Source of the DNA: a virus
Strand: one strand, 5' to 3'
Virus record (IMG/VR): IMGVR_UViG_3300021437_000012
Span: 1-64,000 of that record
Length of the DNA stretch: 64,000 nucleotides
Shown: piece after piece, positions 1-64,000 of the stretch
Position numbering within the stretch: position 1 is the stretch's first letter
Layout of the letters: the number at the start of each line of letters is the position of its first letter
The notes under the pieces: generated by a model
Seen by the model: the letters and a program-made list of their open reading frames with translations, nothing else
Database searches by the model: none
What the model was told of the DNA's origin: nothing
Position numbers and translations under genes: made by a program

Positions 1-322
1 GCCGCACCACATCGAGCGTGATGCCGCCCTCACCGCGAGCCCACTTTTCGGCCGTCTCGATTGCTGTGAGTGGCCGCATCTCTCCCTTGGGCACGTATTT
101 GAGCGCCAGCCGCGCGCATGCACACGCGGTCAGAATCAACTCTCGATGCTTCGCTCCGCCTGGCTCGCCGACATGTTTAGCGAGGAGCCATAGCATCCAG
201 TCGCCGCGCTCGCACCTCTTCCACGCGACCGCTAACGACGGCTGCGCCTTGGCCCACTCCACTGCCTCATTGCACGCGTGGAGTTTAACGAGTTTGTCGC
301 TCCAATGCTTAGCGTCCGACAT
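1..322 (-). CDS. Conserved phage protein of unknown function, cut by window edge
   Basis: The reading frame starts at ATG 322 and stays open to base 1, so only the first 107 codons are present. It begins MSDAKHWSDKLVKL and contains the stretches WMLWLLAKHVGEPG, LTACACARLALKYVPKGEMR and AIETAEKWARGEGG. I recall this pattern of a WLL motif, a Cys-Ala-Cys-Ala-Arg helix and a final AEKWARGE from uncharacterised phage and bacterial proteins, probably all-helical; no function is known to me. The start overlaps the stop of the gene at 309-575, so it is the most distal visible member of the leftward operon. G+C is high, like its two upstream neighbours and unlike the helicase gene before them. A long plus-strand frame covers the same bases but lacks a start signal and resembles nothing. 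Confidence 0.7.
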   Translation of the reverse strand, partial: MSDAKHWSDKLVKLHACNEAVEWAKAQPSLAVAWKRCERGDWMLWLLAKHVGEPGGAKHRELILTACACARLALKYVPKGEMRPLTAIETAEKWARGEGGITLDVVR

Positions 323-575
323 AGCCCGCCTCCCTGAGCGCCTTGCAGCGGGCGCACTCCTCGTCGCGCTGAATCGGGAATCCCTCCTCAAACGTACACT
401 CGCACGGCATCTCCTCCACCGCCAGGACCAGCGCGGCGAGGATGGGACAGGACCCACGCCTGTCGGTCACCTGTACGTGACGACCAAGCTTTGTCATCTG
501 GGACAGCCTACCGTCGGCGTGCAAGACATATTGCTTGCCATCGTGATTCCACTCCAGCACCCGCGGCTCGCTCAC
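309..575 (-). CDS. Small conserved hypothetical protein, possible zinc binding
   Basis: An 88-residue protein read leftward from a GTG start at 575, which overlaps the stop of the upstream gene by four bases; the stop overlaps the start of the next gene. The C-terminal half holds a CxC pair (MPCECTFEEGF) and a CxxC pair (EECARCKALREAG), which could bind a metal ion, although the spacing does not match a family I can name. The N-terminal half (VLEWNHDGKQYVLHADGRLS) looks like a short beta-hairpin unit. Its position inside a gapless operon downstream of the helicase suggests an early function. I do not recognise the protein. High G+C sets it apart from genes right of position 850. Confidence 0.6.
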   Translation of the reverse strand: MSEPRVLEWNHDGKQYVLHADGRLSQMTKLGRHVQVTDRRGSCPILAALVLAVEEMPCECTFEEGFPIQRDEECARCKALREAGYVGR

Positions 576-850
576 GGATTCACCTCCCCGCCAGGCGGCA
601 GCAGGGCGTGGATCCTTCCGGCGTTACACGGCGCACGGATTCTAGCTTCTCGTGTGGCTTGGTGCATCCAGGATTCATACTCCACGTCGTACATTGCCAC
701 TCGGTTGAATCTCCCGGTCGCGTCATCGCAGAGTGAACACACCGCCCGCGCCGTGTCCTCCACCCCGCGACGGTAGGCGTTGGCTGCCTCGGCACGCAGT
801 ATTTTCTCGCGCTCTTGACAAGCATTATGGTCACATTTTATTTCATTCAT
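572..850 (-). CDS. Small hypothetical protein
   Basis: A 92-residue protein starting at ATG 850, preceded by a GGAG ribosome binding site five bases upstream. The ATGA overlap with the helicase stop indicates translational coupling. It begins MNEIKCDHNACQEREKIL, is rich in charged helical sequence, and has a CSLCDD motif near residue 40, so a zinc-binding role is possible. It marks a sharp compositional break: the helicase gene immediately upstream is AT-leaning while this gene is GC-rich, which hints that the 1-850 segment was acquired or exchanged as a block. A shorter overlapping frame in another phase is a shadow. No function can be assigned. Confidence 0.6.
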   Translation of the reverse strand: MNEIKCDHNACQEREKILRAEAANAYRRGVEDTARAVCSLCDDATGRFNRVAMYDVEYESWMHQATREARIRAPCNAGRIHALLPPGGEVNP

Positions 851-2499
851 CGGTTCTCCAATGATAGCAGTCGTGCTATCTCTGCATGTAATTTAGCCTT
901 CTTATTAATTACGTTATATATCGCGTGGTCTACAGTTTGCCCACCATCTTTTCGATTGGCTAGTATATAGTAGTAAGTTACTGGATTACGTTGTCCAGGA
1001 CGATGTAACCGATCTTCTGATTGTGTGATCGTCTCAAATGAGTACGAAACTGACACATAGATTGCATAATGACAATTCACGAAACTTAGTCCGTGGCCAG
1101 CCGATGCGGGATGTGCAATCAAATACTGACTTCGGCCGGCACGGAAGTCCTCAATAGATTGTGTACGTTCTTTTGCAGTCATCCCACCGATTAGTACACT
1201 AGTAGACGCCTTATGTATCTTGTCGATGCGATGCACGATTTGTATGGCTTCAGCCTGAAACTGAATCCATATGATTGCTTGTTGCCCTTCTAACTCTTCT
1301 AGTATCTCGTCTAATTTCTCTTGCTTTGATTCACCGATCTTGTGAGATGCCTTAGTTGCGTCATAAATGAACCCAGCAGTAATCTGGCGCAACTTCATAA
1401 TTTTCGCAATTGCAGCCGGCGCACTTATGTCCATACCGTTCAGTTCCATCGTAAGTGTATTCATCATATCTTTGTACGCAGTTTCTTCTTCGACGTTCAA
1501 AGTACACGTACGCTTCTCACGGATCTTTTCTGGCAGGTCAAGACATTCTGATTTCTTAACGAAGATTGCCACTTTACTGATTCGTTTCAACATTTCTTCG
1601 CGTTGTCCACCCTTAAGTACATACTTTGTCCATTTCGCTCCGATGTTAGAGAACCACCGATTGCGAAATGCGAAGAAAGATGTACCTAAGATCGATCCGT
1701 CAATAGTACGAAGCTGACCCCACCAGTCTAAGTCAGAGTTAGGAGCAGGGGTGCCGCTTAAGCAATACAAACGCTCCACTTGAGGAGAGAAGGCAATTAA
1801 AAGACGAGTGATCTGCGACTTGGGATCTTTTAACTTACTCGATTCATCAATTATCAACCCATCGTACCCAGTTTGAAAAAAGAGCGTCAATAGACTACGG
1901 AAAGACTCAAAATTGATTATACCAATGTTGAAGTCTAACTTATTATGGAATATAAGTGCTTGCATACGTGGATCTCGAAGATTCACCGCGCGTAACTCCG
2001 GTGTGTACTGTTTACACTGATTCATCCATACATCTTCGATGATCGCAAGCGGACATACCACAAGGAACTTAGTTCCTTTTTTCTTAAGATTCAGTTGTCG
2101 TATTACTTCCAACATCATACGAGTTTTGCCAGTACCGGGTTCCATAAAGAACCCAAACCGAGGGTTGTTCCAAGCTAAGTTTACTCCTCGATTTTGGTGG
2201 TTAAACAAATCAGGTGGAAGTACAAGTCCTGACTCTGGTAGGACTAAATTAGATTCTCGCTTAGTGCGTAAATCAGTGACGTATACCTGAGATACGTAGT
2301 CATCGGACTTTAATATCTTAATTAGTTCTTGTGTATCATCAGGAGTGACAATGTAACACTTACGAGCACGATCTAACTTACCACCAAAACTTTTGACTAT
2401 TTCGCGGACTTCTTTGGATTGCTGAAATAAAGCGCGGACTAAAGATTCTTTGTCATGAATCTCGATACCTACCGGAATTTTAGTACCCGCAAAAATCAT
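847..2499 (-). CDS. SNF2-like DEAD/H helicase
   Basis: A superfamily 2 helicase or translocase of about 550 residues, expected to act on DNA during replication or recombination. Visible motifs in order: Walker A EPGTGKT (about residues 120-126), motif II DESS (218-221), motif III SGTPAPN (248-254), and a C-terminal RecA-like domain ending in DRLHRPGQ (near 500), the SNF2-type motif VI. The ~100 residues before motif I are family specific. I chose the ATG at 2499 because AAAGGA lies six bases upstream; an ATG six bases earlier abuts the Shine-Dalgarno sequence. A sigma70 promoter (2537-2565) directly precedes it, so the gene can be expressed separately from the polymerase operon. Helicases of this type are common beside family A polymerases in phages. 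Family assignment is firm; the exact role is inferred. Confidence 0.93.
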   Translation of the reverse strand: MIFAGTKIPVGIEIHDKESLVRALFQQSKEVREIVKSFGGKLDRARKCYIVTPDDTQELIKILKSDDYVSQVYVTDLRTKRESNLVLPESGLVLPPDLFNHQNRGVNLAWNNPRFGFFMEPGTGKTRMMLEVIRQLNLKKKGTKFLVVCPLAIIEDVWMNQCKQYTPELRAVNLRDPRMQALIFHNKLDFNIGIINFESFRSLLTLFFQTGYDGLIIDESSKLKDPKSQITRLLIAFSPQVERLYCLSGTPAPNSDLDWWGQLRTIDGSILGTSFFAFRNRWFSNIGAKWTKYVLKGGQREEMLKRISKVAIFVKKSECLDLPEKIREKRTCTLNVEEETAYKDMMNTLTMELNGMDISAPAAIAKIMKLRQITAGFIYDATKASHKIGESKQEKLDEILEELEGQQAIIWIQFQAEAIQIVHRIDKIHKASTSVLIGGMTAKERTQSIEDFRAGRSQYLIAHPASAGHGLSFVNCHYAIYVSVSYSFETITQSEDRLHRPGQRNPVTYYYILANRKDGGQTVDHAIYNVINKKAKLHAEIARLLSLENR

Positions 2500-2536
2500 T
2501 TTCATTCCTTTACGTTAGTACACTTCTAATCCTATA

Positions 2537-2565
2537 ACTGTATCATACGTTGAGAATAAAGTCAA
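2537..2565 (-). promoter_or_regulatory. Sigma70-type promoter for the helicase gene
   Basis: Reading leftward, the -35 box is TTGACT (2560-2565), the spacer is 17 bp and the -10 box is TACAGT (2537-2542). The 15 bases at 2561-2575, upstream of and overlapping the -35 box, are identical to those at the promoter at 7344-7372, so this is part of a phage promoter family. It lies between the stop of the 2572-2952 gene and the helicase start. Confidence 0.75.
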
Positions 2566-2571
2566 GCTAAA

Positions 2572-2952
2572 TTAGTGAATTGTGTCGAATTGGTTGTGCG
2601 ATGTATCACTCGATGAGTATTCATCTAACTTGATTATTTCTAACGTGTTTGTACGTGGATCGTACAGACTAACAAGCATTAAGTCTTTAGTGCCAAGGCA
2701 TGAGTTTAATATAGCTACTAAGACATGTCTACGAAGATCCATTATTTGCTTTTCGTACTGAAAAACTAGATTGCATAAAGCATCTACCTCTTTAGTGCAC
2801 ATGGCATTATGAACTAAAGCTAAAGCGTAAACTTCTGCGTTATTTTTTATCTCCTGCACTATTTTCATAAGTTCTACTTTTGCTGTTTCATCTTCTACGT
2901 ACTTCCCTGTATGAGTGTGTGGTATCGTGTTCTGGCATTTAGTACAACTCAT
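2572..2952 (-). CDS. Hypothetical early protein, distant paralogue of 5898-6251
   Basis: A 126-residue protein. I place the start at ATG 2952, overlapping the upstream stop as ATGA; longer upstream extension would run through that gene. The N-terminus reads MSCTKCQNTIPHTHTGKY, with a CxxC pair and an HTHTG motif. The protein at 5898-6251 starts with a comparable pattern (KC..., then HIHTG.Y), so the two look like diverged duplicates of about the same length. The remaining sequence is predicted mostly helical, with a short beta segment at LMLVSLYDPRTN. No known family is recognised. It is the last gene before the helicase promoter, in the operon that includes the polymerase. Confidence 0.6.
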   Translation of the reverse strand: MSCTKCQNTIPHTHTGKYVEDETAKVELMKIVQEIKNNAEVYALALVHNAMCTKEVDALCNLVFQYEKQIMDLRRHVLVAILNSCLGTKDLMLVSLYDPRTNTLEIIKLDEYSSSDTSHNQFDTIH

Positions 2953-3185
2953 TTCGTATCTCCACATGGATTGATCGGTTTGCACTCTATGATTCGGCTG
3001 TCCCACGCTGAACGCACTACAAATCCGCCAGCCTCACCACAACGTCTTACTACAGACTCCTCCTCGGTTTCGTGATGCTCGATAGCGGGCATCGGAACAT
3101 TTGCGTGCCCAGAATATAGGTAGAAGTAAACAACGGCAACCGTAGTTCCTAGAACAAAGAATGCCACGCACTCAAACCACTTCAT
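2949..3185 (-). CDS. Small single-pass membrane protein
   Basis: A 78-residue protein with one N-terminal hydrophobic segment (about residues 7-24, CVAFFVLGTTVAVVYFYLY) directly after MKWFE, and a hydrophilic remainder with three cysteines. This suggests an N-terminal membrane anchor with the tail outside the inner leaflet, though a cleavable signal is not excluded. Start and stop overlap the flanking genes as ATGA, so translation is coupled. The function is unknown; early phage membrane proteins sometimes interfere with host or superinfecting phage, but nothing here shows that. Confidence 0.55.
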   Translation of the reverse strand: MKWFECVAFFVLGTTVAVVYFYLYSGHANVPMPAIEHHETEEESVVRRCGEAGGFVVRSAWDSRIIECKPINPCGDTK

Positions 3186-3493
3186 TCTTCACCTTCCTGC
3201 ATTCTTCGGATCGCCAGTTCTACCAGCGCATCCTCATGAGTTTTTCCGTTACCGAACTCCAGTGCCGGATGCCCCATTGCTTCCGACAACTTATTTAGTG
3301 CTTTGATTGCATCAGTTAGACAATCACGCTTATTCCACCAGTCCTTAGCTTCTTTGTGTGTTGTGAATGTCGCGAATGACTGAAATCCGTAACAGAATTC
3401 GGTAGAACAGCCCACGGATTTGCGCGTACCTGAGACACCATCGACTTCTTCTAACGTCGCCTCACCACCGCAAAACGGGCACGGCTTCAACAT
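3182..3493 (-). CDS. Lar-like zinc-ribbon protein (restriction alleviation family)
   Basis: A 103-residue protein. The start at ATG 3493 is chosen because GGAGG lies eight bases upstream and because the family begins with the sequence seen here, MLKPCPFCGGEATLEE. A second metal ligand pair follows (CSTEFCYGF) and then the typical EAKDWWNKR helix. This is the pattern of the Lar/restriction alleviation family found on many phages and prophages, where the founding member lowers host type I restriction. The C-terminal 45 residues (DAIKALNKLSEAMGHPALEF) are extra. Whether it modulates restriction or is simply a DNA-binding zinc protein cannot be told. It overlaps the polymerase stop by one base (TAATG). 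Confidence 0.75.
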   Translation of the reverse strand: MLKPCPFCGGEATLEEVDGVSGTRKSVGCSTEFCYGFQSFATFTTHKEAKDWWNKRDCLTDAIKALNKLSEAMGHPALEFGNGKTHEDALVELAIRRMQEGEE

Positions 3494-5898
3494 TATTTTT
3501 CCTCCAACTTCTTCATTGCTGACCCCCATTGTTTACCGATCTTCACATCTACGAAGAAAGGTACAGGTGCATCAAGCCCAAATCGTTGTTTTATGGCCGT
3601 TCGCGCATCCTCCATACACGCTTTTAGTCGTAGTGCGATCTTAGTACGTTGTCCTACGGGAACCTCAAAGACGATAGAGTCATGTATTGTCAATACAGGT
3701 TTCGCTTCTGGTACTTCTTTGGTGGTCTTAATTAGACACATCAGGGTAAGATCCGAAGCTGCTCCCTGAATCGGTGCGTTGGTAGCTTCTCGCAACGCAT
3801 GTTCTTTCAACTTGCGTTCCAGAGACCGTACATTAGACAGTCGTCTCTTACGTCCGAATGGGCTAACAACATAGCCATTCTTGATTGCAAATTCCTTAGT
3901 GTCTGCAATCCACTTTGCAAGTCCTTTGAAGTTGCGGAAGTACCTGCGAATTAGCTCGTCGGCATACGGCACTGTTGAACCGATTTGTTTTGATACACGG
4001 TAAGCTGATGCGCCATAAAGCACTGCGAAATTAGTCGCCTTAGCTCGTTGGCGGAATAGCTTCTTTTCAGCGGCATCATGAGGTTTCGGAAAGACGAGTT
4101 CCGCAGTACCTTGGTGAAAATCCATATGACGGTCTTGAAACAGCCGTATCATCGCATCATCATTTGCGAACCACGCCGCGATGCGCAACTCGGCTTGCGA
4201 GAAGTCACACTCAACGAATGTGTATCCAGGACGTGGAACGAATATTGACTTGACAATCTTAAGTGCGCTTTCTGAATCGTCGCGCGGTATGTTCTGCAAA
4301 TTAGGTTCGCGCGAAGACAACCGGCCGGTGCGCGTCACGTCTAACGTGTAGTCTGTGGACACCACTAACTGATTATCAATTGACTCGCGAGTGTGGCGCA
4401 CCATGCTGGTTATCTTCGATGCGGTACTTGCAACGGATCGAAAGTCTAGGATGTATTCCGCTTCTTTGTAAATAGGCGCGAACTTCTCTAGTGTCGCTGC
4501 ATCCGCAGTGGGCTTATTGTCGCGCCCTAACGGTGCACCGAGTCGGTTGTACAAAAGTCCAGCAACTTGTTGCGGTGAATTCGGGTTGAAATTATCAATC
4601 CAAGGTTGTATCCCGAATTTCTTACGAAGGTATATCTTGAATTCAGTGGTAATCTCCTCAGAACGTTGTTGTAGTGCTTGTACCTGAGATACTGCGCGCA
4701 CTACATCTATACCTATTCCGCGCACTTCCATGTAAGTAATTACAGGCAGCACATCCATGATTAGTCGAAATAAGTTAGAGAATCCGCGCGACTCAATACG
4801 TTCCATGAACCGGCGAGCAATCTTTCGGGTCACTACCACATCCATCTTCGCGTATGGGTAGAGTTTGTCGTCAGGCCACTCAGCAGGATTGCCGTCCGGT
4901 TCGTACCCACCGTGTTCAGTGAACGACCACGCCAATTTCTTTAGGCCGTGCTCGGTTGTTTCGTCGAGTAAGTGGTGCGCAAGTTGAGTATCAAAGAAAG
5001 GCCCTATCCCGGTGCGTAGAGATTCAAGGTCATACGGGCGTGGCGACAGATGGACGAAAGGCCAGCGCACGTCGAATCTAACGTTGTGCCCAATCTTTAG
5101 GATCTTTGGGTTGGTGATAATATGCCAGAATCGCTCCATATCTCGATTGATAAGGTACACGTCGTCACCAGCGAGTGTACCAAATTGAATGCAGCGCATT
5201 TGCGCACCGGGTTCCATAGGATCAAGTCCGGTGGTTTCAGTGTCGTACACGACCGCAGGCGAATTAGCTATTAGGTCAACTGACTCTGGTGGGTCCACTG
5301 ACGCATCAAAGTCATTAGTCGCAGTCTCTTCCATTTTCTTTGCGAACGAAAAAGCCGCGGTCATACCATCAATGAACTTCTTTATATACCCTTGGTTGTG
5401 TAAAGTTGCAGCAGGGTGAATAACGGGCACCACCCACCCCTTATAAAGATCGGTGGTGATTTGTCGCCCGATACCCGATATCTCAGTAATGGAAAATGCA
5501 ACCTTTTTACGCCCATGAAGCGCCTGGAACGCAGTAGACCCCAAAGGGATTATCACGTTCGGTGCAACATCTTCTATTTCCTGCCTTAAGTACGCCGTGG
5601 TGCACGTCTCGTATTCCTCCGATGTAGGTTTACGAATTTCGCCGGGGTAACACTTCACTGCATTGGTGACATATACCTCTTCGCGTGTAAGTCCTAGTTT
5701 AGTCAACTGAGCATTCAATACGCCGCCTGCACGCCCAATGAATGGCACCCCGTATGAATCTTCATCCGGTCCTGGGTATTCCCCGATTACCATTACTCGA
5801 TGTTTCGATGGAACTTTACCAGTCGGTGGAATACACACCGATTTTGCTGATTTGTGTAATGGGCATTTGTCGCAGGATTCATTACGCTGAAAAGACAT
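3493..5898 (-). CDS. Uracil-DNA glycosylase / 3'-5' exonuclease / family A DNA polymerase fusion
   Basis: An 801-residue replicative polymerase with three domains. Residues 1-170 form a family 4-type uracil-DNA glycosylase: cysteines 9, 12, 83 and 99 are spaced for a 4Fe-4S cluster, with the motif GEYPGPDEDSYGVPFIG, the TNAVKCYPG stretch and HPA near 161. Residues about 215-360 form a DEDDy proofreading exonuclease (DTE at 219-221, HNVRFD at 271-276, Y349 and D353). The C-terminal half is a family A polymerase: motif A DFSQAELR (565-572), motif B RQRAKATNFAVLYG (616-629) and motif C HDS (739-741), where many relatives have HDE. The start is ATG 5898, coupled to the upstream stop. Glycosylase-polymerase fusions are known in a few phage groups; they may let the polymerase police or tolerate uracil in the template. 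Confidence 0.95.
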   Translation of the reverse strand: MSFQRNESCDKCPLHKSAKSVCIPPTGKVPSKHRVMVIGEYPGPDEDSYGVPFIGRAGGVLNAQLTKLGLTREEVYVTNAVKCYPGEIRKPTSEEYETCTTAYLRQEIEDVAPNVIIPLGSTAFQALHGRKKVAFSITEISGIGRQITTDLYKGWVVPVIHPAATLHNQGYIKKFIDGMTAAFSFAKKMEETATNDFDASVDPPESVDLIANSPAVVYDTETTGLDPMEPGAQMRCIQFGTLAGDDVYLINRDMERFWHIITNPKILKIGHNVRFDVRWPFVHLSPRPYDLESLRTGIGPFFDTQLAHHLLDETTEHGLKKLAWSFTEHGGYEPDGNPAEWPDDKLYPYAKMDVVVTRKIARRFMERIESRGFSNLFRLIMDVLPVITYMEVRGIGIDVVRAVSQVQALQQRSEEITTEFKIYLRKKFGIQPWIDNFNPNSPQQVAGLLYNRLGAPLGRDNKPTADAATLEKFAPIYKEAEYILDFRSVASTASKITSMVRHTRESIDNQLVVSTDYTLDVTRTGRLSSREPNLQNIPRDDSESALKIVKSIFVPRPGYTFVECDFSQAELRIAAWFANDDAMIRLFQDRHMDFHQGTAELVFPKPHDAAEKKLFRQRAKATNFAVLYGASAYRVSKQIGSTVPYADELIRRYFRNFKGLAKWIADTKEFAIKNGYVVSPFGRKRRLSNVRSLERKLKEHALREATNAPIQGAASDLTLMCLIKTTKEVPEAKPVLTIHDSIVFEVPVGQRTKIALRLKACMEDARTAIKQRFGLDAPVPFFVDVKIGKQWGSAMKKLEEK

Positions 5899-6251
5899 CA
5901 ATGCACCTGTAATCCCGATTTTTGTGTTGGTGGTCCTATTATTACCTCGACTAATCTATCAGGATCAGCAGAAGTTCCAAAACCTATCGAACAATAAGTG
6001 TCATATTTATACCCAGCTTTATTCAGTGCTTCGTATAGATATCTTTTCGTTGTATCCGCAAGTGTGTCAATCAAAGTATCAGCGAAACTAGTTAAAATCG
6101 GGTCTTGCCCCACTATATCACCTATCTGGTCAAGTCTGTGTGCGAAATCTTTGCCAACTTGATAAAGCGTAACAAATGTAAATGCACTTTTACTGTCTAA
6201 GTAAACGCCTGTATGAATGTGATCTCCAGAATTGTCACATTTATGTTCCAT
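5898..6251 (-). CDS. Hypothetical early protein, distant paralogue of 2572-2952
   Basis: A 117-residue protein at the head of the polymerase transcription unit, immediately behind a strong promoter (6278-6306). It starts MEHKCDNSGDHIHTGVYLD; the KC...H.HTG.Y pattern recurs in the protein at 2572-2952, suggesting duplication. The remainder is acidic and helical with a C-terminal beta segment (LVEVIIGPPTQ). The stop overlaps the polymerase start, so translation of the two is probably coupled. No family is recognised. Upstream GGGGG stands about ten bases before the ATG as the only ribosome binding candidate. Confidence 0.6.
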   Translation of the reverse strand: MEHKCDNSGDHIHTGVYLDSKSAFTFVTLYQVGKDFAHRLDQIGDIVGQDPILTSFADTLIDTLADTTKRYLYEALNKAGYKYDTYCSIGFGTSADPDRLVEVIIGPPTQKSGLQVH

Positions 6252-6277
6252 TTAAGAGAACCCCCAATCTTTCACGG

Positions 6278-6306
6278 ACTATATCATACTTTTATAGGAT
6301 TGTCAA
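6278..6306 (-). promoter_or_regulatory. Sigma70-type promoter for the polymerase operon
   Basis: Read leftward: -35 TTGACA (6301-6306), 17 bp spacer, -10 TATAGT (6278-6283), a near-consensus site. The -35 box overlaps the stop codon of the 6303-6755 gene. It shares GCTTGACA with the other early promoters and should drive the 6251-2572 gene string. Confidence 0.8.
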
Positions 6307-6755
6307 GCTTTGGATTCTGTATTCTTTATTATTGGTGCATCTTTCGCCGCCTCGAACATACCCGCGCGCACCGCAGCTTCGTGTTCGATAAATGCGACTC
6401 TTTGCTTTAATATCTGTTCTGTCATTTCTGCGGGCATCTCCATCCTACGAATTCCGTCGTCACTAATAACGAACCAACCTCCTGTGCGGTATGGATTATC
6501 AAAATTGCCATTTGATTTCGCTTCATCCACAGTTATCACGATGACGCCAAGTTTCATGAATTCTGCGCACTTGTCGCACGGTGACTTATCAATAACTACT
6601 TTGTGTGCAGTTGCCTGTTGTCCATCATCGAATCCTGTTAGACGACGCATTGCGGCGCCTGCAAGAATTAGTTCGTTCTTAGGTTCACCACAAAAGAAAC
6701 AAGTAGGTATCAGTGGATTGACGCCGTGTTTTTCGTGAAGTCTGATGCTGCCCAT
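6303..6755 (-). CDS. Conserved zinc-ribbon phage protein of unknown function
   Basis: A 150-residue protein beginning MGSIRLHEKHGVNPLI, preceded by GGAGG ten bases upstream, which fixes the start at 6755 rather than further upstream. It carries two CxxC pairs, PTCFFCGEPKN and KSPCDKCAEFM, and the signature NPYRTGGWFVI. I recall this arrangement from a widespread family of phage and bacterial hypothetical proteins; function unknown, probably binding one zinc ion between the two pairs. It sits in the leading part of the early operon, right after a basic protein. The C-terminus (about residues 105-150) is a charged helix. Confidence 0.8.
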   Translation of the reverse strand: MGSIRLHEKHGVNPLIPTCFFCGEPKNELILAGAAMRRLTGFDDGQQATAHKVVIDKSPCDKCAEFMKLGVIVITVDEAKSNGNFDNPYRTGGWFVISDDGIRRMEMPAEMTEQILKQRVAFIEHEAAVRAGMFEAAKDAPIIKNTESKA

Positions 6756-6760
6756 TTCTT

Positions 6761-7105
6761 TTATTCCTCCACTTTCGTTGGTTGCAGAGCCCACGTTCCT
6801 TTTTTAACTCGTACGAATTTATAATTTATAGGTACGGCAGTTAGCTTTTGTTTTATAGGTTTATATGGCCGTGAAGATTTTGGCCACCTCTCAGGGTACG
6901 TATTAACGGTGTCATACCGTCTTATAAGAAACTCCCGTTCATCTCCGGCGTGCTGTAGTGCTTTTTTTGTTAAGTGAACTACCCACTTCTTACCGCTAAT
7001 TAATGGTTCGCCCTTTACAGTTGTTAAATTCGGGTTAAGTGGTTCAGGTTCAACAACGATAAGCACATAGCGCCAATACCGTTTACGCGTACCTCGCATT
7101 CTCAT
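6761..7105 (-). CDS. Basic hypothetical protein
   Basis: A 114-residue, strongly basic protein. The start is placed at ATG 7105, which overlaps the upstream stop as ATGA. It opens MRMRGTRKRYWRYVLIVVE and later has SSRPYKPIKQKL, with a net positive charge that suits nucleic acid binding, although no fold is recognisable. Beta-strand-like stretches (YVLIVVEPEPLN, KKWVVHLTKKAL) suggest a small beta-rich domain. It is the second gene of the transcription unit from the 7344-7372 promoter. Confidence 0.6.
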   Translation of the reverse strand: MRMRGTRKRYWRYVLIVVEPEPLNPNLTTVKGEPLISGKKWVVHLTKKALQHAGDEREFLIRRYDTVNTYPERWPKSSRPYKPIKQKLTAVPINYKFVRVKKGTWALQPTKVEE

Positions 7106-7320
7106 TCGGCACCACACAAGATTATCCGCAGTTTATGTAGTTGTTCGATCATTGTTTTTGAGGCATAAAGCAATTTACCAGGCGTCTTCAATCGTCTAAC
7201 AGTACAAGTTGTGGAAATTGATGCAGCGAAAGTTTGCGCATACGCTAATGTGGTGCATAACGCGACAATTTCTTCGTTTATGAAGACTCCATATTTTAAG
7301 CGGCTAAATACGTTTTTCAT
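7102..7320 (-). CDS. First gene of the leftward early operon, unknown
   Basis: A 72-residue protein starting MKNVFSRLKYGVFINEEIV at ATG 7320, with GAGGA seven bases upstream. A longer frame exists to 7353, but its start codon abuts the -10 box of the promoter and could not be transcribed properly from it. Predicted helical, with two cysteines (ALCTTLAYA, IILCGAE). Being first behind the outermost early promoter suggests very early expression; phage genes in this position often take over host functions, but nothing in the sequence indicates a target. Confidence 0.6.
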   Translation of the reverse strand: MKNVFSRLKYGVFINEEIVALCTTLAYAQTFAASISTTCTVRRLKTPGKLLYASKTMIEQLHKLRIILCGAE

Positions 7321-7343
7321 CGTTTGGTCCTCGATTCTCGAAA

Positions 7344-7372
7344 AGTCTACCATAAGTTAAGGTATTTGTCAA
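7344..7372 (-). promoter_or_regulatory. Outermost leftward early promoter
   Basis: Read leftward: -35 TTGACA (7367-7372), 17 bp spacer, -10 TAGACT (7344-7349). The 15 bases at 7368-7382 are identical to those at 2561-2575, forming a shared element just upstream of and overlapping the -35 box. It starts the leftward operon at 7320. Confidence 0.75.
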
Positions 7373-7780
7373 GCTAAATTAGGACGTATAGTACAAATAT
7401 GAGAAGTACGTAAATAACACTGCGCCAACGACTTATGGGAACCGCAGTTGGCATGAAGCGTGCAACGCGCGCGTACACGTACACATTCGCCTCCGCGTGA
7501 ATCCCGGGGTAAAGACCTATAGGGGTCGGTGGGTGATGAGTGGGGTCTAGAGGAGTGGTAATAGTCTTTTATTTCTCCAAGTCTTAATATCCATCCCTAA
7601 TGTGTGGCGGGCGCGAGCGTGCGTGCGCATACACGCGCGAAGATCAAGAATCATACCAAGTTTGAAAAACCGTACCTATGATGATCGTTCTGGGGACGTT
7701 TGGACACCGGGACGTCCTCTGACCTAGACTCACCCCTTAAATCGACCCACAGGCCCCTTATCTCCCCTCACACACGGGGG

Positions 7781-7809
7781 TAGACGAAGAAGTACGGTGG
7801 TGGTAGAAT
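7781..7809 (+). promoter_or_regulatory. Probable leaderless promoter for the ParB-like gene
   Basis: A -35-like TAGACG (7781-7786), 17 bp spacer and -10 TAGAAT (7804-7809) end only six bases before the ATG at 7816. Transcription would begin at or next to the A of the start codon. No Shine-Dalgarno sequence precedes the ATG, which fits a leaderless message. Confidence 0.55.
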
Positions 7810-7815
7810 CCCTTC

Positions 7816-9123
7816 ATGGCGAAGCGCAACGGCGACTCAGACGCGAAAATTAAGGATCTGAAAAAAGATCCTAGAAATGCGCGGTTTCATCCAGCACGCA
7901 ATATGGCGATGCTGGAAGATTCAATGCGCGAAGTCGGCGCTGGTAGATCGATTGTCATTGATGAAGACAATGTGATTTTAGCGGGTAATGGTGCAACTGA
8001 GGCGGCGCAGCGGGTTGGTATAGATAAGGTAAGAATCATCGATGCTGACGGTGACGAGTTAATCGCGGTTAGGCGTAAGGGGCTCACTCCTGAGCAGAAG
8101 ATAAAACTCGCGCTTTGGGATAATCGCGCTCAGGAAACTTCGGAATGGGATCCTGACGTACTTAGATCAATGGAAGCGGAGTTTGGCGAGTCCCTCAAAT
8201 TGAAGGGACTCGGCGGTTTGTTCACTGATAGCGAAATGGAGAAGTTGGTTAAAGAGACGAAGAAGTTGGACATAGATAAAACTCTTCAGGATACACCTGC
8301 ATTTGATAAACAGGCGTTTAACCCAGCTTATGTGTTGAATGTCGGTGCAGTATTTTCTTCAAGCAATGAGTGGGAGATTCCCGATTTTCTCCCGGATAAG
8401 TTCTCTACTAAAATCCCAGTTACGAGCTACTACGGCGAAAAACCGATTGAGCATCCAGAACAGAAATACTTCATGTTCAACAAAACGATGCCAATCGAAG
8501 CAAAAGAAGGGTTAATTGCATTTTATCAAAACGATGATTCTTTTGAATCTATTTGGTTTGAACCAGGGATTTGGTTGGACGACTTCGCTCAAAAAGGCGT
8601 GACTGACTTAGTTATGCCAGATTTTTCTACTTACTTCTCAATGCCGCTTCCTATACGTTTATACAATTATCATAGGTCGAGACATATTGCGCGACTTTGG
8701 CAAGAGGCTGGATTTAATGTAATGCCGTCTCTTTCAGGAACCGGCGTACCTGAAATGCAAAAGTTTACGCTTTATACCTTACCCAAGGAAATGCCAGTAG
8801 TCTCCTGTCAATGTCGAACGCTTGGAACAGAGAAAACTGGTCGTACGCGCAACCAAGCTCTTTTTATTAAGGGTCTTATAGATTTAACTGATTACGCGAA
8901 AATCGGCACAGTCCTCATTTACGGTGGTGGCGATCATGCCGCATGGCTTAAAGCAAATTTGCCAACTGGCCCAGGAAGACCAGAATTCAAACTTATCCCT
9001 TCAAGGCAAGAGTTGCGACGACGCAAAATTGAAGTTAAAAAGAAAGTGCCAAAGGGGAAGATCGTAGTTGACATACCAGACGAATTAGATGATAATGTAG
9101 AAGAAGACGCGGAAACGGATTAA
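7816..9123 (+). CDS. ParB-like nuclease domain fused to a DUF4417-like domain
   Basis: A 435-residue protein. Residues about 10-100 match the ParB/sulfiredoxin-type fold used by phage ParB-like proteins (ARFHPARNMAMLEDSMREVG, then VILAGNGATEAA with the GN-type motif, and LWDNRAQE). The C-terminal half resembles DUF4417: VMPDFSTYFSMPLPI, then YNYHRSRHIARLWQEAGF, and finally IGTVLIYGGGD, a domain seen in mobile elements, of unknown activity. The last 35 residues are basic then acidic. In phages ParB-like proteins next to terminase genes may nick or bind DNA during packaging or regulate methylation. It is the first rightward gene and lacks a Shine-Dalgarno sequence. Domain calls are from sequence pattern; the combined function is unknown. 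Confidence 0.8.
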   Translation: MAKRNGDSDAKIKDLKKDPRNARFHPARNMAMLEDSMREVGAGRSIVIDEDNVILAGNGATEAAQRVGIDKVRIIDADGDELIAVRRKGLTPEQKIKLALWDNRAQETSEWDPDVLRSMEAEFGESLKLKGLGGLFTDSEMEKLVKETKKLDIDKTLQDTPAFDKQAFNPAYVLNVGAVFSSSNEWEIPDFLPDKFSTKIPVTSYYGEKPIEHPEQKYFMFNKTMPIEAKEGLIAFYQNDDSFESIWFEPGIWLDDFAQKGVTDLVMPDFSTYFSMPLPIRLYNYHRSRHIARLWQEAGFNVMPSLSGTGVPEMQKFTLYTLPKEMPVVSCQCRTLGTEKTGRTRNQALFIKGLIDLTDYAKIGTVLIYGGGDHAAWLKANLPTGPGRPEFKLIPSRQELRRRKIEVKKKVPKGKIVVDIPDELDDNVEEDAETD

Positions 9124-9146
9124 AAACCGCGTAGGAGAAATTTAAG

Positions 9147-9284
9147 ATGGCCAAGAAAACGGTGTCGGCTTCTCGGTATGCCCGTATGGTCAAGCAGGCC
9201 AATGCTGTCCGCAAGGCGGGGGGCCGCGTTAAGGGCGGTGTTCTGCGGACTGCGAAGGGAAACGTCGCGTCGGCTCCCAAGTAA
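9147..9284 (+). CDS. Small highly basic protein (45 aa)
   Basis: A short gene between the ParB-like gene and a hairpin. It starts at ATG 9147 behind a good AGGAGA ribosome binding site and encodes MAKKTVSASRYARMVKQANA followed by a Lys/Arg/Gly-rich tail ending SAPK. About a quarter of its residues are Lys or Arg and there is almost no acidic residue, so nucleic acid binding is likely. It could be a DNA-condensing or packaging accessory protein given the terminase genes that follow. Codon use is more G+C-rich than in flanking genes. No homologous family is known to me. Confidence 0.65.
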   Translation: MAKKTVSASRYARMVKQANAVRKAGGRVKGGVLRTAKGNVASAPK

Positions 9285-9295
9285 GCTATTTTTGA

Positions 9296-9329
9296 CGCAC
9301 GCCTGCAAATACAACATTGCAGGCGTGCG
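9296..9329 (+). terminator. Strong hairpin, probable terminator
   Basis: A perfect 13-bp stem (9296-9308 with 9317-9329) closes an 8-base loop and is followed by AATTTTC. It ends the ParB-like transcription unit. The T-run is short, so partial read-through into the terminase genes is likely because no separate promoter is seen before them. Confidence 0.7.
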
Positions 9330-9340
9330 AATTTTCACTT

Positions 9341-9988
9341 ATGCCTCCTCGTTCGTTGCTTCCTGTTAAATCTGGTGGTCAGCAAAAGTCTGCAAACAAG
9401 ACCGGAAAACGTGTTCCTTGGCAGAATAATCCTCATATACTGGAGCGTCTAGCTAAGGTCGAATATCTTCATCTTGCAGGAATGCGGGTTGAAGAAATTG
9501 CTGCTATGTTGACTGCTCAGACAAATCGGCAGATTAGCCCTAAGTTAATTTATGTCGATTTGAAGCGCCTTGAGACAGTCTGGCGTGAACGTCTTGGGCG
9601 TAAGGTGGAAGTTCAGCGTTTACGGTCAACTGCGAAATATCAGTCTATTCAGCGTCGCGCGTTGGAAAATATGCGTAATGCAGTCGGTGGACTAGAAAAG
9701 ATTGCGTGGACTCGACTAGAAAAAGATTGTGAAGATGCGATTGTCAAAATTCAAGGAACGCTTGCACCACTAGAAATTGACTTAAATGCGAAGTTCGCGC
9801 CAAGAGAACAAATTGCGGCGTCAGTGCTGGAGCGTCTGGCTGTTTCATTCAACGGTAAAATGCCAGATGTCATTGATGTGGAGGTTGTGAAGCATGGCGA
9901 CTCCAGCGGAGGTAATGGAGTTAATAAAGACGGGGCAGTTGTCGAAAATAAAGACGATATTGGAGAACCAATCGATTGCGGAGATTGA
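9341..9988 (+). CDS. Small terminase subunit (probable)
   Basis: A 215-residue protein immediately upstream of, and overlapping, the large terminase gene. The start is ATG 9341; an earlier in-frame TTG falls inside the hairpin and is rejected. Residues about 35-75 contain a helix-turn-helix-like segment (EYLHLAGMRVEEIAAMLTAQ, then LIYVDLKRLE), followed by a long helical, basic central region typical of the oligomerisation core of small terminases. It would recognise phage DNA and regulate the motor. No clear Shine-Dalgarno sequence precedes the ATG. The call rests on position, size and architecture rather than on a diagnostic motif. Confidence 0.7.
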   Translation: MPPRSLLPVKSGGQQKSANKTGKRVPWQNNPHILERLAKVEYLHLAGMRVEEIAAMLTAQTNRQISPKLIYVDLKRLETVWRERLGRKVEVQRLRSTAKYQSIQRRALENMRNAVGGLEKIAWTRLEKDCEDAIVKIQGTLAPLEIDLNAKFAPREQIAASVLERLAVSFNGKMPDVIDVEVVKHGDSSGGNGVNKDGAVVENKDDIGEPIDCGD

Positions 9989-11405
9989 TCAACTAAATTC
10001 TGATTTACTCGAACTGATTAAGCAGCGATCTGTTGTTGATATTGGTACTTACGGTTATTATGTGCATGGTTGGGCTCCGTACTTCACACATATTCGTACT
10101 ATCACCCGTGCGTTGAATGCAATGGAGCGCGGGCATGATGGGGATCGATACGTTATTGTAGTAGCTCCTCCTCAGCACGGTAAGACGAATTGGTCTTCGA
10201 TTGCACTTAGCTCGTGGTATCTCGGGCGGCATCCTGATCGGCATGTCCTTCATATCTGCGCGACTGATGATCAGGCGTTACTTAATTCAACCGCGATTAA
10301 AGACACCGTACAAGCGTCTTCACGATTTCGCGAGATTTTTCCACGCGCACAGTTGGACGGACTGAAGCCTCAAGGTGGCGCGACGTGGTTCCTTCAACGT
10401 AAAGAACTTGGTGATAAAGACCCGTCATTTGCAGCTTACGGTTCAGGGTCAAAAAAGATTCTCGGTCGTGGTACGCAGATGTTGATCGTTGACGATCCTT
10501 GCGATGAAGAGAATACGGGGACTAAGTATCAGCGAGATAAGTTGTGGGATTGGTTCAACTCGAAGGTGCTGTCTCGACTTCATCCCGTACTTGGTCGTGC
10601 GATTATCATTATGCACCGATGGCATGATGAGGATTTAGTGGGCAAATTACTTAAGACTGAAGGTAATGTAAAAGATGGTGGACGATGGAAACTGATTTCT
10701 ATGAAAGCTGTGCAGGATGACGGGACTGCACTTTGGCCTGAATTTCAACCTCTTGATGCACTTATGCGCGCACGAGCGCGTAATCCACTTATATTTGAGT
10801 CTCTGTGGCAGGGTAATCCTTCAGCCCTCGCAGGGCAAATTATTCATGGAGATACGTTGCAAGACGTACCAGGCGATTTTCATCCAGTGCGCGCGTGTAT
10901 GGGCATTGACCTTGCTATTTCTCAACGCGAATCCGCTGATTATACGGTAATTGCGGGAGTCGCGTTGGATAAGGACAATCGTGGAGCAGTGATGTTGATG
11001 AGGCGGGGACGGTGGGGTTTCATGGAGCAAATAAATCAGGTGGTGACTGCATACGATGAATTTAATGCAATTTTGCGGCCTTGGGAAGTTAAAGTTGAGT
11101 TGGTTGGAGTCGAATCAGTGCAGTATCAGAAAGCAATGGCCGATTTTCTTAATGCGCGATCTTTGTTGCCTGTTTACGAAGTTGGAGTAATGAAGGATAA
11201 AGTATCTCGTGCCCGTCCTTGGATTGCCCGAGCAGAAACGGGGAATTTCTTCGTTTCCCATAAAGTAGACTTATGGCCTGATTTTCTTTCAGAGGCAGTC
11301 GCGTTCGGTGGTACGCGAACCGAGCATGACGATATGATTGATGCGGTTTCAGCGGCGTGGCAAACTCTTGAGTATTCAGGGACTTCTGGGATTATGGTGG
11401 TCTAG
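9894..11405 (+). CDS. terL: Terminase large subunit (packaging ATPase/nuclease)
   Basis: A 503-residue packaging motor protein. The ATPase domain shows Walker A APPQHGKT (residues 91-98) and Walker B MLIVDDPCDEE (196-206). The C-terminal RNase H-like nuclease domain begins with MGIDLAIS (D340 as first acidic ligand) and ends with HDDMIDAVSAAW (from about 478). It cuts concatemeric DNA and drives it into the procapsid through the portal. The ATG at 9894 has GGAGG nine bases upstream and lies 95 bases inside the small subunit gene, an unusually long overlap that probably couples the two. Family assignment is certain; packaging type (cos or pac) cannot be told. Confidence 0.95.
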   Translation: MATPAEVMELIKTGQLSKIKTILENQSIAEIDQLNSDLLELIKQRSVVDIGTYGYYVHGWAPYFTHIRTITRALNAMERGHDGDRYVIVVAPPQHGKTNWSSIALSSWYLGRHPDRHVLHICATDDQALLNSTAIKDTVQASSRFREIFPRAQLDGLKPQGGATWFLQRKELGDKDPSFAAYGSGSKKILGRGTQMLIVDDPCDEENTGTKYQRDKLWDWFNSKVLSRLHPVLGRAIIIMHRWHDEDLVGKLLKTEGNVKDGGRWKLISMKAVQDDGTALWPEFQPLDALMRARARNPLIFESLWQGNPSALAGQIIHGDTLQDVPGDFHPVRACMGIDLAISQRESADYTVIAGVALDKDNRGAVMLMRRGRWGFMEQINQVVTAYDEFNAILRPWEVKVELVGVESVQYQKAMADFLNARSLLPVYEVGVMKDKVSRARPWIARAETGNFFVSHKVDLWPDFLSEAVAFGGTRTEHDDMIDAVSAAWQTLEYSGTSGIMVV

Positions 11406-11437
11406 CGGATTATTTCTACTTTAGGGGTACGAGACAC

Positions 11438-11477
11438 TTGACAACCATATTGAACTGTGGTACAGTGTAACCACAGT
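11438..11477 (+). promoter_or_regulatory. Sigma70 promoter with overlapping operator-like dyad
   Basis: -35 TTGACA (11438-11443), 17 bp spacer, -10 TACAGT (11461-11466). An inverted repeat ACTGTGG (11454-11460) / CCACAGT (11471-11477), ten bases apart, brackets the -10 box, a placement typical of a repressor operator. Transcription would start within or just after the right arm. The downstream gene has its own GGAGG at 11479-11483. Confidence 0.75.
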
Positions 11478-11491
11478 CGGAGGAAATTGAC

Positions 11492-12034
11492 ATGGATACA
11501 ATGACAATCACCGAAGGACTTGCCGAATTGAAGACTATCGGTAAGCGGATTGAAAAGAAACGCGCCGCAATCCAGACTTATTTGGTACGGCCTGCGGTGG
11601 TGAAAGATCCTTTAGCTGCGCAAGGCGGATCGGCTGCTTACGTTAAGCAGGAAATGCAGTCGATCTATGACTTGTTAACGAGATTCGCCACAATTCGACA
11701 TGCAGTGCAGTCGAAGAATCTTGGCACTCAACTTACCATTGAGGGACTTACGCGCACTGTGCAAGGGTGGTTGAATTGGCGGAAAGAGATTGCGCCGATC
11801 TACACCAAGCATCTGCAACAAATTCGCGCCAATATAGACGCGGTGCGGAATCAGACACATAGGCAGCAGGGTCGGGTTTTGAAGGAAGATGCGCAGGACG
11901 CTAATCAGACTGATGTGCTGATCAATCTTGATGAAGTGGTGTTGAATCAGGATCTTGAACGCATCGAAACGATCTTGGGAACTTTGGACGGCAAGTTAAG
12001 CTTGCTGAACGCGACGACTACAATAGAAGTGTAA
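11492..12034 (+). CDS. Conserved helical phage protein, unknown function
   Basis: A 180-residue protein, start ATG 11492 with GGAGG eight bases upstream and a dedicated promoter. The sequence is nearly all helical with heptad character: GLAELKTIGKRIEKKRAAI near the start, then DPLAAQGGSAAYVKQEMQ, a LTIEGLTRTVQGWLNWRKEI segment and a final LERIETILGTLDGKL helix. I recall similar KTIGKRIEKKR ... WLNWRKE proteins as uncharacterised phage genes. It could be a scaffold-like or host-interaction protein; it stands alone under a repressible-looking promoter between terminase and portal genes. Confidence 0.7.
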   Translation: MDTMTITEGLAELKTIGKRIEKKRAAIQTYLVRPAVVKDPLAAQGGSAAYVKQEMQSIYDLLTRFATIRHAVQSKNLGTQLTIEGLTRTVQGWLNWRKEIAPIYTKHLQQIRANIDAVRNQTHRQQGRVLKEDAQDANQTDVLINLDEVVLNQDLERIETILGTLDGKLSLLNATTTIEV

Positions 12035-12302
12035 AGAACAAAAATCTCCATTCGGTAGCGAAGAGGGAAGAACAGGAAACGGCCCACATCAGGGCTCCAT
12101 TGGTAGAGCACTGGATGTCAAGCAACATCTTAAAGCTGAAAGATGAAAGTTCATAAGCTGCTTATCTAAAAGCTGATAAGATGAAAGAGTATAAGTTGGT
12201 TAAAATCCGTCGTTCAACTGAAATTCGTGGAGACATGAATTGCGCGGTTTCTTGTCCGCGTTCTCTGGTTGACGGCAGCGACTTGGATGGAGATTTTAAG
12301 TA
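12035..12302 (+). other. Non-coding spacer with direct repeats and a tRNA-like arm
   Basis: No open frame with a start signal is present. Two imperfect direct copies of an AAAGCTGA...AGATGAAAG element lie 37 bases apart (about 12132-12157 and 12169-12195). Between 12094 and 12111 the sequence GCTCCATTGGTAGAGC looks like a tRNA D-arm, and GATGT/ACATC (about 12115-12130) forms a following hairpin, but no matching acceptor stem is found. It may hold a small RNA or a decayed tRNA. Confidence 0.35.
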
Positions 12303-12554
12303 ATGTCAGATCATCCGTATAAAGGTAAGTGGATTGCGTTAAGTCCGACTTTGCAAGTTGGTTTTGACGATGAAGGAAAGCCTGGATTTCGGACTCCTGA
12401 GAAAATGCCAGAACTTAGTGCGATGATGGAGCAGTTAATTCAAGGTCGAGAGATCAGACTTCAGCAACTTGGGTTGATTCAGGCGTTTCTTGTTGCGTCA
12501 AGTGGGGAGCAGGAAAAGCGAATCGTACCTCCACCGCCGGGACTTAAACTTTAG
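12303..12554 (+). CDS. Small hypothetical protein
   Basis: An 83-residue protein starting at ATG 12303 with GGAG ten bases upstream. It begins MSDHPYKGKWIALSPTLQVG, which looks like a short beta domain, followed by a helical segment (PELSAMMEQLIQGREIRLQQ) and a Pro-rich C-terminus (IVPPPPGLKL). No family is recognised. It is the first of a run of closely packed small genes continuing to the portal gene. Confidence 0.6.
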   Translation: MSDHPYKGKWIALSPTLQVGFDDEGKPGFRTPEKMPELSAMMEQLIQGREIRLQQLGLIQAFLVASSGEQEKRIVPPPPGLKL

Positions 12555-12562
12555 GAGTTAGT

Positions 12563-12748
12563 ATGACTGATCGTGACGGCGTACAACTTCATGTGGGTGA
12601 TAAAGTCATGGTGACTTTGAGTAAATTAAATGTTGAGGGGCGTGTTGTAGAAATTAAGAAAAGGTCGTTCACTGTGCGACTGGATAGTGATAAGGTAGAT
12701 AAGCATCAGATTATCACTCGTAGGTCGCATCAAGTCAAGATAATTTAG
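12563..12748 (+). CDS. Small SH3/KOW-like protein
   Basis: A 61-residue protein beginning MTDRDGVQLHVGDKVMVTLS and continuing VEGRVVEIKKRSFTVRLDS. The pattern of short beta strands, with GDKV followed by GRVVEI and FTVRLD, is that of a KOW/SH3-like beta-barrel such as those that bind RNA or ribosomes. Start ATG 12563 has AGGAG upstream. A comparable fold may exist in the leftward gene at 28200-28427. The role is unknown. Confidence 0.6.
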   Translation: MTDRDGVQLHVGDKVMVTLSKLNVEGRVVEIKKRSFTVRLDSDKVDKHQIITRRSHQVKII

Positions 12749-12754
12749 CAAACA

Positions 12755-12837
12755 TCCGTACCCGATGGAGTAAGTACGTACCATCCCGACCTCCAATCAT
12801 GCTGTTAGGGCCGACGTTACTGCCCATCGGGTACGGA
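12755..12837 (+). promoter_or_regulatory. Long inverted repeat covering a ribosome binding site
   Basis: A perfect 14-bp inverted repeat (12755-12768 with 12824-12837) encloses a 55-base loop that contains a further GTACGTAC palindrome. The right arm includes the first three bases of GGAG (12835-12838), the Shine-Dalgarno sequence of the gene at 12847. If the stem forms in the message, translation of that gene would be blocked, so it is a candidate RNA switch or attenuator. Confidence 0.5.
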
Positions 12838-12846
12838 GTTATTTCA

Positions 12847-13098
12847 ATGAAAAAGAAGGTAGATAAAATGGCGATGGGTACAGTTAAAATTCGAGTGGCA
12901 GTGTGTGTTGGAGCGACAGGAGCATGGGCTGCGTGCGGTGGTGATGGGATGAACGATAAAGGGGCTCTTGATATTGCAAAAGATGGTGTTGAGGAAAAAG
13001 ACGTAATTAACGGTGAGTTAGTCTTTTTTCTTGAGGCTGTAGTCCCAGTTCCAAGAGCGCAGACCGTGCAAGCGCGGGTGAGTAAACTAGGTGATTGA
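12847..13098 (+). CDS. Small conserved phage protein, unknown function
   Basis: An 83-residue protein. ATG 12847 is chosen because GGAG lies eight bases upstream; longer frames would start inside the inverted repeat loop. The N-terminus MKKKVDKMAMGTVKIRVAVC leads to GATGAWAACGG and a C-terminal beta segment FFLEAVVPVPRAQTVQARV. I recall small phage proteins with the VRIAVAV...GxWxACG...VPVP pattern, of unknown function. Expression may depend on the inverted repeat covering its ribosome binding site. Its stop overlaps the next gene's GTG start region by eight bases. Confidence 0.6.
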   Translation: MKKKVDKMAMGTVKIRVAVCVGATGAWAACGGDGMNDKGALDIAKDGVEEKDVINGELVFFLEAVVPVPRAQTVQARVSKLGD

Positions 13099-13312
13099 GA
13101 AAGTTCGCTGTATGCATGGTAAGTGTGGGAAAATTCTCACTGCGGTTGAACGTATTGAATCTTCAACGAGTGTTGAGTTTGTGTATGAATGTCCGAAGCA
13201 CGGCGTGCAGCTAATCGAGAGTCTTAATAAAAAAATTGAGAGTCAAGGAATTCAAAGTAAGCGAGCGGATCAGGTAAGGCGAGTAGCACTGAAACAAAGG
13301 CGGCGGGCGTAA
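13091..13312 (+). CDS. Small zinc-ribbon-like protein
   Basis: A 73-residue protein from a GTG start at 13091, overlapping the upstream gene. It has CMHGKCGKIL near the N-terminus and YECPKHGVQL near residue 37, giving Cys/His ligands for a single metal ion, and a basic C-terminal tail (VRRVALKQRRRA). The last codons form the left arm of the hairpin at 13299-13357. Probably nucleic acid binding; family not recognised. Confidence 0.55.
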   Translation: MIEKVRCMHGKCGKILTAVERIESSTSVEFVYECPKHGVQLIESLNKKIESQGIQSKRADQVRRVALKQRRRA

Positions 13313-13357
13313 AAATGATGTTCTGGACCGACATCGTTCATGTTTACGCTCGCCGCC
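13299..13357 (+). terminator. Long stable hairpin over a stop codon
   Basis: GGCGGCGGGCGTAAA (13299-13313) pairs with 13343-13357 over 15 bases with one G-U pair, and an inner ATGATGT/ACATCGT stem extends it. No T-run follows, so it may be a processing or attenuation structure rather than a classical terminator. The left arm includes the stop codon of the 13091-13312 gene. Confidence 0.45.
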
Positions 13358-13414
13358 TGTTAACTTAAGCGTGGCGCATTCGATAACTATATAAATTCAT
13401 TAGGAGACGCTTAT

Positions 13415-13633
13415 ATGCCGTCAGGACGAATGTTACGCGCAAGGGGACGCATTGTGACGAGCGATTTAGTGGCGAAAGAAGGGCTGTATCCTGCGTGTCC
13501 TGAGTGTAAGGCGGAAGCTGGTGCCCCTTGTAAAGTTGCACCAACGCGAAAGTATAAAATTCACGCCAAGCGACGTAAATTGTACGTAGCGCAGACTATA
13601 GCTAAAGCTCATGCGCCAAAAAACGAGGAGTAG
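13415..13633 (+). CDS. Small CPxC zinc-finger protein
   Basis: A 72-residue basic protein starting at ATG 13415 behind AGGAG. The motif PACPECKAEAGAPCKV followed by KIHAKRRKLY gives a CxxC...C...H ligand set. I know this CPxCxAxxGxPC...H pattern from many small phage and actinobacterial proteins, thought to bind zinc; function not established. The downstream gene start lies two bases after its stop. Confidence 0.65.
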   Translation: MPSGRMLRARGRIVTSDLVAKEGLYPACPECKAEAGAPCKVAPTRKYKIHAKRRKLYVAQTIAKAHAPKNEE

Positions 13634-13634
13634 T

Positions 13635-14483
13635 ATGACTAAAGCCTTATTTAGAAAATACGCACGTCGTAAATTGAATCAAGTAATAAAGTCGAGTTCT
13701 TCGAGCTTCAGAATTAATAATATAGCGTGTCTTCAAAGTGAAATCAGTTTAGCGTTTGATGTAGGTAAGAGCATTAACAAACGTATGAGTCATGTGGCTC
13801 AATGTTTACGTTGGCTAATGCACATTGATACTGATGTAAGCAAAGGTTGGCTTAACCCTACCTTAGCGACAATGAGCGCAGGGCAATCTGAATATGCGCA
13901 TGGCGTAGATAATGCGTTTGACAACTTCGAGCGTCTTGCAGCATCTATGGGTCTTACTCGCGATCAAGTTCTTCGTGTGTATCTTCAGAAGCATATCGAC
14001 GGTATACGCGCGTGGATGGAAGGGCACAAGTCGCAACGCGAGTCTGTGCGCGGGCGTATTCAGGACGCGATTGTGTATTTACTTCTTTATTCTGCAATGT
14101 TGCACGAAGATTCAGAGCCCACTGTAGCTGATAAAGTAGACCATTCTTCATTGACGATTCAAGAGCTTATTCAAGATTCATGGCAAACTGCGGAAGACAA
14201 GGGATGGCATGAGCGCACTCGTGAAGTGCCGGAACTTATTGCGTTGGTGCACTCGGAGCTTTCGGAGGCGTTGGAGGAATACCGTAAGCCTAGCACGTAT
14301 GAAACTGATTTTTACATAGGGGACTGTGGTAAGCCAGAGGGTGTAGCGGTAGAGTTCGCTGACGTTGTTATTCGTATTGCGGATGCAGCCTGTTGCCTTA
14401 ATTTACCTTTAGAAAACGCACTACGAGCAAAGCTGGCGTATAACAAAACTCGTGAGCATCGACATGGGGGTAAAAAGGTATGA
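13635..14483 (+). CDS. MazG-like nucleotide pyrophosphohydrolase with extra N-terminal domain
   Basis: A 282-residue two-domain protein, start ATG 13635 with GAGGAG upstream. Residues about 175-275 are an all-alpha NTP pyrophosphohydrolase of the MazG type: the metal-binding pattern LIALVHSELSEALEEYR is followed by EFADVVIRIAD. Such enzymes hydrolyse (d)NTPs and appear in phages as nucleotide-pool or ppGpp modulators. The N-terminal domain (WLNPTLATMSAGQSEYAHG, DNFERLAAS, YLQKHIDGI, GRIQDAIVYLLLY) resembles DUF1599, a domain associated with phage nucleotide modification; that link is from memory and less certain. The domain pairing is consistent with an unusual nucleotide metabolism and with the glycosylase-bearing polymerase. 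Confidence 0.75.
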   Translation: MTKALFRKYARRKLNQVIKSSSSSFRINNIACLQSEISLAFDVGKSINKRMSHVAQCLRWLMHIDTDVSKGWLNPTLATMSAGQSEYAHGVDNAFDNFERLAASMGLTRDQVLRVYLQKHIDGIRAWMEGHKSQRESVRGRIQDAIVYLLLYSAMLHEDSEPTVADKVDHSSLTIQELIQDSWQTAEDKGWHERTREVPELIALVHSELSEALEEYRKPSTYETDFYIGDCGKPEGVAVEFADVVIRIADAACCLNLPLENALRAKLAYNKTREHRHGGKKV

Positions 14484-14959
14484 ATGGCATATATTACGCC
14501 TTTATTGTATTTGGTTTAGCCGCTGTTTTTGTCGAAGGTACATTGTTAGTGGCAAATACCTTAATTTACCCTACGATGCCCTTACTGGGTAGACTTGGAT
14601 TTCGCTGCGCATTTTTCACGGGAACGTATTGGGCAGTAAGTCGATTCTGGCGTACCCCGCTAGCTATTTATTGGTGTGGTGATACCTACGAACAGCAAGA
14701 GAAGGTGGCAAAGGCTGTTGCACTTGGTGTACTTCCTATAAAGGACTATAGGTGTAATAACATGGAGCTTATGGTTAAATCGGTAGGAACTGGTAAGCCA
14801 TGTTGGCCTGATTTTTTGTCGTACGCAGTTTTAGGCGAACCTGGCAATTTGTATATGCCTTCGGTGGTGCGGGTAGAAGAGGAGCTTACTAAAACGCAGA
14901 TAGACGATCTTCAAGCACAGTGGGAAGATTGGTATAAAAAGTCCTTAGCCATAAAATAG
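14480..14959 (+). CDS. Membrane-associated hypothetical protein
   Basis: A 159-residue protein overlapping the MazG-like gene by four bases. Two hydrophobic stretches occur near the N-terminus, at about residues 4-27 (YYAFIVFGLAAVFVEGTLLV) and 36-56 (LGRLGFRCAFFTGTYWAVS), followed by a soluble acidic C-terminal part ending in a helix (IDDLQAQWEDWYKKSL). This suggests a two-helix membrane hairpin with a cytoplasmic domain. The family is not recognised. Confidence 0.55.
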   Translation: MNGIYYAFIVFGLAAVFVEGTLLVANTLIYPTMPLLGRLGFRCAFFTGTYWAVSRFWRTPLAIYWCGDTYEQQEKVAKAVALGVLPIKDYRCNNMELMVKSVGTGKPCWPDFLSYAVLGEPGNLYMPSVVRVEEELTKTQIDDLQAQWEDWYKKSLAIK

Positions 14960-14967
14960 GTGCACGT

Positions 14968-15195
14968 ATGAATGCAAACTTCGCATTATGCCCTTCCTGC
15001 GTCGAACAAAATGGGAGAGTTGCTAAAAATAACCCCGAGATAGAAGGTGCTTTAATTGGTCGATTGTTGCCATTTGGTGAAAGCCCATTAGTTATTGGTG
15101 TTTTGCGTATAAGCATGTATGTCTGTTCTCGTTGTGGCTACACAGTATCTCCATCTAAGCTAAATTTGCATGAATCGAAAGAAGTAGTTAAGTAA
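14968..15195 (+). CDS. Small zinc-ribbon protein
   Basis: A 75-residue protein with CPSC at residues 8-11 and CSRC at 53-56, the two knuckles of a zinc ribbon (LCPSCVEQNG and VCSRCGYTVSP). It follows the membrane protein after eight bases and its stop touches the next start. Function unknown; these small zinc proteins recur throughout this stretch. Confidence 0.6.
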   Translation: MNANFALCPSCVEQNGRVAKNNPEIEGALIGRLLPFGESPLVIGVLRISMYVCSRCGYTVSPSKLNLHESKEVVK

Positions 15196-15500
15196 TGCAC
15201 GTCCTTTTCATCGACGGGCCTAAGAAAACGCAAATTGAGAAGTTTCCTTTTGACCGTCGAGTGATTTATATTCCAGTGCTGAAGGAACCCAGTTTCGTGT
15301 CGATGGACATAAATGACGAGATTCCTGAAGTTATGGCAAATGTTGTCGAATACTATGATACTAGTTGTTATATGGAGATTAACAAGATTCGTTTTCATGC
15401 GTTTTCGACCAACTCTCGGCCGATAAAAGAACTTGTTGAAACTATCTTGTTTCAGTTTAAGCGTGATATGATTGAGTACGTGATTCGAGGGCTTAGGTAA
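15195..15500 (+). CDS. Hypothetical protein
   Basis: A 101-residue protein beginning MHVLFIDGPKKTQIEKFPFD, directly abutting its neighbours (TAATG at both ends). The N-terminal half alternates strand-forming residues (RRVIYIPVLKEPSFV), the C-terminal half is helical (ELVETILFQFKRDMIEYV). No motif or family is recognised. Confidence 0.55.
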   Translation: MHVLFIDGPKKTQIEKFPFDRRVIYIPVLKEPSFVSMDINDEIPEVMANVVEYYDTSCYMEINKIRFHAFSTNSRPIKELVETILFQFKRDMIEYVIRGLR

Positions 15501-15733
15501 TGACCACCGCTATCGCAGAACTTCCACCGCCCATCAATCATCTATGGAAGCGTCATCCTTCATTGTCTATTGTCCAGATTTGTCAACGCAAAGGATGTAG
15601 TGCATGGCGGCGTAGAAAGAATATGGCGTATTACGAATATGCGACTGCTGAGTTACCTACTAAATGGGATGTTTTAGTACCACCGTGTACAGGAGAGCGG
15701 ATTAGGAATTTGCAAAAGGGCGTGGAGGAATGA
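15500..15733 (+). CDS. Hypothetical protein
   Basis: A 77-residue protein in the same gapless gene string. It contains two cysteines in ICQRKGCSAWRRRKN, within a basic patch, and one more at VPPCTGERIRN; a partial zinc site is conceivable. Not recognised. Confidence 0.5.
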   Translation: MTTAIAELPPPINHLWKRHPSLSIVQICQRKGCSAWRRRKNMAYYEYATAELPTKWDVLVPPCTGERIRNLQKGVEE

Positions 15734-16032
15734 GTTATGCCACCTTGATTTATTGGTGTTTAATCGAGTGTCTTCTTCTTTACGCGCTAGTGCGCACTCT
15801 TACTCTTCACTCTCAATCCCTTAATCTTTTAATTCAGCAGCTTCTCATTGATGAATCTCGATTTAATATTCCGCCCGCCGGACTTTATAAGAACGCCCGT
15901 AACGCTAAGATACGAATCTACTTTGTTACTTGCGGAATTTTCCTCATCGTGATATCCTGCCAATGGGCCATTTTCACGTCGAGGATTCTGTCATGGACGC
16001 TCCGCTTTGTCAGTGGTGTGGTAGAGCACTAG
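15730..16032 (+). CDS. Small two-helix membrane protein
   Basis: A 100-residue protein with an N-terminal hydrophobic segment (about residues 5-23, LIYWCLIECLLLYALVRTL) and a second near residues 68-95 (FVTCGIFLIVISCQW). Position just before the portal gene is not typical for a holin and there is no lysis enzyme nearby, so a lysis role is not claimed. The next gene starts inside it in another frame. Confidence 0.5.
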   Translation: MSYATLIYWCLIECLLLYALVRTLTLHSQSLNLLIQQLLIDESRFNIPPAGLYKNARNAKIRIYFVTCGIFLIVISCQWAIFTSRILSWTLRFVSGVVEH

Positions 16033-16181
16033 GGGGTCTTCGCCCCGCAGTGCAAGCTGGATTTGTTTTTGACCGCGAAGGCAAACAAGTTCCTATCTTT
16101 GAATGTCGTAATCAGCGACAGTGTGGGTTAGCTGATAAGATAGGCGCTCCTCCTGTTGTAGAGGATGTGTCTACGCGATGA
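15993..16181 (+). CDS. Small zinc-binding-like protein
   Basis: A 62-residue protein starting at ATG 15993, nine bases behind GAGG; in-frame starts further left lack this signal. It contains CQWCGRALGG and later FECRNQRQCG, giving a four-Cys set. It overlaps the membrane protein gene by 40 bases and the portal gene by four. Function unknown. Confidence 0.5.
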   Translation: MDAPLCQWCGRALGGLRPAVQAGFVFDREGKQVPIFECRNQRQCGLADKIGAPPVVEDVSTR

Positions 16182-17680
16182 GCATGTCATTGCTTCCTTC
16201 GCTTTATCGATCTATTAAGCCTGTCTCTCTTTTACCACCCCCATCGGATTACGTAGAAAAAGCTTCTACTGTAATGGCCGCAGTTGCACAAGCGGCAGTT
16301 TATGAGACTGGACCTTTGGGCCTCGCACAGCCCGAAGAGTTCCTTAAGTTTATGCGCGTTTTCTCTAAACAACCCACCGTGTATCGATGTGTGACTGTTA
16401 TTGCAAATGCGCTTGCTTCAGTAAATTTGAAGTTCTACGAAGTTAAGGAAAATACGGATGACCGCAAAGAATTGCCTTTCAGTCATCCCTTAATACAGTT
16501 ATTCAGAAAACCTAATCCTCTCATGACTGGGCATGAGTTAAAACTGCATTGGGGGTTGAGCTTAGAGTTAACAGGCAACGCTTACTGGGAAATTGCGGTA
16601 GGCGTTAACGAACATACTGGCGAAGAGAAGTTAGAACTATGGCCTATTAATCCGGGTAATACACGAATTGTGCCTGATAGATTTCGTGGTGTGCGTGGGT
16701 ATATTTACACCATTAATCGCAAACCTATTCCGCTGCCCATTAAGAAGGTTTTTCATACGCGATACATAAATCCTAATCACGAATTTTATGGCATCGCGCC
16801 TATGGTTTCTGCGTCTCGTGCACTAGATGCAGAAGACCTTTTGATGCGACATGCAAATGCGTTGCTTAAGAATTCTGCGCGTCCGTCCGGCATTCTCATG
16901 ATTGATGGTGATTTGACCGGGCCGCAGCAAGAGCGCCTACGGACTGAATGGGAACAGTTATACCAAGGCGCGGACAACGCTGGAAGGACTGCCATCGTTT
17001 CGCGTGGTAAATCCTACACAACTATCACAATGACCCCTGAGCAGATTCAATTGATCGAAACTCGTCAATGGCACCGGGATGAGTTAATGGTTGCTTACGG
17101 ACTGTATCCAATCTTCTTCGGTATTCTCGAACGTGCGACATTAGAGAATGCTGAAATGCAATGGAAGATGTTTTGGAAGACGACGATGGAGCCTAAGTTA
17201 GCGATGTTGGAAGACCAGATTACTGATTCACTGCTTCCGCGCTTTGGAATTCATAACGTCGTCGCTGAATTTGACCGCACTGAATTGGACGCTTTCAAAG
17301 ATGAAGCGCGCGAAGAAATGCTTAGTCTATTACCTGCGTTGGACCGTGGCGTTATTACGATCAACGAAATTCGTAAAGATACTTTGAAGAAACCTCCGCA
17401 ACCGTGGGGCGCTAAGCCTTGGATGTCTTCAGGATTGGTGCAGCTTGGTGCTGATAACGCAATGCCCGCGCCAACGAGTCTGCTGCAAGGCGAAAGTGGG
17501 CAGACTACGCCTAATGCACCAAAATCTGAAGCATCGTCTAAACTTACTTCTTCTATGGGTGGAGCAAGTGCTGCAATCAGTGCACTTGATATGCACGCGG
17601 CGTTTACTGGCACCGCATCGGCAGCGGAATCTACAGCTATCGCGTCTTCAGGCGCCAGTGGTGCGGAGTCAGGGCCTTAA
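16178..17680 (+). CDS. HK97-type portal protein
   Basis: A 500-residue portal, the dodecameric ring through which DNA enters and leaves the capsid. Family features are the VYRCVTVIANALASVNLKFY helix-strand near residue 68, PLIQLFRKPNPLMTG, the LTGNAYWEI strand, YYG-type EFYGIAPMVSASRAL and the long clip/stem region with ETRQWHRDELMVAYGLYP. The last 90 residues are Ala/Ser/Gly rich, low in complexity and probably disordered. It begins a head gene cluster that overlaps the previous gene by four bases. The order terminase, small genes, portal, cargo genes, minor head, protease, capsid fits an HK97-like head assembly pathway. Confidence 0.92.
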   Translation: MSMSLLPSLYRSIKPVSLLPPPSDYVEKASTVMAAVAQAAVYETGPLGLAQPEEFLKFMRVFSKQPTVYRCVTVIANALASVNLKFYEVKENTDDRKELPFSHPLIQLFRKPNPLMTGHELKLHWGLSLELTGNAYWEIAVGVNEHTGEEKLELWPINPGNTRIVPDRFRGVRGYIYTINRKPIPLPIKKVFHTRYINPNHEFYGIAPMVSASRALDAEDLLMRHANALLKNSARPSGILMIDGDLTGPQQERLRTEWEQLYQGADNAGRTAIVSRGKSYTTITMTPEQIQLIETRQWHRDELMVAYGLYPIFFGILERATLENAEMQWKMFWKTTMEPKLAMLEDQITDSLLPRFGIHNVVAEFDRTELDAFKDEAREEMLSLLPALDRGVITINEIRKDTLKKPPQPWGAKPWMSSGLVQLGADNAMPAPTSLLQGESGQTTPNAPKSEASSKLTSSMGGASAAISALDMHAAFTGTASAAESTAIASSGASGAESGP

Positions 17681-19044
17681 TGAATTTTCTGTTGGTCGAT
17701 GCAGTATCTAAGATTGACCCTCAGACTAAGTATGTAGAAATTCCTTCAGACCCCCGTTGTCCGTTCGACTATATTATTGGTACACGGGACGGTCGAAGAA
17801 TTGGCTGTGATGTGAGGCTTCAGTATGTGGGTGTACGTGTAAAGTCCATAGACCTTACATTAGCTGCGCAAGATCGTCGTATTGAGTACGCGCGGGAAAA
17901 TAAATTGCGTGCTCGTATTGTGGTCATGGAATTTGATCAGGCGAAATTAGTACTCAGAGTATACCGCTTCGATGGTGGTGTGCAGGCCGTATCAAAAGAT
18001 CAAATGACTTATTGCGGCGATGTGAGCTTGCAAGAAAAGATCGTCGCGCGTTCCTTCGATGTGCGTACTGCGAAAGGCGACCAGCTTACGTGGTTGCGCA
18101 ATGGGCTTCTGAAATTGAAAGGCGGTAGAGGATCGGGGAATTATGGGCACGCCGGCCGTCCCGGCGAAGTTGGCGGGTCAAGCGGCGAAGGTGGATTTTC
18201 ACATAAGAACTATCATCAGGCTGTCCATGATGGCACTAAATGGACGTTGGCTGACGGTAGTCCGCTACCCGCTCATTTGGAAAAAGTTCGCATTCCGCCT
18301 GCGTGGAGATTTGTTTCAGTCGCGAAAGATCCAAATGCTGCTTTGTTAGTGCGCGGTGTGGATAGTAAAGATCGTGTACAGTCGATCTATAGTGCTACAT
18401 ATGCAGGACAACAGGCAGCAGCGAAGTTTGAACGGACTAAAGAACTACTTTCAAAGCTTGAACAGGTGCGTAAGGACAACCAGGAGAATTTCAATTCACG
18501 TGATCCTAAGACGCGCGATGCTGCCATCGTGACTGAGTTAATCGCGGCAACAGGAGTTCGGCCTGGAAGCGATAAGAATACTGGTGGTGAGAAGCAGGCG
18601 TATGGTGCAACTACCTTACTTGGTAAGCATGTTGTGAAAGACGGCGGTTCTGTGCGGCTGCAATTCACTGGTAAGAAGGGCGTTGATTTAGATATCGAAG
18701 TTCCTTCAGGGAAAGTTGCGGATATTATTCAGCAACGAGCGAAAGAGGTGGGATCTAACGGTCGTCTTTTTAGTATTACCGATTCTGAATTACGTGATTA
18801 TGTAGCTGATCAGGCCGGTGATGGTTTTCATCCAAAGGATTTGCGCACTGCACGTGGGACTTCTGAGGCGCTGCGTACTGTAAAAGATATACCTATACCT
18901 AAGAACGCGAAAGAATATAAGAAAGCAGTGCGTGAGGTTGCGAAACGGGTGAGTAAGGTATTGGGCAATACGCCTACGGTTGCGTTACAATCTTATATAG
19001 ACCCTCACGTTTTTGCGAAGTGGAGAGAAGCAGCCAATGCCTAA
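17680..19044 (+). CDS. Topoisomerase IB domain protein carrying the GSGNFGH peptide
   Basis: A 454-residue protein. Residues about 200-454 form a complete bacterial/poxvirus-like type IB topoisomerase: RIPPAWRFV opening, R294 in GVRPGS, K332 in FTGKKG, R389 in DLRTARGT and the nucleophile Y439 in LQSYIDP. Such enzymes relax supercoils through a 3'-phosphotyrosine. Residues 1-130 are an unrecognised alpha/beta domain. Between them lies the peptide KGG...GSGNYGH...GRPGEVGGS (residues 147-167), shared with two neighbouring proteins. Sitting between the portal and capsid genes rather than among replication genes suggests a virion-associated enzyme, possibly managing DNA topology on packaging or entry; that is inference. 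All catalytic residues are present, so activity is expected. Confidence 0.85.
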   Translation: MNFLLVDAVSKIDPQTKYVEIPSDPRCPFDYIIGTRDGRRIGCDVRLQYVGVRVKSIDLTLAAQDRRIEYARENKLRARIVVMEFDQAKLVLRVYRFDGGVQAVSKDQMTYCGDVSLQEKIVARSFDVRTAKGDQLTWLRNGLLKLKGGRGSGNYGHAGRPGEVGGSSGEGGFSHKNYHQAVHDGTKWTLADGSPLPAHLEKVRIPPAWRFVSVAKDPNAALLVRGVDSKDRVQSIYSATYAGQQAAAKFERTKELLSKLEQVRKDNQENFNSRDPKTRDAAIVTELIAATGVRPGSDKNTGGEKQAYGATTLLGKHVVKDGGSVRLQFTGKKGVDLDIEVPSGKVADIIQQRAKEVGSNGRLFSITDSELRDYVADQAGDGFHPKDLRTARGTSEALRTVKDIPIPKNAKEYKKAVREVAKRVSKVLGNTPTVALQSYIDPHVFAKWREAANA

Positions 19045-20230
19045 CGACCAAATTGATGCGGATGTATATGTAGGGTCAGCAGGAAATGTCGTTGAGGATT
19101 GGCGCACCGTTCTCAACAGCGACGAAGATCCGGATGATGAAGAATTAGCGCATACGCCTGATGATGTTATCGCGGCGTTGGGGTTTGATCCGCTAGACTT
19201 TGATACTGAAAACGACGGTATTCAAACTGTAACCAAAGGTGGCGCGGGTTCGGGTAATTTTGGCCATGCGGGTAGGCCCGGAGAAGTTGGGGGAAGTAGT
19301 GCAGATGTCACTATTTCTCATGACGTAGCTATTTCAGCAAAACCCGTTGTGGCATCGGCCTCCTCTAAAGTAGGCGTACCAGCTAGTTCGGTGCCTACTA
19401 AAGTTCCCCGCATTGCGAATTTACCTAAAGAGTTAGCTGCTGCACAAGAGAGATTCGCGACTAAGTATGAATCGAATCCGCAAGGTGCGTACGATGAATA
19501 CTACAAAGCTGCAATGACTCATCCTACGGAGCCCGCGGTATTTAACGCTGACAACGCAAAGGCGATGTCGGAAGACTATCGTAATACGGGCTCGTTAGAA
19601 TCTCGTGCGCAGTATAATGTCGCAGTTCACGCAACAGCAGACGCAATCGCCAAGGGTGCATTTCTCAAGAGACTTGACGAAATTGCAAAAATGCCCGTAG
19701 ACCAGCGCAATATACTCGTTACGTCAGGTGGCGTTGGTGCAGGTAAGTCTTCAGGGCTCCCTTTTATTCCTAAAAGTGTCGGGTTCAATGCAGTTTGGGA
19801 TTCAACTGGTGAGCTAAACTCTACTGAGAATGAATGGGTGCAGAAAGAAGCGGAGAAGCGCGGTATCGATGTAACGCACCTTTTCGTACATGCCGATCCG
19901 CTAACCGTATGGCCTCGTGTCATTGAGCGCGGAATTAAAACTGGGCGTATGGTAGATGCTACTTTATTTGCAGAATCTTACAATGATGGTGCGCATAACT
20001 TCGCATCGTTTAATGAAGCTCAAATAAATAACCCGCGTGCGCATTTTTACTTTGTGGACAATTCAGGTAAGCCTGAAGATCGTAAGGCATTATCGGCGTT
20101 TCCTTCACAGGCACTTAAGGTGCGGAAAGAAGAGTTGAGGGCCTACGCGCAGCAAAAGTTACGTGAATCAAACGCACCAGATTGGGTGAAAAAGTATGGC
20201 GACATCGGAAAAGATATCTGGAAAGACTGA
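19037..20230 (+). CDS. Zeta-toxin-like P-loop kinase carrying the GSGNFGH peptide
   Basis: A 397-residue protein, start ATG 19037, overlapping the topoisomerase stop by eight bases. An acidic N-terminus (residues 1-65) leads into the shared peptide (67-87), a Ser/Ala-rich linker, and then a P-loop domain with Walker A GGVGAGKSS (231-239), preceded by RNILVTS. The surrounding pattern (DAIAKGAFLKRLDEIAKMP before the P-loop, and VWPRVIERGIKTGRMV after it) resembles zeta-type kinases, which phosphorylate UDP-N-acetylglucosamine or other small substrates. No upstream epsilon-type antitoxin is visible; a 59-residue helical protein overlaps its 3' end. In this head gene setting a kinase delivered with the DNA is a plausible but unproven role. 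Confidence 0.7.
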   Translation: MPNDQIDADVYVGSAGNVVEDWRTVLNSDEDPDDEELAHTPDDVIAALGFDPLDFDTENDGIQTVTKGGAGSGNFGHAGRPGEVGGSSADVTISHDVAISAKPVVASASSKVGVPASSVPTKVPRIANLPKELAAAQERFATKYESNPQGAYDEYYKAAMTHPTEPAVFNADNAKAMSEDYRNTGSLESRAQYNVAVHATADAIAKGAFLKRLDEIAKMPVDQRNILVTSGGVGAGKSSGLPFIPKSVGFNAVWDSTGELNSTENEWVQKEAEKRGIDVTHLFVHADPLTVWPRVIERGIKTGRMVDATLFAESYNDGAHNFASFNEAQINNPRAHFYFVDNSGKPEDRKALSAFPSQALKVRKEELRAYAQQKLRESNAPDWVKKYGDIGKDIWKD

Positions 20231-20375
20231 CGTGCCCGAATGGCTTCAGGCTTATATCGACGGTCTTAAGTGGGAGGCCGAAAATAAAGATGAAGCTATT
20301 GCAAAGGAAGTTGCCGCCGTTGAGGCTAATTTGGAGCGCGCTGGTATGAAGCGGGTAGAGGATACAAAGAAGTGA
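20196..20375 (+). CDS. Tiny helical acidic protein overlapping the kinase gene
   Basis: A 59-residue protein from ATG 20196 to TGA 20375, starting inside the kinase gene in another frame. It reads MATSEKISGKTDVPEWLQAY and then a continuous amphipathic helix rich in Glu, Lys and Ala. A later GTG at 20232 is an alternative start. Stop and next start overlap (GTGA). It could be a small chaperone or a kinase-binding immunity protein; this is only suggested by overlap and helical nature. Confidence 0.5.
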   Translation: MATSEKISGKTDVPEWLQAYIDGLKWEAENKDEAIAKEVAAVEANLERAGMKRVEDTKK

Positions 20376-20737
20376 TTCAGTATAAAGGCGCAGATATTTG
20401 TACAGTAGAGGAGTTTATGGGACTTCTTCAGGCTGTACGTGTGGTCGGCAAACAGATTCCGTATATTGCGAAGTTGGGTGTCGATACACCGAAGGAAGTT
20501 CATTTGCTTGACGAACTTACAGGCATAATTCGAGATGGACGATTGAATGAGGATATACGTGTCATTGCAAGGAAAGCGTACCATCGTGTGCGCAATGCGG
20601 GTGGGACTACGCAGAGTGTAGCTAAGGTGTACAATGTAGCAGAAGTGGAGAAGGTTTACTTGGGCGACGAGTGGGACGCTGACGATTATGTGGTGAAGAG
20701 TGGGCGTGTTAAGGTTAAAGAAGGGGGAAGCATTTAA
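20372..20737 (+). CDS. Hypothetical protein in head module
   Basis: A 121-residue protein from GTG 20372, coupled to the previous tiny gene. Helical first half (ICTVEEFMGLLQAVRVVGKQ) and a C-terminal segment with VYNVAEVEKVYLGDEWDADD. No family recognised. It lies in a run of four small genes between the kinase-like and the ADP-ribosyltransferase-like genes. Confidence 0.55.
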   Translation: MIQYKGADICTVEEFMGLLQAVRVVGKQIPYIAKLGVDTPKEVHLLDELTGIIRDGRLNEDIRVIARKAYHRVRNAGGTTQSVAKVYNVAEVEKVYLGDEWDADDYVVKSGRVKVKEGGSI

Positions 20738-20877
20738 TGTCGGAGCAAGAACAGATACCGCCAGCTAAAATCACCGATGTCTATTTGACATTTATTTCCC
20801 CTGATGCAACGGACGATGAAATTAACGCTTTTATTGAAGGCATACTAGGTGAGGACGATGAAGACGGCAATCGATGA
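20737..20877 (+). CDS. Tiny acidic protein
   Basis: A 46-residue protein (ATG 20737 to TGA 20877), its start overlapping the preceding stop as TAATG, with a good AGGGGGA sequence about ten bases upstream. It begins MSEQEQIPPAKITDVYLTFI and ends in a run of acidic residues. Not recognised. Confidence 0.5.
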   Translation: MSEQEQIPPAKITDVYLTFISPDATDDEINAFIEGILGEDDEDGNR

Positions 20878-21019
20878 ACGGCAGAAATTCTTAAATGAAC
20901 AGATGGCGGTATTGGCTACACTGGACAATATTAAGAATTTGTTGGTGGAGGACTTACGGAAAGCGGGACAAGAGATGGAAGCAACTAAGTTAGAAAAAGA
21001 GTGGCAAGAACTTGGCTGA
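20858..21019 (+). CDS. Tiny coiled-coil protein
   Basis: A 53-residue protein (ATG 20858 to TGA 21019) overlapping both neighbours. It begins MKTAIDERQKFLNEQMAVLA and is predicted to be one long helix with heptad spacing of Leu/Met. A GAGG lies directly upstream. Likely a small oligomeric or partner-binding protein; not recognised. Confidence 0.5.
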   Translation: MKTAIDERQKFLNEQMAVLATLDNIKNLLVEDLRKAGQEMEATKLEKEWQELG

Positions 21020-23627
21020 TTTATCGTTTCTTCAGGCTAGTTTAATTAAGCTTAAGGGTGGTTCGGGCAGTGGTAACTTTGGGCATTCAGGTAGGCCCGG
21101 AGAAGTAGGTGGGTCAAGTTCGAGTGGAGAATCGTCGCCACATGTGCGTGCGTTGCGAAATCTCGCTGCACGAGTGCCTGTATTACGTGGAGAGTTAGAC
21201 CCTAGAGCAAATGCGGACAAATTAGTTAACCAAGCAAAAGTAAGTAGGTACGGGTATTCAAGTCTTAACCCTGCGAGCTTACAAGATTGGCAAGCAGAAG
21301 TTAATAAGCAGTTTGAAGAACTGAAAGCTCAACCACTTATTCATGGAGCTTCTATTCCTTTATTACAAGAGATTGACAAAAATGGGTTGAAATCTAATAG
21401 GCTTGTAAATGGTGTGGCGCAAACAAAATACAACAAACTTATGGAAACTGTAACTAAATTACAAGTACTGCGAGATAAAGGTATACTTTCATCGACGCAG
21501 TATCATAAATATATAGCTGACATGACACAGGTGAAACAGCAGTTAGAGCTACAAGCTGCCGCTGGCTCTACATATGAAAAGGATCGTAACGCTGGGTTAG
21601 ATCAATTTGTATTTATGTCTCATGGTAGCGCAAATCCTTACGGTGATGTTAAGGTTGTAATTGATAATTCGGTGCTTGAATCACCGAAGACTTTCGCTAC
21701 GCCGAAAGACATCGCTCAGATGTATACTGACTTTGATCCACCACATGCTTATGCGGATAAAACTCAAGAGGAATATCGAAAGAGTGTAGTCAACGATGGT
21801 GGATACTACGAAGCCGCAGCAGCAGAGCGGGTTAGAAGTCATGCCGATGAGCATGGTTCATTTGAAGTTAAATCAGCGGATGTAATACCGCCCGATAAGA
21901 TACTAGGTTATGTAGCGCCTGTAAACGCCGAATTGCCTAAATTAAATCATCCGGTAATTACCTACTCGCCTAAAGTATACGGTAACGTTGACATAGGCGC
22001 TGATTTTACCGTATTGGATTTCCCTAATGGTACAAAGTTAAATGAATGGAATCTACGCCGTGAGATATACAAATTAATGCAGTCTGGTGAATATAAGAAG
22101 TACCTCGGACGCGGTGCAGCCCGGAAAGCAGCGTATGACGCAGGTAAGCGGTATCACTTTGGTAGGCCGACTTCTGACACTGTGGAAGAAGACCCGAAAA
22201 ATGCTTTTCTTGATGTGGCGTTGATCAAGTTAAAGGGGGGTGCGGGTAGTGGTAACTTCGGGCATGAAGGACGGCCTGGTGAGGTTGGTGGGTCTAGTGT
22301 GGGCGGCGGGCGCAGTCGTGCGGCGTTAGCAAAGTTGAAGGAACTTCGACCGGAGGCGATTAAGAAGATTGATGAAATAGCACAACATACTAAAATTGGT
22401 GATACATGGGAGCAACTCGATTTAGGGCAACAGCGTGATGCTGAAGAACGCTTTACGCAATTTAGTAAGGGGGACATACAGAGCATTATATACGGCAATC
22501 TGCACCATATGTCCGATAAGGAAGTTGTCGGACTAAAAACTAATCGGTTAGCACTACACGCGGCAGAATCAGAAACTCGTGGCATGTCTGAGAAGTTTGA
22601 TATTGACAGTAAAAAATTAGTGACTTTACGCGCAGGTCTTTCGTCAAAAACTGATTTATCTACGTTTGATTTTTCTAGCTTGTTAAGAAATCCTGATGTA
22701 CTTAGTGATGAGGAAAAAGTAGCCTTTAATAAACAACTACAAAAAGCAGCCGGCGCAGAAAAGTTGTCAGCAGACCAGTATATTTCTGGACAATCTGAAG
22801 ATTACTTTAGTACTGTGCGCAGTAATTTAGAAGTTGATTTAACGTACGACGTATTAGAGTCTAAATGGAATGCTAAGACCGACGAAGAAAAAATGAAGTA
22901 TTACAGTGGGTCAAGTACAGAACTTCTTCGTTCGACGGTAGTTGCTCGCGCCGCAGAACTCAATCCAATGTCCAAAGACTGGCTTGCTAAATCTAACGAT
23001 AATTTATGGGGTACATGGAAGTCTGCGAGTCAATCTCCTGATGCTCTTATTATTCAGAACGCCGCTATGCACACATTTGGGGTTAATCCGCCGTATAAGT
23101 GGGCTGATAGGGTTGAGGATTTTGACAAAGAGTACGGACCTTTGTATGGGCATAGTGCACCAGATGTGATTAAAGAGAAATCTGCACTTCTCAAAGCCCA
23201 ATGGGAGACTACGCAATGGCTGCTGAAAGATAAACCCGTACCAGACTATCTCTACCGTGCTGTATACGTAGATAAAAGTAACTTCGAGTCTACAATTAGT
23301 GAAGCAGAAGCAGGGCTTGACATGACGGACCACTATGCTCAAGCCTTAGCTGAACGGCGACTCGAAGGAACTAAATTAGATAACTTACAACTCATGCGTA
23401 ATCCGATGAATTCTTTTACTTCCGATCTAAGCGTCGCTAATACTTGGGATGGCGTCGGCGAAATACCCAAAGGTGCAGTGCGCGTTGTAATTCGTGCTAA
23501 GATACCTAAAGAGGCGATTTTGTCTACACCTGAATTTGGGGATAATGCATACAATGAATCAGAGTACGTTGTGTTGGGAACGCCTTGGGAGTGGGAGGCG
23601 TTTTATGATAAGGCGCCAAGTGCATAA
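21012..23627 (+). CDS. Two-part head-module protein with C-terminal ADP-ribosyltransferase-like domain
   Basis: An 871-residue protein from a TTG start at 21012, overlapping the previous stop. It reads as two units, each opening with a LIKLKGG and GSGNFGH...GRPGEVGGS peptide (residues 15-35 and 408-428). The first unit has a conserved-looking region LDQFVFMSHGSANPYGDVKV and later a GYYEAAAAERV segment; its fold is not recognised. The second ends with the R-S-E signature of ADP-ribosyltransferases: YLYRAVYV (R near 749), MNSFTSDLS (near 801) and NESEYVVLG (E849 and E851). ARTs occur in phage virions, for example T4 Alt, where they are injected to modify host RNA polymerase, so an ejected effector is likely. 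It may be a fusion of two once separate genes. Confidence 0.7.
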   Translation: MADLSFLQASLIKLKGGSGSGNFGHSGRPGEVGGSSSSGESSPHVRALRNLAARVPVLRGELDPRANADKLVNQAKVSRYGYSSLNPASLQDWQAEVNKQFEELKAQPLIHGASIPLLQEIDKNGLKSNRLVNGVAQTKYNKLMETVTKLQVLRDKGILSSTQYHKYIADMTQVKQQLELQAAAGSTYEKDRNAGLDQFVFMSHGSANPYGDVKVVIDNSVLESPKTFATPKDIAQMYTDFDPPHAYADKTQEEYRKSVVNDGGYYEAAAAERVRSHADEHGSFEVKSADVIPPDKILGYVAPVNAELPKLNHPVITYSPKVYGNVDIGADFTVLDFPNGTKLNEWNLRREIYKLMQSGEYKKYLGRGAARKAAYDAGKRYHFGRPTSDTVEEDPKNAFLDVALIKLKGGAGSGNFGHEGRPGEVGGSSVGGGRSRAALAKLKELRPEAIKKIDEIAQHTKIGDTWEQLDLGQQRDAEERFTQFSKGDIQSIIYGNLHHMSDKEVVGLKTNRLALHAAESETRGMSEKFDIDSKKLVTLRAGLSSKTDLSTFDFSSLLRNPDVLSDEEKVAFNKQLQKAAGAEKLSADQYISGQSEDYFSTVRSNLEVDLTYDVLESKWNAKTDEEKMKYYSGSSTELLRSTVVARAAELNPMSKDWLAKSNDNLWGTWKSASQSPDALIIQNAAMHTFGVNPPYKWADRVEDFDKEYGPLYGHSAPDVIKEKSALLKAQWETTQWLLKDKPVPDYLYRAVYVDKSNFESTISEAEAGLDMTDHYAQALAERRLEGTKLDNLQLMRNPMNSFTSDLSVANTWDGVGEIPKGAVRVVIRAKIPKEAILSTPEFGDNAYNESEYVVLGTPWEWEAFYDKAPSA

Positions 23628-24500
23628 ATGCCCATAATCATTGACCTAGGCGACGAAACGCAGACAGGGCCGGGAAACTGGTTGACGCATTGGGTTAACC
23701 AGCAGAAGGCTAAAGCGAAGCCTGTCATACAAAATCCGCACCACAAACTTACTTCGGCAACTATCGCCAAAGCACAACGTAAATCCAATGTAGACCGTTT
23801 ACTCGAATCCATCGACCTTATGCCGGATGATGTTACGTACTCTCACTTTGCAGACCTATTCGAGTCTGTAATAAAACAGTCCGCGGCACGCGCTATACGC
23901 AATATAAACCTCGATATTAGTGTTGATGACATTGACGAAGATATGCTGCGACAAATGGCGGAAGACCGCGTCGATAATTTCTTCGCCCAAATCAATGCTA
24001 CCACTGAGAACCAAATTCGTCGCGCGGTGGAAGACGGTATCAGTCAAGACGATTCCACGGATGAGCTAATTTCGCGCATTCAGGATGTCATTGAATCTCG
24101 GGCTAATAATGCGTGGAACATGGCGCAAACTCAGACTAATGGGCTTTCAAACTTTGGTGCGTTGTCAGCATATGATGAAGCAGGGGTTGAAGCTAATGGT
24201 TGGGGGACAATGCAAGATGAACGTGTACGGGATTCGCACGCTGAAATTGAAGGTGAAGAAGTTCCTGTTGGTGCGCAATTTTCAATTGGTGTTGCTTATC
24301 CTGGCGACCCTAGTGGAGATATTTCAGAAATTGCTAATTGTCGTTGCTTTCTGTACCCCGTAACCAAGTCCCGTGGCAAGTTGTACACTGCTGAAATTGA
24401 GAAGTCACATGACGATGCGTTGGATGTTAATACGCGGCGTATTGCGATTGCGGTAAAAAAGGTGATTCGTGGACAGATCAAGTTGATTCGATTGCGCTGA
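23628..24500 (+). CDS. Minor head protein, SPP1 gp7 / Mu F family
   Basis: A 290-residue head morphogenesis protein. The diagnostic C-terminal region is present: WGTMQDERVRDSHAEIEGEE followed by YPGDPSG and EIANCRCFLYP. Proteins of this family sit near the portal, act in capsid assembly and influence DNA ejection. The central part (about residues 60-170) is helical with DNFFAQINATTENQIRRAVE. It starts at ATG 23628 immediately after the previous stop, consistent with a translated-together head operon. Confidence 0.88.
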   Translation: MPIIIDLGDETQTGPGNWLTHWVNQQKAKAKPVIQNPHHKLTSATIAKAQRKSNVDRLLESIDLMPDDVTYSHFADLFESVIKQSAARAIRNINLDISVDDIDEDMLRQMAEDRVDNFFAQINATTENQIRRAVEDGISQDDSTDELISRIQDVIESRANNAWNMAQTQTNGLSNFGALSAYDEAGVEANGWGTMQDERVRDSHAEIEGEEVPVGAQFSIGVAYPGDPSGDISEIANCRCFLYPVTKSRGKLYTAEIEKSHDDALDVNTRRIAIAVKKVIRGQIKLIRLR

Positions 24501-24540
24501 TGTTGTATTCTGGTAGTGCGGCGGTCAGCGCACCCGCCGC
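24483..24540 (+). promoter_or_regulatory. Weak promoter and hairpin before the protease gene
   Basis: TTGATT (24483-24488), 17 bp, TATTCT (24506-24511) make a possible promoter. Directly after it GCGGCGG (24518-24524) pairs with CCGCCGC (24534-24540) over a 9-base loop in what would be the 5' leader of the protease-capsid message. The hairpin could stabilise the abundant capsid message or attenuate read-through. Confidence 0.35.
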
Positions 24541-24555
24541 TTTGGAGCACCTAGA

Positions 24556-26484
24556 ATGTCCGTCTCTCTAGCTTATAAGGAATTCGACGCTGCGGCGGTC
24601 GCGAAATTCGCGCCGAGTCCTAACTCCAATGATAGCCGCGTTTTCCGCAACGTCCCTATCACTTCTGAGAATCAGGATAGGGACGGCGATGTAGTGCGCG
24701 TAGATGGTATCAAGCTGGACAATTTCCTGCGTAATCCCGTGCTGCTTTTCGTTCACAATAAGTTGCCTGGAATGCCCGTGTTCCCGGTTGGTAAAGTGTT
24801 GTCATTCAAGAAGGGTGCGCTAGCCGATGGAACTAAGGCGCTATTTGCCGATATTCAGTTTGCCAACATTGGCAATGAATTCATCGATACGCTTTACAAG
24901 TTATGGCAAGAGGGTTACATGTCGGCAACGTCGATTGGTTTTAAACCGATCAAGGCGCGATCGATTGACCAACGTGGACGCCCGCTTACCGATTTAGTTC
25001 CTGCTGGAAACGTTACGATGGATGCCGACATTGCTTCTAAGTTTCAGGCGATGATGGGTGGTCCTCGCGAATATCTCGAATCCGAGCTTGTTGAACTTTC
25101 AGTGGTGCCTGTCGGTTCTAATACTGACGCGGTATATCAGCGGTTCTTCACGCCTACGGTTATGAAGTCCTTTGAGGCGCTTGTCCATAAGACGATGGAT
25201 ACTCAGAATGGACTTGTCGAGGCGGGTAACGTTGCTGAAAAAAAGTGCGTTGGAACACACTGCCCCGACTGTGCGACCAAGGATGCTCACGGTTCTGCGC
25301 ACTGCGAAAAATGCACTGCACCCGATGTTATAAAAGAAGTCACTTGCGGCGGCGCGCACTGCGAAGGATGTGTGAACAAATCGCACGAGACTACGCATTG
25401 TGAAATGTGCGCGACCAAAGAAGTGACTAAAGGCGGCGCTGGCTCCGGTAACTTCGGCCATTCCGGTTCCGACTCTTGGGACGCTGCCTCGGAAGTTAAG
25501 AGCGCATCTACCGACGATCTAAATAAAATGTGCGCGTGGGTCGCAGACAAGCCCGACGCCGACCTAACAAAGTCGGATTACAAACTCCCGCACCATGAGC
25601 GCGCTGGGTACAAAACATCGTGGCCTGGAGTTAAAGCTGCGATGGGCGCACTTCTCGGTGCGCGTGGCGGCGTCGATATTCCGCAAGCGGATAAAGACGC
25701 CGTGTACAACCATTTGGCAAAACATTATGCAGAGTTTGACAAAAAGCCACCGGAAAACAAAGACTACACTCCTGCGCAGTTGAAGCGACTTTTCTCGAAT
25801 TCTTCACCTTCGGAAGTGGCGCGCGTTCTCAAGTCTCTCACCGTCGAAGAATGCCCGAATTGCAAAACCATCGCTACTGCATCCGTTGAGTGTGGTGGAT
25901 TCGTACCACACACTTCTGAGGCTGGTGAACTTTGCAACGGCCCCGATGAATTCGGCGCGCGTGGTGTGCCGGTTAAAACGCTTGTGCGTTCACTTGCACA
26001 TTCCCACTTCAAAGACTTCGCAGGCGAGCGCGAGAAGTTACTTTTAACTGGTGCAGCGAGTCTTACTTACAAAGAATCAGCTACTCAGTTAATAGCGCGG
26101 GCTGCACAATTTGTGAATTCGCTCGCACATAAGATGGAAATTGAACCTACTCCAATGGCTGATAACGACGGTGATGAGGATAAGGGTAACTTCACCGACG
26201 AAGATTATGCTACACTAACAGAGTCGATAGAAACTTTGAATCAGGTATTGGACGCTCTCCGCGTCGTCCAAACCCGGGCCAGTCAGACGCGGGTAACGCA
26301 ACCCTCGGGTGGCGACAATCAAGCGATGAACCAATTAAACGCAGAAACTCCAAATAAATCGCTATCGTCGTCCGAAATCGCCAAGTCGGTTGCGTCTAAT
26401 CCCGCACTTCTTAGTGCTGTGACTACACTGACTGAACGACTGACGACGGTAGCCAACGAGGCTACCAGTGGCAGACGAGCTTAA
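24556..26484 (+). CDS. Prohead protease with Cys/His repeat and C-terminal extension
   Basis: A 642-residue protein. Residues 1-210 are an HK97-type prohead serine protease: ENQDRDGDVVRVDGI, LLFVHNKLPGMPV with the catalytic His, SATSIGFKPI with the Ser, and YLESELVELSVVPVGSN. It matures the capsid by cutting scaffold and capsid precursors. Residues about 230-290 hold four HCxxC units (THCPDC, AHCEKC, AHCEGC, THCEMC) that look like a zinc-binding array. The partial GSGNFGH peptide follows, then a region KSDYKLPHHERAGYK, GALLGARGGVDIP and HLAKHYAEFDKKPPE, known as an appendage in other phage proteases, and a helical, scaffold-like C-terminus. The ribosome binding site GGAG lies eight bases before ATG 24556. 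Confidence 0.88.
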   Translation: MSVSLAYKEFDAAAVAKFAPSPNSNDSRVFRNVPITSENQDRDGDVVRVDGIKLDNFLRNPVLLFVHNKLPGMPVFPVGKVLSFKKGALADGTKALFADIQFANIGNEFIDTLYKLWQEGYMSATSIGFKPIKARSIDQRGRPLTDLVPAGNVTMDADIASKFQAMMGGPREYLESELVELSVVPVGSNTDAVYQRFFTPTVMKSFEALVHKTMDTQNGLVEAGNVAEKKCVGTHCPDCATKDAHGSAHCEKCTAPDVIKEVTCGGAHCEGCVNKSHETTHCEMCATKEVTKGGAGSGNFGHSGSDSWDAASEVKSASTDDLNKMCAWVADKPDADLTKSDYKLPHHERAGYKTSWPGVKAAMGALLGARGGVDIPQADKDAVYNHLAKHYAEFDKKPPENKDYTPAQLKRLFSNSSPSEVARVLKSLTVEECPNCKTIATASVECGGFVPHTSEAGELCNGPDEFGARGVPVKTLVRSLAHSHFKDFAGEREKLLLTGAASLTYKESATQLIARAAQFVNSLAHKMEIEPTPMADNDGDEDKGNFTDEDYATLTESIETLNQVLDALRVVQTRASQTRVTQPSGGDNQAMNQLNAETPNKSLSSSEIAKSVASNPALLSAVTTLTERLTTVANEATSGRRA

Positions 26485-28153
26485 GACTCCCGATCCGGCG
26501 CAGAATCTTGCGGATGCGCTCAACAATCTTGCTACCGTCACTAAGGCGGTAAGCACGCAACCCACCCCTAACGCGACTCCTGCCGAGCAGAAGCCCGTTT
26601 CGACCGAAACCAAAGTCGAGCAGACTCCGGTTCAGGCGTTCAAGTCGTATCTCAATCTCGCAAATCAGCAGCTTGATTTGGCTACTTCGGAAGCCGATAA
26701 GGCTGCAATTCGTGCGGGGTTGAATGACACTCTTACGAAGATCGACGCCGACGTTAAAAAAATGCCGGTGGGTGACTACGTTAAGAAAACCGAATGGGGC
26801 GTTGAGGAAGCGAAGAACTACCTTGCTGAAATTGGGGGCATCCCGAAGACGGAAGTGAAGGGTATTTTTTCAAACCTCGGGGCACAACGTACTGCATCCG
26901 CAGATTCGTGGCGTGCTCAGTTCGGCAACCGTACTCCCCTTGACGTTCTTTTCAAGGGTGCGATGATCCCTGACACTTCCGGTCCTTACGAGAAGGCTAA
27001 GCCTCTTATCGTTAAGGATGACATGCTGGAGCGTGCGCGCGATCTGCACGATCAGGTTTTCGTGTGGATGCTACACAAGCAGGCGCAGAACGGCGGCATG
27101 GGTGTTGACCCGCGTACACAGTGCCGCATTTGGCCTGAGTACGCAAAGGCGATGGAGTACGTTGGTAAGGCGCTGGATACCACCGACACTGCTAACTGGG
27201 TGCCGACTGGGTTCACGACTGACTTACTCGCTCGCTACGATCTTGATCGTAACGTTAGCCGTCAACTGCGTACTTTCCAACAGCCCCGCAACCCCTTTGA
27301 TTATCCCGTCATGGGGGCGCGCACGACCACGTACAAAATCAGTGAACAGACTGCGGATATTGAGTCGGCTACGGCTGTCACGACTTCTGACATGACGCCG
27401 CTGAAAATCACGTTAACACTCGCTTCTCTCGGCGCTCGCACGTCTTGGAGCTACGAGTTAGACGAGGATTCGATCATCGCAATCGCTACTGAGGCCCGCA
27501 ATCAGTTGGGAATCTCGATGGCGTACTCGGAAGAAGACGCGCTTATCAATGGTGATACCACGGGTACTCACCAGGATGCGGACGTTACTTCTTCGAGCGA
27601 TATCCGCAAAATCTGGAAGGGTTTTCGTAAGTACGCGATTCAGCAGTCGTACACCACGGACGGTTCCGCGAAGGTCGTTGAGACGCTGACCGGAATGATC
27701 AAGTCGATGGGTAAGTACGGCGCGCGTCCTGCGGATCTTTTCTGGGTTTGCGCTCCTGGGCTGCGAGCGGACTTCTTGTCCCTTAAGGACACCAACAACA
27801 ATCCTGTAATGATCGGCCTTCCTGTCATGGGCGCGGGTAACAGCCCGATGGTCATGACGTTGGCTGATGTGCCACTTCTTCTCGGATTGCCGTTGGTCGT
27901 TTCTGAGGCTTTCCGCTCGGACTTGAACGCGTCGGGCGTTTTCGACAACACTACCACGTCTAAGACGGGTCTTTTGCTCGTCAACCGCAAGGGTTGGATC
28001 TATAGCTACTCGAATGAGCAGCCGCTTATCGAGTCGCAGCGTTGGATTCGCACCCGGCAGATCGAGATCGTTGCTTCGATGCGGCGTGCGTTCAACCCGA
28101 TCTTCGCCATTGCATCGAACAAGACGGTTTGGTACGATTACAACATGGCCTAA
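26468..28153 (+). CDS. Major capsid protein, HK97 fold
   Basis: A 561-residue capsid protein starting with GTG 26468, overlapping the protease gene end by 17 bases. The first ~165 residues are helical, charged and scaffold-like (ADALNNLATVTKAV, AIRAGLNDTLTKIDADVKK) and are probably a delta domain removed by the protease. The mature domain has typical features of the family: NWVPTGFTTDLLARYDLD, a TTYKISEQTADIESATAVT strand, a LGARTSWSYELDEDSII helix and LINGDTTGTH. Codon use is more C-ending than in neighbouring genes, as expected for the most abundant virion protein. A terminator follows 31 bases after the stop. Confidence 0.92.
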   Translation: MADELKTPDPAQNLADALNNLATVTKAVSTQPTPNATPAEQKPVSTETKVEQTPVQAFKSYLNLANQQLDLATSEADKAAIRAGLNDTLTKIDADVKKMPVGDYVKKTEWGVEEAKNYLAEIGGIPKTEVKGIFSNLGAQRTASADSWRAQFGNRTPLDVLFKGAMIPDTSGPYEKAKPLIVKDDMLERARDLHDQVFVWMLHKQAQNGGMGVDPRTQCRIWPEYAKAMEYVGKALDTTDTANWVPTGFTTDLLARYDLDRNVSRQLRTFQQPRNPFDYPVMGARTTTYKISEQTADIESATAVTTSDMTPLKITLTLASLGARTSWSYELDEDSIIAIATEARNQLGISMAYSEEDALINGDTTGTHQDADVTSSSDIRKIWKGFRKYAIQQSYTTDGSAKVVETLTGMIKSMGKYGARPADLFWVCAPGLRADFLSLKDTNNNPVMIGLPVMGAGNSPMVMTLADVPLLLGLPLVVSEAFRSDLNASGVFDNTTTSKTGLLLVNRKGWIYSYSNEQPLIESQRWIRTRQIEIVASMRRAFNPIFAIASNKTVWYDYNMA

Positions 28154-28183
28154 GTCTTCCTCCTGGACTTAGAGCTTGCACGG

Positions 28184-28217
28184 CGGCGCGCTGAAGTAAC
28201 TAAGGCGCGCCGTTTTT
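28184..28217 (+). terminator. Terminator after the capsid gene
   Basis: CGGCGCGC (28184-28191) pairs with GCGCGCCG (28205-28212) and is followed by TTTTT. A second small stem, CTAAGTC/GACTTAG, lies just before it at about 28150-28172. It insulates the head operon from the glycan island; its right side overlaps the end of the leftward gene 28200-28427. Confidence 0.75.
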
Positions 28218-28427
28218 ATTTGGTTTGAATCCTACTTTTTTAGTTAGTCCTGGCTGTATAGCTAAGCTGCTTTCATAGAACCATTCTACTGTGCGCCTTC
28301 CTTCAATCCACCACGTAATTTCGTAATATGGAGCCTGATTGTTTATTATCGAAATTGCGGTAACAGTGCCTTGAATCCTGCTATCTTCGATGTAAACCCT
28401 TGTGTCTAAAGGAATTATCTGGATCAT
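28200..28427 (-). CDS. Small leftward gene, SH3-like hypothetical
   Basis: A 75-residue protein, the only leftward gene in the late half. The start is ATG 28427, eight bases behind AAAGGAG, in preference to an ATG six codons upstream. It begins MIQIIPLDTRVYIEDSRIQG and continues VTAISIINNQAPYYEITWWI: beta strands with a charged turn, similar in layout to the KOW/SH3-like gene at 12563-12748. It ends at the capsid terminator and is divergent from the first glycan gene, so it looks like an independent small insertion. Function unknown. Confidence 0.6.
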   Translation of the reverse strand: MIQIIPLDTRVYIEDSRIQGTVTAISIINNQAPYYEITWWIEGRRTVEWFYESSLAIQPGLTKKVGFKPNKNGAP

Positions 28428-28448
28428 GCTGTGGGCTCCTTTCATCGG

Positions 28449-28477
28449 TTGACAACTGAGTTATGCAGGAGTATAGT
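28449..28477 (+). promoter_or_regulatory. Promoter at the head of the glycan island
   Basis: TTGACA (28449-28454), 17 bp, TATAGT (28472-28477), a consensus sigma70 site. The -10 box directly abuts ATG 28478 and ends nine bases before ATG 28487, so the message would be leaderless or nearly so. The same spacing recurs at 39054-39082. Confidence 0.75.
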
Positions 28478-28499
28478 ATGGTTACGATGAATGAGTCAA
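28470..28499 (-). promoter_or_regulatory. Divergent promoter for the small leftward gene
   Basis: Read leftward: TTGACT (28494-28499), 18 bp, TATACT (28470-28475). It overlaps the rightward promoter almost completely, so the two directions should compete for polymerase. Confidence 0.55.
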
Positions 28500-29200
28500 C
28501 GCTAGTTTGTGTAAGCGGGTTTAATGATGGCGCACAAATGTTGCGCGAATGTGTACAATCCGCCAACGCACTTGGTTTTCATGTTCTGTATATGGACGGT
28601 GCATACCCGCTGTTCTTAGATGATCCCGACGAAGACGTGTGGACTTCAGACGAAGCCTTACAAAAAGCGCTAGTTGATCTTCACGTTGATGAAGGTGATC
28701 ACGAATTTCGGTGGACAAGCGAAGCTGATAAGAAAAATGAAGTTCTGCGTCAGGCCGAAACACTGCGCACACCTAGCGGTGGTTGGTACAAGTGGGCACT
28801 GTTTCTCGACGTAGACGAAAGACTAGAGGGTACATACTACAATTTTACACCAGAGGACCACTACAAATTAGGTGATCCTACTGAGTTATGGTGGATCAAC
28901 ATGTATCGCTACGATGTTCATTTACCCCATAATCCGCAAGGTTTCCCGATGCCGAGAATGTTGCGCTTGCATCCGTCCCTGCACTTCAAACCACCGCGTG
29001 ATTACGACGTGTATCGCGAGGAGAAACAAATCGCTTTCATGGACGGCGCTACTATACCGTCTTATTGCGAAGGACATTATGCGCTGTTAGATCCTGGCAT
29101 TCTTCGTATTCGGCACGAGCGCAATAAACGCACCGATGAGCGGCGCAATAAAGCGGGGCGTTATTATCAACGGCAACGTGGTGATGTGAATGTTAGATAA
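28478..29200 (+). CDS. Glycosyltransferase-like protein, paralogue of 39093-39803
   Basis: About 240 residues. Opening VCVSGFNDGAQMLRECVQ and YMDGAYPLFLDDPDED, then a DxD-type WALFLDVDERLEG, suggest a GT-A nucleotide-sugar binding fold, and the C-terminal LRIRHERNKRTDERR is basic. The protein at 39093-39803 has the same layout (VCVSGF, SANALG, DGAY, FLDCDERLE, RIRHE), so the two are paralogues placed near opposite ends of the island. ATG 28478 follows AGGAG, but ATG 28487 is the first available codon if the overlapping promoter is used, and it aligns better with the paralogue's start. Sugar and acceptor are unknown. Confidence 0.7.
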   Translation: MVTMNESTLVCVSGFNDGAQMLRECVQSANALGFHVLYMDGAYPLFLDDPDEDVWTSDEALQKALVDLHVDEGDHEFRWTSEADKKNEVLRQAETLRTPSGGWYKWALFLDVDERLEGTYYNFTPEDHYKLGDPTELWWINMYRYDVHLPHNPQGFPMPRMLRLHPSLHFKPPRDYDVYREEKQIAFMDGATIPSYCEGHYALLDPGILRIRHERNKRTDERRNKAGRYYQRQRGDVNVR

Positions 29201-29552
29201 CCAACTTCAAGTAACTAAGATGGGTTTTAAGAATGCTCGTAGCTACGAAGTTGGTGATCTTCCTTGGCTTGAAGATTTATTCGACTTAGCGAGGAAGCAG
29301 ACGAACTTCTTACCTTATGCCCACAATTTTCCGGTCAAGACTTCGTGGAGCTTATCTGAGCTTGGGGCACATAACTTACTAACTAAAGACATAGTTAATG
29401 AGGTAGCTAACACACTCGCGCGTGAAGAAGAGGACATGATTATCAATGGTGATCGTGGCGGACTCCTTGTGCGTAACTGGAAGATGCCTGAAATCAAATC
29501 CAATGGCAGCCTCATCGGTAACTATTCCGTAGGATTTAGGAGCAACACATGA
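29190..29552 (+). CDS. Hypothetical protein in glycan island
   Basis: A 120-residue protein overlapping the previous gene by 11 bases and the epimerase gene by four. Contains SYEVGDLPWLEDLFDLARKQ, a helical DIVNEVANTLAREEEDMII and a C-terminal NGDRGGLLVRNWKMPE. No domain is recognised. Its place in the gapless island suggests a partner of the neighbouring enzymes. Confidence 0.5.
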   Translation: MLDNQLQVTKMGFKNARSYEVGDLPWLEDLFDLARKQTNFLPYAHNFPVKTSWSLSELGAHNLLTKDIVNEVANTLAREEEDMIINGDRGGLLVRNWKMPEIKSNGSLIGNYSVGFRSNT

Positions 29553-30529
29553 AATTCCAAAAACAGAACATTCTCATTACTGGTGCGGGTGGTTTTCTTG
29601 GTTGGCATCTTTCTGAATACTTGCACGCGCAAGGTCACAACGTAACTGGTATCGATCTACACACTGCCAAGTATGCTCCTCATTCGTCTACTCAATTGTT
29701 AATTCGAGACGTAAGAAATCCTGGATGGGTGCCTGGAGCTAAATACGACGTAGTGTACGCGCTAGCAGCAGATATGGGCGGTATGGGGTACATCTCGCAA
29801 CACTCCGCGGAGATTCTTGCCAACAACCTTAGAGTGAATCTCAGTACAGTAGAGGCTGTACGCTTGCATAAAATTTCGCGCGTTGTGTTTGCATCTTCCG
29901 CGTGTGTCTACAACGAATTGAAACAAGATGGGGCGGACTCCAAACCGCTCACTGAAGACGATGCGTACCCCGCACTGCCCGATACAGAATATGGTTGGGA
30001 GAAGCTAATCTCGGAACGTCTGTATCAAGCCTACGCAAAAGCTTACGGATTCACTGCGCATATCGTAAGGTTTCACAACGTCTTCGGACCTTACGGATCG
30101 TGGAATGATGGGCGTGAGAAAGCACCAGCCGCTATTTGTCGGAAAGTCGCGGAGCATAAAGCAAAACGTACTAAAGAGATTGAGGTTTGGGGTGATGGGC
30201 AGCAACGTCGGTCATTTTTGTATGTGGGTGACTGGCTTAAGGGGTTGCAAAAACTTGTCGATGGTAACATTGTGGGGCCTATCAATCTTGGGTCTGCGGA
30301 TGACGTGTCTATTGCGGAGTTAGTAGCTCAGGTGTGTGAAATTGCAGGTGTAAAAGATCCTGTGATTAAGTTCATCCCTGGACCGCAAGGTGTGCGAGCA
30401 CGTAACTCTGACAATACACTTATTAAGAAGTTAACGGAGTGGGAACCGCCTGCGAATACGTTGAATCGTGGGCTTAAGGTGTTGTACCCTTGGATTGAGG
30501 AGCAAGTATGGAACGTGCGCAAGACTTAA
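29549..30529 (+). CDS. NAD-dependent sugar epimerase, GDP-mannose 3,5-epimerase-like
   Basis: A 326-residue short-chain dehydrogenase/reductase of the extended type. The Rossmann motif GAGGFLG is at about residues 12-18. Features shared with GDP-mannose 3,5-epimerases are ADMGGMGYI, the active-site Cys in ASSACVY, YGWEK with the catalytic Tyr and Lys, RFHNVFGPYGSW, REKAPAA with the second acid/base Lys, and VWGDGQQRRSFLYV. That enzyme makes GDP-L-galactose (and GDP-L-gulose) from GDP-D-mannose. A GDP-sugar product fits the GT11-like transferase at 38154-39050. The alternatives are a related GDP-fucose or CDP-sugar epimerase, but the motif set favours the 3,5-epimerase. Confidence 0.85.
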   Translation: MKFQKQNILITGAGGFLGWHLSEYLHAQGHNVTGIDLHTAKYAPHSSTQLLIRDVRNPGWVPGAKYDVVYALAADMGGMGYISQHSAEILANNLRVNLSTVEAVRLHKISRVVFASSACVYNELKQDGADSKPLTEDDAYPALPDTEYGWEKLISERLYQAYAKAYGFTAHIVRFHNVFGPYGSWNDGREKAPAAICRKVAEHKAKRTKEIEVWGDGQQRRSFLYVGDWLKGLQKLVDGNIVGPINLGSADDVSIAELVAQVCEIAGVKDPVIKFIPGPQGVRARNSDNTLIKKLTEWEPPANTLNRGLKVLYPWIEEQVWNVRKT

Positions 30530-31164
30530 CACATTCAGAGATTGCGTCTTTCGTTGGGCACGCTAGTCCACTGATTCTTGAAATCGGCGCTAACGATGGC
30601 GCTGATACTGCACAGTTTCTTGAACACTTCCAAGGTAGACCGCTTATCTACTGTTTCGAGTGTGATCCACGCGCGATTGATAAATTCAGAGTCCGCAATT
30701 TTTCACCCGAGCGCGTAATCCTCACTGAAATCGCACTCGCCTCAAAGTCCGGCACACACGAGTTTTACCAATCTGGTGGTACGCCCACTATGGATCGCTC
30801 GATTGATTGGGATAAGTCTGGCTCTTTATTTCGTCCTACTGGACATCTAGTCTATTCGCCTTGGTGTAAGTTTGATAGCAAAATTGAAGTGCCTACCATT
30901 ACACTTGATGAATGGGCTGAAGAAAATATACCAAATGAGCCCATAATCGACTTTATTTGGATCGATACGCAGGGTGCCGAACTAGATATATTTCGTGGTG
31001 GTTTGCATACTCTAGCAAAGACACGTTTTGTTAAGACCGAATGCCACCGCACAATTATGTATGAAGGAGCACCAACTGAGGGAGATTTGCGCGGATTTTT
31101 TTATGAGTGGACCTATATAGGACGTTACGCTGATGATCTTCTTTTTAGGAATGATGCAGTATGA
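30508..31164 (+). CDS. FkbM-family methyltransferase
   Basis: A 218-residue SAM-dependent O-methyltransferase. Motif I LILEIGANDGADTAQFL (from about residue 23), then CFECDPRAIDKF, a GTHEFYQSGG segment and PTITLDEWAEEN, IDFIWIDTQGAELDIFRGG are the standard order of FkbM enzymes, which methylate sugar or polyketide hydroxyls. It overlaps the epimerase by 22 bases and the next gene by four. It probably caps a sugar of the phage glycan. Confidence 0.85.
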   Translation: MERAQDLTHSEIASFVGHASPLILEIGANDGADTAQFLEHFQGRPLIYCFECDPRAIDKFRVRNFSPERVILTEIALASKSGTHEFYQSGGTPTMDRSIDWDKSGSLFRPTGHLVYSPWCKFDSKIEVPTITLDEWAEENIPNEPIIDFIWIDTQGAELDIFRGGLHTLAKTRFVKTECHRTIMYEGAPTEGDLRGFFYEWTYIGRYADDLLFRNDAV

Positions 31165-32129
31165 CGAGTAAAGAGCTACGCGCATTACGAGACGTTACTA
31201 AAAATATCGAGGGTGTTACTGATTTATTTGATATAGCACTGCAAGAATTAGCAATTAAAGAGCAGATGAACGCAGATTTACGTGAAACATACGAAACCTT
31301 AGTTGACCAGCGTAATCAAGCTGAACTTGAGCGCGCTAGTATTCAAGCTAGTTTTCGCGGAGTTGAGCGCGAACGTGATAATTCTCAGATTGCTCTTTTT
31401 GAGTCTCGTCGCGAATTGTTTCAACATTATGGAGCTTCTGATGCTTCGTTAGTTACTCGCATATTTGGTGAACCTGGGTATTTGGCAATGGTACGTGCAG
31501 AAAAAGCCCATCTCGTTAGTTTGAAATTAAATTGGGATAATAAGTCTGCATTAGAGGTAGGTGCGGGAATTGGGGAGCATACATCATTTCTTTTAGATCG
31601 TAATTGTGTTGTAACTACTTCCGATGGGCGGGAAGATAATACGGCAATCCTACAACGTCGTTGGGGACATCGTACACGAGTACGTAAATGGGATGTAGAG
31701 AATGTGCAGGACTATGACGCTAGTCGATATGAAATTTTGCACGTGTACGGACTTCTTTATCATTTGAAAGAACCTGCGCTAGCAATTAAATTACTTAGTA
31801 GATTATGCACTAATTTTATGGTACTTAGTACCTGTGTTCAATCAACTGATGGCGAATCTGAATTTATGTTGGCAGAAGACCCTGCTGATTTGCGTAATTC
31901 TGTAAATGGCTACGGAGTACGACCTTCACGTCAATGGGTATTTAACGAGCTTCTCTGCCATTTTCCTTATGCTTATTACACTACTACACAGCCAAATCAT
32001 ACGGATTACCCATTAGAATTTAAAACTCCAAAATTGGGACTTACTCGTGCTGTATTTGTCGCTTCACATACGTCGCTTAGTAATTCGTCACTTTCTACGT
32101 TAAAACCTGATGTGTATGAGCGCATATAA
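31161..32129 (+). CDS. Methyltransferase with N-terminal coiled coil
   Basis: A 322-residue protein. Residues about 1-95 form a charged coiled coil (DALQELAIKEQMNADL-like heptads, ERASIQASFRGVERERD). The catalytic domain has class I SAM motif LEVGAGIGEHTSFLLD, then TTSDGREDN, KWDVENVQDYD and HVYGLLYHLKEPALAI. The layout resembles small-molecule or sugar methyltransferases. AT-rich codon use begins to be marked here and continues to about 36.7 kb. Confidence 0.75.
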   Translation: MTSKELRALRDVTKNIEGVTDLFDIALQELAIKEQMNADLRETYETLVDQRNQAELERASIQASFRGVERERDNSQIALFESRRELFQHYGASDASLVTRIFGEPGYLAMVRAEKAHLVSLKLNWDNKSALEVGAGIGEHTSFLLDRNCVVTTSDGREDNTAILQRRWGHRTRVRKWDVENVQDYDASRYEILHVYGLLYHLKEPALAIKLLSRLCTNFMVLSTCVQSTDGESEFMLAEDPADLRNSVNGYGVRPSRQWVFNELLCHFPYAYYTTTQPNHTDYPLEFKTPKLGLTRAVFVASHTSLSNSSLSTLKPDVYERI

Positions 32130-32908
32130 TGCCTAAATTTGAGCTAGGGACGTTAGATACTTGGTACGTTAATCTTGATTCAAGGTTAGATCGTCGTGAG
32201 CATGTAGAGAATCAGTTAAAAAGAGTGGGTCTTCATGCACAACGGCAACGTGGTTATCTGCCCACTGAGTGGAACGGACCACAAGAAAAAATTCGGCGTA
32301 TGTATGACCGCACTCCTGGTGCAATTGGCTGTCATATGAGTCAGACTGCAATTATTGCGCGTAGTCTTTTAACTCATCGCAATGTATTGGTATTAGAGGA
32401 TGACGTTGTATTTTGTACTGATTTTATGGCGCGTATTAACTATATAGAAAATTTTCTTGACGGGTGTGAATGGGACATCTTTTGGCTGGGGGCTACTTTT
32501 CATTGTAATCCTCCGGTTTGGCACGCTATGGATGTATCAGATCCTTTGATGGCGCACATCGGACGCGATGTTGAGTTAACTGACGATCCCCGAATTCTGC
32601 GAACATATGGCATTTGGTCAACGTATGCGTACATTGTAAATGCAGATAGCGCGCATAAAATCTTGACTCTGTTTGACCAAAATCTCCATTTGTCAATCGG
32701 AATCGATTATTTAGCAATTATGTTGCAGCCCAAATTAAATACGTTCTGCTTTGTACCAGGGTGTGTAGTACAGTATGATAACCAAAGTAATATAGGCACT
32801 GGAGTTACAACGTTTTCTAACTTTAAAGCGCTTGGGCCTTACTGGTACGCAGACCGTATGACAGATTTTGACCCAGTTACTTTTAATTGGGCAGAGGCAC
32901 GAGTATGA
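32129..32908 (+). CDS. Glycosyltransferase family 25-like
   Basis: A 259-residue protein with the GT25 order: WYVNLDSRLDRREHVENQLK near the N-terminus, a GAIGCHMSQTAII motif corresponding to the family's GC.SH helix, and VLVLEDDVVFC as the metal-binding acidic strand. GT25 members add galactose or glucose to lipooligosaccharide or collagen hydroxylysine. The acceptor here is unknown. Coupled to both neighbours by overlapping start and stop codons. Confidence 0.8.
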   Translation: MPKFELGTLDTWYVNLDSRLDRREHVENQLKRVGLHAQRQRGYLPTEWNGPQEKIRRMYDRTPGAIGCHMSQTAIIARSLLTHRNVLVLEDDVVFCTDFMARINYIENFLDGCEWDIFWLGATFHCNPPVWHAMDVSDPLMAHIGRDVELTDDPRILRTYGIWSTYAYIVNADSAHKILTLFDQNLHLSIGIDYLAIMLQPKLNTFCFVPGCVVQYDNQSNIGTGVTTFSNFKALGPYWYADRMTDFDPVTFNWAEARV

Positions 32909-33765
32909 AACGTGTTATCGTCTTAGTCGCTGATGATAACTATGTAGATCATGCTAAAGCTCTTGTTATGTGCTGTAAAAAGTATGGTAGTTGGATTGAT
33001 GATTTTGCGTTTGTTTGCCCGTCAAATTCACGAGCGGCAGAGACGTTCTCACAAAAGGGGTTTAAGGTATGTCTTCGTGAAGCGGAGTCGTTCTTACAGA
33101 AATTTTATGTTTTTGATGATTTTTTTCGGCAGTGGGACCAAGTTCTATACATGGATTGTGACGTAATTGTACAGAGTGATCTATATAGACTTTTTAGTTT
33201 ACTTGCTTCGTCTGAAAAGCCTATATTGATGGATACCGAAGACCTTACGACTCTCGAAACATTTTGGAGAGATGAGCACAAAATTCGCAATGCACCATTA
33301 TATGCACGTATGCAACTTGAATTCCCTCACATTACGCAGCGTACATTTAACTCTGCATTTATGTTGTTTCGCCCAAATGAGTTACCCGTAAATACTGTAA
33401 ATAAATTGTTCGCAGTGCAGACATGGGTAAGTCCAGCTAATGTAATAAATTCTGAGAAGGATTCGTGTGGAATTTTGCGCGGGGGTGGTACTGACCAACA
33501 AATTATCAATCTTGTACTTTATTCTTATATAGCAGCTATTCCTAGTAAGTTCGTTTGTTATTGGGCTTTCGATGAAGGTGAATCTCGTGTTGTACCTTCG
33601 CGTGGATGGACTGGTACTGAAATTCCAGTAGCTTTACACTATTCGCGTTGGTACGCCCCTTGGATTGAGAAAGTACCCCACGCGGGAGCTTACATGGTGC
33701 ATAGATTAGAGGAATCCGCATACAATATTTATCAAGAAAATCTTAAGGACTTTGAAGCACTATAA
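32905..33765 (+). CDS. Glycosyltransferase family 8-like
   Basis: A 286-residue protein, start ATG 32905 overlapping the previous stop as ATGA. GT8 features: MKRVIVLVADDNYVDHAKAL, a VLYMDCDVIVQSDLYRLF segment with the DxD manganese site, and a TFNSAFMLFRPNE region; near the C-terminus VALHYSRWYAPW, matching the HF/Y.G..KPW end of the family. Retaining galactosyl- or glucosyltransferase activity is expected. Confidence 0.85.
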   Translation: MKRVIVLVADDNYVDHAKALVMCCKKYGSWIDDFAFVCPSNSRAAETFSQKGFKVCLREAESFLQKFYVFDDFFRQWDQVLYMDCDVIVQSDLYRLFSLLASSEKPILMDTEDLTTLETFWRDEHKIRNAPLYARMQLEFPHITQRTFNSAFMLFRPNELPVNTVNKLFAVQTWVSPANVINSEKDSCGILRGGGTDQQIINLVLYSYIAAIPSKFVCYWAFDEGESRVVPSRGWTGTEIPVALHYSRWYAPWIEKVPHAGAYMVHRLEESAYNIYQENLKDFEAL

Positions 33766-34337
33766 TGGCGACTTTCGGTCTTGATTTACGTACTCGCCGC
33801 AGCCTAGTGGCCTCACTTCCTCACAACGCTTGTGTTGCAGAAATAGGTGTACTAGCCGGGGACTTTTCTTCTGTTATTTTTACCGAAACCCATCCTACTG
33901 CGTTGTACTTAGTGGACTGCTGGCAGACACAAGATGCAGAGGTGTACGGACAAGACCCTGCTAGTGCAAATTCACAAGCGTACTTAGACGCTTTGTACAA
34001 AGAAGTATGTGCCAAATTTGCAAATAACCGGGAAGTAGTAGTAATACGAGATTTTTCTATTAAGGCTGCAATAAAATTTGCTAGTGAGTCTCTTGATTGG
34101 GTGTATATTGACGCAAATCATCTTCGTGTGCGTGAAGATATTGAAGCGTGGTGGCCCGCAGTAAAAAGTGGTGGATGGATTACAGGGCACGATTTTACTA
34201 ATACGGTGGGTATCACAGTAAAGACTGATGTTACAGCTTTTACTACTTCGCGTAATCTACCTCTATTTGTAACTACAGGTGAAGGTGGCGGTATATACGA
34301 AGTTAACTACCCATCTTGGGCTTTTCAGAAACCGTGA
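33765..34337 (+). CDS. SAM-dependent methyltransferase (class I, MT24-like)
   Basis: A 190-residue enzyme. CVAEIGVLAGDFSSVIF is the SAM-binding motif, followed by LYLVDCWQTQD, LDWVYIDANHLRVREDIEAW and a GGWITGHDF strand. This is the arrangement of compact class I methyltransferases commonly found in glycan clusters. Start ATG 33765 shares a base with the preceding stop. Confidence 0.8.
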   Translation: MATFGLDLRTRRSLVASLPHNACVAEIGVLAGDFSSVIFTETHPTALYLVDCWQTQDAEVYGQDPASANSQAYLDALYKEVCAKFANNREVVVIRDFSIKAAIKFASESLDWVYIDANHLRVREDIEAWWPAVKSGGWITGHDFTNTVGITVKTDVTAFTTSRNLPLFVTTGEGGGIYEVNYPSWAFQKP

Positions 34338-34344
34338 GGTTGGT

Positions 34345-34959
34345 ATGAAATCTTTCAATGAAATTGGTGCATTTTATGGTACAGATAAAGCTGACATATC
34401 CCTACATGGTCACTTTGCTGGTAATCCTGGGCATAATTATATGCGGTATTATGAGCGTATGTTGGGTACTTACCGCGCAGATGAACTTACGATAGTTGAA
34501 ATTGGTGTACAGTACGGCTATTCATTACAAGCATGGGATGAAATTTTCCCTAACGCAAATGTGCACGGGATTGATAAAAGTCCTTTGTGTGCACAAGAGC
34601 ATATGACACGAGCTAAGTTACATACTTTTGATGCAACTAATTTGGAGGAATGTACAGCGTTCTTTACTAAGCTCGGGCCTGTCGATGTTCTTATTGAGGA
34701 CGCATCACACCAAAGTCAAGAGCAGGTGAACTTATTTCATGCCCTGTTTCGTTATGTTCGATCAGGCGGGTTCTACGTAATTGAAGACATTGGCTGCGGC
34801 TATCAAGAATACTATGGGGGAGGACCGGACGGCGGTGTTACTATCCAAATGGTCCGCTCATTCATTGATGATATCCACAATGGGTGTAGTAAATCGAAAA
34901 TTACGGATATAGCAGGAGTTCATCTTTTTCGTGATATAGCTTTTGTGGAGAAAGCATGA
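34345..34959 (+). CDS. Methyltransferase of the macrolide/sugar O-methyltransferase type
   Basis: A 204-residue protein starting MKSFNEIGAFYGTDKADI at ATG 34345, five bases behind GAGG. FYGTDK ... HNYMRYYERML is a known opening of mycinamicin-type sugar O-methyltransferases, followed by IVEIGVQYGYSLQAW (SAM site), VHGIDKSP, VDVLIEDASHQSQEQV with the Asp-x-x-His metal ligands, and GGFYVIEDIG. It probably methylates a hydroxyl on the glycan. Confidence 0.82.
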   Translation: MKSFNEIGAFYGTDKADISLHGHFAGNPGHNYMRYYERMLGTYRADELTIVEIGVQYGYSLQAWDEIFPNANVHGIDKSPLCAQEHMTRAKLHTFDATNLEECTAFFTKLGPVDVLIEDASHQSQEQVNLFHALFRYVRSGGFYVIEDIGCGYQEYYGGGPDGGVTIQMVRSFIDDIHNGCSKSKITDIAGVHLFRDIAFVEKA

Positions 34960-35582
34960 ATTGGATTGAGCGGCTGTACGAGATTAAGAACAAAGATCTG
35001 TATTCACAGAACGGAGAAGGACTGTTATTAGAACACATCTCTAATGCGTTAGGCTTTAACACTGGAACTATTGATGATATCGGCGGCGGGGATGGCTTGT
35101 ATCTTAGTAATAGTAGGCATTTACAAAATCTAGGGTGGGACAGATACGTTATAGACCGCGAACGTGGACAAACTGTTACAGTAGAGAATATTCTTGATAT
35201 ACCATTATTTTTGTTTGAACGAAATACGGCTACAGTACTGTCTATTGATATTGACGGCAATGACTACTGGATACTTGATACAATCTTGCAACATCGTAAG
35301 CCGTCCATCATCGTTGCTGAGTTTAATGCTACATATACTAACTCTCGTACTATCGCGTATAATCCTGATCATGTATGGGCAGGGGATAGCTATTACGGAT
35401 TTACTTTTGCCGCTGGGTGCAAACTTGCTGAACGATTCGGATACCGTGTTATTTTTCAAGTCGCAAATATGAACATGATCATGGTACGTAGCGAATTAGT
35501 AACAGTGCGTGTACCTTCAATTACAGTCAAGCAAAATCACTATTTCAAAATGTCTGATCGCACTGATTGGGTAGACGTATGA
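34956..35582 (+). CDS. Methyltransferase-like protein
   Basis: A 208-residue protein: YSQNGEGLLLEHISNAL at the start, the glycine motif IDDIGGGDGLYL, then VLSIDIDGNDYWILDTIL and PSIIVAEFNATY. The SIDIDGND...IVAEFNA set is seen in a group of FkbM-like or related methyltransferases. The SAM motif is slightly atypical. Overlaps the preceding gene by four bases. Confidence 0.7.
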   Translation: MNWIERLYEIKNKDLYSQNGEGLLLEHISNALGFNTGTIDDIGGGDGLYLSNSRHLQNLGWDRYVIDRERGQTVTVENILDIPLFLFERNTATVLSIDIDGNDYWILDTILQHRKPSIIVAEFNATYTNSRTIAYNPDHVWAGDSYYGFTFAAGCKLAERFGYRVIFQVANMNMIMVRSELVTVRVPSITVKQNHYFKMSDRTDWVDV

Positions 35583-36244
35583 AAATAGCTTTGCTTACGT
35601 CTTATTTTGGTGTGTGTCCCTACGAATTTTTGTTTATGGGGGCCGCTACAGAATACTGCACTCGACACAGCTACAATTTAATAAGTATACGCGGGCAGTA
35701 TGATGTTGATCAGAATTTTAATTTTGGTATACCGTTTAAGACAAGCTACGGCGGCGAACCTTGGATATGGTGGTATAAACAATCGTTAATTTCTACGTAT
35801 TTGCCGCTATACGATTACGTTCTATGGATTGATATGGATTGCTTGCTGCTTAATATGAGTCTATCAATTCAGACTCTTATAGAAGAATTCGGAGATAACG
35901 ATTTGCTTGTAGCAGACCATCGTGGTATTCCTGATACGGGCCTTTTATTGTTTCGCAATTCAGTGGCCACGCGAGAATGGGTTAGATATTGGATTGAGTA
36001 CGGCTACACTAAATTTGCCACCGCAGCGTGTGTTCCGCATAACAATCATGCTGCTTTTGAGTCTATGTATGCTACTGGCGCACTACCTGCAAATTCTAAA
36101 GTCGTAGTGTCGCCACAATTTGGTGTTGGGCATGGATTTATGGATGGTCAACTAAGTACAACATTAGCTATGCATGTTTATGGAACGCCAATAGAGGAGA
36201 AAGTACAGATTATGGCTGCTTTCCAGAATCGAATACGCCGATGA
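35579..36244 (+). CDS. Galactosyltransferase-like, GT34 or related
   Basis: A 221-residue protein from ATG 35579 overlapping the previous stop. It begins MKIALLTSYFGVCPYEFLFM and carries PWIWWYKQSLISTYLPLYDY then VLWIDMDCLLLN, the YD.vlWiDaD pattern of GMA12/MNN10-type transferases, and DTGLLLFRNSVATREW. The family uses UDP-galactose or GDP-mannose. Substrate not determinable here. Confidence 0.72.
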   Translation: MKIALLTSYFGVCPYEFLFMGAATEYCTRHSYNLISIRGQYDVDQNFNFGIPFKTSYGGEPWIWWYKQSLISTYLPLYDYVLWIDMDCLLLNMSLSIQTLIEEFGDNDLLVADHRGIPDTGLLLFRNSVATREWVRYWIEYGYTKFATAACVPHNNHAAFESMYATGALPANSKVVVSPQFGVGHGFMDGQLSTTLAMHVYGTPIEEKVQIMAAFQNRIRR

Positions 36245-36762
36245 TGCGTTCTGGAGTAGAATTTGGGTTTTCCAAGGTTGGGGAAGACGTGTGGGTATCA
36301 GATAAGGCAAGCATCTATAGCGCATCAAAAATCAGTATTGGGGACCATGTACGTATAGACGATTTTTGTATTCTCAGCGCGGGTGAGGGTGGTATAGCAT
36401 TAGGGAACTTTATTCATATTGCTTGTTACTCGTCTTTAATTGGTCATGCTTTGATCCAGTTGCACGACTACGCAAACATTGCCGCGCGCACGTCTATTTT
36501 AAGTTCGTCCGATGATTTTTCAGGACGCCACTTAATAGGCCCGACAGTCGAAGAAAAGTATCGTAAAGTTACTCATAGAGAAGTAACTATCGGAGCATAT
36601 TCTGTTATTGGTGCGGGGTGTGTGGTTTTACCAGGGTCACATATCGGTGCAAATGTTGCTGTTGGAGCTATGAGTTTGGTACGTGGGTACTTAGAAAATG
36701 ATAGTATTTATGTAGGTGTGCCAATAAAAAGGATCAAAGGCCGTGAGCGAAGGTGTCTATAA
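36241..36762 (+). CDS. Hexapeptide-repeat sugar acyltransferase
   Basis: A 173-residue left-handed beta-helix protein. Tandem hexads are seen in ASIYSASKISIGDHVRIDDF and IGAYSVIGAGCVVLPGSHIG, with NVAVGAMSLVRGYLE next and the closing IYVGVPIKRIKGR, as in LbH acetyl- or succinyltransferases. It likely transfers an acyl group from acyl-CoA to an amino sugar, which fits the aminotransferase-like gene next to it. Confidence 0.88.
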   Translation: MMRSGVEFGFSKVGEDVWVSDKASIYSASKISIGDHVRIDDFCILSAGEGGIALGNFIHIACYSSLIGHALIQLHDYANIAARTSILSSSDDFSGRHLIGPTVEEKYRKVTHREVTIGAYSVIGAGCVVLPGSHIGANVAVGAMSLVRGYLENDSIYVGVPIKRIKGRERRCL

Positions 36763-37369
36763 AATTACTGAAATGTTCGAGCAATCTCTGTGTGAGTATA
36801 CAGGGGCGCCGTATGCTGTTACCTTTGATTCTTGTAGTAGTGCGTTATTTACAGCCTTATCATACCTAAAGTTAAATGGGGAGTTTATTCGCATCCCATC
36901 GCATACGTACATGAGTGTTCCTTGTGCAGTAAAACAAGCTGGGGGACGGGTTCAATTCGTAGAAAGTAGCCCTATTTTAGTTGGAGCGTATAGGTTATTG
37001 CCCACTAACATCATAGATAGTGCTCTACGGTTTACGGCAGACATGTACGAATTTGGAACAGAAACGTGTTTGTCATTTACAGGCCCATTCAAGCATCTTA
37101 AACTTAGTAAGGCGGGTGCCATTTTAACGGACAGTCCGTGTAAAGCTGAATGGTATCGTAAATTTCGGTTTAACGGGCGTAACGAATGTTCGTATCATAC
37201 TGATAACTTTACAATGTTGGGATGGAATTTCTACTTGTTACCTGAAATTGCTGCGCGTGGTGTTTTGCTTATGCGACAATTCTATAATCTTGATGGTACA
37301 AAAAAACACATGCAGGATATTGCACTGCCGTATCCTGACCTTAGCAAATTCGAGGTATACACAACATGA
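36743..37369 (+). CDS. Shortened DegT/DnrJ/EryC1-type sugar aminotransferase
   Basis: A 208-residue protein from GTG 36743. It matches the N-terminal large domain of PLP sugar aminotransferases: APYAVTFDSCSSALFTALSY, RIPSHTYMSVPCAVKQAGG, VQFVESS and the segment LSFTGPFKHLKLSKAGAILT where the PLP lysine would lie. Family members are about 370-400 residues; here the C-terminal domain is missing. It may be a degenerate or minimal enzyme, or may have lost catalysis and kept binding. Neighbouring acyltransferase suggests amino-sugar formation. Confidence 0.72.
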   Translation: MSEGVYKITEMFEQSLCEYTGAPYAVTFDSCSSALFTALSYLKLNGEFIRIPSHTYMSVPCAVKQAGGRVQFVESSPILVGAYRLLPTNIIDSALRFTADMYEFGTETCLSFTGPFKHLKLSKAGAILTDSPCKAEWYRKFRFNGRNECSYHTDNFTMLGWNFYLLPEIAARGVLLMRQFYNLDGTKKHMQDIALPYPDLSKFEVYTT

Positions 37370-38157
37370 TCACCTTCGCAGTCACAGCATACAACGAATC
37401 TCTCCGCGGACGCACTCCGTTTCAGTGGATTCGGGAGTGTATTACGCCAGCATTATCGCATAACTATGTTAGCGAGATTTTAGTGTACGACGACGGCTCT
37501 GACGATTACCCACAGTTATACCATACACTGAAAAATTACCCTAAAATTAATATGCACTTCGGAGAACAGAATCTCGGCGTTTTCGGAGCTAAACTAGAAT
37601 CCGTGTTTCGCACGGAAAATGAATGGGTGATGATGGCAGATTCTGACAACGTGTTTGACTCTGCATATCTTGATCGATTGGAACGTATGGATAGACTAAG
37701 TGATCGTACATTTGTCTGTCCTAGCTTTGGACTTCCGATGTTAGACTATAGGCACTGCGTAGGTATGTGGTCTATGGATAACATAGGTCGATTGTCACGT
37801 ATGAAAGCGTTTGACTGCGTTGTGAATACAGGCAATCAATTTGTGAATCGTGAAACTTTCATGACGCTATTCGCACCCTACCGTGGACCTCGTTTCGATC
37901 TGAAGTTACCTGATTACCTAAACGTAGGTGATCGTTCCAATATTCGCTGGCGTAAGATCTACGACGCATGTGATAGCTTGATTATCAATTCCATCGCGTT
38001 AAAAGCTGATGTTTCACTGTGGGTCGCACCTGAGTTAACCTATACTCATGGCTCACTAATGCCCGAGCACAAAAACATCATGCCGTCTTCGTGGGAACAG
38101 GCACCGCCTGAAAAAGAACAGTTATCCAAGATTCTCATTCAGGAGTTACTTAGGTGA
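37366..38157 (+). CDS. Glycosyltransferase family 2
   Basis: A 263-residue GT-A enzyme. It opens MITFAVTAYNESLRGRTPF and has ILVYDDGSDDYPQL, NLGVFGAKLESVF and MMADSDNVFD, the conserved DDGSDD and DSD (DxD) motifs. The C-terminal half (SLIINSIALKADVSLWV, YTHGSLMPEH) is family-variable acceptor binding. ATGA overlap upstream and GTGA downstream with the GT11-like gene. Confidence 0.85.
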   Translation: MITFAVTAYNESLRGRTPFQWIRECITPALSHNYVSEILVYDDGSDDYPQLYHTLKNYPKINMHFGEQNLGVFGAKLESVFRTENEWVMMADSDNVFDSAYLDRLERMDRLSDRTFVCPSFGLPMLDYRHCVGMWSMDNIGRLSRMKAFDCVVNTGNQFVNRETFMTLFAPYRGPRFDLKLPDYLNVGDRSNIRWRKIYDACDSLIINSIALKADVSLWVAPELTYTHGSLMPEHKNIMPSSWEQAPPEKEQLSKILIQELLR

Positions 38158-39050
38158 GCGTCGTACAGATGACCAACTTCGGTCAAATGGGGCGATGGGG
38201 TAATCAGATATTTCAGTACGCTTTCTTGAATTTATATGCTGAAAGGTACGGTGCAACTGTTGAAATTCCAGCGTGGGCTGGTGATGCTATTTATGGGGTG
38301 CCTCGGCAGTCACCTACAGAAAAACTCCCGCTTTACTATAATCGCAAAGGTGAACGGCATTACGAATATCCGCCGATAGGCAATGAAGTTGTAGATCACG
38401 ATTATTGTGGATATGGGCAGTTCCATACGTCATGGTACGCACTACATAAGGACAAATTTCGCAGCTACTTCCAACCAAATCAATCAATTGTGCGCCGGCT
38501 TGCTCCTGCATTGAGCAGACTACAGCGGCATAATACGACTGTGGGATTACACATTAGGCGGGGAGATTATGGCCGTTCGATTTTCTACATAACTCTTATT
38601 GCGTGGTACTTGCAGCTTCTTTCACATATCTGGCCATTGTTGAACGATCCTATTTTATTTATTGCAACGGAAGACTTGAGTTTAACCACGGAGTTCAACG
38701 CTTATCTCCCGGTTACAACGCAATCATTGGGCGTTGATCTTAACAGTGCACCTTTGATGCACTACAATTATTTACCTCATGACCTACAGACTCACGAGCT
38801 TGTGCAGATGGATTTCTTCCCCGACTTTTACTTTTTGTCACACTGCGATATTGTCATTGCGCCAAATTCTACATTCAGTTTTGCTGCGGCGATGATGAAT
38901 CCACACCTTCAGAAGTTTTACCGATCTGAGTTAGAAACTCAGCGTTTTGTGGAGTTAGATGTATGGAATTCACGTCCATTGACCCATGTTAATGTCAATG
39001 AATTTCCCGAAGTGCCCGGCGTTCGTCTCGACTCTAATCCGTGGTGGTAG
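38154..39050 (+). CDS. Fucosyltransferase-like protein (GT11)
   Basis: A 298-residue protein from GTG 38154. Family hallmarks: MGRWGNQIFQYAFLNLYAER at the N-terminus (the G.GNQ.FQY.. motif), VGLHIRRGDYGRS (the H.RRGDY GDP-binding motif) and IVIAPNSTFSFAAAMM near the C-terminus. GT11 enzymes transfer L-fucose from GDP-L-fucose in alpha-1,2 linkage. Given the epimerase at 29549-30529, GDP-L-galactose is a reasonable alternative donor, since L-galactose is L-fucose with a 6-hydroxyl. It ends just before a promoter. Confidence 0.85.
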   Translation: MSVVQMTNFGQMGRWGNQIFQYAFLNLYAERYGATVEIPAWAGDAIYGVPRQSPTEKLPLYYNRKGERHYEYPPIGNEVVDHDYCGYGQFHTSWYALHKDKFRSYFQPNQSIVRRLAPALSRLQRHNTTVGLHIRRGDYGRSIFYITLIAWYLQLLSHIWPLLNDPILFIATEDLSLTTEFNAYLPVTTQSLGVDLNSAPLMHYNYLPHDLQTHELVQMDFFPDFYFLSHCDIVIAPNSTFSFAAAMMNPHLQKFYRSELETQRFVELDVWNSRPLTHVNVNEFPEVPGVRLDSNPWW

Positions 39051-39053
39051 GGC

Positions 39054-39082
39054 TTGACATGTTTATAGACTCCTGGTATAGT
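39054..39082 (+). promoter_or_regulatory. Second island promoter, nearly leaderless
   Basis: TTGACA (39054-39059), 17 bp, TATAGT (39077-39082), a full consensus site. Ten bases separate it from the ATG at 39093, leaving a leader of only a few bases and no Shine-Dalgarno sequence. It splits the island into two transcription units. Confidence 0.8.
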
Positions 39083-39092
39083 TTCGCCCAAC

Positions 39093-39803
39093 ATGAGCTT
39101 GGCACCTACCGTTCTCGTGTGCGTCTCAGGGTTTAGGGATACGGCGCTACTGCGCGGGTGTGTGCGGTCGGCCAACGCACTAGGATGGCCTGTGCTGTAC
39201 GCTGATGGCGCTTATAGGACGTTTCTTGACCGTCCCGACTCTGACCCTTGGGTGACGTCATCAGATGAGCTACGCGAGGCTACAGAAGGGTCTGATGTAG
39301 CCTTTATGCCAGCATTGCAAAAACAACCGTGGCCCGATGAGCCAACAAAGTTGAATGCAATTTTAAATCATGTTTCAGCGCACTACGATATTTTTTATCG
39401 TCCAACTTGGTTAGTATTTCTTGACTGTGATGAACGGCTAGAGTGGGTAAATCCGCGTGAAGAAGTTACCGGCTTTTTATACGCGCTACTTTCTATGCCT
39501 GAAATTAAGTGGGCTACCATTAAAACGTATCAGCCAAAATCTGGTGTCATTTCGTCCGTTGCCCGGTTTTTTAAGTTCGATGAGCATATTCGTGAGAATT
39601 TAGCGTTTAGTTCTATTCCGCCGTTTCCGTTGTTATGGGATGGGGCAGCGTTGTGTGCGCCATGTGAATCATCCTACACCGGACTTCGGACAAATTGCGT
39701 TAATATACCATATAGTCTTCTAAGAATTCGGCATGAGTGTGGAAGACAGACTGCGGAACGTAAAGCTCAACTAGCGAGGTATCGTGCAATTATACGTGTT
39801 TGA
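39093..39803 (+). CDS. Glycosyltransferase-like protein, paralogue of 28478-29200
   Basis: A 236-residue protein with VLVCVSGFRDTALLRGCVRS, YADGAYRTFLDRPDSDP, the acidic WLVFLDCDERLEW motif and a basic end LRIRHECGRQTAERK. These align in order with the protein at 28478-29200, showing a duplication within the phage. The first gene of the second island transcript, read from an almost leaderless message. GT-A type transferase is inferred from the DxDE motif; not proven. Confidence 0.7.
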   Translation: MSLAPTVLVCVSGFRDTALLRGCVRSANALGWPVLYADGAYRTFLDRPDSDPWVTSSDELREATEGSDVAFMPALQKQPWPDEPTKLNAILNHVSAHYDIFYRPTWLVFLDCDERLEWVNPREEVTGFLYALLSMPEIKWATIKTYQPKSGVISSVARFFKFDEHIRENLAFSSIPPFPLLWDGAALCAPCESSYTGLRTNCVNIPYSLLRIRHECGRQTAERKAQLARYRAIIRV

Positions 39804-40362
39804 TGATGTACTTCAGATTTACCGCAAATGGCGGCGAGATGAGCTTCAAGGAATTTATCTACAGTATGCAAGTAATGTAGATGCTTTATACAACTTAGTT
39901 TGGTGCAAAGGGTATGGGTATTCACCTGTTGTAGATGCAGTACAACGAGATACGCCTGTGGGTGACGCATTAACGGAGAATTCAGTGCTGACATTTGCGG
40001 TCGCTTATGGTGTAGTGGACTCATTATGGCTAAATGGAACTACTTGCCAATTAGTTACTAAGGCGCCCTATGTATATAAAGTTCCACTTAATTTGGAACA
40101 ACAAGCTGGGCTACCTTCGTTAAAATCAGGATGGTATGCTTTATTGGATTGGAGTTATTTCGCACCAAAGTGGGAAACAGACGATTCTATTGATAAGTCT
40201 ATGGATCTTTTCTTTTCGTTCAACCATGGTGTACCAGAAACAATCTACTTACTAACTCCATGGCATCGTTGCAGTTCAAATTTAGCAAAATTCGCACAGT
40301 TCACTTCTCGTTTAAAAACAATGTATGGCGTAGACACCATCAACTGTCGAGGGATAAAATAA
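39784..40362 (+). CDS. Hypothetical protein in glycan island
   Basis: A 192-residue protein from GTG 39784, overlapping the previous gene by 20 bases. It contains YVFDDVLQIYRKWRRDELQG, GYGYSPVVDAVQRD and a Trp-rich SGWYALLDWSYFAPKWETDD. No motif of a known enzyme is recognised. Co-transcribed with the paralogue upstream and the nuclease downstream. Confidence 0.55.
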   Translation: MQLYVFDDVLQIYRKWRRDELQGIYLQYASNVDALYNLVWCKGYGYSPVVDAVQRDTPVGDALTENSVLTFAVAYGVVDSLWLNGTTCQLVTKAPYVYKVPLNLEQQAGLPSLKSGWYALLDWSYFAPKWETDDSIDKSMDLFFSFNHGVPETIYLLTPWHRCSSNLAKFAQFTSRLKTMYGVDTINCRGIK

Positions 40363-40365
40363 ATC

Positions 40366-41061
40366 ATGTTACCGTACACACCCACTATTACTCAAATCCT
40401 TGATGTAATTAATAAGCCATTTCTTGTTAAATGGAAAGTGGAAAACGCGCAGGCTATAACTGCAAAGTTAGCTGCTGAAATGTATAGTGACGCATCATTT
40501 ACAGATCATATAAAGTTTCATCAAGCCTTAACTAATAAAGTCACTGCTATTACACAACAATCGCAAACAGACATTTCATCTCGCGGCACGTCTATTCACG
40601 ATTTAATTAGCTACGCATTACTAACTAAAATGAAAAAAACTGATGGGTTAGTAAAACCAGAACCTACGGATTCAACTAGAATTGCTTGGGAAAATTGGAG
40701 AACTTGGGCTAACAAGGTAAAACCAAAACCTCTTTATATTGAGCATCGTATTCAAAGCGACGTACATAAGTATAGAGGTAAGTTGGACGCCATAATACAG
40801 CTTGGTAAGATAGTAACGGTCGTTGATTGGAAGACTGGTAAAGCAGTGTATCCTGAAGCTATTATGCAAGTGGCCGCTTATGCACGTGCAGCAGCAGAGA
40901 TGAAATTAGTTAAACCTGGGTATGAATGTGCTGTAATTCGTATTTCTAAAGATGACCCTCGTGATGAGGTTGAAGTGGTTAAGGTAGATAAGGCGGAGGA
41001 AGTAGCAGCATTCGGTGCTTTTTTGTCTGCACGGCAACTGTGGGGCTACTTAAATGCCTGA
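40366..41061 (+). CDS. PD-(D/E)XK nuclease-like protein
   Basis: A 231-residue protein of the RecB/Cas4-type nuclease superfamily. The active-site order is seen: SRGTSIHDLISYALL helix, YIEHRIQSDVHKYRGKLDAI with Asp, TVVDWKTGKAV (D-x-K), and AIMQVAAYARAA (the QxxxY helix). Such nucleases process DNA ends in recombination; here the gene lies between glycosyltransferase genes, an odd setting. It lacks the Cys cluster of Cas4. Its job may be in phage recombination, and it may have travelled with the island. Confidence 0.8.
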   Translation: MLPYTPTITQILDVINKPFLVKWKVENAQAITAKLAAEMYSDASFTDHIKFHQALTNKVTAITQQSQTDISSRGTSIHDLISYALLTKMKKTDGLVKPEPTDSTRIAWENWRTWANKVKPKPLYIEHRIQSDVHKYRGKLDAIIQLGKIVTVVDWKTGKAVYPEAIMQVAAYARAAAEMKLVKPGYECAVIRISKDDPRDEVEVVKVDKAEEVAAFGAFLSARQLWGYLNA

Positions 41062-42037
41062 ATTAAAGTGTGTAGTTCTTGCAAATAAGCAGTATGAAAC
41101 CTATATGTCCAACGAAGGTTGGCAGTTACAGGAGGGATTGCAGTTAGCAGGGTGGAAACTACGTGGTTATGGGTATGAAGATAATTCGGTTGACGTGCAA
41201 AGCATTATAGATCAAGACCATCCTGATGTAGTGATGATTCAAGATGTACGGGATTGGGCTAATGGGGATTCTCCCGTTAAATTCTGTAATACACAAATCT
41301 TAAGAGAACACAGCAGTATCTTCAAAGTGATGGTACTAAAAGACCCTTGGTATTGTTCAGATTTTCAATCTATGTACATGGGATTGATGGGTGTTAAGGC
41401 GTGTGTGGTTTATTACCAGCAAGATACAGTACGCCAACATACTACATGGCTACCACAAAATATGTCACTTATTCGTACATACCATAGCGTTGATCCAACA
41501 CAAGCGGCTAATGCGTATAATGTCAATTTACGTAGAGAAGATGGTTTAGTTTCTGGGACTTTGGAGCCGTATGAAACCTATCCCATGCGTAACTGGTTTG
41601 TGCGTAATTGTGCTGAATTAGATTTACGTGTACTACCTCATCCGCAGTATTACGTACAAGCCAAATCAGCAACTAACGCCTATCTACGTATTCTTAGTCA
41701 ATTTAAAGTACATGTAGCTACTGCTAGTATTTACCAATGTGCGTTACGTAAGATAATCGAGTCAATTGCAACTGGGTGCATTCCAATCACAAATTTATCT
41801 AGTAATGATAAATTGCCTATGATTGATTCTGCTATTTGGCGCGCCCGATTTGATCAAGATGTGTATAGAATGCACAATGTACTACAATTGGCTAAAGAAA
41901 ACTGGCGTAAAGACCGTGCACTTCACTACGCACGTCTTGCATGGGAACACTATTCTTACATAAATCAAGGTAGACTTTTGTCCGAAGAAATTAAGAGGCA
42001 ATACTATGCGCATTTTCGGCATCGTAACGTGTGTTGA
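41054..42037 (+). CDS. Glycosyltransferase-like protein, probable GT-B fold
   Basis: A 327-residue protein. The C-terminal segment QCALRKIIESIATGCIPITN has the shape of the nucleotide-sugar binding helix in GT1/GT4-like or CgeB-like transferases (acidic residue, then A.G..PI). The N-terminal half has IIDQDHPDVVMIQDVRDW, typical of a Rossmann half. Donor and acceptor unknown. Overlaps both neighbours. Confidence 0.62.
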   Translation: MPELKCVVLANKQYETYMSNEGWQLQEGLQLAGWKLRGYGYEDNSVDVQSIIDQDHPDVVMIQDVRDWANGDSPVKFCNTQILREHSSIFKVMVLKDPWYCSDFQSMYMGLMGVKACVVYYQQDTVRQHTTWLPQNMSLIRTYHSVDPTQAANAYNVNLRREDGLVSGTLEPYETYPMRNWFVRNCAELDLRVLPHPQYYVQAKSATNAYLRILSQFKVHVATASIYQCALRKIIESIATGCIPITNLSSNDKLPMIDSAIWRARFDQDVYRMHNVLQLAKENWRKDRALHYARLAWEHYSYINQGRLLSEEIKRQYYAHFRHRNVC

Positions 42038-42686
42038 CTATTCTGGTTTTCTTGAAAAGAGTTTATCTATATGGCAAGCAGGACTAGATAAGTTGGTCGT
42101 GGTAACTTCGCAAGAAGATAACCGCACTCAGCAACTTTTAGATTCTCCTGAATATTCGCAAGTTATCTTGCATCCTACTAATGCGTTTTGGCAAGACGGT
42201 GCATTATTCAACAAAGCTGCGGCTCTAGAAGAAGCTTATATAACACTGCGAACTTCAGCGGATGAATGGGTTTTATTTTTTGATGCTGATGTTATTCCAC
42301 CTACTGGGTGGCGGCAGGATATTGAAGAAATTGGACAACTTGAATTGGGTTGCATATATGGTGCTATTCGTCGTACTGAAGACTATAGGCTGATACGTGA
42401 TACGGAACTAGCTGGATTTTTTCAGCTATGGCATCGTCGTGATCCTGTTGTTCAGACTTTGCCATTATTAGGTTCATGGCATAATGCTTCTGGTTACGAT
42501 TCTGCATTTGCCACTCGGTGGCCTAAAACTAACCAACGTTGTGCACCAATTAGCTTAATACACCAAGGAAACGTCGGTAGAAATTGGTGCGGGGTAGGCC
42601 ATGATTCTGACATGGGCGAAGTTTTTGCAAATCGACGACACAAAGGCGGATTTCTTCACGAGCGACTGGACAATATAGGGCGTTAG
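42006..42686 (+). CDS. Glycosyltransferase, GT2-like
   Basis: A 226-residue GT-A protein: MRIFGIVTCVDYSGFLEKSL, then LVVVTSQEDN, FNKAAALEEAY and WVLFFDADVIPP with the DxD motif. The FNKA...D.D pattern is common in phage and glycan-cluster GT2 enzymes. Last gene of the island; two hairpins with a T-run follow. Confidence 0.78.
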   Translation: MRIFGIVTCVDYSGFLEKSLSIWQAGLDKLVVVTSQEDNRTQQLLDSPEYSQVILHPTNAFWQDGALFNKAAALEEAYITLRTSADEWVLFFDADVIPPTGWRQDIEEIGQLELGCIYGAIRRTEDYRLIRDTELAGFFQLWHRRDPVVQTLPLLGSWHNASGYDSAFATRWPKTNQRCAPISLIHQGNVGRNWCGVGHDSDMGEVFANRRHKGGFLHERLDNIGR

Positions 42687-42700
42687 TGGTACACTTAAAT

Positions 42701-42719
42701 TGCCTAGATCCTCTAGGCA
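42701..42719 (+). terminator. Small perfect hairpin after the island
   Basis: TGCCTAGA (42701-42708) pairs perfectly with 42712-42719 over a 3-base loop. It precedes the main terminator and may be an RNA processing or first pausing site. Confidence 0.4.
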
Positions 42720-42740
42720 CGTCAGTTTCTCCTCTGTATA

Positions 42741-42794
42741 GGTGCATCGTCGTACCCATTAACTCGGACCCACTATGACGATGCACCGTTTTTT
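42741..42794 (+). terminator. Rho-independent terminator closing the glycan island
   Basis: An 11-bp perfect stem (42741-42751 with 42777-42787) encloses a 25-base loop and is followed by GTTTTTT. It separates the glycan transcript from the tail genes; no clear promoter is seen between it and 42801. Confidence 0.8.
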
Positions 42795-42800
42795 CAATAA

Positions 42801-43427
42801 ATGAACTACGATACAGCACTCATAACTAGCGAAGACTTCAAATCGTACTATGGTATATTGTCTTCATCTACAGGATCAGATAGCTTAATAGCTCTATTAA
42901 TAGAAAAGTGCTCTTCGCTTATAAGTGAATTTTGTGAACGAAAATTTCAGTCTGCTAGCTATACTGAATATTTCGATGGTAGAGGTAAATCTGATTTATT
43001 TGTAACGCACTACCCAATTGCAAGCCCGTTGTCTGCGACTACTGGTGGTGGTTTGTGGGATGACCCTCAGCGTACTTATTCTGATTCGTATAAGTTGACA
43101 GAGGATGTAGGCCAGGGCACTGGTGATTTTGTTGTATACCCTTCGGAAGAAGGTCAAGGCAAAATATCACGTATCAACGGTGTTTTTTACGTAGGGCGTC
43201 GAAATATAAAAATAACGTACACTGGTGGGTATACGCAAATACCTAGACAAATTCAACTTGCTTGTTTTCGTATGGTTAGTAATGAGTACCAAAAAACACA
43301 AAAAGATACCTTTGGGCAAAGTTCTCAATCAATCCACCGAGATTCAACTACTTATATAGCACCTAAAGATGTACCTCTTGATATTCGGGAAATGTTAGAA
43401 CGCTGGAGAAAGTGGTCGTTTAGATGA
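42801..43427 (+). CDS. Head-tail connector (gp6-like adaptor)
   Basis: A 208-residue protein beginning TALITSEDFKSYYG-like after MNYD, with LIALLIEKCSSLISEFCERK, the short-helix start of head completion adaptors of the HK97 gp6/SPP1 gp15 group. A central insertion (GRGKSDLFVTHYPI, then YPSEEGQG) is typical of longer members. It would form the ring beneath the portal. The gene starts seven bases after the terminator T-run without a Shine-Dalgarno sequence. Confidence 0.75.
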   Translation: MNYDTALITSEDFKSYYGILSSSTGSDSLIALLIEKCSSLISEFCERKFQSASYTEYFDGRGKSDLFVTHYPIASPLSATTGGGLWDDPQRTYSDSYKLTEDVGQGTGDFVVYPSEEGQGKISRINGVFYVGRRNIKITYTGGYTQIPRQIQLACFRMVSNEYQKTQKDTFGQSSQSIHRDSTTYIAPKDVPLDIREMLERWRKWSFR

Positions 43428-44032
43428 ACTTTGGCGTTAATGTACAGATTGATAGTACAGTAGCAGAAATGCTTAATAAAATAAGTGGTGGGCTTCCTGA
43501 AGCGGCACGTAAAATTGCGCTTGGTGTGCTTTCAACCGTCGCAATGGAAGTGTCAGATAACGCGCAGAGCGGAAGACCGTATTTAAACCGAGGGTATGGG
43601 GTGTTATCCGATGCTTGGAAACTTTCGGCAAGTGGTCAGCATAACATAAATTCTGAACTACGGGTTGAATCTACTACGGATGGTGTAGAAGTATCTTTCG
43701 CTCCTGACTTACCATACACTTGGATTCATGATACTGGCGGAGAAATTACGCCTAAGAATTCACAGTACCTTGCTATTCCTTTAGGTAACTTTGGTGGGTT
43801 AGGCCCTCGTGCTTTTGGTGATTTGTTTGTAATACGTACAAAAAATAACAATTTACTTCTTGCTAGACGTACACGAAATAAAGCATTAGAGTTTCTTTTT
43901 GTGTTAAAGAAACGTGTTGAAATTCCTGCACGTCACTATATTTCAGATGCTATTGCAGTAGCTTCTGAGACCGCTACTTATGTAGGTGTTGGGGTGTTAA
44001 ACGACTTAATTCGCGAGGCAACCAGTGGCTAG
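43424..44032 (+). CDS. HK97 gp10-like head-tail joining protein
   Basis: A 202-residue protein. LPEAARKIALGVLSTVAMEV, RGYGVLSDAWKLSAS, TWIHDTGGEITPK and the closing IPARHYISDAI match the gp10-like neck family (the ..HY.....A end corresponds to P.rp.l..A). It probably helps dock the tail to the filled head. ATGA overlap with the adaptor gene. Confidence 0.75.
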   Translation: MNFGVNVQIDSTVAEMLNKISGGLPEAARKIALGVLSTVAMEVSDNAQSGRPYLNRGYGVLSDAWKLSASGQHNINSELRVESTTDGVEVSFAPDLPYTWIHDTGGEITPKNSQYLAIPLGNFGGLGPRAFGDLFVIRTKNNNLLLARRTRNKALEFLFVLKKRVEIPARHYISDAIAVASETATYVGVGVLNDLIREATSG

Positions 44033-44498
44033 TTCTGTTAAAGAAGTTGGGCTTGCTGCGATTAGAACGGATTTATTGGGCATTAACGCTATAACACCAT
44101 ACAATTTTAAGGTAGAGATTGTGTCGCGAGATGTGGCACCGCCTGAACGGTTAAAAGTAATTTCAGGGGATGTCGCAGCGATAGCTATGCTAGACGGTAT
44201 TGAAACTAAACACCGACAAGTTTCTAATCGAGTTATTGTATGGAGAGTACCAGTTACTTTACTTTGTTACATCAAGCGTAATCCAGATGAGTCTGGGTCT
44301 GCTACTCTGAATAAATTACGTTCCGATGTGTTTATTGCACTGTATTCTTCGAGTAAGTGGAATCATAGCGGTAACGTGATACTAACTGATCCTTTATCAT
44401 TCGACCCACTTGCTGTTGCTGGTGTTGACCTTCTTTGTCTTATTGTGGATTTTTATTTTTTGTGCTCTCATACGTGGGATGATCCGACTACAACATGA
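44025..44498 (+). CDS. Probable tail terminator / completion protein
   Basis: A 157-residue protein from GTG 44025, overlapping the gp10-like gene by eight bases. By position (neck, then this, then tube) and by alternating alpha/beta content (VWRVPVTLLCYIKRNPDES) it fits the tail terminator slot. There is no signature motif, so the call is positional. Confidence 0.5.
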   Translation: MASSVKEVGLAAIRTDLLGINAITPYNFKVEIVSRDVAPPERLKVISGDVAAIAMLDGIETKHRQVSNRVIVWRVPVTLLCYIKRNPDESGSATLNKLRSDVFIALYSSSKWNHSGNVILTDPLSFDPLAVAGVDLLCLIVDFYFLCSHTWDDPTTT

Positions 44499-44725
44499 GT
44501 AGACGATATGGGCGTATTGGAGAAGCTGTATCATTGATTCTTTCTGATATGACAGGAAAAGACGCTTCTTGCTTCATTGAGTCTGATGATAACGGACCCT
44601 ATGTTGACTTAGACACCAGACGTGTTAAACTGTTACTAGCGGATGTAACTCTAGTTACACTCGAAGAATCTGAAGCGCCACCAACATCCGGCGTCTGTAA
44701 CTCAGGAGACAAAAAGTGTCCGTAA
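44495..44725 (+). CDS. Hypothetical protein in tail module
   Basis: A 76-residue protein overlapping both neighbours by 4 and 10 bases. MSRRYGRIGEAVSLILSDMT, then an acidic middle and a CNSGDKKCP C-terminus. Not recognised; coupled to the tail tube gene. Confidence 0.5.
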   Translation: MSRRYGRIGEAVSLILSDMTGKDASCFIESDDNGPYVDLDTRRVKLLLADVTLVTLEESEAPPTSGVCNSGDKKCP

Positions 44726-45813
44726 TAAATCTCGCTGTAGGCGCCCCATTTTATGGTGGTTTTAAGCAGGTTACTTCTGCCCCCGATTGGGATGGCGTGA
44801 TCACCACTCAGGGAGTACTTTTAGGATCTGGTGATGGGTTAGAAATATTGCCTACAGGCGTCCCAATGACAAAATTGGGATTTGTTGAAGACAACTCGCT
44901 TAATTCAACCGGCGTGCAACGTAAGCGCCAACTTCGTACTATTGATTGTGAAGGCAGCATTCAGGTTCTTTGTCGGTATCGTGGGTGTGAACGTTTAATT
45001 TTTGGTTGGTTTGGTACGGATACAATGACTGGGCCAACTGATACAGTAGTCTACACACATAAGGCTACTATCAACACCATCAATAAAGGTAACATCTTTA
45101 ACTTTGCAGCTTACGACAACCTTGTATGTCGTGATTTTCCTGTTTGTAAAGTTGAACATCTTAAGATGGAATTCGCGGAAAATACGCTCAGCGTGCTAGA
45201 AGCGGGGTTAGTTGCGAAACGTGAACTTCAGGATGGTTCTGGGCTTAATACAACTTCTACCATTACAAGTGTAACGCTACCATCACCGAAAGAGTACGTT
45301 GTGCTTTCTGCTGCTTCGACTGTTCTTCGTATGAAGACAGTTACGGGAAGTGAAACTGCACTCGGGTCGAATGACATTCTGTATCCGTCAAAGATTAGTT
45401 TGACGTTCGCTCGTAAATATAAGAAGCGTCGTTCAACGCGCAACAATCCGTACATTGATGAGCCCGTTGCCGGTGCTTGGTTCTTAATTGGTGGTTCTTT
45501 TACATTGCCAATCGACGACGCCACTGCGTACTGGACTGATATCGTAGGCGCCTCCGAAAAGAAAATGGACATTACATTTACAGGTGGTGCAATCGCAGGA
45601 TCAGCGTCAAGTTTTTACACGTGGTTGTTTGAGTATCCGTCTATGATTATTGAGTCTGGCGGGTTGCCGAACATCAACACACCGGATTTACTCGAAGTAA
45701 CTTTTCCGTTCACTGCACATCGTGCAGACGCTAACCCTGGTGGCATGTCTTTCCAGCTTCCTCAGTTCACTTGTAAGAATCTTGTTAGCACGTCTTTCCT
45801 TAACGGAGGATAA
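44716..45813 (+). CDS. Major tail tube protein (probable)
   Basis: A 365-residue protein from GTG 44716 in the correct slot before the tail assembly chaperone. Beta-rich sequence with VEDNSLNSTGVQRKRQLRTI, VKVEHLKMEFAENTLSV-like strands and a WFLIGGSFTLPIDD segment is consistent with a phage tube protein with an extra domain. It would stack in hexameric rings around the tape measure protein. No unambiguous signature; the order of genes is the main evidence. Confidence 0.68.
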   Translation: MSVINLAVGAPFYGGFKQVTSAPDWDGVITTQGVLLGSGDGLEILPTGVPMTKLGFVEDNSLNSTGVQRKRQLRTIDCEGSIQVLCRYRGCERLIFGWFGTDTMTGPTDTVVYTHKATINTINKGNIFNFAAYDNLVCRDFPVCKVEHLKMEFAENTLSVLEAGLVAKRELQDGSGLNTTSTITSVTLPSPKEYVVLSAASTVLRMKTVTGSETALGSNDILYPSKISLTFARKYKKRRSTRNNPYIDEPVAGAWFLIGGSFTLPIDDATAYWTDIVGASEKKMDITFTGGAIAGSASSFYTWLFEYPSMIIESGGLPNINTPDLLEVTFPFTAHRADANPGGMSFQLPQFTCKNLVSTSFLNGG

Positions 45814-45814
45814 C

Positions 45815-46183
45815 TTGAAGATTGATATTCGTAAAGGTAGGCTTGTTGAGTGGGCGCCGCCTGGTGAGTTGAATGTAGTTAAGTTGTACATTCGTGGAGT
45901 GCCTATTGCAAAGCAGATTGAACTTGTAGAGCGATTTGTAGGTCCACGAGCTAATGAAGAAGGGACACCAAAGTTTGATCCTAAGACGATTGGCGAGATC
46001 CAGCAAGTTGTAGTCGAAGCTACTTCTTCATGGGAAGGTGTAGACGAAGGCGATAAACAAGCAGAGTGCAATGTAGAGAATAAAACGGCGTTTTATGAAA
46101 TGTACCCGGATGCGCGAGATACCGTTTTTCGTGCGCTACTTGCAACCACGTCTACAAATACTTCGGAAAAAAAAGTTCATTAG
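45815..46183 (+). CDS. Tail assembly chaperone, short form (gpG-like)
   Basis: A 122-residue protein from TTG 45815, eight bases behind GGAGG; no ATG is available in frame after the tube gene. KIDIRKGRLVEWAPPGELNV and a helical YEMYPDARDTVFRALLAT follow. It ends 12 bases after an A-rich slippery sequence that allows a -1 shift into the next frame, the classical way phages make a long and a short chaperone in a fixed ratio to load the tape measure protein. Confidence 0.8.
   Translation: MKIDIRKGRLVEWAPPGELNVVKLYIRGVPIAKQIELVERFVGPRANEEGTPKFDPKTIGEIQQVVVEATSSWEGVDEGDKQAECNVENKTAFYEMYPDARDTVFRALLATTSTNTSEKKVH
46168..46174 (+). promoter_or_regulatory. -1 ribosomal frameshift site
   Basis: A AAA AAA (46168-46174) followed by G, read in the chaperone frame as gaA AAA AAA G, is a slippery heptamer. 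A -1 shift leads into AGT TCA TTA GAG and on through the frame of 46192-46587 without a stop. The short form stops 12 bases later if no shift occurs. Confidence 0.82.
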
Positions 46184-46191
46184 AGATTTGG

Positions 46192-46587
46192 GTGAGATTT
46201 TGCTTGTCTCATCCGACTATTCGGTGTTGGGAAGTTACTGCGGCTGATGGTACTAAGTATGGGTGTGATCATTTAAAAGTGGTTGCGCCGGAGCGCGCGT
46301 ACAAGTGTTCCACATGTCCTTTACCTAAAGCGGACCCTGGCCCCGAAATCCGCTCTATATATACGTTATATAATTTTATATTTGCATTCCCTGAAAATTC
46401 TATCTTCTTTAAAGATAGATGGGCGCGCGTACGTCGTAGTATGCCCACAGAACAGTGGGATGACCTACTTAGCAGTTTCTATGTGATTCGTGCTATAGTG
46501 GATCGAACTAATGTGGCTGCTCAAGCAGTCGCCCAAGCGCAAATAGAAGCGAACTTAGCGCTGAAAAAGCGCCAATCTAGGATTTAA
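46192..46587 (+). CDS. Tail assembly chaperone, C-terminal part made by frameshift (gpT-like)
   Basis: A frame in the -1 phase relative to the short chaperone, open from the slippery site at 46174. A GTG at 46192 exists but the product is probably the C-terminal extension of a fused chaperone. It contains CWEVTAADGTKYGC and CSTCPLPKADPG (four cysteines, possible metal site) and IRSIYTLYNFIFAFPENSIF with a helical end. It should bind the tape measure protein. The tape measure gene starts two bases after its stop. Confidence 0.75.
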   Translation: MRFCLSHPTIRCWEVTAADGTKYGCDHLKVVAPERAYKCSTCPLPKADPGPEIRSIYTLYNFIFAFPENSIFFKDRWARVRRSMPTEQWDDLLSSFYVIRAIVDRTNVAAQAVAQAQIEANLALKKRQSRI

Positions 46588-46588
46588 C

Positions 46589-49438
46589 GTGGCTGATAAC
46601 GCAAACGTTAATATCAAAGTCACAGCTACTACGGGTGACGCCAATGCGTCTATTCAGGTGCTTACTCAAACAGTACAGCAGCTTGCGTCAAATATGCAGA
46701 CTGCGTTTATATCTGCGTCCGCGGCTACTGCGCAATTAGCAGATCATATTCAGGGGCTTGGGCAAAAGCATGAAGAGGCGGGGCATAAAACAGAAGCTCA
46801 CAGCGTTGCACTCGGAATGCTTATTGCGGAAGGTGTTGAAAAGTGTATAGAGAAGGGGCGTGAATTAATTGAAACTTTACGTGAATGGTCACACGAAGCC
46901 GCTGTAAATGAACAGGCTAATATTCTTCTTGATAATGCTCTGCGCGCCCAAGGTAGTTTTACTCCTGAATTGTCCGCACATTATAAGGAATTAGCAGACC
47001 ATCTTTCTAACGTAGCGGGTGTTGCAGATAATCAAGTTGTTACTGCGTTAACTGGACTTATTACTATAGGTAATGTGTCAGCAGTAAATATGGATCGAGT
47101 TACCAAAGCTGCTATGAACTTTGGTGATCAGATGGGCTATTCACTACCGCAAGCAATGAGTATGGTGGAACGGGCGGCTGCCGGCCATACAACAATGTTG
47201 CATCGTATGGGACTTAATTTCGTTGAGACTGGTGATAAGGTAAAGGACTTCAACCATGTTCTTGAAGCTATGGAACAAATGAGTCGTGGCGCTACAGATT
47301 CTATGCAAACTTCCGTTATTCGTATGGAAGCACAAATGAACATATCACTTGGTAAGATGGAGGAGACTATAGGTAGTGTAGTTAATGATGGAATTAAACC
47401 ATTCATTATTGTTATTCGAGATGCAGCACAAGAAGTGCAGAGATTCGTAGAAGAACATAGAACCGAAATTCTTAACGACTTCAAAACTGCACTTGAACTT
47501 CTTGTACCAATTTTGACAGTGTTAGCAAAACAGGTGGTGGTTGTAGGTCTTGAAATCGCAGAGTTAGCTGACACTATACATAGATTTGGTGGGCCTATAA
47601 AAGAATCAGTCGAATCATTTAACTCGTGGGGTAATGCCTCCCATTCGTTAATTATGGCTTTAACGCCACTTGCAGTACCACTGCAAGTTTTGAATTTTGC
47701 TATAGACAAAATAAGCAGTGGTCTGCAAATTCTTTTGCAGGGGTTTGCAGACCTTACTTCAGGATTGGCTGAAAATCCTATGTTTACAGGCGCAATAGCA
47801 GCTAAATTAGGTATTACTAAAGACGGGTTAGAGAATCTTTCTGGAGGCTTTCAAGATTTAGCTGATAGGGTTAAGAATTCTTCAGCAAAACACGAAGATT
47901 TTAAAAAGAAATTAGAGGAGATAGGTACAACTATTAATGGCAATATTGACGAAACAATGACTAAACTACAAAAGTTATTAGCCGATGTAGGTAAAGAAGG
48001 TATGAATGCAGGCAAAGGCGTTAAGGATGGCGCGGATTTAATGGGGCCTTCGCTATCAAGTGTACCGCCAATTATTCAACAGATAGGGGACCATGTTTTC
48101 ATAGTAGGTAAGCAGTTCGACGACACATTTACTCGAATCAAAAACTTAACACGCGATGAAACGCAGTTACTTGGCTCTTTACGTGATGCTTTACCCGATG
48201 TACTCGCTGAAAAAGTCGATACTTTAGAGCAGCGCTTTGCTCTATTGACTAAAACTTTAGGGGATTCAACCAAAGCTTCGATATTGCTTAAATCTGAAGC
48301 TAAGGGGATAGCTGATAAGTACAAAGAAATGGGGGAAATAGTCCCTTACTCCGTACAAAAAATTATTGATTATAGTGGCGCCGCAGAAAAAGCTGCCAAA
48401 ATGCACGCTGCGGCAGTTAAGCAAGTTACAGATAACTTAAAGGAACAGGCTAAGGTTGCGGAAGAAGCAGCGAAGTCTGCTGGTAAGGGTTATGACATGA
48501 CTTCACCCGCAGGTCTTGAGGCAACTAAGAAAGCTGCTGATGCAGCCGCTGCGGCTTATGCTAATGTTGCGCAAAGTTCCAAGAATATGGGTAAAGAAGC
48601 AACAGAAGCGGCGAAATCTGCTGCGCAACAAATGGTTCAACTTGTGATGGGCACCGCTAAGTTCGCAAATGAGTTAGAGCGTATCAAAGCTGTAACAGCA
48701 TCTATAACCATTACTTCGGATGAAAAAGTTGATATAGACCCAAAATCTGGCCCTATAAAAAATATCCTTGACGACATCAATACTATGGTTAAGAACAATG
48801 CGCCCGGTGCTCAATGGTTAAAAACGTTTGCAGAAAATCTTAAGTCCGGCGATCTTGGTGCAATGAAAAAAGAAGTTGATATGTTAAATCAGCAACTTCA
48901 AACTTGGGTTGGCGCTGGTTATGACCACATTTCGGGAGATTTAAAGAACTTAGTTTTTAGTCTTCAGAATAAGTTAAACGAAGCCCAAATTGCAATTGGT
49001 AATCAACAGAAAGATGTCATACAGTCTTCGGCCGATGTGCAAGATGCAGGGGTAGATGCGTACCACCAAATTGGTGATGCAGCAACTTACGCAGCCCGCG
49101 CGATTAATGGAGTTGCGCAAGCTAATCGTTCAGTGATCGGAGAACCTACTACTGCAAACAAAGTTCGAGGCGGTGGTGGGCTTCGTGATGTTGGGCCTGC
49201 GGATACTCAGGGTGGGTTGATAAATGCGACAGTAGATAATACAAAAGAGCTTGGTGGACTTCGTAATGATACCCGTAGTAGTGCTGATAAGATTGTTAAA
49301 TCTCTGGGTGAAAAAAATGATACGATGATTAAACTTTTGCGCGGATTAGTGGATAAACCGGCTATTGATGCAGGAACACTTACGACTGTATTAGCAAAAG
49401 CGCAACGTCAGGGTCTCGCAAAGCCAGGTAATCCATAA
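46589..49438 (+). CDS. Tape measure protein
   Basis: A 949-residue protein from GTG 46589. Mostly helical and Ala/Lys rich, with hydrophobic segments near residues 305-330 (LLVPILTVLAKQVVVVGLEI) and 350-375 (LIMALTPLAVPLQVLNFAI) and coiled-coil stretches (QLASNMQTAFISASAATAQL, AAKSAGKGYDMTSPAG region). It sets tail length; at roughly 1.5 angstrom per residue this predicts a tail of about 140 nm, a long siphovirus type. No lysozyme or peptidase domain is seen. Confidence 0.9.
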   Translation: MADNANVNIKVTATTGDANASIQVLTQTVQQLASNMQTAFISASAATAQLADHIQGLGQKHEEAGHKTEAHSVALGMLIAEGVEKCIEKGRELIETLREWSHEAAVNEQANILLDNALRAQGSFTPELSAHYKELADHLSNVAGVADNQVVTALTGLITIGNVSAVNMDRVTKAAMNFGDQMGYSLPQAMSMVERAAAGHTTMLHRMGLNFVETGDKVKDFNHVLEAMEQMSRGATDSMQTSVIRMEAQMNISLGKMEETIGSVVNDGIKPFIIVIRDAAQEVQRFVEEHRTEILNDFKTALELLVPILTVLAKQVVVVGLEIAELADTIHRFGGPIKESVESFNSWGNASHSLIMALTPLAVPLQVLNFAIDKISSGLQILLQGFADLTSGLAENPMFTGAIAAKLGITKDGLENLSGGFQDLADRVKNSSAKHEDFKKKLEEIGTTINGNIDETMTKLQKLLADVGKEGMNAGKGVKDGADLMGPSLSSVPPIIQQIGDHVFIVGKQFDDTFTRIKNLTRDETQLLGSLRDALPDVLAEKVDTLEQRFALLTKTLGDSTKASILLKSEAKGIADKYKEMGEIVPYSVQKIIDYSGAAEKAAKMHAAAVKQVTDNLKEQAKVAEEAAKSAGKGYDMTSPAGLEATKKAADAAAAAYANVAQSSKNMGKEATEAAKSAAQQMVQLVMGTAKFANELERIKAVTASITITSDEKVDIDPKSGPIKNILDDINTMVKNNAPGAQWLKTFAENLKSGDLGAMKKEVDMLNQQLQTWVGAGYDHISGDLKNLVFSLQNKLNEAQIAIGNQQKDVIQSSADVQDAGVDAYHQIGDAATYAARAINGVAQANRSVIGEPTTANKVRGGGGLRDVGPADTQGGLINATVDNTKELGGLRNDTRSSADKIVKSLGEKNDTMIKLLRGLVDKPAIDAGTLTTVLAKAQRQGLAKPGNP

Positions 49439-50955
49439 TGATATACGGAGCTATACAGTGTTTATCCGAGGTGCAAGCACATGGTCGATTGGCGGATACT
49501 GCTTCTTTACATCTTACGGATATGAGTGCAGAAATAAAAGGATTGCGCGTTGATGTTCAACCTAGTGGTACGTATGCCATATTGTCAAAAGGTGGATTAA
49601 ACGCTACTGACAAGGCAAATTATTGGATTGGTTACTACTACTCATCAGGTGCCTACTATCTTAAAGCGGGCTTCATGACTAGTGCTGGCGTCGAGAAATC
49701 TCTTACGTACCAAGTGACTTTGAATATTGGGCAGTGGTACGCTGTTTTATATACGTTCAATAATACGACTAAAGCGTCTGCTCTATATCTTGCTATTCGT
49801 AAAAGTTTTACTAATCCGGTAAGTACGTATACACAAGTTGCTACTGGAGTACATACCGCAGCAACACCCAACGCAAGTACAGCTATGTTACGTATTGGTG
49901 CGGATACTGATGCAACGGGTGTACTAGCAAATACAGCAAATATTAGTGTAACTGAAGTTGGTGTATTCCCGCAGGCTTACGCAATGGGGGATTTAGACTC
50001 ATTTTTATCCACTAGATTTCAGTATACAGCGCTAACTGCTTCAGTTTTGTACGCTTGCGATGAGGGTTCAGGAAATACATTATATGATCGTAGTAGCAGC
50101 GGACTTAATATGGAACTTGTCGCGAGTCCACCTTGGACAGATGGGCCTCCTGATTTATTCTATTCTACAGGCCAAGTTGATGGACCACTAATCGGCGTAC
50201 TTAGTGCTACACGTCGTCCTCAAACTGTGATCACATCTGATGATGAAGATGCTAGTTACCCGGTTACAGAGTTAAAAGTACCACGTTGCGACCACGTTAC
50301 ACGCACTAATAGCGCTACTGGTGGTAAAACTTGGATATTTAATTTTAACCAACCATATACTATAGTAGCAATTTCTATACGTAACCACAATTTTTCGAGC
50401 AAGAGCGCAGTTCATGCAGAACTGAGTTCTTCAAATTCATGGGGTGGTCCGTCTGAATGTAGTGAAGCGTTAACGTACGCACCGAACAACTATAACCATA
50501 TTTTTCAGCGTCATCATCAAGCACAATGGGCACGATTAACAGTTAGTGATGATACAAATTCCAATGGCTATTTGTCTGTAGGCACGATTGATTGGTGGTA
50601 TTGTTGGGAGTCTAGTGAAGGTATTGAGTTAGCTTCAAAAACGATCACTATTCATGATCCATCAAAACTTACTCGTACAAGACAGGGGGATGCTACGCTT
50701 CGTGAATTGGATATTTTTACTAGCGTTCAGCTAGATTTTACTTTTATACAACGTGACGCTGCATTAGAATTTAAACGACTTTTTAATCTAGCTGTAGGTT
50801 CTGCTGGGTATGTTTTTGTATGCGATGAACCTAAGCGTAATTTAGCGCACGCAATCTATGGTCCGATTATATCGTGCGCTACTGAAGTTCCTGAAGATGC
50901 AGCTTTTCAAGAAACTCATCTTAGTACGTTAGTGATTGCAGAGGATAAAGCTTGA
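49438..50955 (+). CDS. Tail protein with N-terminal LamG-like domain, probable distal tail
   Basis: A 505-residue protein. Residues about 20-200 resemble a concanavalin/LamG-type beta sandwich (YAILSKGG, YWIGYYYSSGAYYLKAGF, GQWYAVLYTFNN, MLRIGADTDATG), a fold that often binds carbohydrate. The C-terminal 250 residues (VTELKVPRCDHVTRTN, FNFNQPYTIVAISIRNHNF, FTSVQLDFTFIQRDAALEFK) are consistent with a distal tail protein. It starts directly after the tape measure stop, the usual distal tail slot. Confidence 0.7.
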   Translation: MIYGAIQCLSEVQAHGRLADTASLHLTDMSAEIKGLRVDVQPSGTYAILSKGGLNATDKANYWIGYYYSSGAYYLKAGFMTSAGVEKSLTYQVTLNIGQWYAVLYTFNNTTKASALYLAIRKSFTNPVSTYTQVATGVHTAATPNASTAMLRIGADTDATGVLANTANISVTEVGVFPQAYAMGDLDSFLSTRFQYTALTASVLYACDEGSGNTLYDRSSSGLNMELVASPPWTDGPPDLFYSTGQVDGPLIGVLSATRRPQTVITSDDEDASYPVTELKVPRCDHVTRTNSATGGKTWIFNFNQPYTIVAISIRNHNFSSKSAVHAELSSSNSWGGPSECSEALTYAPNNYNHIFQRHHQAQWARLTVSDDTNSNGYLSVGTIDWWYCWESSEGIELASKTITIHDPSKLTRTRQGDATLRELDIFTSVQLDFTFIQRDAALEFKRLFNLAVGSAGYVFVCDEPKRNLAHAIYGPIISCATEVPEDAAFQETHLSTLVIAEDKA

Positions 50956-52100
50956 TTATCGCGCCGTGGGAGTGGAGCTTACTTAATGCTGCTGGAGCAT
51001 CAGTTACTACTTCTACCAGTTCGTTTGAATTAGCATTTCCTGCGTCCAATTTATTCACGGCGGATAAACGTCAACCAGCAGTTTTTCGTGGTGGATTTTT
51101 GGTAGTTACTGGGTCTAATGATAAAATTGATTTTCGTGGTAATACAAAACATGCAACATTAAATGCTGGCTGGTATCGTTCTCCTGCGGAGTTTGCGCAA
51201 GAAATTGCTAGAGCTATGACCGCCGCTGACACAGTAGAATGGCGTTGGTGGTGGAAACAAGGCTCTACAGACAGACATCGGTTTGAAGGCGGACCAATTA
51301 CAGGCACGTCTACACTTGATATCTTAACTGGGACTAGTCATACTAAGAATTCCTTAAATTTGCTTGCAGGATTCCGTAATCAAGACCGCACTGCTGCATC
51401 TACACATACAGGGGATTTTGCTGCTATTCATTCGCGGGACCAAGTGGTTGTGGATTTAGGGCTTACCGCTACGGCCCATGCATCTTTCATTGTTGGGTTA
51501 AAATCTTCTCCTGATGCAGTAGTTTGGTTACAAGAGGATAGCGTCGATCCTCCTACAGCGTCAGACGGTATTTATTTTCCAGGACATGCTGATGAATCAA
51601 TTCTTGCGCTATACAATATCGTGGGTAGTCTTCATCGATATGTAGGACTTAATATAAATGATGCAGCTAACTCCGCTGCACAACGTACTCAAATAGGTGC
51701 GTGGTGGTACGGTCCTGTTTTCAATACTATGCGCACTACTTTGTATAGTATCGAATGGGAATGGCAAAGTTATAAGCGCAAAGGCGAACTACATCGTGCA
51801 GAAGTTGATGGTGTTTTAGGCCGTCCATTTTTTTCTGAAATGGCACCAGGGGAGACATTTAGTGTATCTTTTGCTTCTGCTCCAGGACTTAATCCTGAAC
51901 TTATTGCTCCTGCACAGAGTCTAATGGAAACTTTAGGTAACCATGGGTTAGCTTTCGTAGGACTTGATCCTGTTAATGAACCAATACGTGAAACTAGGCT
52001 ATGCTATCTAACACCATCACCGATTCATCGCATTGAAGGTGGAACATTAGATGGCTGCTATTCAATGAATTTTGATGGTATAATTGCTGAGGTAGCTTAA
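50952..52100 (+). CDS. Tail protein, tip-associated
   Basis: A 382-residue protein from TTG 50952, overlapping the previous stop. It contains ASNLFTADKRQPAVFRGGF, YRSPAEFAQEIARAMTAADT, VDLGLTATAHASFIVGLKSS and DEMAPGETFSVSF-like strands, i.e. a beta-rich structural protein. Together with 49438-50955 it fills the distal tail/tip slot. Not assigned to a named family. Confidence 0.65.
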   Translation: MIIAPWEWSLLNAAGASVTTSTSSFELAFPASNLFTADKRQPAVFRGGFLVVTGSNDKIDFRGNTKHATLNAGWYRSPAEFAQEIARAMTAADTVEWRWWWKQGSTDRHRFEGGPITGTSTLDILTGTSHTKNSLNLLAGFRNQDRTAASTHTGDFAAIHSRDQVVVDLGLTATAHASFIVGLKSSPDAVVWLQEDSVDPPTASDGIYFPGHADESILALYNIVGSLHRYVGLNINDAANSAAQRTQIGAWWYGPVFNTMRTTLYSIEWEWQSYKRKGELHRAEVDGVLGRPFFSEMAPGETFSVSFASAPGLNPELIAPAQSLMETLGNHGLAFVGLDPVNEPIRETRLCYLTPSPIHRIEGGTLDGCYSMNFDGIIAEVA

Positions 52101-52480
52101 TGGCACTTGCAACACCTGTATGGATTCAACCAATTGCTGATGAAGCGGATTTACGGCTTGATGAGCGTATCTTATTTCAATGGACTAAAATTAGTGGCGG
52201 CGGGAACTTTAAGTACTACCGAATCTTATTTTATTCCGATTCTGGTGGCACTACTTTAGTGCATGACACGTTATGGCAACCTACACACGCACAACGCGGT
52301 GGCGATGGGTGGGCAACTCGTGAAGCCTCAGCACTTGGGTTTACATCTGCAACATCTTACTGGCGTAAAGTTGGCGTACGAGATGATGCGGCAGCAACTT
52401 CAAGTTATTCTACATTGTTCAAATTTACTATGGAAACAGTAAAGTTGTCTGCAACTAATTGGGAGAAAGCGCAACCATGA
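52100..52480 (+). CDS. Fibronectin type III-like tail protein
   Basis: A 126-residue protein that reads as one Ig/FnIII-like domain: PVWIQPIADEADLRLDERIL, LFQWTKISGGGNFKYYRIL, then SATSYWRKVGVRDDA and SYSTLFKFT, matching the strand order with the conserved Trp, Tyr and W-x-V pattern. Such domains decorate phage tails and may bind sugars weakly. Confidence 0.65.
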   Translation: MALATPVWIQPIADEADLRLDERILFQWTKISGGGNFKYYRILFYSDSGGTTLVHDTLWQPTHAQRGGDGWATREASALGFTSATSYWRKVGVRDDAAATSSYSTLFKFTMETVKLSATNWEKAQP

Positions 52481-55400
52481 ACCGACGTGGTTCGCGTCCC
52501 GGTGCAGATTCTACTACGGTATTACTGCTTGATCGGTTATCAGGTACTCCTCGCGATTTAAGTTTATACGAACAAGTAATTACAGTGGAAAATACTTCAG
52601 GGGAACTGCCGCAGCCCGGACTTGGGTACTTCGGAGATGGTGTTAGACTTGGTAATATCGGAGTTTCGCCAGAAAATGGGTTACCTAGAATTAAAATTGC
52701 GCAAGCAGCTAGTCTAGATTTAGGTACATTACTTACTTTTGAAACTGCTTACTACCGTGCAAATACCGCGGATGCTACTTATTACATTGCATCGCGTAAA
52801 GATGGGTCCAATAATCTTTCTTGGGAAGTGAAACACGCTAACTTTGCAATTACGTTTGCGATAGAGAATCCGTCTGGAACCGGGGATACACTTTCAATTA
52901 GCGTGCCTATAGGTCAAAATCTTACTACTCTTGCACGTTGGTACTATGTACGATTTGTAGCCGACTTAAACAATGGGTGGCTCTACGGGTTCCTTAATGG
53001 AAATTTGCGCGCGAAGAAAAGTACAGCGTTAGTGGCTTTACGTACGGCAAGTTTAGGGCCGTTATACATCGGAGCTAATGCTAGATTAAGCTCGTCACTA
53101 GATTATTCGTTTGGTGGGCATATCTCTAATGTCAAATTACGCAATGTTGCCGATTTTGATGAAACTACGCTCCCACAAAATATACTCCTTTCAGACCACA
53201 TTACTACTAAACAAACTCGTGCGTTGGAATACGATTTAGGTGAGATTGTTGAAAGTAACACTTGGGTAGACGATACGGCTGGTGGATTTTATACTAGTGC
53301 AGCTAGTTTAGGTCTAATTAATTTTTTGGTGGATGACACCGATTTAGCAGGATTTACGCTTACTACTTCTGGTGGTGTTACCACAACACTTACAAAAGTG
53401 GGTAATATAACTGATGTAGATTCTACAGCTAATACGTATTGTTACGACGCAGCAAGTAATCGAATTTACGCAAATCCGAATCCATCAACGTATGCCACTG
53501 CACTACTTCGAGTTACTTATAGGTGTGCAGATCATACTCTAGCTATAGCAGGTCGTAATTATCGAGGTACTTTAGTAGTTTCTGATGCTGGGCATTTAGC
53601 TACTAATTACATATTCGCACCATTACCATTATCAAGTGGTGGTCGTATCGCTATATCTAGACAACATCCAGATCATCCCGCGTCGTTCGGTGGAGAATCT
53701 AGTAGTAAGATTGTGTGGCCTGGCGCTCCTGTACGATTATATAAAATTTTTGATCACGGGTCTTGGAGTGAAAAAATACCAATTTTTACTGGGTACGTAG
53801 AAACTTCACCTGCTGATGACCGCGATGTTATTGCTGTTAATATTGGTCCTCGTCATATGAAACTTGATAAAGTTGTCGTAGAGCCACATACAATCAACGT
53901 AACGGATTACCCATACGCACCTAAAGAGGCAATTGGGTATAAATTCCCTACAATCTGGGGTGTAGGACATCTACGTGTACCTGCTCCATGCGTAGATGTA
54001 ACTCCTACAGTCATAAGTGGAGTTACTTGTTACAAACGTAAAATTTCAGCACGGGCAATAACTTCAATTACTCAACTAGGTTCAGGTAACTCAGCTTTAC
54101 TTTATTTCACCAATGTTGATCTTAGCGTAGGTACTCTTTATTCTTCAGAAGCCCCCACGACAGAATTGTGGGCAAACGTTTCAGGTTATGGAACTCCATC
54201 TAGCGCTACTAGTGCAGCAGGTATATTTATTAAGTCGTTTAGTACTCCAACAGAAGCTATTACAGATCCTATGACGTGGCTAAAGACATGGTTATCATTA
54301 CTGATTGATTTACCATCGTCAGCAATGAGCGATTCAACATGGGCGAATACTGCTACACGAGTACTACTTGGGCGTCGTTTCTGTGAAGTAATGGACGGAT
54401 TAGGTAGCGGTGCTGCGGAACTGCAAAGATTTTTTCAAGAAACAGTTACTTTTTTACGGCCTTATGTAGATGGGACTTATGGGTGGTCTGACGTAGATAA
54501 AACTACAGTAAGCAGTGGCGTACTACGAGATTGCAATATTATTTCTGACTTATGGTATAACGACATTGATAAATTAAGTAGACGGGCGGATGGGGAGTGC
54601 TACGAATACCAATTAAGAAGTGATGGCACTACCTCTAGCAGTGCGCCTTTCTCACTAAGTCCGTTAAAATCCGATGTTCGTTATTTGCTTAATCCTGGTT
54701 GGAATCCTCCAGGTGGAAAAACTAGATTTATGTCCACCGGCAGCGCAAATAACTGGCTTCAAAATATGGTTCGTAGATTTCTTGAGGAAGTTGGGCAACT
54801 TAGGGATATAACGGTAAGTCCTAAGTACGCTTCAATTAAAGTGCTGGACGTACTTACCGATTATACGAGTAACTCTCAAGCTGGTAATGGAGCGAGACTT
54901 CGAGTCTTTAGTCGCGAAGAAACACCAGAGGGTAATCTAAAGTTAATCGTAGTTCCTGAAACTTTATTTCCGGCAAATGGTGCTCAACCTTACGATATAC
55001 GAGATTCTTACGGTCCACAACGACATTTTAGTTTTGGTAAATCTAGTGGACAGTCAGTTTCTTCCGCTGGTGTTTGGAGTGTGGTTGGCGATTATACGAA
55101 ACTCTTTCAAGGTTCAGTGTGTCGCTTTCCACCCTCTGGTGTATCACACCGTTTAGCTATACGTGCACAACGCATCGGTGGAAGTAATGATACGGATTTA
55201 GCTTTTAGATTACGCACTGCTAGTGGGCATACTATCGCCAGCATCGCGGGTGTGACCACAGCGGCCCAGTTCGTCTCTACAACGAGCTTCACTAACATAC
55301 CGACGATTGATGAATTGATTTGGTTAGAGGTACAGACTAATTATGGTGCGACCGGAACGGTGTGGAGCGCGTCATGGGAAAGCGAAGAGACGGCCGCGTC

Positions 55401-56643
55401 TCCTGGCGACCCGATAAGTGGCACGACGTTGTGGGAGGCAAGCCTCGGCGTGGCGGGCGCGACGCTCGGGACAACTAACCGAGTAGGGCTCAAGCCTACG
55501 CACCATTTCAGTTACGGTAATAGCGCGGGCACGGCGCTCGCTGCAACCGCTGGCGCGTGGGCGACGGTGGACAATTGCGAGCGGTTGTGGCAAGGCGGAT
55601 TCGGAACGTTCCCCGTGGGCACATCTCACCGGCTCCAAGTGTACGCCAGCGGAAGTGCGGGAACGACGCAATTCCGCATTTACGACTTCACTAATTCTCA
55701 AGTCGTCATGGGTCCGGTGACAGGCGTTGGCGGACTGGCGCTGTATCAATCGACCACGGCCGGGACGATACCGGAGAGCAACGCTAGACTCAGGCTTCAA
55801 TACCTGACTGTCGGCGCTGAGACGGCGGTGATTTACTCGGCGGGATGGGAGGCGAAGGAAGCCGCGACGCCAGCGAGTGAGCCTGTAGTGCCGGAGGTTA
55901 TCTACTCTGATGGTAATTCCGCTGGTGTGGCGTGTGCCACGACTGGCTCTAAGACTGTGTGGAAGAACGTCCCGCTGCGAGCCGGGCAGGTAGTGATAAA
56001 CAGGGCATACCATGAGACGCTAGGCGTAACCTATCAAGCGGCTCTGTATTGCGACCCGGGCGCTGCGACGGACTTCGCTGTTAGGCTAAGGATGAGATGG
56101 TATTTCGGCGGCACGACATTCGACCAGACTATGGACTTCGGAACGCTAACGACGGCAGGACTGTATATAGCAGGGCTGTACCTTGGAAGCGGGACGAGTC
56201 AGGCGCAAATGGCGATGAACGACTTGCAAGTGACGGTGGAGTATTCCTCGACCGCCAACACGGCTACGGTCTACTCTGCCTCATTGGCCGCGCTGTATAC
56301 GTATGATGTCACGGCGGAAAAGTACCTGACTGTTCCTGGCAGGGCCGGGGCGTTCATCACGACTCCGATGCCTGTAGGAGCGCGCCATCGTTGGGCAATT
56401 CGCGCGAATGGCACTGGGTGCTCTGGATTCAGGCCAGTTATCGTGTCAACAGACGGGCCAGTGGTGGCAAGCGATACGCTTAAGGTTATAGCCGACTTCG
56501 GTGTGATTACAACGGACGGCGTATTTGTGACCGAAGGGTTGGATAACCTAGCCGGATTGGGCGTCGAGCTTCGCTACTCTAACGGCTCAGGTTCTCCGGT
56601 GGTGTATGCCGCGAGCCTTGAGGCTCTGTATCCAGAGGAATAG
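52477..56643 (+). CDS. Large tail tip protein with LamG-like N-terminus and four repeated beta modules
   Basis: A 1388-residue protein, start ATG 52477 (ATGA overlap). Residues about 20-230 are LamG-like (TLLTFETAYYRANTADATYY, RWYYVRFVADLNNGWLYGFL, GPLYIGANARLSSSLDY). The middle 230-850 contains tip/receptor-binding sequence with IFTGYVETSPADDRDV, typical of tail hub proteins. From about residue 850 four related beta modules of about 130-160 residues follow (starting FSFGKSSGQ, FSYGNSAGT, YSDGNSAGV and YLTVPGRAG). At about 55.24 kb, inside the first module, G+C rises sharply and codon use changes, indicating that the C-terminal third was exchanged. Confidence 0.78.
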   Translation: MNRRGSRPGADSTTVLLLDRLSGTPRDLSLYEQVITVENTSGELPQPGLGYFGDGVRLGNIGVSPENGLPRIKIAQAASLDLGTLLTFETAYYRANTADATYYIASRKDGSNNLSWEVKHANFAITFAIENPSGTGDTLSISVPIGQNLTTLARWYYVRFVADLNNGWLYGFLNGNLRAKKSTALVALRTASLGPLYIGANARLSSSLDYSFGGHISNVKLRNVADFDETTLPQNILLSDHITTKQTRALEYDLGEIVESNTWVDDTAGGFYTSAASLGLINFLVDDTDLAGFTLTTSGGVTTTLTKVGNITDVDSTANTYCYDAASNRIYANPNPSTYATALLRVTYRCADHTLAIAGRNYRGTLVVSDAGHLATNYIFAPLPLSSGGRIAISRQHPDHPASFGGESSSKIVWPGAPVRLYKIFDHGSWSEKIPIFTGYVETSPADDRDVIAVNIGPRHMKLDKVVVEPHTINVTDYPYAPKEAIGYKFPTIWGVGHLRVPAPCVDVTPTVISGVTCYKRKISARAITSITQLGSGNSALLYFTNVDLSVGTLYSSEAPTTELWANVSGYGTPSSATSAAGIFIKSFSTPTEAITDPMTWLKTWLSLLIDLPSSAMSDSTWANTATRVLLGRRFCEVMDGLGSGAAELQRFFQETVTFLRPYVDGTYGWSDVDKTTVSSGVLRDCNIISDLWYNDIDKLSRRADGECYEYQLRSDGTTSSSAPFSLSPLKSDVRYLLNPGWNPPGGKTRFMSTGSANNWLQNMVRRFLEEVGQLRDITVSPKYASIKVLDVLTDYTSNSQAGNGARLRVFSREETPEGNLKLIVVPETLFPANGAQPYDIRDSYGPQRHFSFGKSSGQSVSSAGVWSVVGDYTKLFQGSVCRFPPSGVSHRLAIRAQRIGGSNDTDLAFRLRTASGHTIASIAGVTTAAQFVSTTSFTNIPTIDELIWLEVQTNYGATGTVWSASWESEETAASPGDPISGTTLWEASLGVAGATLGTTNRVGLKPTHHFSYGNSAGTALAATAGAWATVDNCERLWQGGFGTFPVGTSHRLQVYASGSAGTTQFRIYDFTNSQVVMGPVTGVGGLALYQSTTAGTIPESNARLRLQYLTVGAETAVIYSAGWEAKEAATPASEPVVPEVIYSDGNSAGVACATTGSKTVWKNVPLRAGQVVINRAYHETLGVTYQAALYCDPGAATDFAVRLRMRWYFGGTTFDQTMDFGTLTTAGLYIAGLYLGSGTSQAQMAMNDLQVTVEYSSTANTATVYSASLAALYTYDVTAEKYLTVPGRAGAFITTPMPVGARHRWAIRANGTGCSGFRPVIVSTDGPVVASDTLKVIADFGVITTDGVFVTEGLDNLAGLGVELRYSNGSGSPVVYAASLEALYPEE

Positions 56644-57081
56644 ATGCCAGGGACGCGCAAGTACCATATAGCGACGGTATCGTGGGGGGCGACTCAGGGC
56701 GCGAGCCTCGCCGCGTCATCTACCGTCGAATTGGCCGCCACTGGTGCTGGCACATGGGCAGCCATAGACGGCCACGAGGTTCTACGCGAGGGCGGATTCG
56801 CATTCGCCACGGGCTCGCCGATGGTAACACATTACCTGTATGTGCGCTTCGCGGTGTCGCTGCTGGCGGACACAACGCTATCGTTCCGCCTGCGGGACGT
56901 GAGCAATTCTCTGACGATTGCGACGGCGACGCCAGAGAGCATAGGTGACACGTCGGCATACTCGACCACATTCTCAAACCTTCCGGCGTCGGATGCTAGG
57001 GTAGAATTGCAATACACGCTCGTCGCGCCGAGGACGTGCTTGTTCTACTGGGCGCTGTGGGATATGAGCCGATGGCTATAA
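56644..57081 (+). CDS. Single beta-module tail protein
   Basis: A 145-residue protein that is essentially one of the beta modules of the preceding tip protein: MPGTRKYHIATVSWGATQGA, GTWAAIDGHEVLREGGFAFA, TLSFRLRDVSNSLTIATATP and ASDARVELQYTL. It starts immediately after the tip protein stop. GC-rich codon use. Probably an appendage or receptor-binding domain made as a separate chain. Confidence 0.65.
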   Translation: MPGTRKYHIATVSWGATQGASLAASSTVELAATGAGTWAAIDGHEVLREGGFAFATGSPMVTHYLYVRFAVSLLADTTLSFRLRDVSNSLTIATATPESIGDTSAYSTTFSNLPASDARVELQYTLVAPRTCLFYWALWDMSRWL

Positions 57082-57524
57082 GGTTCTACCAGTTAGCGCT
57101 TATGGACTGGGGAGTCACTCAGGCCGCTGGGTCAGACATAAGCGCTCCTACAACTGCCAACCTGGCTATAACAGGAAGCGGAGCGTGGGCTACGGTTAAC
57201 GCACAAGAGTGCTTGAGGCAGGCGACGTTCTCAGTCCTGGATACAGACGGGAATGTAGCGCACTCGCTACGCGTGAACGCCTACCGCGGGCCGCTTGTAA
57301 CGGACCTATGGTTTCGACTACAGAACGTCACGTCTAGCACTACCATCGTCAGCGGAACGGCCAAATGGGCGACGTCCGCTAATCCAATCACTATCTACGC
57401 AATCGATGCGGCAAACCTGCCGGCGGCAGATGCGCGAGTCGAATTGCAGTATTGGCTAACCGGGTCAGGCGCCGGGCACGGGTCTTTCCTCGCAGCGTGT
57501 TGGCTGATGGAGCGCACCCCATGA
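57072..57524 (+). CDS. Second single beta-module tail protein
   Basis: A 150-residue protein from ATG 57072, overlapping the previous gene by ten bases; a 12-codon longer start is less likely. It aligns with its neighbour: GAWATVNAQECLRQATFSVL, LWFRLQNVTSSTTIVSGTAK and ADARVELQYWLTG. A duplicated receptor-binding type module. GC-rich like the rest of this cassette. Confidence 0.65.
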   Translation: MAIRFYQLALMDWGVTQAAGSDISAPTTANLAITGSGAWATVNAQECLRQATFSVLDTDGNVAHSLRVNAYRGPLVTDLWFRLQNVTSSTTIVSGTAKWATSANPITIYAIDAANLPAADARVELQYWLTGSGAGHGSFLAACWLMERTP

Positions 57525-58327
57525 CACCTGAAATGCAAGACATCCTACGCCGCCTCAGAGACCTTGAGAACGGGCATATACCGGCGAACGTGCTTCGCCT
57601 CGGGAATGGAGACGCGAGCGAGGACAGGCGCATAGAGTTCGTCACGGGCTCTGATGTGAACACCGATTCTACATCATCGCACTTACGTCCTGGTATTGTG
57701 TATGCTGTTAGTACGGGCAAAGTCAGTGTAAGTCAAGATGGAGTAACTTCTGGGCAAATCATAGGTGCTGGAGATATCAACGGTGACGCGATTCCAGTAT
57801 TTGGTGGTATTGTGCCGTTTCGCGTTAAATCAAGTGCCGAAGTTCCTTTATTGAATGCAGCTACAGTAGGCAATTTTACAGCACACGATCTTCTTTTGTT
57901 TGAAAATCATGTGGGAACACTAACCGTTCCTTTGGGATTTACTTGGACAAATAGAAGTAATTATCAGCTTCGTGAAGTAAGTTCAACTTACGGGTCCGGC
58001 GTATCTTTACTAGATTCATTATCATTACCTGGAACTGATCTACTTGGGTTTACGCCGTCTCTTGCACAGTTAATTATCCGGTATACTACTGGTGCATCTC
58101 CGGCAGCAACAACGTACAGTATCAGAGTACGAGATAAAACCACAGGAGCAACCCTAGGAGAAATAACAGGAATTGCAGTAGGTGGTACGAATCTGCTTGC
58201 CAATGCAGTGACTACCACTACTTGGCCCATTGATGCTACAATGGACTGTGCCATCGAGGTAAAGCATTCGACTGGCGCATCGGGCACTGTGATAACGATT
58301 CACAACCTCTTACTGGTAGCGCGATGA
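57521..58327 (+). CDS. Tail appendage protein with composition junction
   Basis: A 268-residue protein from ATG 57521 (ATGA overlap). It opens with a helix ([20 protein letters not shown]) as in trimeric fibre stems, then [20 protein letters not shown] and beta-rich sequence ([20 protein letters not shown]). At about 57.65 kb, near codon 45, the DNA changes from GC-rich to AT-leaning while the frame stays open, so the gene is a chimera of two sources. Confidence 0.65.
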
Positions 58328-59094
58328 AACGCATTATCATTATACTTACTATTTTACTTGTTGCAACAATTGTGTGGTCGCAAGGATTTTTTGATTTTAC
58401 CGCTGCACGTCTTTTATTACCGCAAGGAACAAGTTGTGCAGGAAGTACATTAGAAGGCGATACGTGTTGGGACACTGACGACGATAAATTTTACATAGGG
58501 ACTGGATCTGCTGCTTTACTAATCGGTCCTGGTGCTGGAGCAACAGGGAGTACTGGCCCTACGGGTAGCACTGGACCTTCTGGCCCTAGTGGACCGTCCG
58601 GTCCTACTGGAGCAACAGGATCAACTGGTGTTACTGGAAGTACAGGTACACAAGGATTAAGTGGTCCGAGTGGTCCCGCGGCGTACAAATTTTTATGGGG
58701 TGGTGGAACGGGGAACACCACACAAACTGTAGGCGTTGGTGGAGCTACTTTCTATGGTCCTATGACCGGAACACTTGCAACTTTAAGTGCAAGTGATACA
58801 TCAGCAGGTACACGCTCAACAACATCCTATGCTATAACAACCTGGAGCAATCTTTGTTATACTGTAGGTGCAGACCCCGGCAACACAAAGACTTTCACGA
58901 TTACGGCAATGAAAAATGGTAGTGCACAATCAGTTACATGCACTATAACGGGTGATGGTTCAACACACAAAACTTGTTGTGATAATACGAATAATTTTAG
59001 TTCATCTGCACAAGATGAAGTTGGAATAAAAATTGTGGCATCAGCAAGTGCATCAACCACGATTCATTCATGGGGGGTTTTAGCAACGTTTTGA
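58324..59094 (+). CDS. Collagen-like appendage protein with signal peptide
   Basis: A 256-residue protein. Residues 1-20 look like a Sec signal peptide (MKR, then [17 protein letters not shown]). [17 protein letters not shown] resembles the phage and marine fibre motif preceding collagen repeats. About 16 G-x-y triplets follow (residues 71-119, for example [16 protein letters not shown]), then a C-terminal beta domain with cysteines ([34 protein letters not shown]). Collagen-like triple helices are used in fibres. A signal peptide on a structural protein is unusual. Confidence 0.75.
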
Positions 59095-59222
59095 TGTATA
59101 AAAACTTAGATTTTCCTGCGTATATAGAAGATACGTGGACGCTAAACTGCAAACGGTCAAGCGGTGCGGGCAGCGTGACGCTCGGCGAAGGAAGCGCGCT
59201 CGCGGCATACGTGGCAAAATGA
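59094..59222 (+). CDS. Short ORF at a composition junction, possibly a remnant
   Basis: A 42-residue frame (ATG 59094 to TGA 59222) overlapping the collagen-like stop as TGATG. It begins [20 protein letters not shown], which resembles the first strands of a phage appendage N-terminal domain, and then ends early. The 5' half is AT-leaning and the 3' half GC-rich, so it spans the second cassette boundary and may be a truncated leftover of recombination. Confidence 0.4.
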   Translation: MYKNLDFPAYIEDTWTLNCKRSSGAGSVTLGEGSALAAYVAK

Positions 59223-59236
59223 ATAGGGGAGGAAAC

Positions 59237-59947
59237 ATGAAGAGACTCGCAGCACTCGTTCTCGCACTCGCGTTGGCTGGCGCGGCTGCTGCGCAGAATC
59301 CAACGCCGGAGCCGACTCCTACTCCAACAACGACTCCCACGCCAGACCCTGCTCCGCCTCCTGGCATACGCGAGGACGGTGACAGCGGCCCTACAGTGAC
59401 TTCCCAGAAAGCTCCCGATGACTATCGCGCCAATCGCGATAGGGGCACAGTGCGCTACGATGCGGATCGCCTCAATTACAGCTTCCATCGCGTATTGTTT
59501 CCAGCCGTTAGACCTATCGCAATCGCCGGAGTGAACTTCACGCAAGGGCAGGCGAATACCGTCGTATTCTGGGGGCTCCAGGACCAGGGCCTTGCCAGCA
59601 CCTTAGCGAACGCCGTGCGCGTCCGACCAGGGCCAGGGCACATCGTCACCGATGCAGAGATAGGAATGCGTCTGCGCCTACAGGGAACTGGCGTCACGCG
59701 AGGAGTCTACGTTATCGTGGCGACAGTGACCGTGAATGGCGTCAAGGCGTGGGTGGTTGACCGCGCCCCCGCATCCCCAAATACGTCTGGCATGTCGTGG
59801 CAACTCATCGGCCCTATCAGGGACTTTACGGGGATAACGTTTGTCGGTTGCAACCTACGCAACGTGTGGCTTCCGTCATCCACATATCGTCCTACCGTGA
59901 CAGCGTGCAACACATACCAGTCCGATCTAGATCCAGAGACGCCATGA
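59237..59947 (+). CDS. Secreted-type protein with Thr/Pro linker
   Basis: A 236-residue protein from ATG 59237, preceded by GGGGAGG. Residues 1-20 are a clear signal peptide (MKRLAALVLALALAGAAAAQ) with an Ala-x-Ala cleavage site, followed by a Thr/Pro/Glu-rich linker of about 25 residues (PTPEPTPTPTTTPTPDP) and a folded beta-type domain with two cysteines near the C-terminus (GCNLRNVWLPSSTYRPTVTAC). Its place between two other signal-bearing genes suggests an exported appendage or envelope protein. Confidence 0.65.
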   Translation: MKRLAALVLALALAGAAAAQNPTPEPTPTPTTTPTPDPAPPPGIREDGDSGPTVTSQKAPDDYRANRDRGTVRYDADRLNYSFHRVLFPAVRPIAIAGVNFTQGQANTVVFWGLQDQGLASTLANAVRVRPGPGHIVTDAEIGMRLRLQGTGVTRGVYVIVATVTVNGVKAWVVDRAPASPNTSGMSWQLIGPIRDFTGITFVGCNLRNVWLPSSTYRPTVTACNTYQSDLDPETP

Positions 59948-61686
59948 GGCTAGCAGCGTTTGTCATCGCGATCCTTCTCGCCTCATCGGCGCTGGCCGCT
60001 CTCAATGCCGGCCTGGCTTGGGATGTGAGGACTACAGCCACAGCGTCGAACATAAACGGAGGTGCGTTCCGCAACGCTGACAACGTGGCCACGCCTAGCG
60101 CGCCATCCGTGTCTTGCCCGACTACCGGCGGAACAGTGGCGGCCAATACGTATTACGTAGTAGTGGTGTATGTGTCGGCGTTTGGGCGTGAAGGGCCAGC
60201 CAGCGCGGCTACTTCCGTGGTATGCACCGGCTCCACGTCCAGCATCGTCACCACGTCTCCGGCAGCGAGCGGAGTTGGTGTATCGACCGCCGTGAACTAT
60301 CACGTCTATATCGGGACGGCCAACCTTCCCGGGCCGTGGTTTGCCAACCCAGGAACGGACGTGGCGATTGGCACCAACTCGACGCGCACTACAACCCCAG
60401 CTACCAGCGGGACCAATCCTCCAGGGGCCGATCTCAGTCAGTCGAACGGATCGACCAAGAGCTACACCGATATCATAGTAGGAGGGACGACCACAACCGC
60501 CACGTCGGTAGCGCGCCCATTCGTTCCAGCGGACGTTGGCAACCTAATCAACGTCGCCTCTGGTTGCACGGTTCAAACGGTCGAGATAACGGCGGTGAGC
60601 GCGACGAACGTCGCGACATTCGACAAGTCTCTTGGCACGGCCGCGTCTACATGCGTCGGAGAGCTGGGAGGCGCCAAGCTCACGCTATCTGCGACGGAAC
60701 TGTTGGCGGTAGCCGGAAACCGCATCAATGTGAAGTCGGGAACGTATACCGAGACCCTAACCATGACTATCTCAGGAGGGGCCGGAACGCCGCGCAATTG
60801 GGACGGCTATCTATCTAGCCATCTGGACGCGCCGAGCGGCACTGACAGGCCGCTGATTGACGCTACATCGTTGACGAATGGAGTGGCCGTCGTGGCGACC
60901 ACTGGGAACGCATTTTCCTACCTTAGAATCGCCAACGCCACCGGAGCCAACGTCACCGGGACAACTGGCGGCTCGTTGTGGTATCGCTGTAAGTCGAGCG
61001 GGGCCGCAGGGGACGGATTCGCTGAAACGACAAGCGGGAACCTTACACTTGACGAGTGCGAGTCGGCGTCGAATTCAGGCTATGGTGTGTCGGCGAGCGG
61101 TACGCAGCTCGTAGTCATCGGGTCATACATCCACGACAACACTTTGGCTGGCGTGCTTTCCACGTCGGTCGGAAGCCTGTTTATGTGCCACGACATAGTT
61201 GAGATGAACGCCGCTTCAAACGTCTCCATCGCGTCTCCGACCGTTGCCATTGTGACAAACAGCACGATTGATGGAGCATCAGGCGGTACGTCTGATGGGA
61301 TACAATTGGGCACGTCATCTACTGGCCGCTTCACTGTTCTGGCGGATAATGCCATCACAAATAGCGGCAGGTACGGCGTCAACAGGACCGCACAGACAAG
61401 CGGCGGGTATGGCGTGGTGGACTATGACGGCTACTACGGGAATTCCACCGCGGCGCGAAACAACGCGCCTTCAGGATCAGCAGACTTGAGCACCAATCCC
61501 GCCTATACGAATGCCACCGGAGGCGACTTCTCTATCGGCACAGCGGGCTGGAAGACAGGCGGTAGTCCTGGTGCATTCCCTGGAGGCGCGAGCACTGGCT
61601 ACATGGCGATTGGAGCGGTGGGGCCGCAGTGTAGTGGTGGCGGAGGACTTATCATCCCGCCAGGGCTTAACGGAGGCATACAATGA
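59944..61686 (+). CDS. Right-handed beta-helix protein with signal peptide
   Basis: A 580-residue protein from ATG 59944 (ATGA overlap). It has a signal peptide (MRLAAFVIAILLASSALAAL), a domain with TTATASNINGGAFRNADN and VNYHVYIGTANLPGPWFANP, then beta-helix coils from about residue 230: RINVKSGTYTETLTMTISGG, YSGVS-type turns, GVSASGTQLVVIGSYIHDNT and VAIVTNSTIDGASGG. Beta helices of this type form tailspikes or bind and cut polysaccharide; catalytic residues cannot be picked out. GC-rich throughout. Confidence 0.75.
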   Translation: MRLAAFVIAILLASSALAALNAGLAWDVRTTATASNINGGAFRNADNVATPSAPSVSCPTTGGTVAANTYYVVVVYVSAFGREGPASAATSVVCTGSTSSIVTTSPAASGVGVSTAVNYHVYIGTANLPGPWFANPGTDVAIGTNSTRTTTPATSGTNPPGADLSQSNGSTKSYTDIIVGGTTTTATSVARPFVPADVGNLINVASGCTVQTVEITAVSATNVATFDKSLGTAASTCVGELGGAKLTLSATELLAVAGNRINVKSGTYTETLTMTISGGAGTPRNWDGYLSSHLDAPSGTDRPLIDATSLTNGVAVVATTGNAFSYLRIANATGANVTGTTGGSLWYRCKSSGAAGDGFAETTSGNLTLDECESASNSGYGVSASGTQLVVIGSYIHDNTLAGVLSTSVGSLFMCHDIVEMNAASNVSIASPTVAIVTNSTIDGASGGTSDGIQLGTSSTGRFTVLADNAITNSGRYGVNRTAQTSGGYGVVDYDGYYGNSTAARNNAPSGSADLSTNPAYTNATGGDFSIGTAGWKTGGSPGAFPGGASTGYMAIGAVGPQCSGGGGLIIPPGLNGGIQ

Positions 61687-64000
61687 AGCGCATCGTTATA
61701 CTTCTGGCGCTCCTCATCGCGCCGTCCGTTCTGGCCGCTCCTATCGCGTGGGTCGCGGGCACGACGTCGCGCACCATCGATCTGAAAATACTCGACTCGT
61801 CATCGACCACGGGCGCTGGACTATCTGGGCTCGTCTACAATTCGAGCGGCCTTGTGTGCTCATACACACGCGAGAAAGCGGCGCGCGTTGCAATCACGCT
61901 CGCAACACAGACCGTAACTGGTGCATATTCCAGCGGCGGGTTCGTTGAGATTGATGCTACGAATTTCAAGGGGCTTTACCGTCTTGACATACCCGATGCG
62001 GCCCTCGCAGCCGGCGTTAACTTCGTCGTATTGGAGTGCTATGGTGCGACTAACATGCTGCCAGTGGACCGCGAGATTCAACTAATCGGGATGAATTTCG
62101 AGGACGCGGTAGCTGGCGGTATGTCGATGGTCCCGACCGATGTGAAGAAATGGAATGGCACAACGGTAGCGACTCCGGCCACTGCTGGCGTCCCGGATGT
62201 CAACGTCAAAAACGTCAACAATGTCGCCGCGGCTACTCCAGGAGCGAGCGGCGGCATGCTCATATCGGGAAGCAACGCCGGCACTACGACGCTTGGCGCT
62301 CTAACCGTGACAGGCACTACGACGATGAGTGACGGCCTCGTTGTCAATCGCTCCACGTCTAACAGCGACGCGGTATCGCTCACGGCAAGCGGTTCTGGCG
62401 TCGGCCTCAAGGCGACGGGTGGCGCGGCGAGCGGTGCGACGGCCGGCGGCGACGGGATCAAGGCGATAGGCGGCGCGGCATCGACTACGGGCGGAGGCGT
62501 AGCCGGACGTGGCGTGTATGCACTAGGCGGCGCGGGGGCTGCCACGACTAACACGGCGCGCGGCGGATTCCGCGTAGAGTCTGGCGCTGACAATGGGGCC
62601 GGCGGCGATGTTGGAATGCGCATGGTAGGCGTCGGCGCGTTCCCTGGATTCGAGGCGGATGGCGGAGCGACCGGGGCAGGCGCGAAGTTCGTCGGCGGCG
62701 CCACGAGTGGAGATGCAATCGACCTCACTACCACGAGCGGCGATGGTTTCAACTCCTCGCCGACTGCCGGCAACGCGATGGTCCTCGCGGCCAACGGAAC
62801 ATCGAAGCACGGACTTGTCGCGACGGGCGGCACCGCGGGGACAAGCGACGGAATCAAGGGCGTGGCCGGAACCGGTGGCGTGCCGATTCGCGGAAATATC
62901 ACGGGGAATATCACCGGTACTATCGACACTGTTACGACTCTGACAAACCTACCAGCAATTACGACTAACTGGCTCACCGCTTCCGGCATCGCGGCTGGTG
63001 CGCTCAACGGCAAGGGCGACTGGTCGACATACGCCGGTGGTGACACGAGCGGAACGACCACGCTCTTGTCTCGGCTCACGTCTACGCGTGCAGGATATCT
63101 CGACAACTTGAGTGGCGGGGCTGTGGCTTTGGCGTCCACGGCCCTCAGTACGGCGCAGTGGACTAACGGGCGCGCGGCGAACCTCGACAACCTCGATGCT
63201 ACGGTTAGCAGTCGCCTCGCAAGCTCAGGCTATACCGTGCCCCCTACCGCGCTAGCGAATGCAACCGCGGTTTGGACTGACCTACTAGCAAGCTCTGACT
63301 TCTCCACCGTCTCAAGCGTGGGCAAGCTCCTCAAGGACGATATCGACGCCGCGGTATCCAGCCGCATGGCGACATACACTCAACCCACCGGATTCCTCGC
63401 GGCTACGTTCCCAGGAACGGTTGCGAGCACAACCAATATCACCGCCGCCACGGGCATCACCGTCGCGACAAACAGCGACAAGACGGGCTATACGCTCACC
63501 GTTACTCCACCCACAGCGGCGACCATTGCCACGACGGTATGGCAAGACTCAACGGCCGGTGACTTCACAACAGCATCGAGTATCGGTAAATCTCTCTATA
63601 ATGCCTTTACTCCAAATACCAGTGTCTACACTACAGCTTCATTAGCTAATGCACCTACAGGCGGATCTAGTGGGCCAACGTTAACTCAAATAGTTAATGG
63701 AGTTTGGGATGAGCCTAACGCGAGTCACGTCATTACAGGTAGTACAGGCAAAAGTCTGTCTAATTCTGGTGCAGCATCAAACCCTTGGGACATAGATATA
63801 AGTACGTATGCTAGCCCTACTGCGGGCCATACAGTTCAGAGTATCCGCAACGAATTAAGTGCAGCAGCATTAACTTTATCATCCGCAGTTTCAACAAACG
63901 GAACATCCATAAAGTTCGTCCAAGGTGATGACAGGCTACACGCAGACTCCAAGGAATTTGCGTTTACTTGTAGTGCTTCTATATGCCCTACGCTGTCATC
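61683..64000 (+). CDS. Large tail fibre-like protein with signal peptide, cut by window edge
   Basis: Open from ATG 61683 (overlapping the previous stop) to the end of the window, at least 772 codons. Residues 1-19 form a signal peptide (MKRIVILLALLIAPSVLAA). A domain common in environmental phages follows: SRTIDLKILDSSSTTGAGLS, LVYNSSGLVCSYTREKAA, GFVEIDATNFKGLYRLDIPD and VLECYGATNMLPVDREIQLI. Then come Gly/Ala-rich repeats (GSGVGLKATGGAASGATAGG) and repeated VW..., S-x-GKSL modules (SSVGKLLKDDIDAAVSSRMA, ASSIGKSLYNAF). Near 63.58 kb the DNA turns AT-leaning in the middle of such a module. Strongly supported as coding; the longest minus-strand frame here is a shadow. Confidence 0.85.
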   Translation, partial: MKRIVILLALLIAPSVLAAPIAWVAGTTSRTIDLKILDSSSTTGAGLSGLVYNSSGLVCSYTREKAARVAITLATQTVTGAYSSGGFVEIDATNFKGLYRLDIPDAALAAGVNFVVLECYGATNMLPVDREIQLIGMNFEDAVAGGMSMVPTDVKKWNGTTVATPATAGVPDVNVKNVNNVAAATPGASGGMLISGSNAGTTTLGALTVTGTTTMSDGLVVNRSTSNSDAVSLTASGSGVGLKATGGAASGATAGGDGIKAIGGAASTTGGGVAGRGVYALGGAGAATTNTARGGFRVESGADNGAGGDVGMRMVGVGAFPGFEADGGATGAGAKFVGGATSGDAIDLTTTSGDGFNSSPTAGNAMVLAANGTSKHGLVATGGTAGTSDGIKGVAGTGGVPIRGNITGNITGTIDTVTTLTNLPAITTNWLTASGIAAGALNGKGDWSTYAGGDTSGTTTLLSRLTSTRAGYLDNLSGGAVALASTALSTAQWTNGRAANLDNLDATVSSRLASSGYTVPPTALANATAVWTDLLASSDFSTVSSVGKLLKDDIDAAVSSRMATYTQPTGFLAATFPGTVASTTNITAATGITVATNSDKTGYTLTVTPPTAATIATTVWQDSTAGDFTTASSIGKSLYNAFTPNTSVYTTASLANAPTGGSSGPTLTQIVNGVWDEPNASHVITGSTGKSLSNSGAASNPWDIDISTYASPTAGHTVQSIRNELSAAALTLSSAVSTNGTSIKFVQGDDRLHADSKEFAFTCSASICPTLS

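Follow-up and report, generated by a model that had tools for sequence, protein, structure and literature searches.

Why would enzymes of unrelated kinds, encoded among the head genes of one virus, carry the same short peptide? The question is raised by the 64,000-nucleotide stretch of viral DNA analysed here (the window; positions 1 to 64,000 of IMG/VR record IMGVR_UViG_3300021437_000012), in which the preliminary description had noted four full copies and one partial copy between positions 18118 and 25467. All five were re-found by coordinates on the plus strand, the full copies as GGxGSGN[FY]GHxGRPGEVGGS. Tag 1 (18118..18180, core 18121-18180; K|GGRGSGNYGHAGRPGEVGGS) is in the topoisomerase IB ORF, where its K is residue 147, N-terminal to the catalytic domain, and where Y replaces F (GSGNYGH). 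Tag 2 (19235..19297, core 19238-19297; K|GGAGSGNFGHAGRPGEVGGS) is in the kinase ORF. The ART-like ORF has two copies: tag 3 (21054..21116, core 21057-21116; K|GGSGSGNFGHSGRPGEVGGS), which follows a 15-aa leader, MADLSFLQASLIKLK, and tag 4 (22233..22295, core 22236-22295; K|GGAGSGNFGHEGRPGEVGGS), which separates the two halves of the protein; all tags other than tag 3 lie deeper in their ORFs. The half tag (25429..25467, core 25432-25461; K|GGAGSGNFGHSG) gives way to unrelated sequence in the protease ORF, and a scan for this form, with serine as TCN only and possibly with the window's own record excluded, found no other case. Lysine directly precedes every one of the five copies. The codons vary from copy to copy, as noted earlier, and the motif had no hits in 200 codon-shuffled windows, compared with five in the actual one.

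The tagged ORFs are bordered upstream by a portal gene (16178..17680, plus strand; Pfam Phage_portal, 7.5e-70) and downstream by the major capsid protein gene (26468..28153, plus strand; Phage_capsid, 2.1e-9), in agreement with the placement given before, and all genes between them are likewise on the plus strand. The topoisomerase IB gene (17680..19044) matches Topoisom_I over the catalytic core (1.1e-23), and relatives with 28-49% identity were found in nine fetched loci, some of which overlap. The kinase gene (19013..20230) begins with TTG at 19013, with an alternative ATG at 19037; its product has no Pfam match, and its AlphaFold model, which has a moderate core and pLDDT <35 in the tag region, matches zeta_1 toxin structures (Foldseek 6eph_B, E 4.6e-9, TM 0.45), so that a zeta-type P-loop kinase fold is predicted for the protein. 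Both enzyme labels of the preliminary description therefore held. A small untagged ORF (20372..20737) separates the kinase gene from that of the two-part, 871-aa ART-like protein (21012..23627, TTG start), for which there was no Pfam match and the AlphaFold model was too poor for use. Motifs of the form R, STS and ExE mark the R-S-E class of ADP-ribosyltransferases, and the R, S and E-x-E residues are invariant across six aligned rows of the C-terminal part. By alignment, the C-terminal half is thus tentatively assigned to this class, and here the ART-like label stood; for the N-terminal half, identity as an ART was not confirmed. Neither the kinase nor the ART protein gave a convincing match in PDB sequence searches, and no relatives of the ART protein were found in phage records. 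The MuF head protein gene (23628..24500; Phage_Mu_F, 1.1e-10) is untagged in the window. The probable head maturation protease gene (24556..26484), which carries the half tag past its protease-like region, is a weak match to PHROG 80 "head maturation protease" (1.6e-7, residues 24-192), which favours the earlier label of prohead protease; no Peptidase_S78 (PF04586) match was found that would place it in the HK97-type (S78) family, and searches of viral contigs and phage records yielded no relatives.

Among viral contigs, 120 stretches or more contain the peptide; across 84,980 prokaryote genomes, 13 stretches do. A tblastn search of 50,697 phage records with the bare peptide gave no match, which says nothing about absence because the low-complexity filter probably masks the peptide; a tagged E-type protein also had no match in the phage records. 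After removal of duplicate contexts and of tags too close to a contig end, 198 tags were analysed. Of 152 ORFs with 120 aa or more, 143 were covered by the Pfam scan (E up to 0.01); nine ORFs, eight long and one short, were outside this batch, with L108 and L120 scanned singly and L113:1-2652 via PHROGs, which was applied to the second ORF batch alone. The carriers are otherwise unrelated and include ARTs, zeta-like kinases, topoisomerase IB, NUDIX, portals, MuF proteins and head proteases. The preliminary description had proposed a search for the motif and held that a location mainly at non-structural loci would count against its idea; the search instead showed, for the 32 of 42 records in which MuF was detected, that 93% of 92 tags have MuF no more than 10 kb away, compared with 51% for a random anchor. 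DUF2213 head-protease domains precede tags in L011, L034 and L043, and DUF2213 was detected in 32 of 66 records, Peptidase_S78 in 3 of 43 and CLP_protease in 1 of 43. Many ORFs hold multiple tags. The tag is not required by every such enzyme, since homologues of the window kinase in L141 and L044 are untagged, as is the ORF of the topoisomerase homologue in L157, which has a weak MuF match. A second shared motif, [WF][DN]ExxHPRDxxG[KRQ]F, is sometimes present in the same polypeptides as the tag.

The residue directly before GG (X, position -4) differs between phages, being K, L/A, D, N or E. Among 151 tags of the 45 contigs with at least two tags, agreement in X within a phage is 0.86 vs 0.19 after shuffling (maximum of 1000 shuffles, 0.37), and that at residue -5 is 0.25 vs 0.10. 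X stays nearly constant within phages where the tag flanks and core codons have diverged: X agreement is 0.85 in the 244 within-contig pairs whose flanks are dissimilar, vs 0.17 between contigs. At invariant columns, codon agreement within a contig is close to that expected from codon usage (0.359 vs 0.345, 3754 comparisons), which argues that most copies are not recent duplicates; at X itself, codons agree beyond the expectation (0.673 vs 0.507, 220 comparisons), a point against the reading proposed below. R/K occupies P3 in 31 of 48 L-tags and in all 13 A-tags, compared with 10 of 43 D-tags, 6 of 46 K-tags and 1 of 27 N-tags. In phage G056, X is mixed (Q, Y, H, D) and the capsid site is Y.

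X also recurs near the N-arm of the phage's own capsid protein. Of 36 capsid proteins, 33 were placed in four classes (G060 has no landmark, and G024 and G056 fall in no class), and the own-class pattern was found in 33 of 33 compared with 20 of 99 for off-class patterns and a mean of 14.9 and a maximum of 27 of 33 in 100,000 label shuffles, figures that overstate the strength of the match because the patterns were composed after the alignments had been viewed and were accepted anywhere within 24 residues. Related phages are moreover not independent, as the N-type HK97-like capsids are relatives, with 70% identity in one pair, and all eight D-type capsid proteins show D while five of them match the N pattern too. 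Since the K- and N-type N-arms aligned unreliably in global alignments, their sites were located manually and afterwards put to the pattern test. Only the E-type phages and three of these capsid proteins, which came from a later search, were examined after the patterns had been written, and the three (G097, G101 and G102) fitted N, N and K. Outside the test are D-type G029, in which the ORF at the capsid position (L166:3063-4148) is of another family, and K-type G025, in which a 337-aa ORF of unproven capsid identity follows the protease (L146:14465-15475). In a stricter test of one capsid family in 18 phages, agreement at the site column is 0.60, the highest of 338 columns (permutation p 0.0025, uncorrected). 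Its five misses are G060 (tags H, L, L; site N), G032 (L; N), G021 (L; A), G087 (A; L) and G024 (H, N; P). G078, whose capsid protein was taken as identical to that of G060, was omitted, and G073 stood for the A-type G077, G082, G083 and G086, which have the same capsid N-terminus. In the window, the predicted maturation site of the capsid protein, K|A in EYVGK|ALDTTDTANWVPTG (27167..27172, plus strand), has the P1 residue of the tags, and the protein may be cut there. In HK97, gp4 cuts the capsid protein after Lys 103, a maturation with which the K-type phages agree in having K at their predicted capsid site. GSGNFGH itself was not seen at the capsid-protein sites of tagged phages.

The two T4-type phages, which have a Gp23 capsid, provide a comparison with a described protease. 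According to PMC9026906, L/I-X-E is the sequence after which T4 gp21 cuts, and in these two phages X is E in all nine tags and [LI]xE precedes eight of them, the ninth being FFE; the count over all tags gave [LI]xE before 4 of 198. YLTE|G near the N-terminus is the sole [LI]xE[AGS] site in each T4-type capsid ORF, and a Peptidase_S77 gene was found in one of the two phages. Two more contigs with E before GG (ITE, ARE) have no Gp23 match. Leaders ahead of N-terminal tags are more amphipathic than background (0.33 vs 0.25, p 4e-5, 68 leaders), with a median length of 27 aa from the first Met for the 63 N-terminal tags with an upstream Met; the stretches before internal tags score 0.28 (p 0.056, n=125), and these internal tags, 125 of the 193 measured, do not fit a short N-terminal leader.

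Based on these results, we propose that the tag has two parts, and that X|GG is probably a cut site of the phage's own prohead protease, a reading that rests on sequence comparison. X, with P3 in some lineages, would be the P1 residue of this protease. Cutting at the junction inside the procapsid would release each cargo domain, either from a short leader at the N-terminus or from a structural carrier, i.e., portal, MuF or protease. The second part, GGxGSGN[FWY]GHxGRPGxxGGS, would then become the new N-terminus of each cargo domain and would serve in cargo loading, retention or ejection, not in cleavage. In the window, X would be K and the cargoes the topoisomerase IB, the zeta-like kinase and the ART-like protein. 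The preliminary description had suggested incorporation into, or processing within, the procapsid; the latter is well supported by the sequence, given that X is phage-specific and matches the phage's own capsid N-arm, while uptake into the virion and delivery along with the DNA are suggested by gene context and the T4 precedent. On this view, the tagged enzymes would be cleaved, carried in the virion and injected. To give the entire peptide one role seems too simple, as X|GG and GSGNFGH appear to do different jobs.

This division of labour is where the closest alternative differs: the junction would be cut, and the whole peptide, GSGNFGH included, would merely be a recognition or docking element of the protease. 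Conservation on the prime side of a cleavage site would suit an exosite, and these phages have protease-related domains from three Pfam families; the core nevertheless stays invariant where X shifts by lineage, and the capsid sites of the same phages do without GSGNFGH, which is hence not needed for cutting there. We regard this alternative as possible but rather unlikely. Near-invariance across differing proteases, together with absence from the capsid sites, makes a separate cargo role of the second part the most likely one, less certain than cutting at X|GG.

Cleavage could also be left out of the explanation. A pure packaging tag would bind scaffold, portal or capsid, with X touching a phage-specific partner, and it would account for tagged genes that adjoin portal and MuF genes and for tags on enzymes without a detected structural domain, in the window and elsewhere. 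It is improbable, however, in that X is the residue near the capsid N-arm and, in the T4-type phages, that of the reported gp21 site, and in that tags are also found within portal and protease polypeptides, whose expected presence in the procapsid would make a loading tag superfluous. A self-cleaving peptide, acting via Asn or His without the capsid protease, might be read from the invariant N and H, both of which were fixed by the search pattern; it leaves the change of X by phage and the capsid match unexplained and is very improbable. We consider equally remote a conserved linker for swapping effector modules between phages by recombination. Diverse domains do follow the same peptide, and multi-tag ORFs are many, but X would then not be the most phage-coherent position; the core codon test (0.359 vs 0.345) sets this role aside, since codons about as different as usage allows leave little shared DNA for recombination.

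The proposed tag may be compared with known head-effector systems. The T4 internal proteins IPI-III and Alt, injected from the head, are reported to carry a capsid targeting sequence (CTS) and to be processed by gp21 (PMC9026906); the tagged proteins resemble them in the short leader of the N-terminal tags, in the proposed prohead-protease cut at a short site and, in the two T4-type phages only, in the L/I-X-E site itself. They differ in the 20-residue peptide that follows the proposed cut in phages with unrelated capsids and differing P1 residues, for which no counterpart is described in the parts of the T4 accounts cited here, and in tags inside polypeptides with portal, MuF or protease domains. 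Being K-type, the window is not classed with the T4-type CTS, though it would work alike. Phage polyvalent proteins are reported as multi-domain effectors beside virion genes (Iyer et al., 2017; PMC5512222), and phages are reported to package ART/Nudix proteins (PMC9503650); in these accounts effectors are fused to MuF, portal or capsid-processing peptidase. Effector domains likewise lie beside virion genes here, as the window order and MuF proximity indicate, and fusions to portal or MuF are found in L120 (order portal-NUDIX-tag-ART) and in L073, where a single ORF combines a portal, three tags and a sub-threshold MuF match; in the window MuF is a separate gene. The words "linker" and "glycine" are absent from the main text of both papers, and the parts of them cited here mention neither a shared peptide nor a protease-matched junction. 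In MuF polymorphic toxins, the head protein MuF is reported to be joined to variable effectors (PMC5576092), whereas the common element here is the 20-residue peptide, with MuF detected in 10 of 143 scanned tagged ORFs.

With even chances in our estimate, the tag may be a portable cargo code common to unrelated capsid lineages, in which a protease-matched cut exposes an invariant new N-terminus that is read by a common step (loading, retention or passage through portal and tail), with at least one second code, [WF][DN]ExxHPRDxxG[KRQ]F, in parallel. If so, the residue before the tag would report the specificity of the prohead protease and the sequence after it the injected effectors. The tag could then also serve as a label by which foreign proteins are brought into non-T4 phage heads. 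If this is right, a 21-residue string would predict, from raw phage DNA, proteins shipped in the virion and capsid-protease cut sites, the latter even for phages that have never been cultivated, and would allow many injected effectors to be listed, including ARTs, kinases, nuclease-like proteins and possible anti-defence proteins.

The tag (GGxGSGN[FY]GHxGRPGEVGGS) occurs in the window four times in full and once as a half copy, at the places given in the preliminary description. K precedes each copy and codons differ among the copies as claimed, while 200 codon shuffles of the window yielded no copy. The tagged genes lie, as described, between the portal and capsid genes, in an interval that also holds a MuF gene and a probable head protease gene. 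The enzyme labels are also backed: topoisomerase IB by a Pfam match, the zeta-like kinase by an AlphaFold model with a Foldseek match to 6eph_B (E 4.6e-9), and the C-terminal ART part by R, S and ExE conserved in six aligned rows. After the capsid gene, glycosyltransferase-like and NAD-dependent epimerase-like ORFs were read by eye at 28463-30529.

A degenerate pattern for GSGNFGHxGRPG matches at least 120 stretches of viral contigs and only 13 stretches in 84,980 prokaryotic genomes, 10 of the 13 being titled Clostridia, Clostridiales or Lachnospiraceae; the reversed pattern has no match in 42 records chosen for holding the tag. The flanks, which lay outside the pattern, are nearly invariant in the distinct contexts from viral loci: GG at -3/-2 in 203/203, and the closing G-G-S in 203/203, 201/203 and 199/202. 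Outside the tag the proteins are barely alignable (mean column identity 5%). Most of these phages are contigs of uncultured viruses, many of them fragmentary, so the gene lists are incomplete. In the 32 of 42 records where MuF was found (23 over the cut-off; the ten without a match left out), 93% of 92 tags are at most 10 kb from it when distances are measured round the contig, vs. 51% for a random anchor; measured linearly, the values are 90% vs. 43%. GSGNFGH, GNFGH, GRPGEVGGS, SGNFGHAG and the second-tag strings tried were not found in the papers searched, and "linker" and "glycine" are absent from the main text of the two closest surveys (PMC5512222; PMC9503650).

The residue directly before GG (position -4, hereafter X) is characteristic of each phage. 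Its within-phage agreement is 0.86, vs. a null of 0.19 and a highest value of 0.37 in 1000 shuffles, while its neighbor at -5 reaches 0.25 (null 0.10). Elsewhere in the tag, variable positions are likewise more alike within than between phages, though less sharply (e.g., position 13, 0.75 vs. 0.43). Core codons agree within phages only about as codon usage predicts (0.359 vs. 0.345), so it is the peptide, not the DNA, that is kept, as the preliminary description had claimed for the window; at X, codon agreement is somewhat above expectation (0.673 vs. 0.507). X is K, L/A, D or N and more rarely E, H or Q; in 31/48 L-tags and 13/13 A-tags, R or K stands two positions before it. Mixed cases are L with A in some phages, and Q, Y, H and D in one phage.

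The same residues are found near the start of the capsid protein N-arm, the capsid proteins having been located by Pfam, gene order after the protease, or profile. With ↓ marking the proposed cut, K-type capsid proteins have K↓A (EYVGK↓ALDTTDTANWVP in the window), N-type N↓[AS]M (N↓A in G063), D-type D↓[SGAR] and L/A-type Rx[LA]↓. These patterns, written after the alignments were viewed and accepted anywhere within 24 residues, occur in 33/33 classified capsid proteins of their own class (36 tested, four classes) and in 20/99 other-class comparisons; label shuffles gave a mean of 14.9 and at most 27. Three phages from a later search (G097, G101 and G102) fit their own-type pattern. Of the 210 assignments in the HK97-like set (six K-type and four N-type phages), the true one is alone in reaching 10/10. 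Within the L/A capsid family alone, agreement across the 338 columns is highest at the site column (0.60, p 0.0025 uncorrected, 18 phages), with strict-site misses in G060, G032, G021, G087 and G024. The sole N-type phage of this family, G063, carries N in the site column. The capsid matches of L204 and L205 (from G078 and G060) span one in-frame TGA, possibly recoding or a match overrunning the true end. Four N-type stretches (L144, L145, L330 and L331) join a protease-like part, an acidic scaffold-like part and the capsid protein in one ORF of 713-735 aa; the protease-like part was read by eye, and no Peptidase_S78 match was found in G006 or G037.

E precedes GG in four contigs of the scan, two of which are T4-type by their Gp23 capsid protein; Peptidase_S77 and a T4-like portal were found in the one of these two where they were looked for. 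All nine tags of the two T4-type phages have E at X, 8/9 within [LI]xE, and their N-terminal tags follow leaders of ~20 aa. Near the N-terminus of each T4-type capsid ORF lies its only [LI]xE[AGS] site, YLTE↓G. T4 gp21 is described as cutting after L/I-X-E, and T4 internal proteins as bearing targeting leaders (PMC9026906). In the other two E-contigs no Gp23 match was found, and the residues before GG are ITE and ARE. The T4-like portal ORF of G048 (L334:14652-18329) also matches an intein splicing domain and an HNH endonuclease.

Whether carriers of the motif hold diverse enzyme domains, a question raised in the preliminary description, was answered positively by a Pfam scan (E up to 0.01) of 143 tagged ORFs, from 152 of at least 120 aa, where one ORF may match several families. 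Matches included ADPrib_exo_Tox (12 ORFs), Zeta_toxin (4), ART-PolyVal, topoisomerase IB and GNAT (Acetyltransf_1; 3 each) and NUDIX (2). Further matches were portal PF06381 (14) and PF04860 (8), MuF (10), DUF2213 (7), Ntox50 (2), PBECR3 (1) and one weak match each to Acb1 and T7 gp5.9. In a second batch of 72 ORFs, the commonest PHROGs labels include those for portal, head morphogenesis and head maturation protease. DUF2213 is regarded as a head protease, since in L011 the stretch that it matches is also matched by PHROG models of the head maturation protease. Domain orders include portal-NUDIX-tag-ART (L120), portal-NUDIX-tag (L108), portal-tag-tag-weak MuF-tag (L073) and DUF2213-tag (L011, L034 and, with a DUF2213 match slightly short of the Pfam cut-off, L043). 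Where the ORF is not truncated by the end of its contig, at least 74 residues separate GSGN from the stop; the tag is thus followed by a domain instead of closing the protein. Its placement after the protease domain parallels SPN3US gp245, reported to trim N-terminal propeptides off head proteins and to cut away a C-terminal piece of its own (PMC10052503).

A second peptide, [WF][DN]ExxHPRDxxG[KRQ]F with a Gly-rich stretch after it, occurs in at least 120 viral stretches, in the same phages as the first (L009, L155/L060, L156, L157, L223, L301, L308, L314 and others) and together with it in five ORFs. Within-contig agreement of its preceding residues is moderate (-1, 0.41 vs. 0.15; -2, 0.33 vs. 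0.13): L precedes [DE]W in 7/7 copies of two related L-type phages, D or E in D-type phages and K in one L-type phage. The second tag may behave like the first, with preceding residues that are partly phage-specific.

The X↓GG junction is best read as a putative cut site of the prohead protease. Based on the established behavior of T4 and HK97 heads and on the residue match, we infer that the tagged proteins may be packaged and cleaved there. GSGNFGH was not found in the capsid-protein stretches examined, although the residues before the proposed cut are common to both. Some factor other than the protease thus probably recognizes the invariant part, which may function in loading, retention or ejection.
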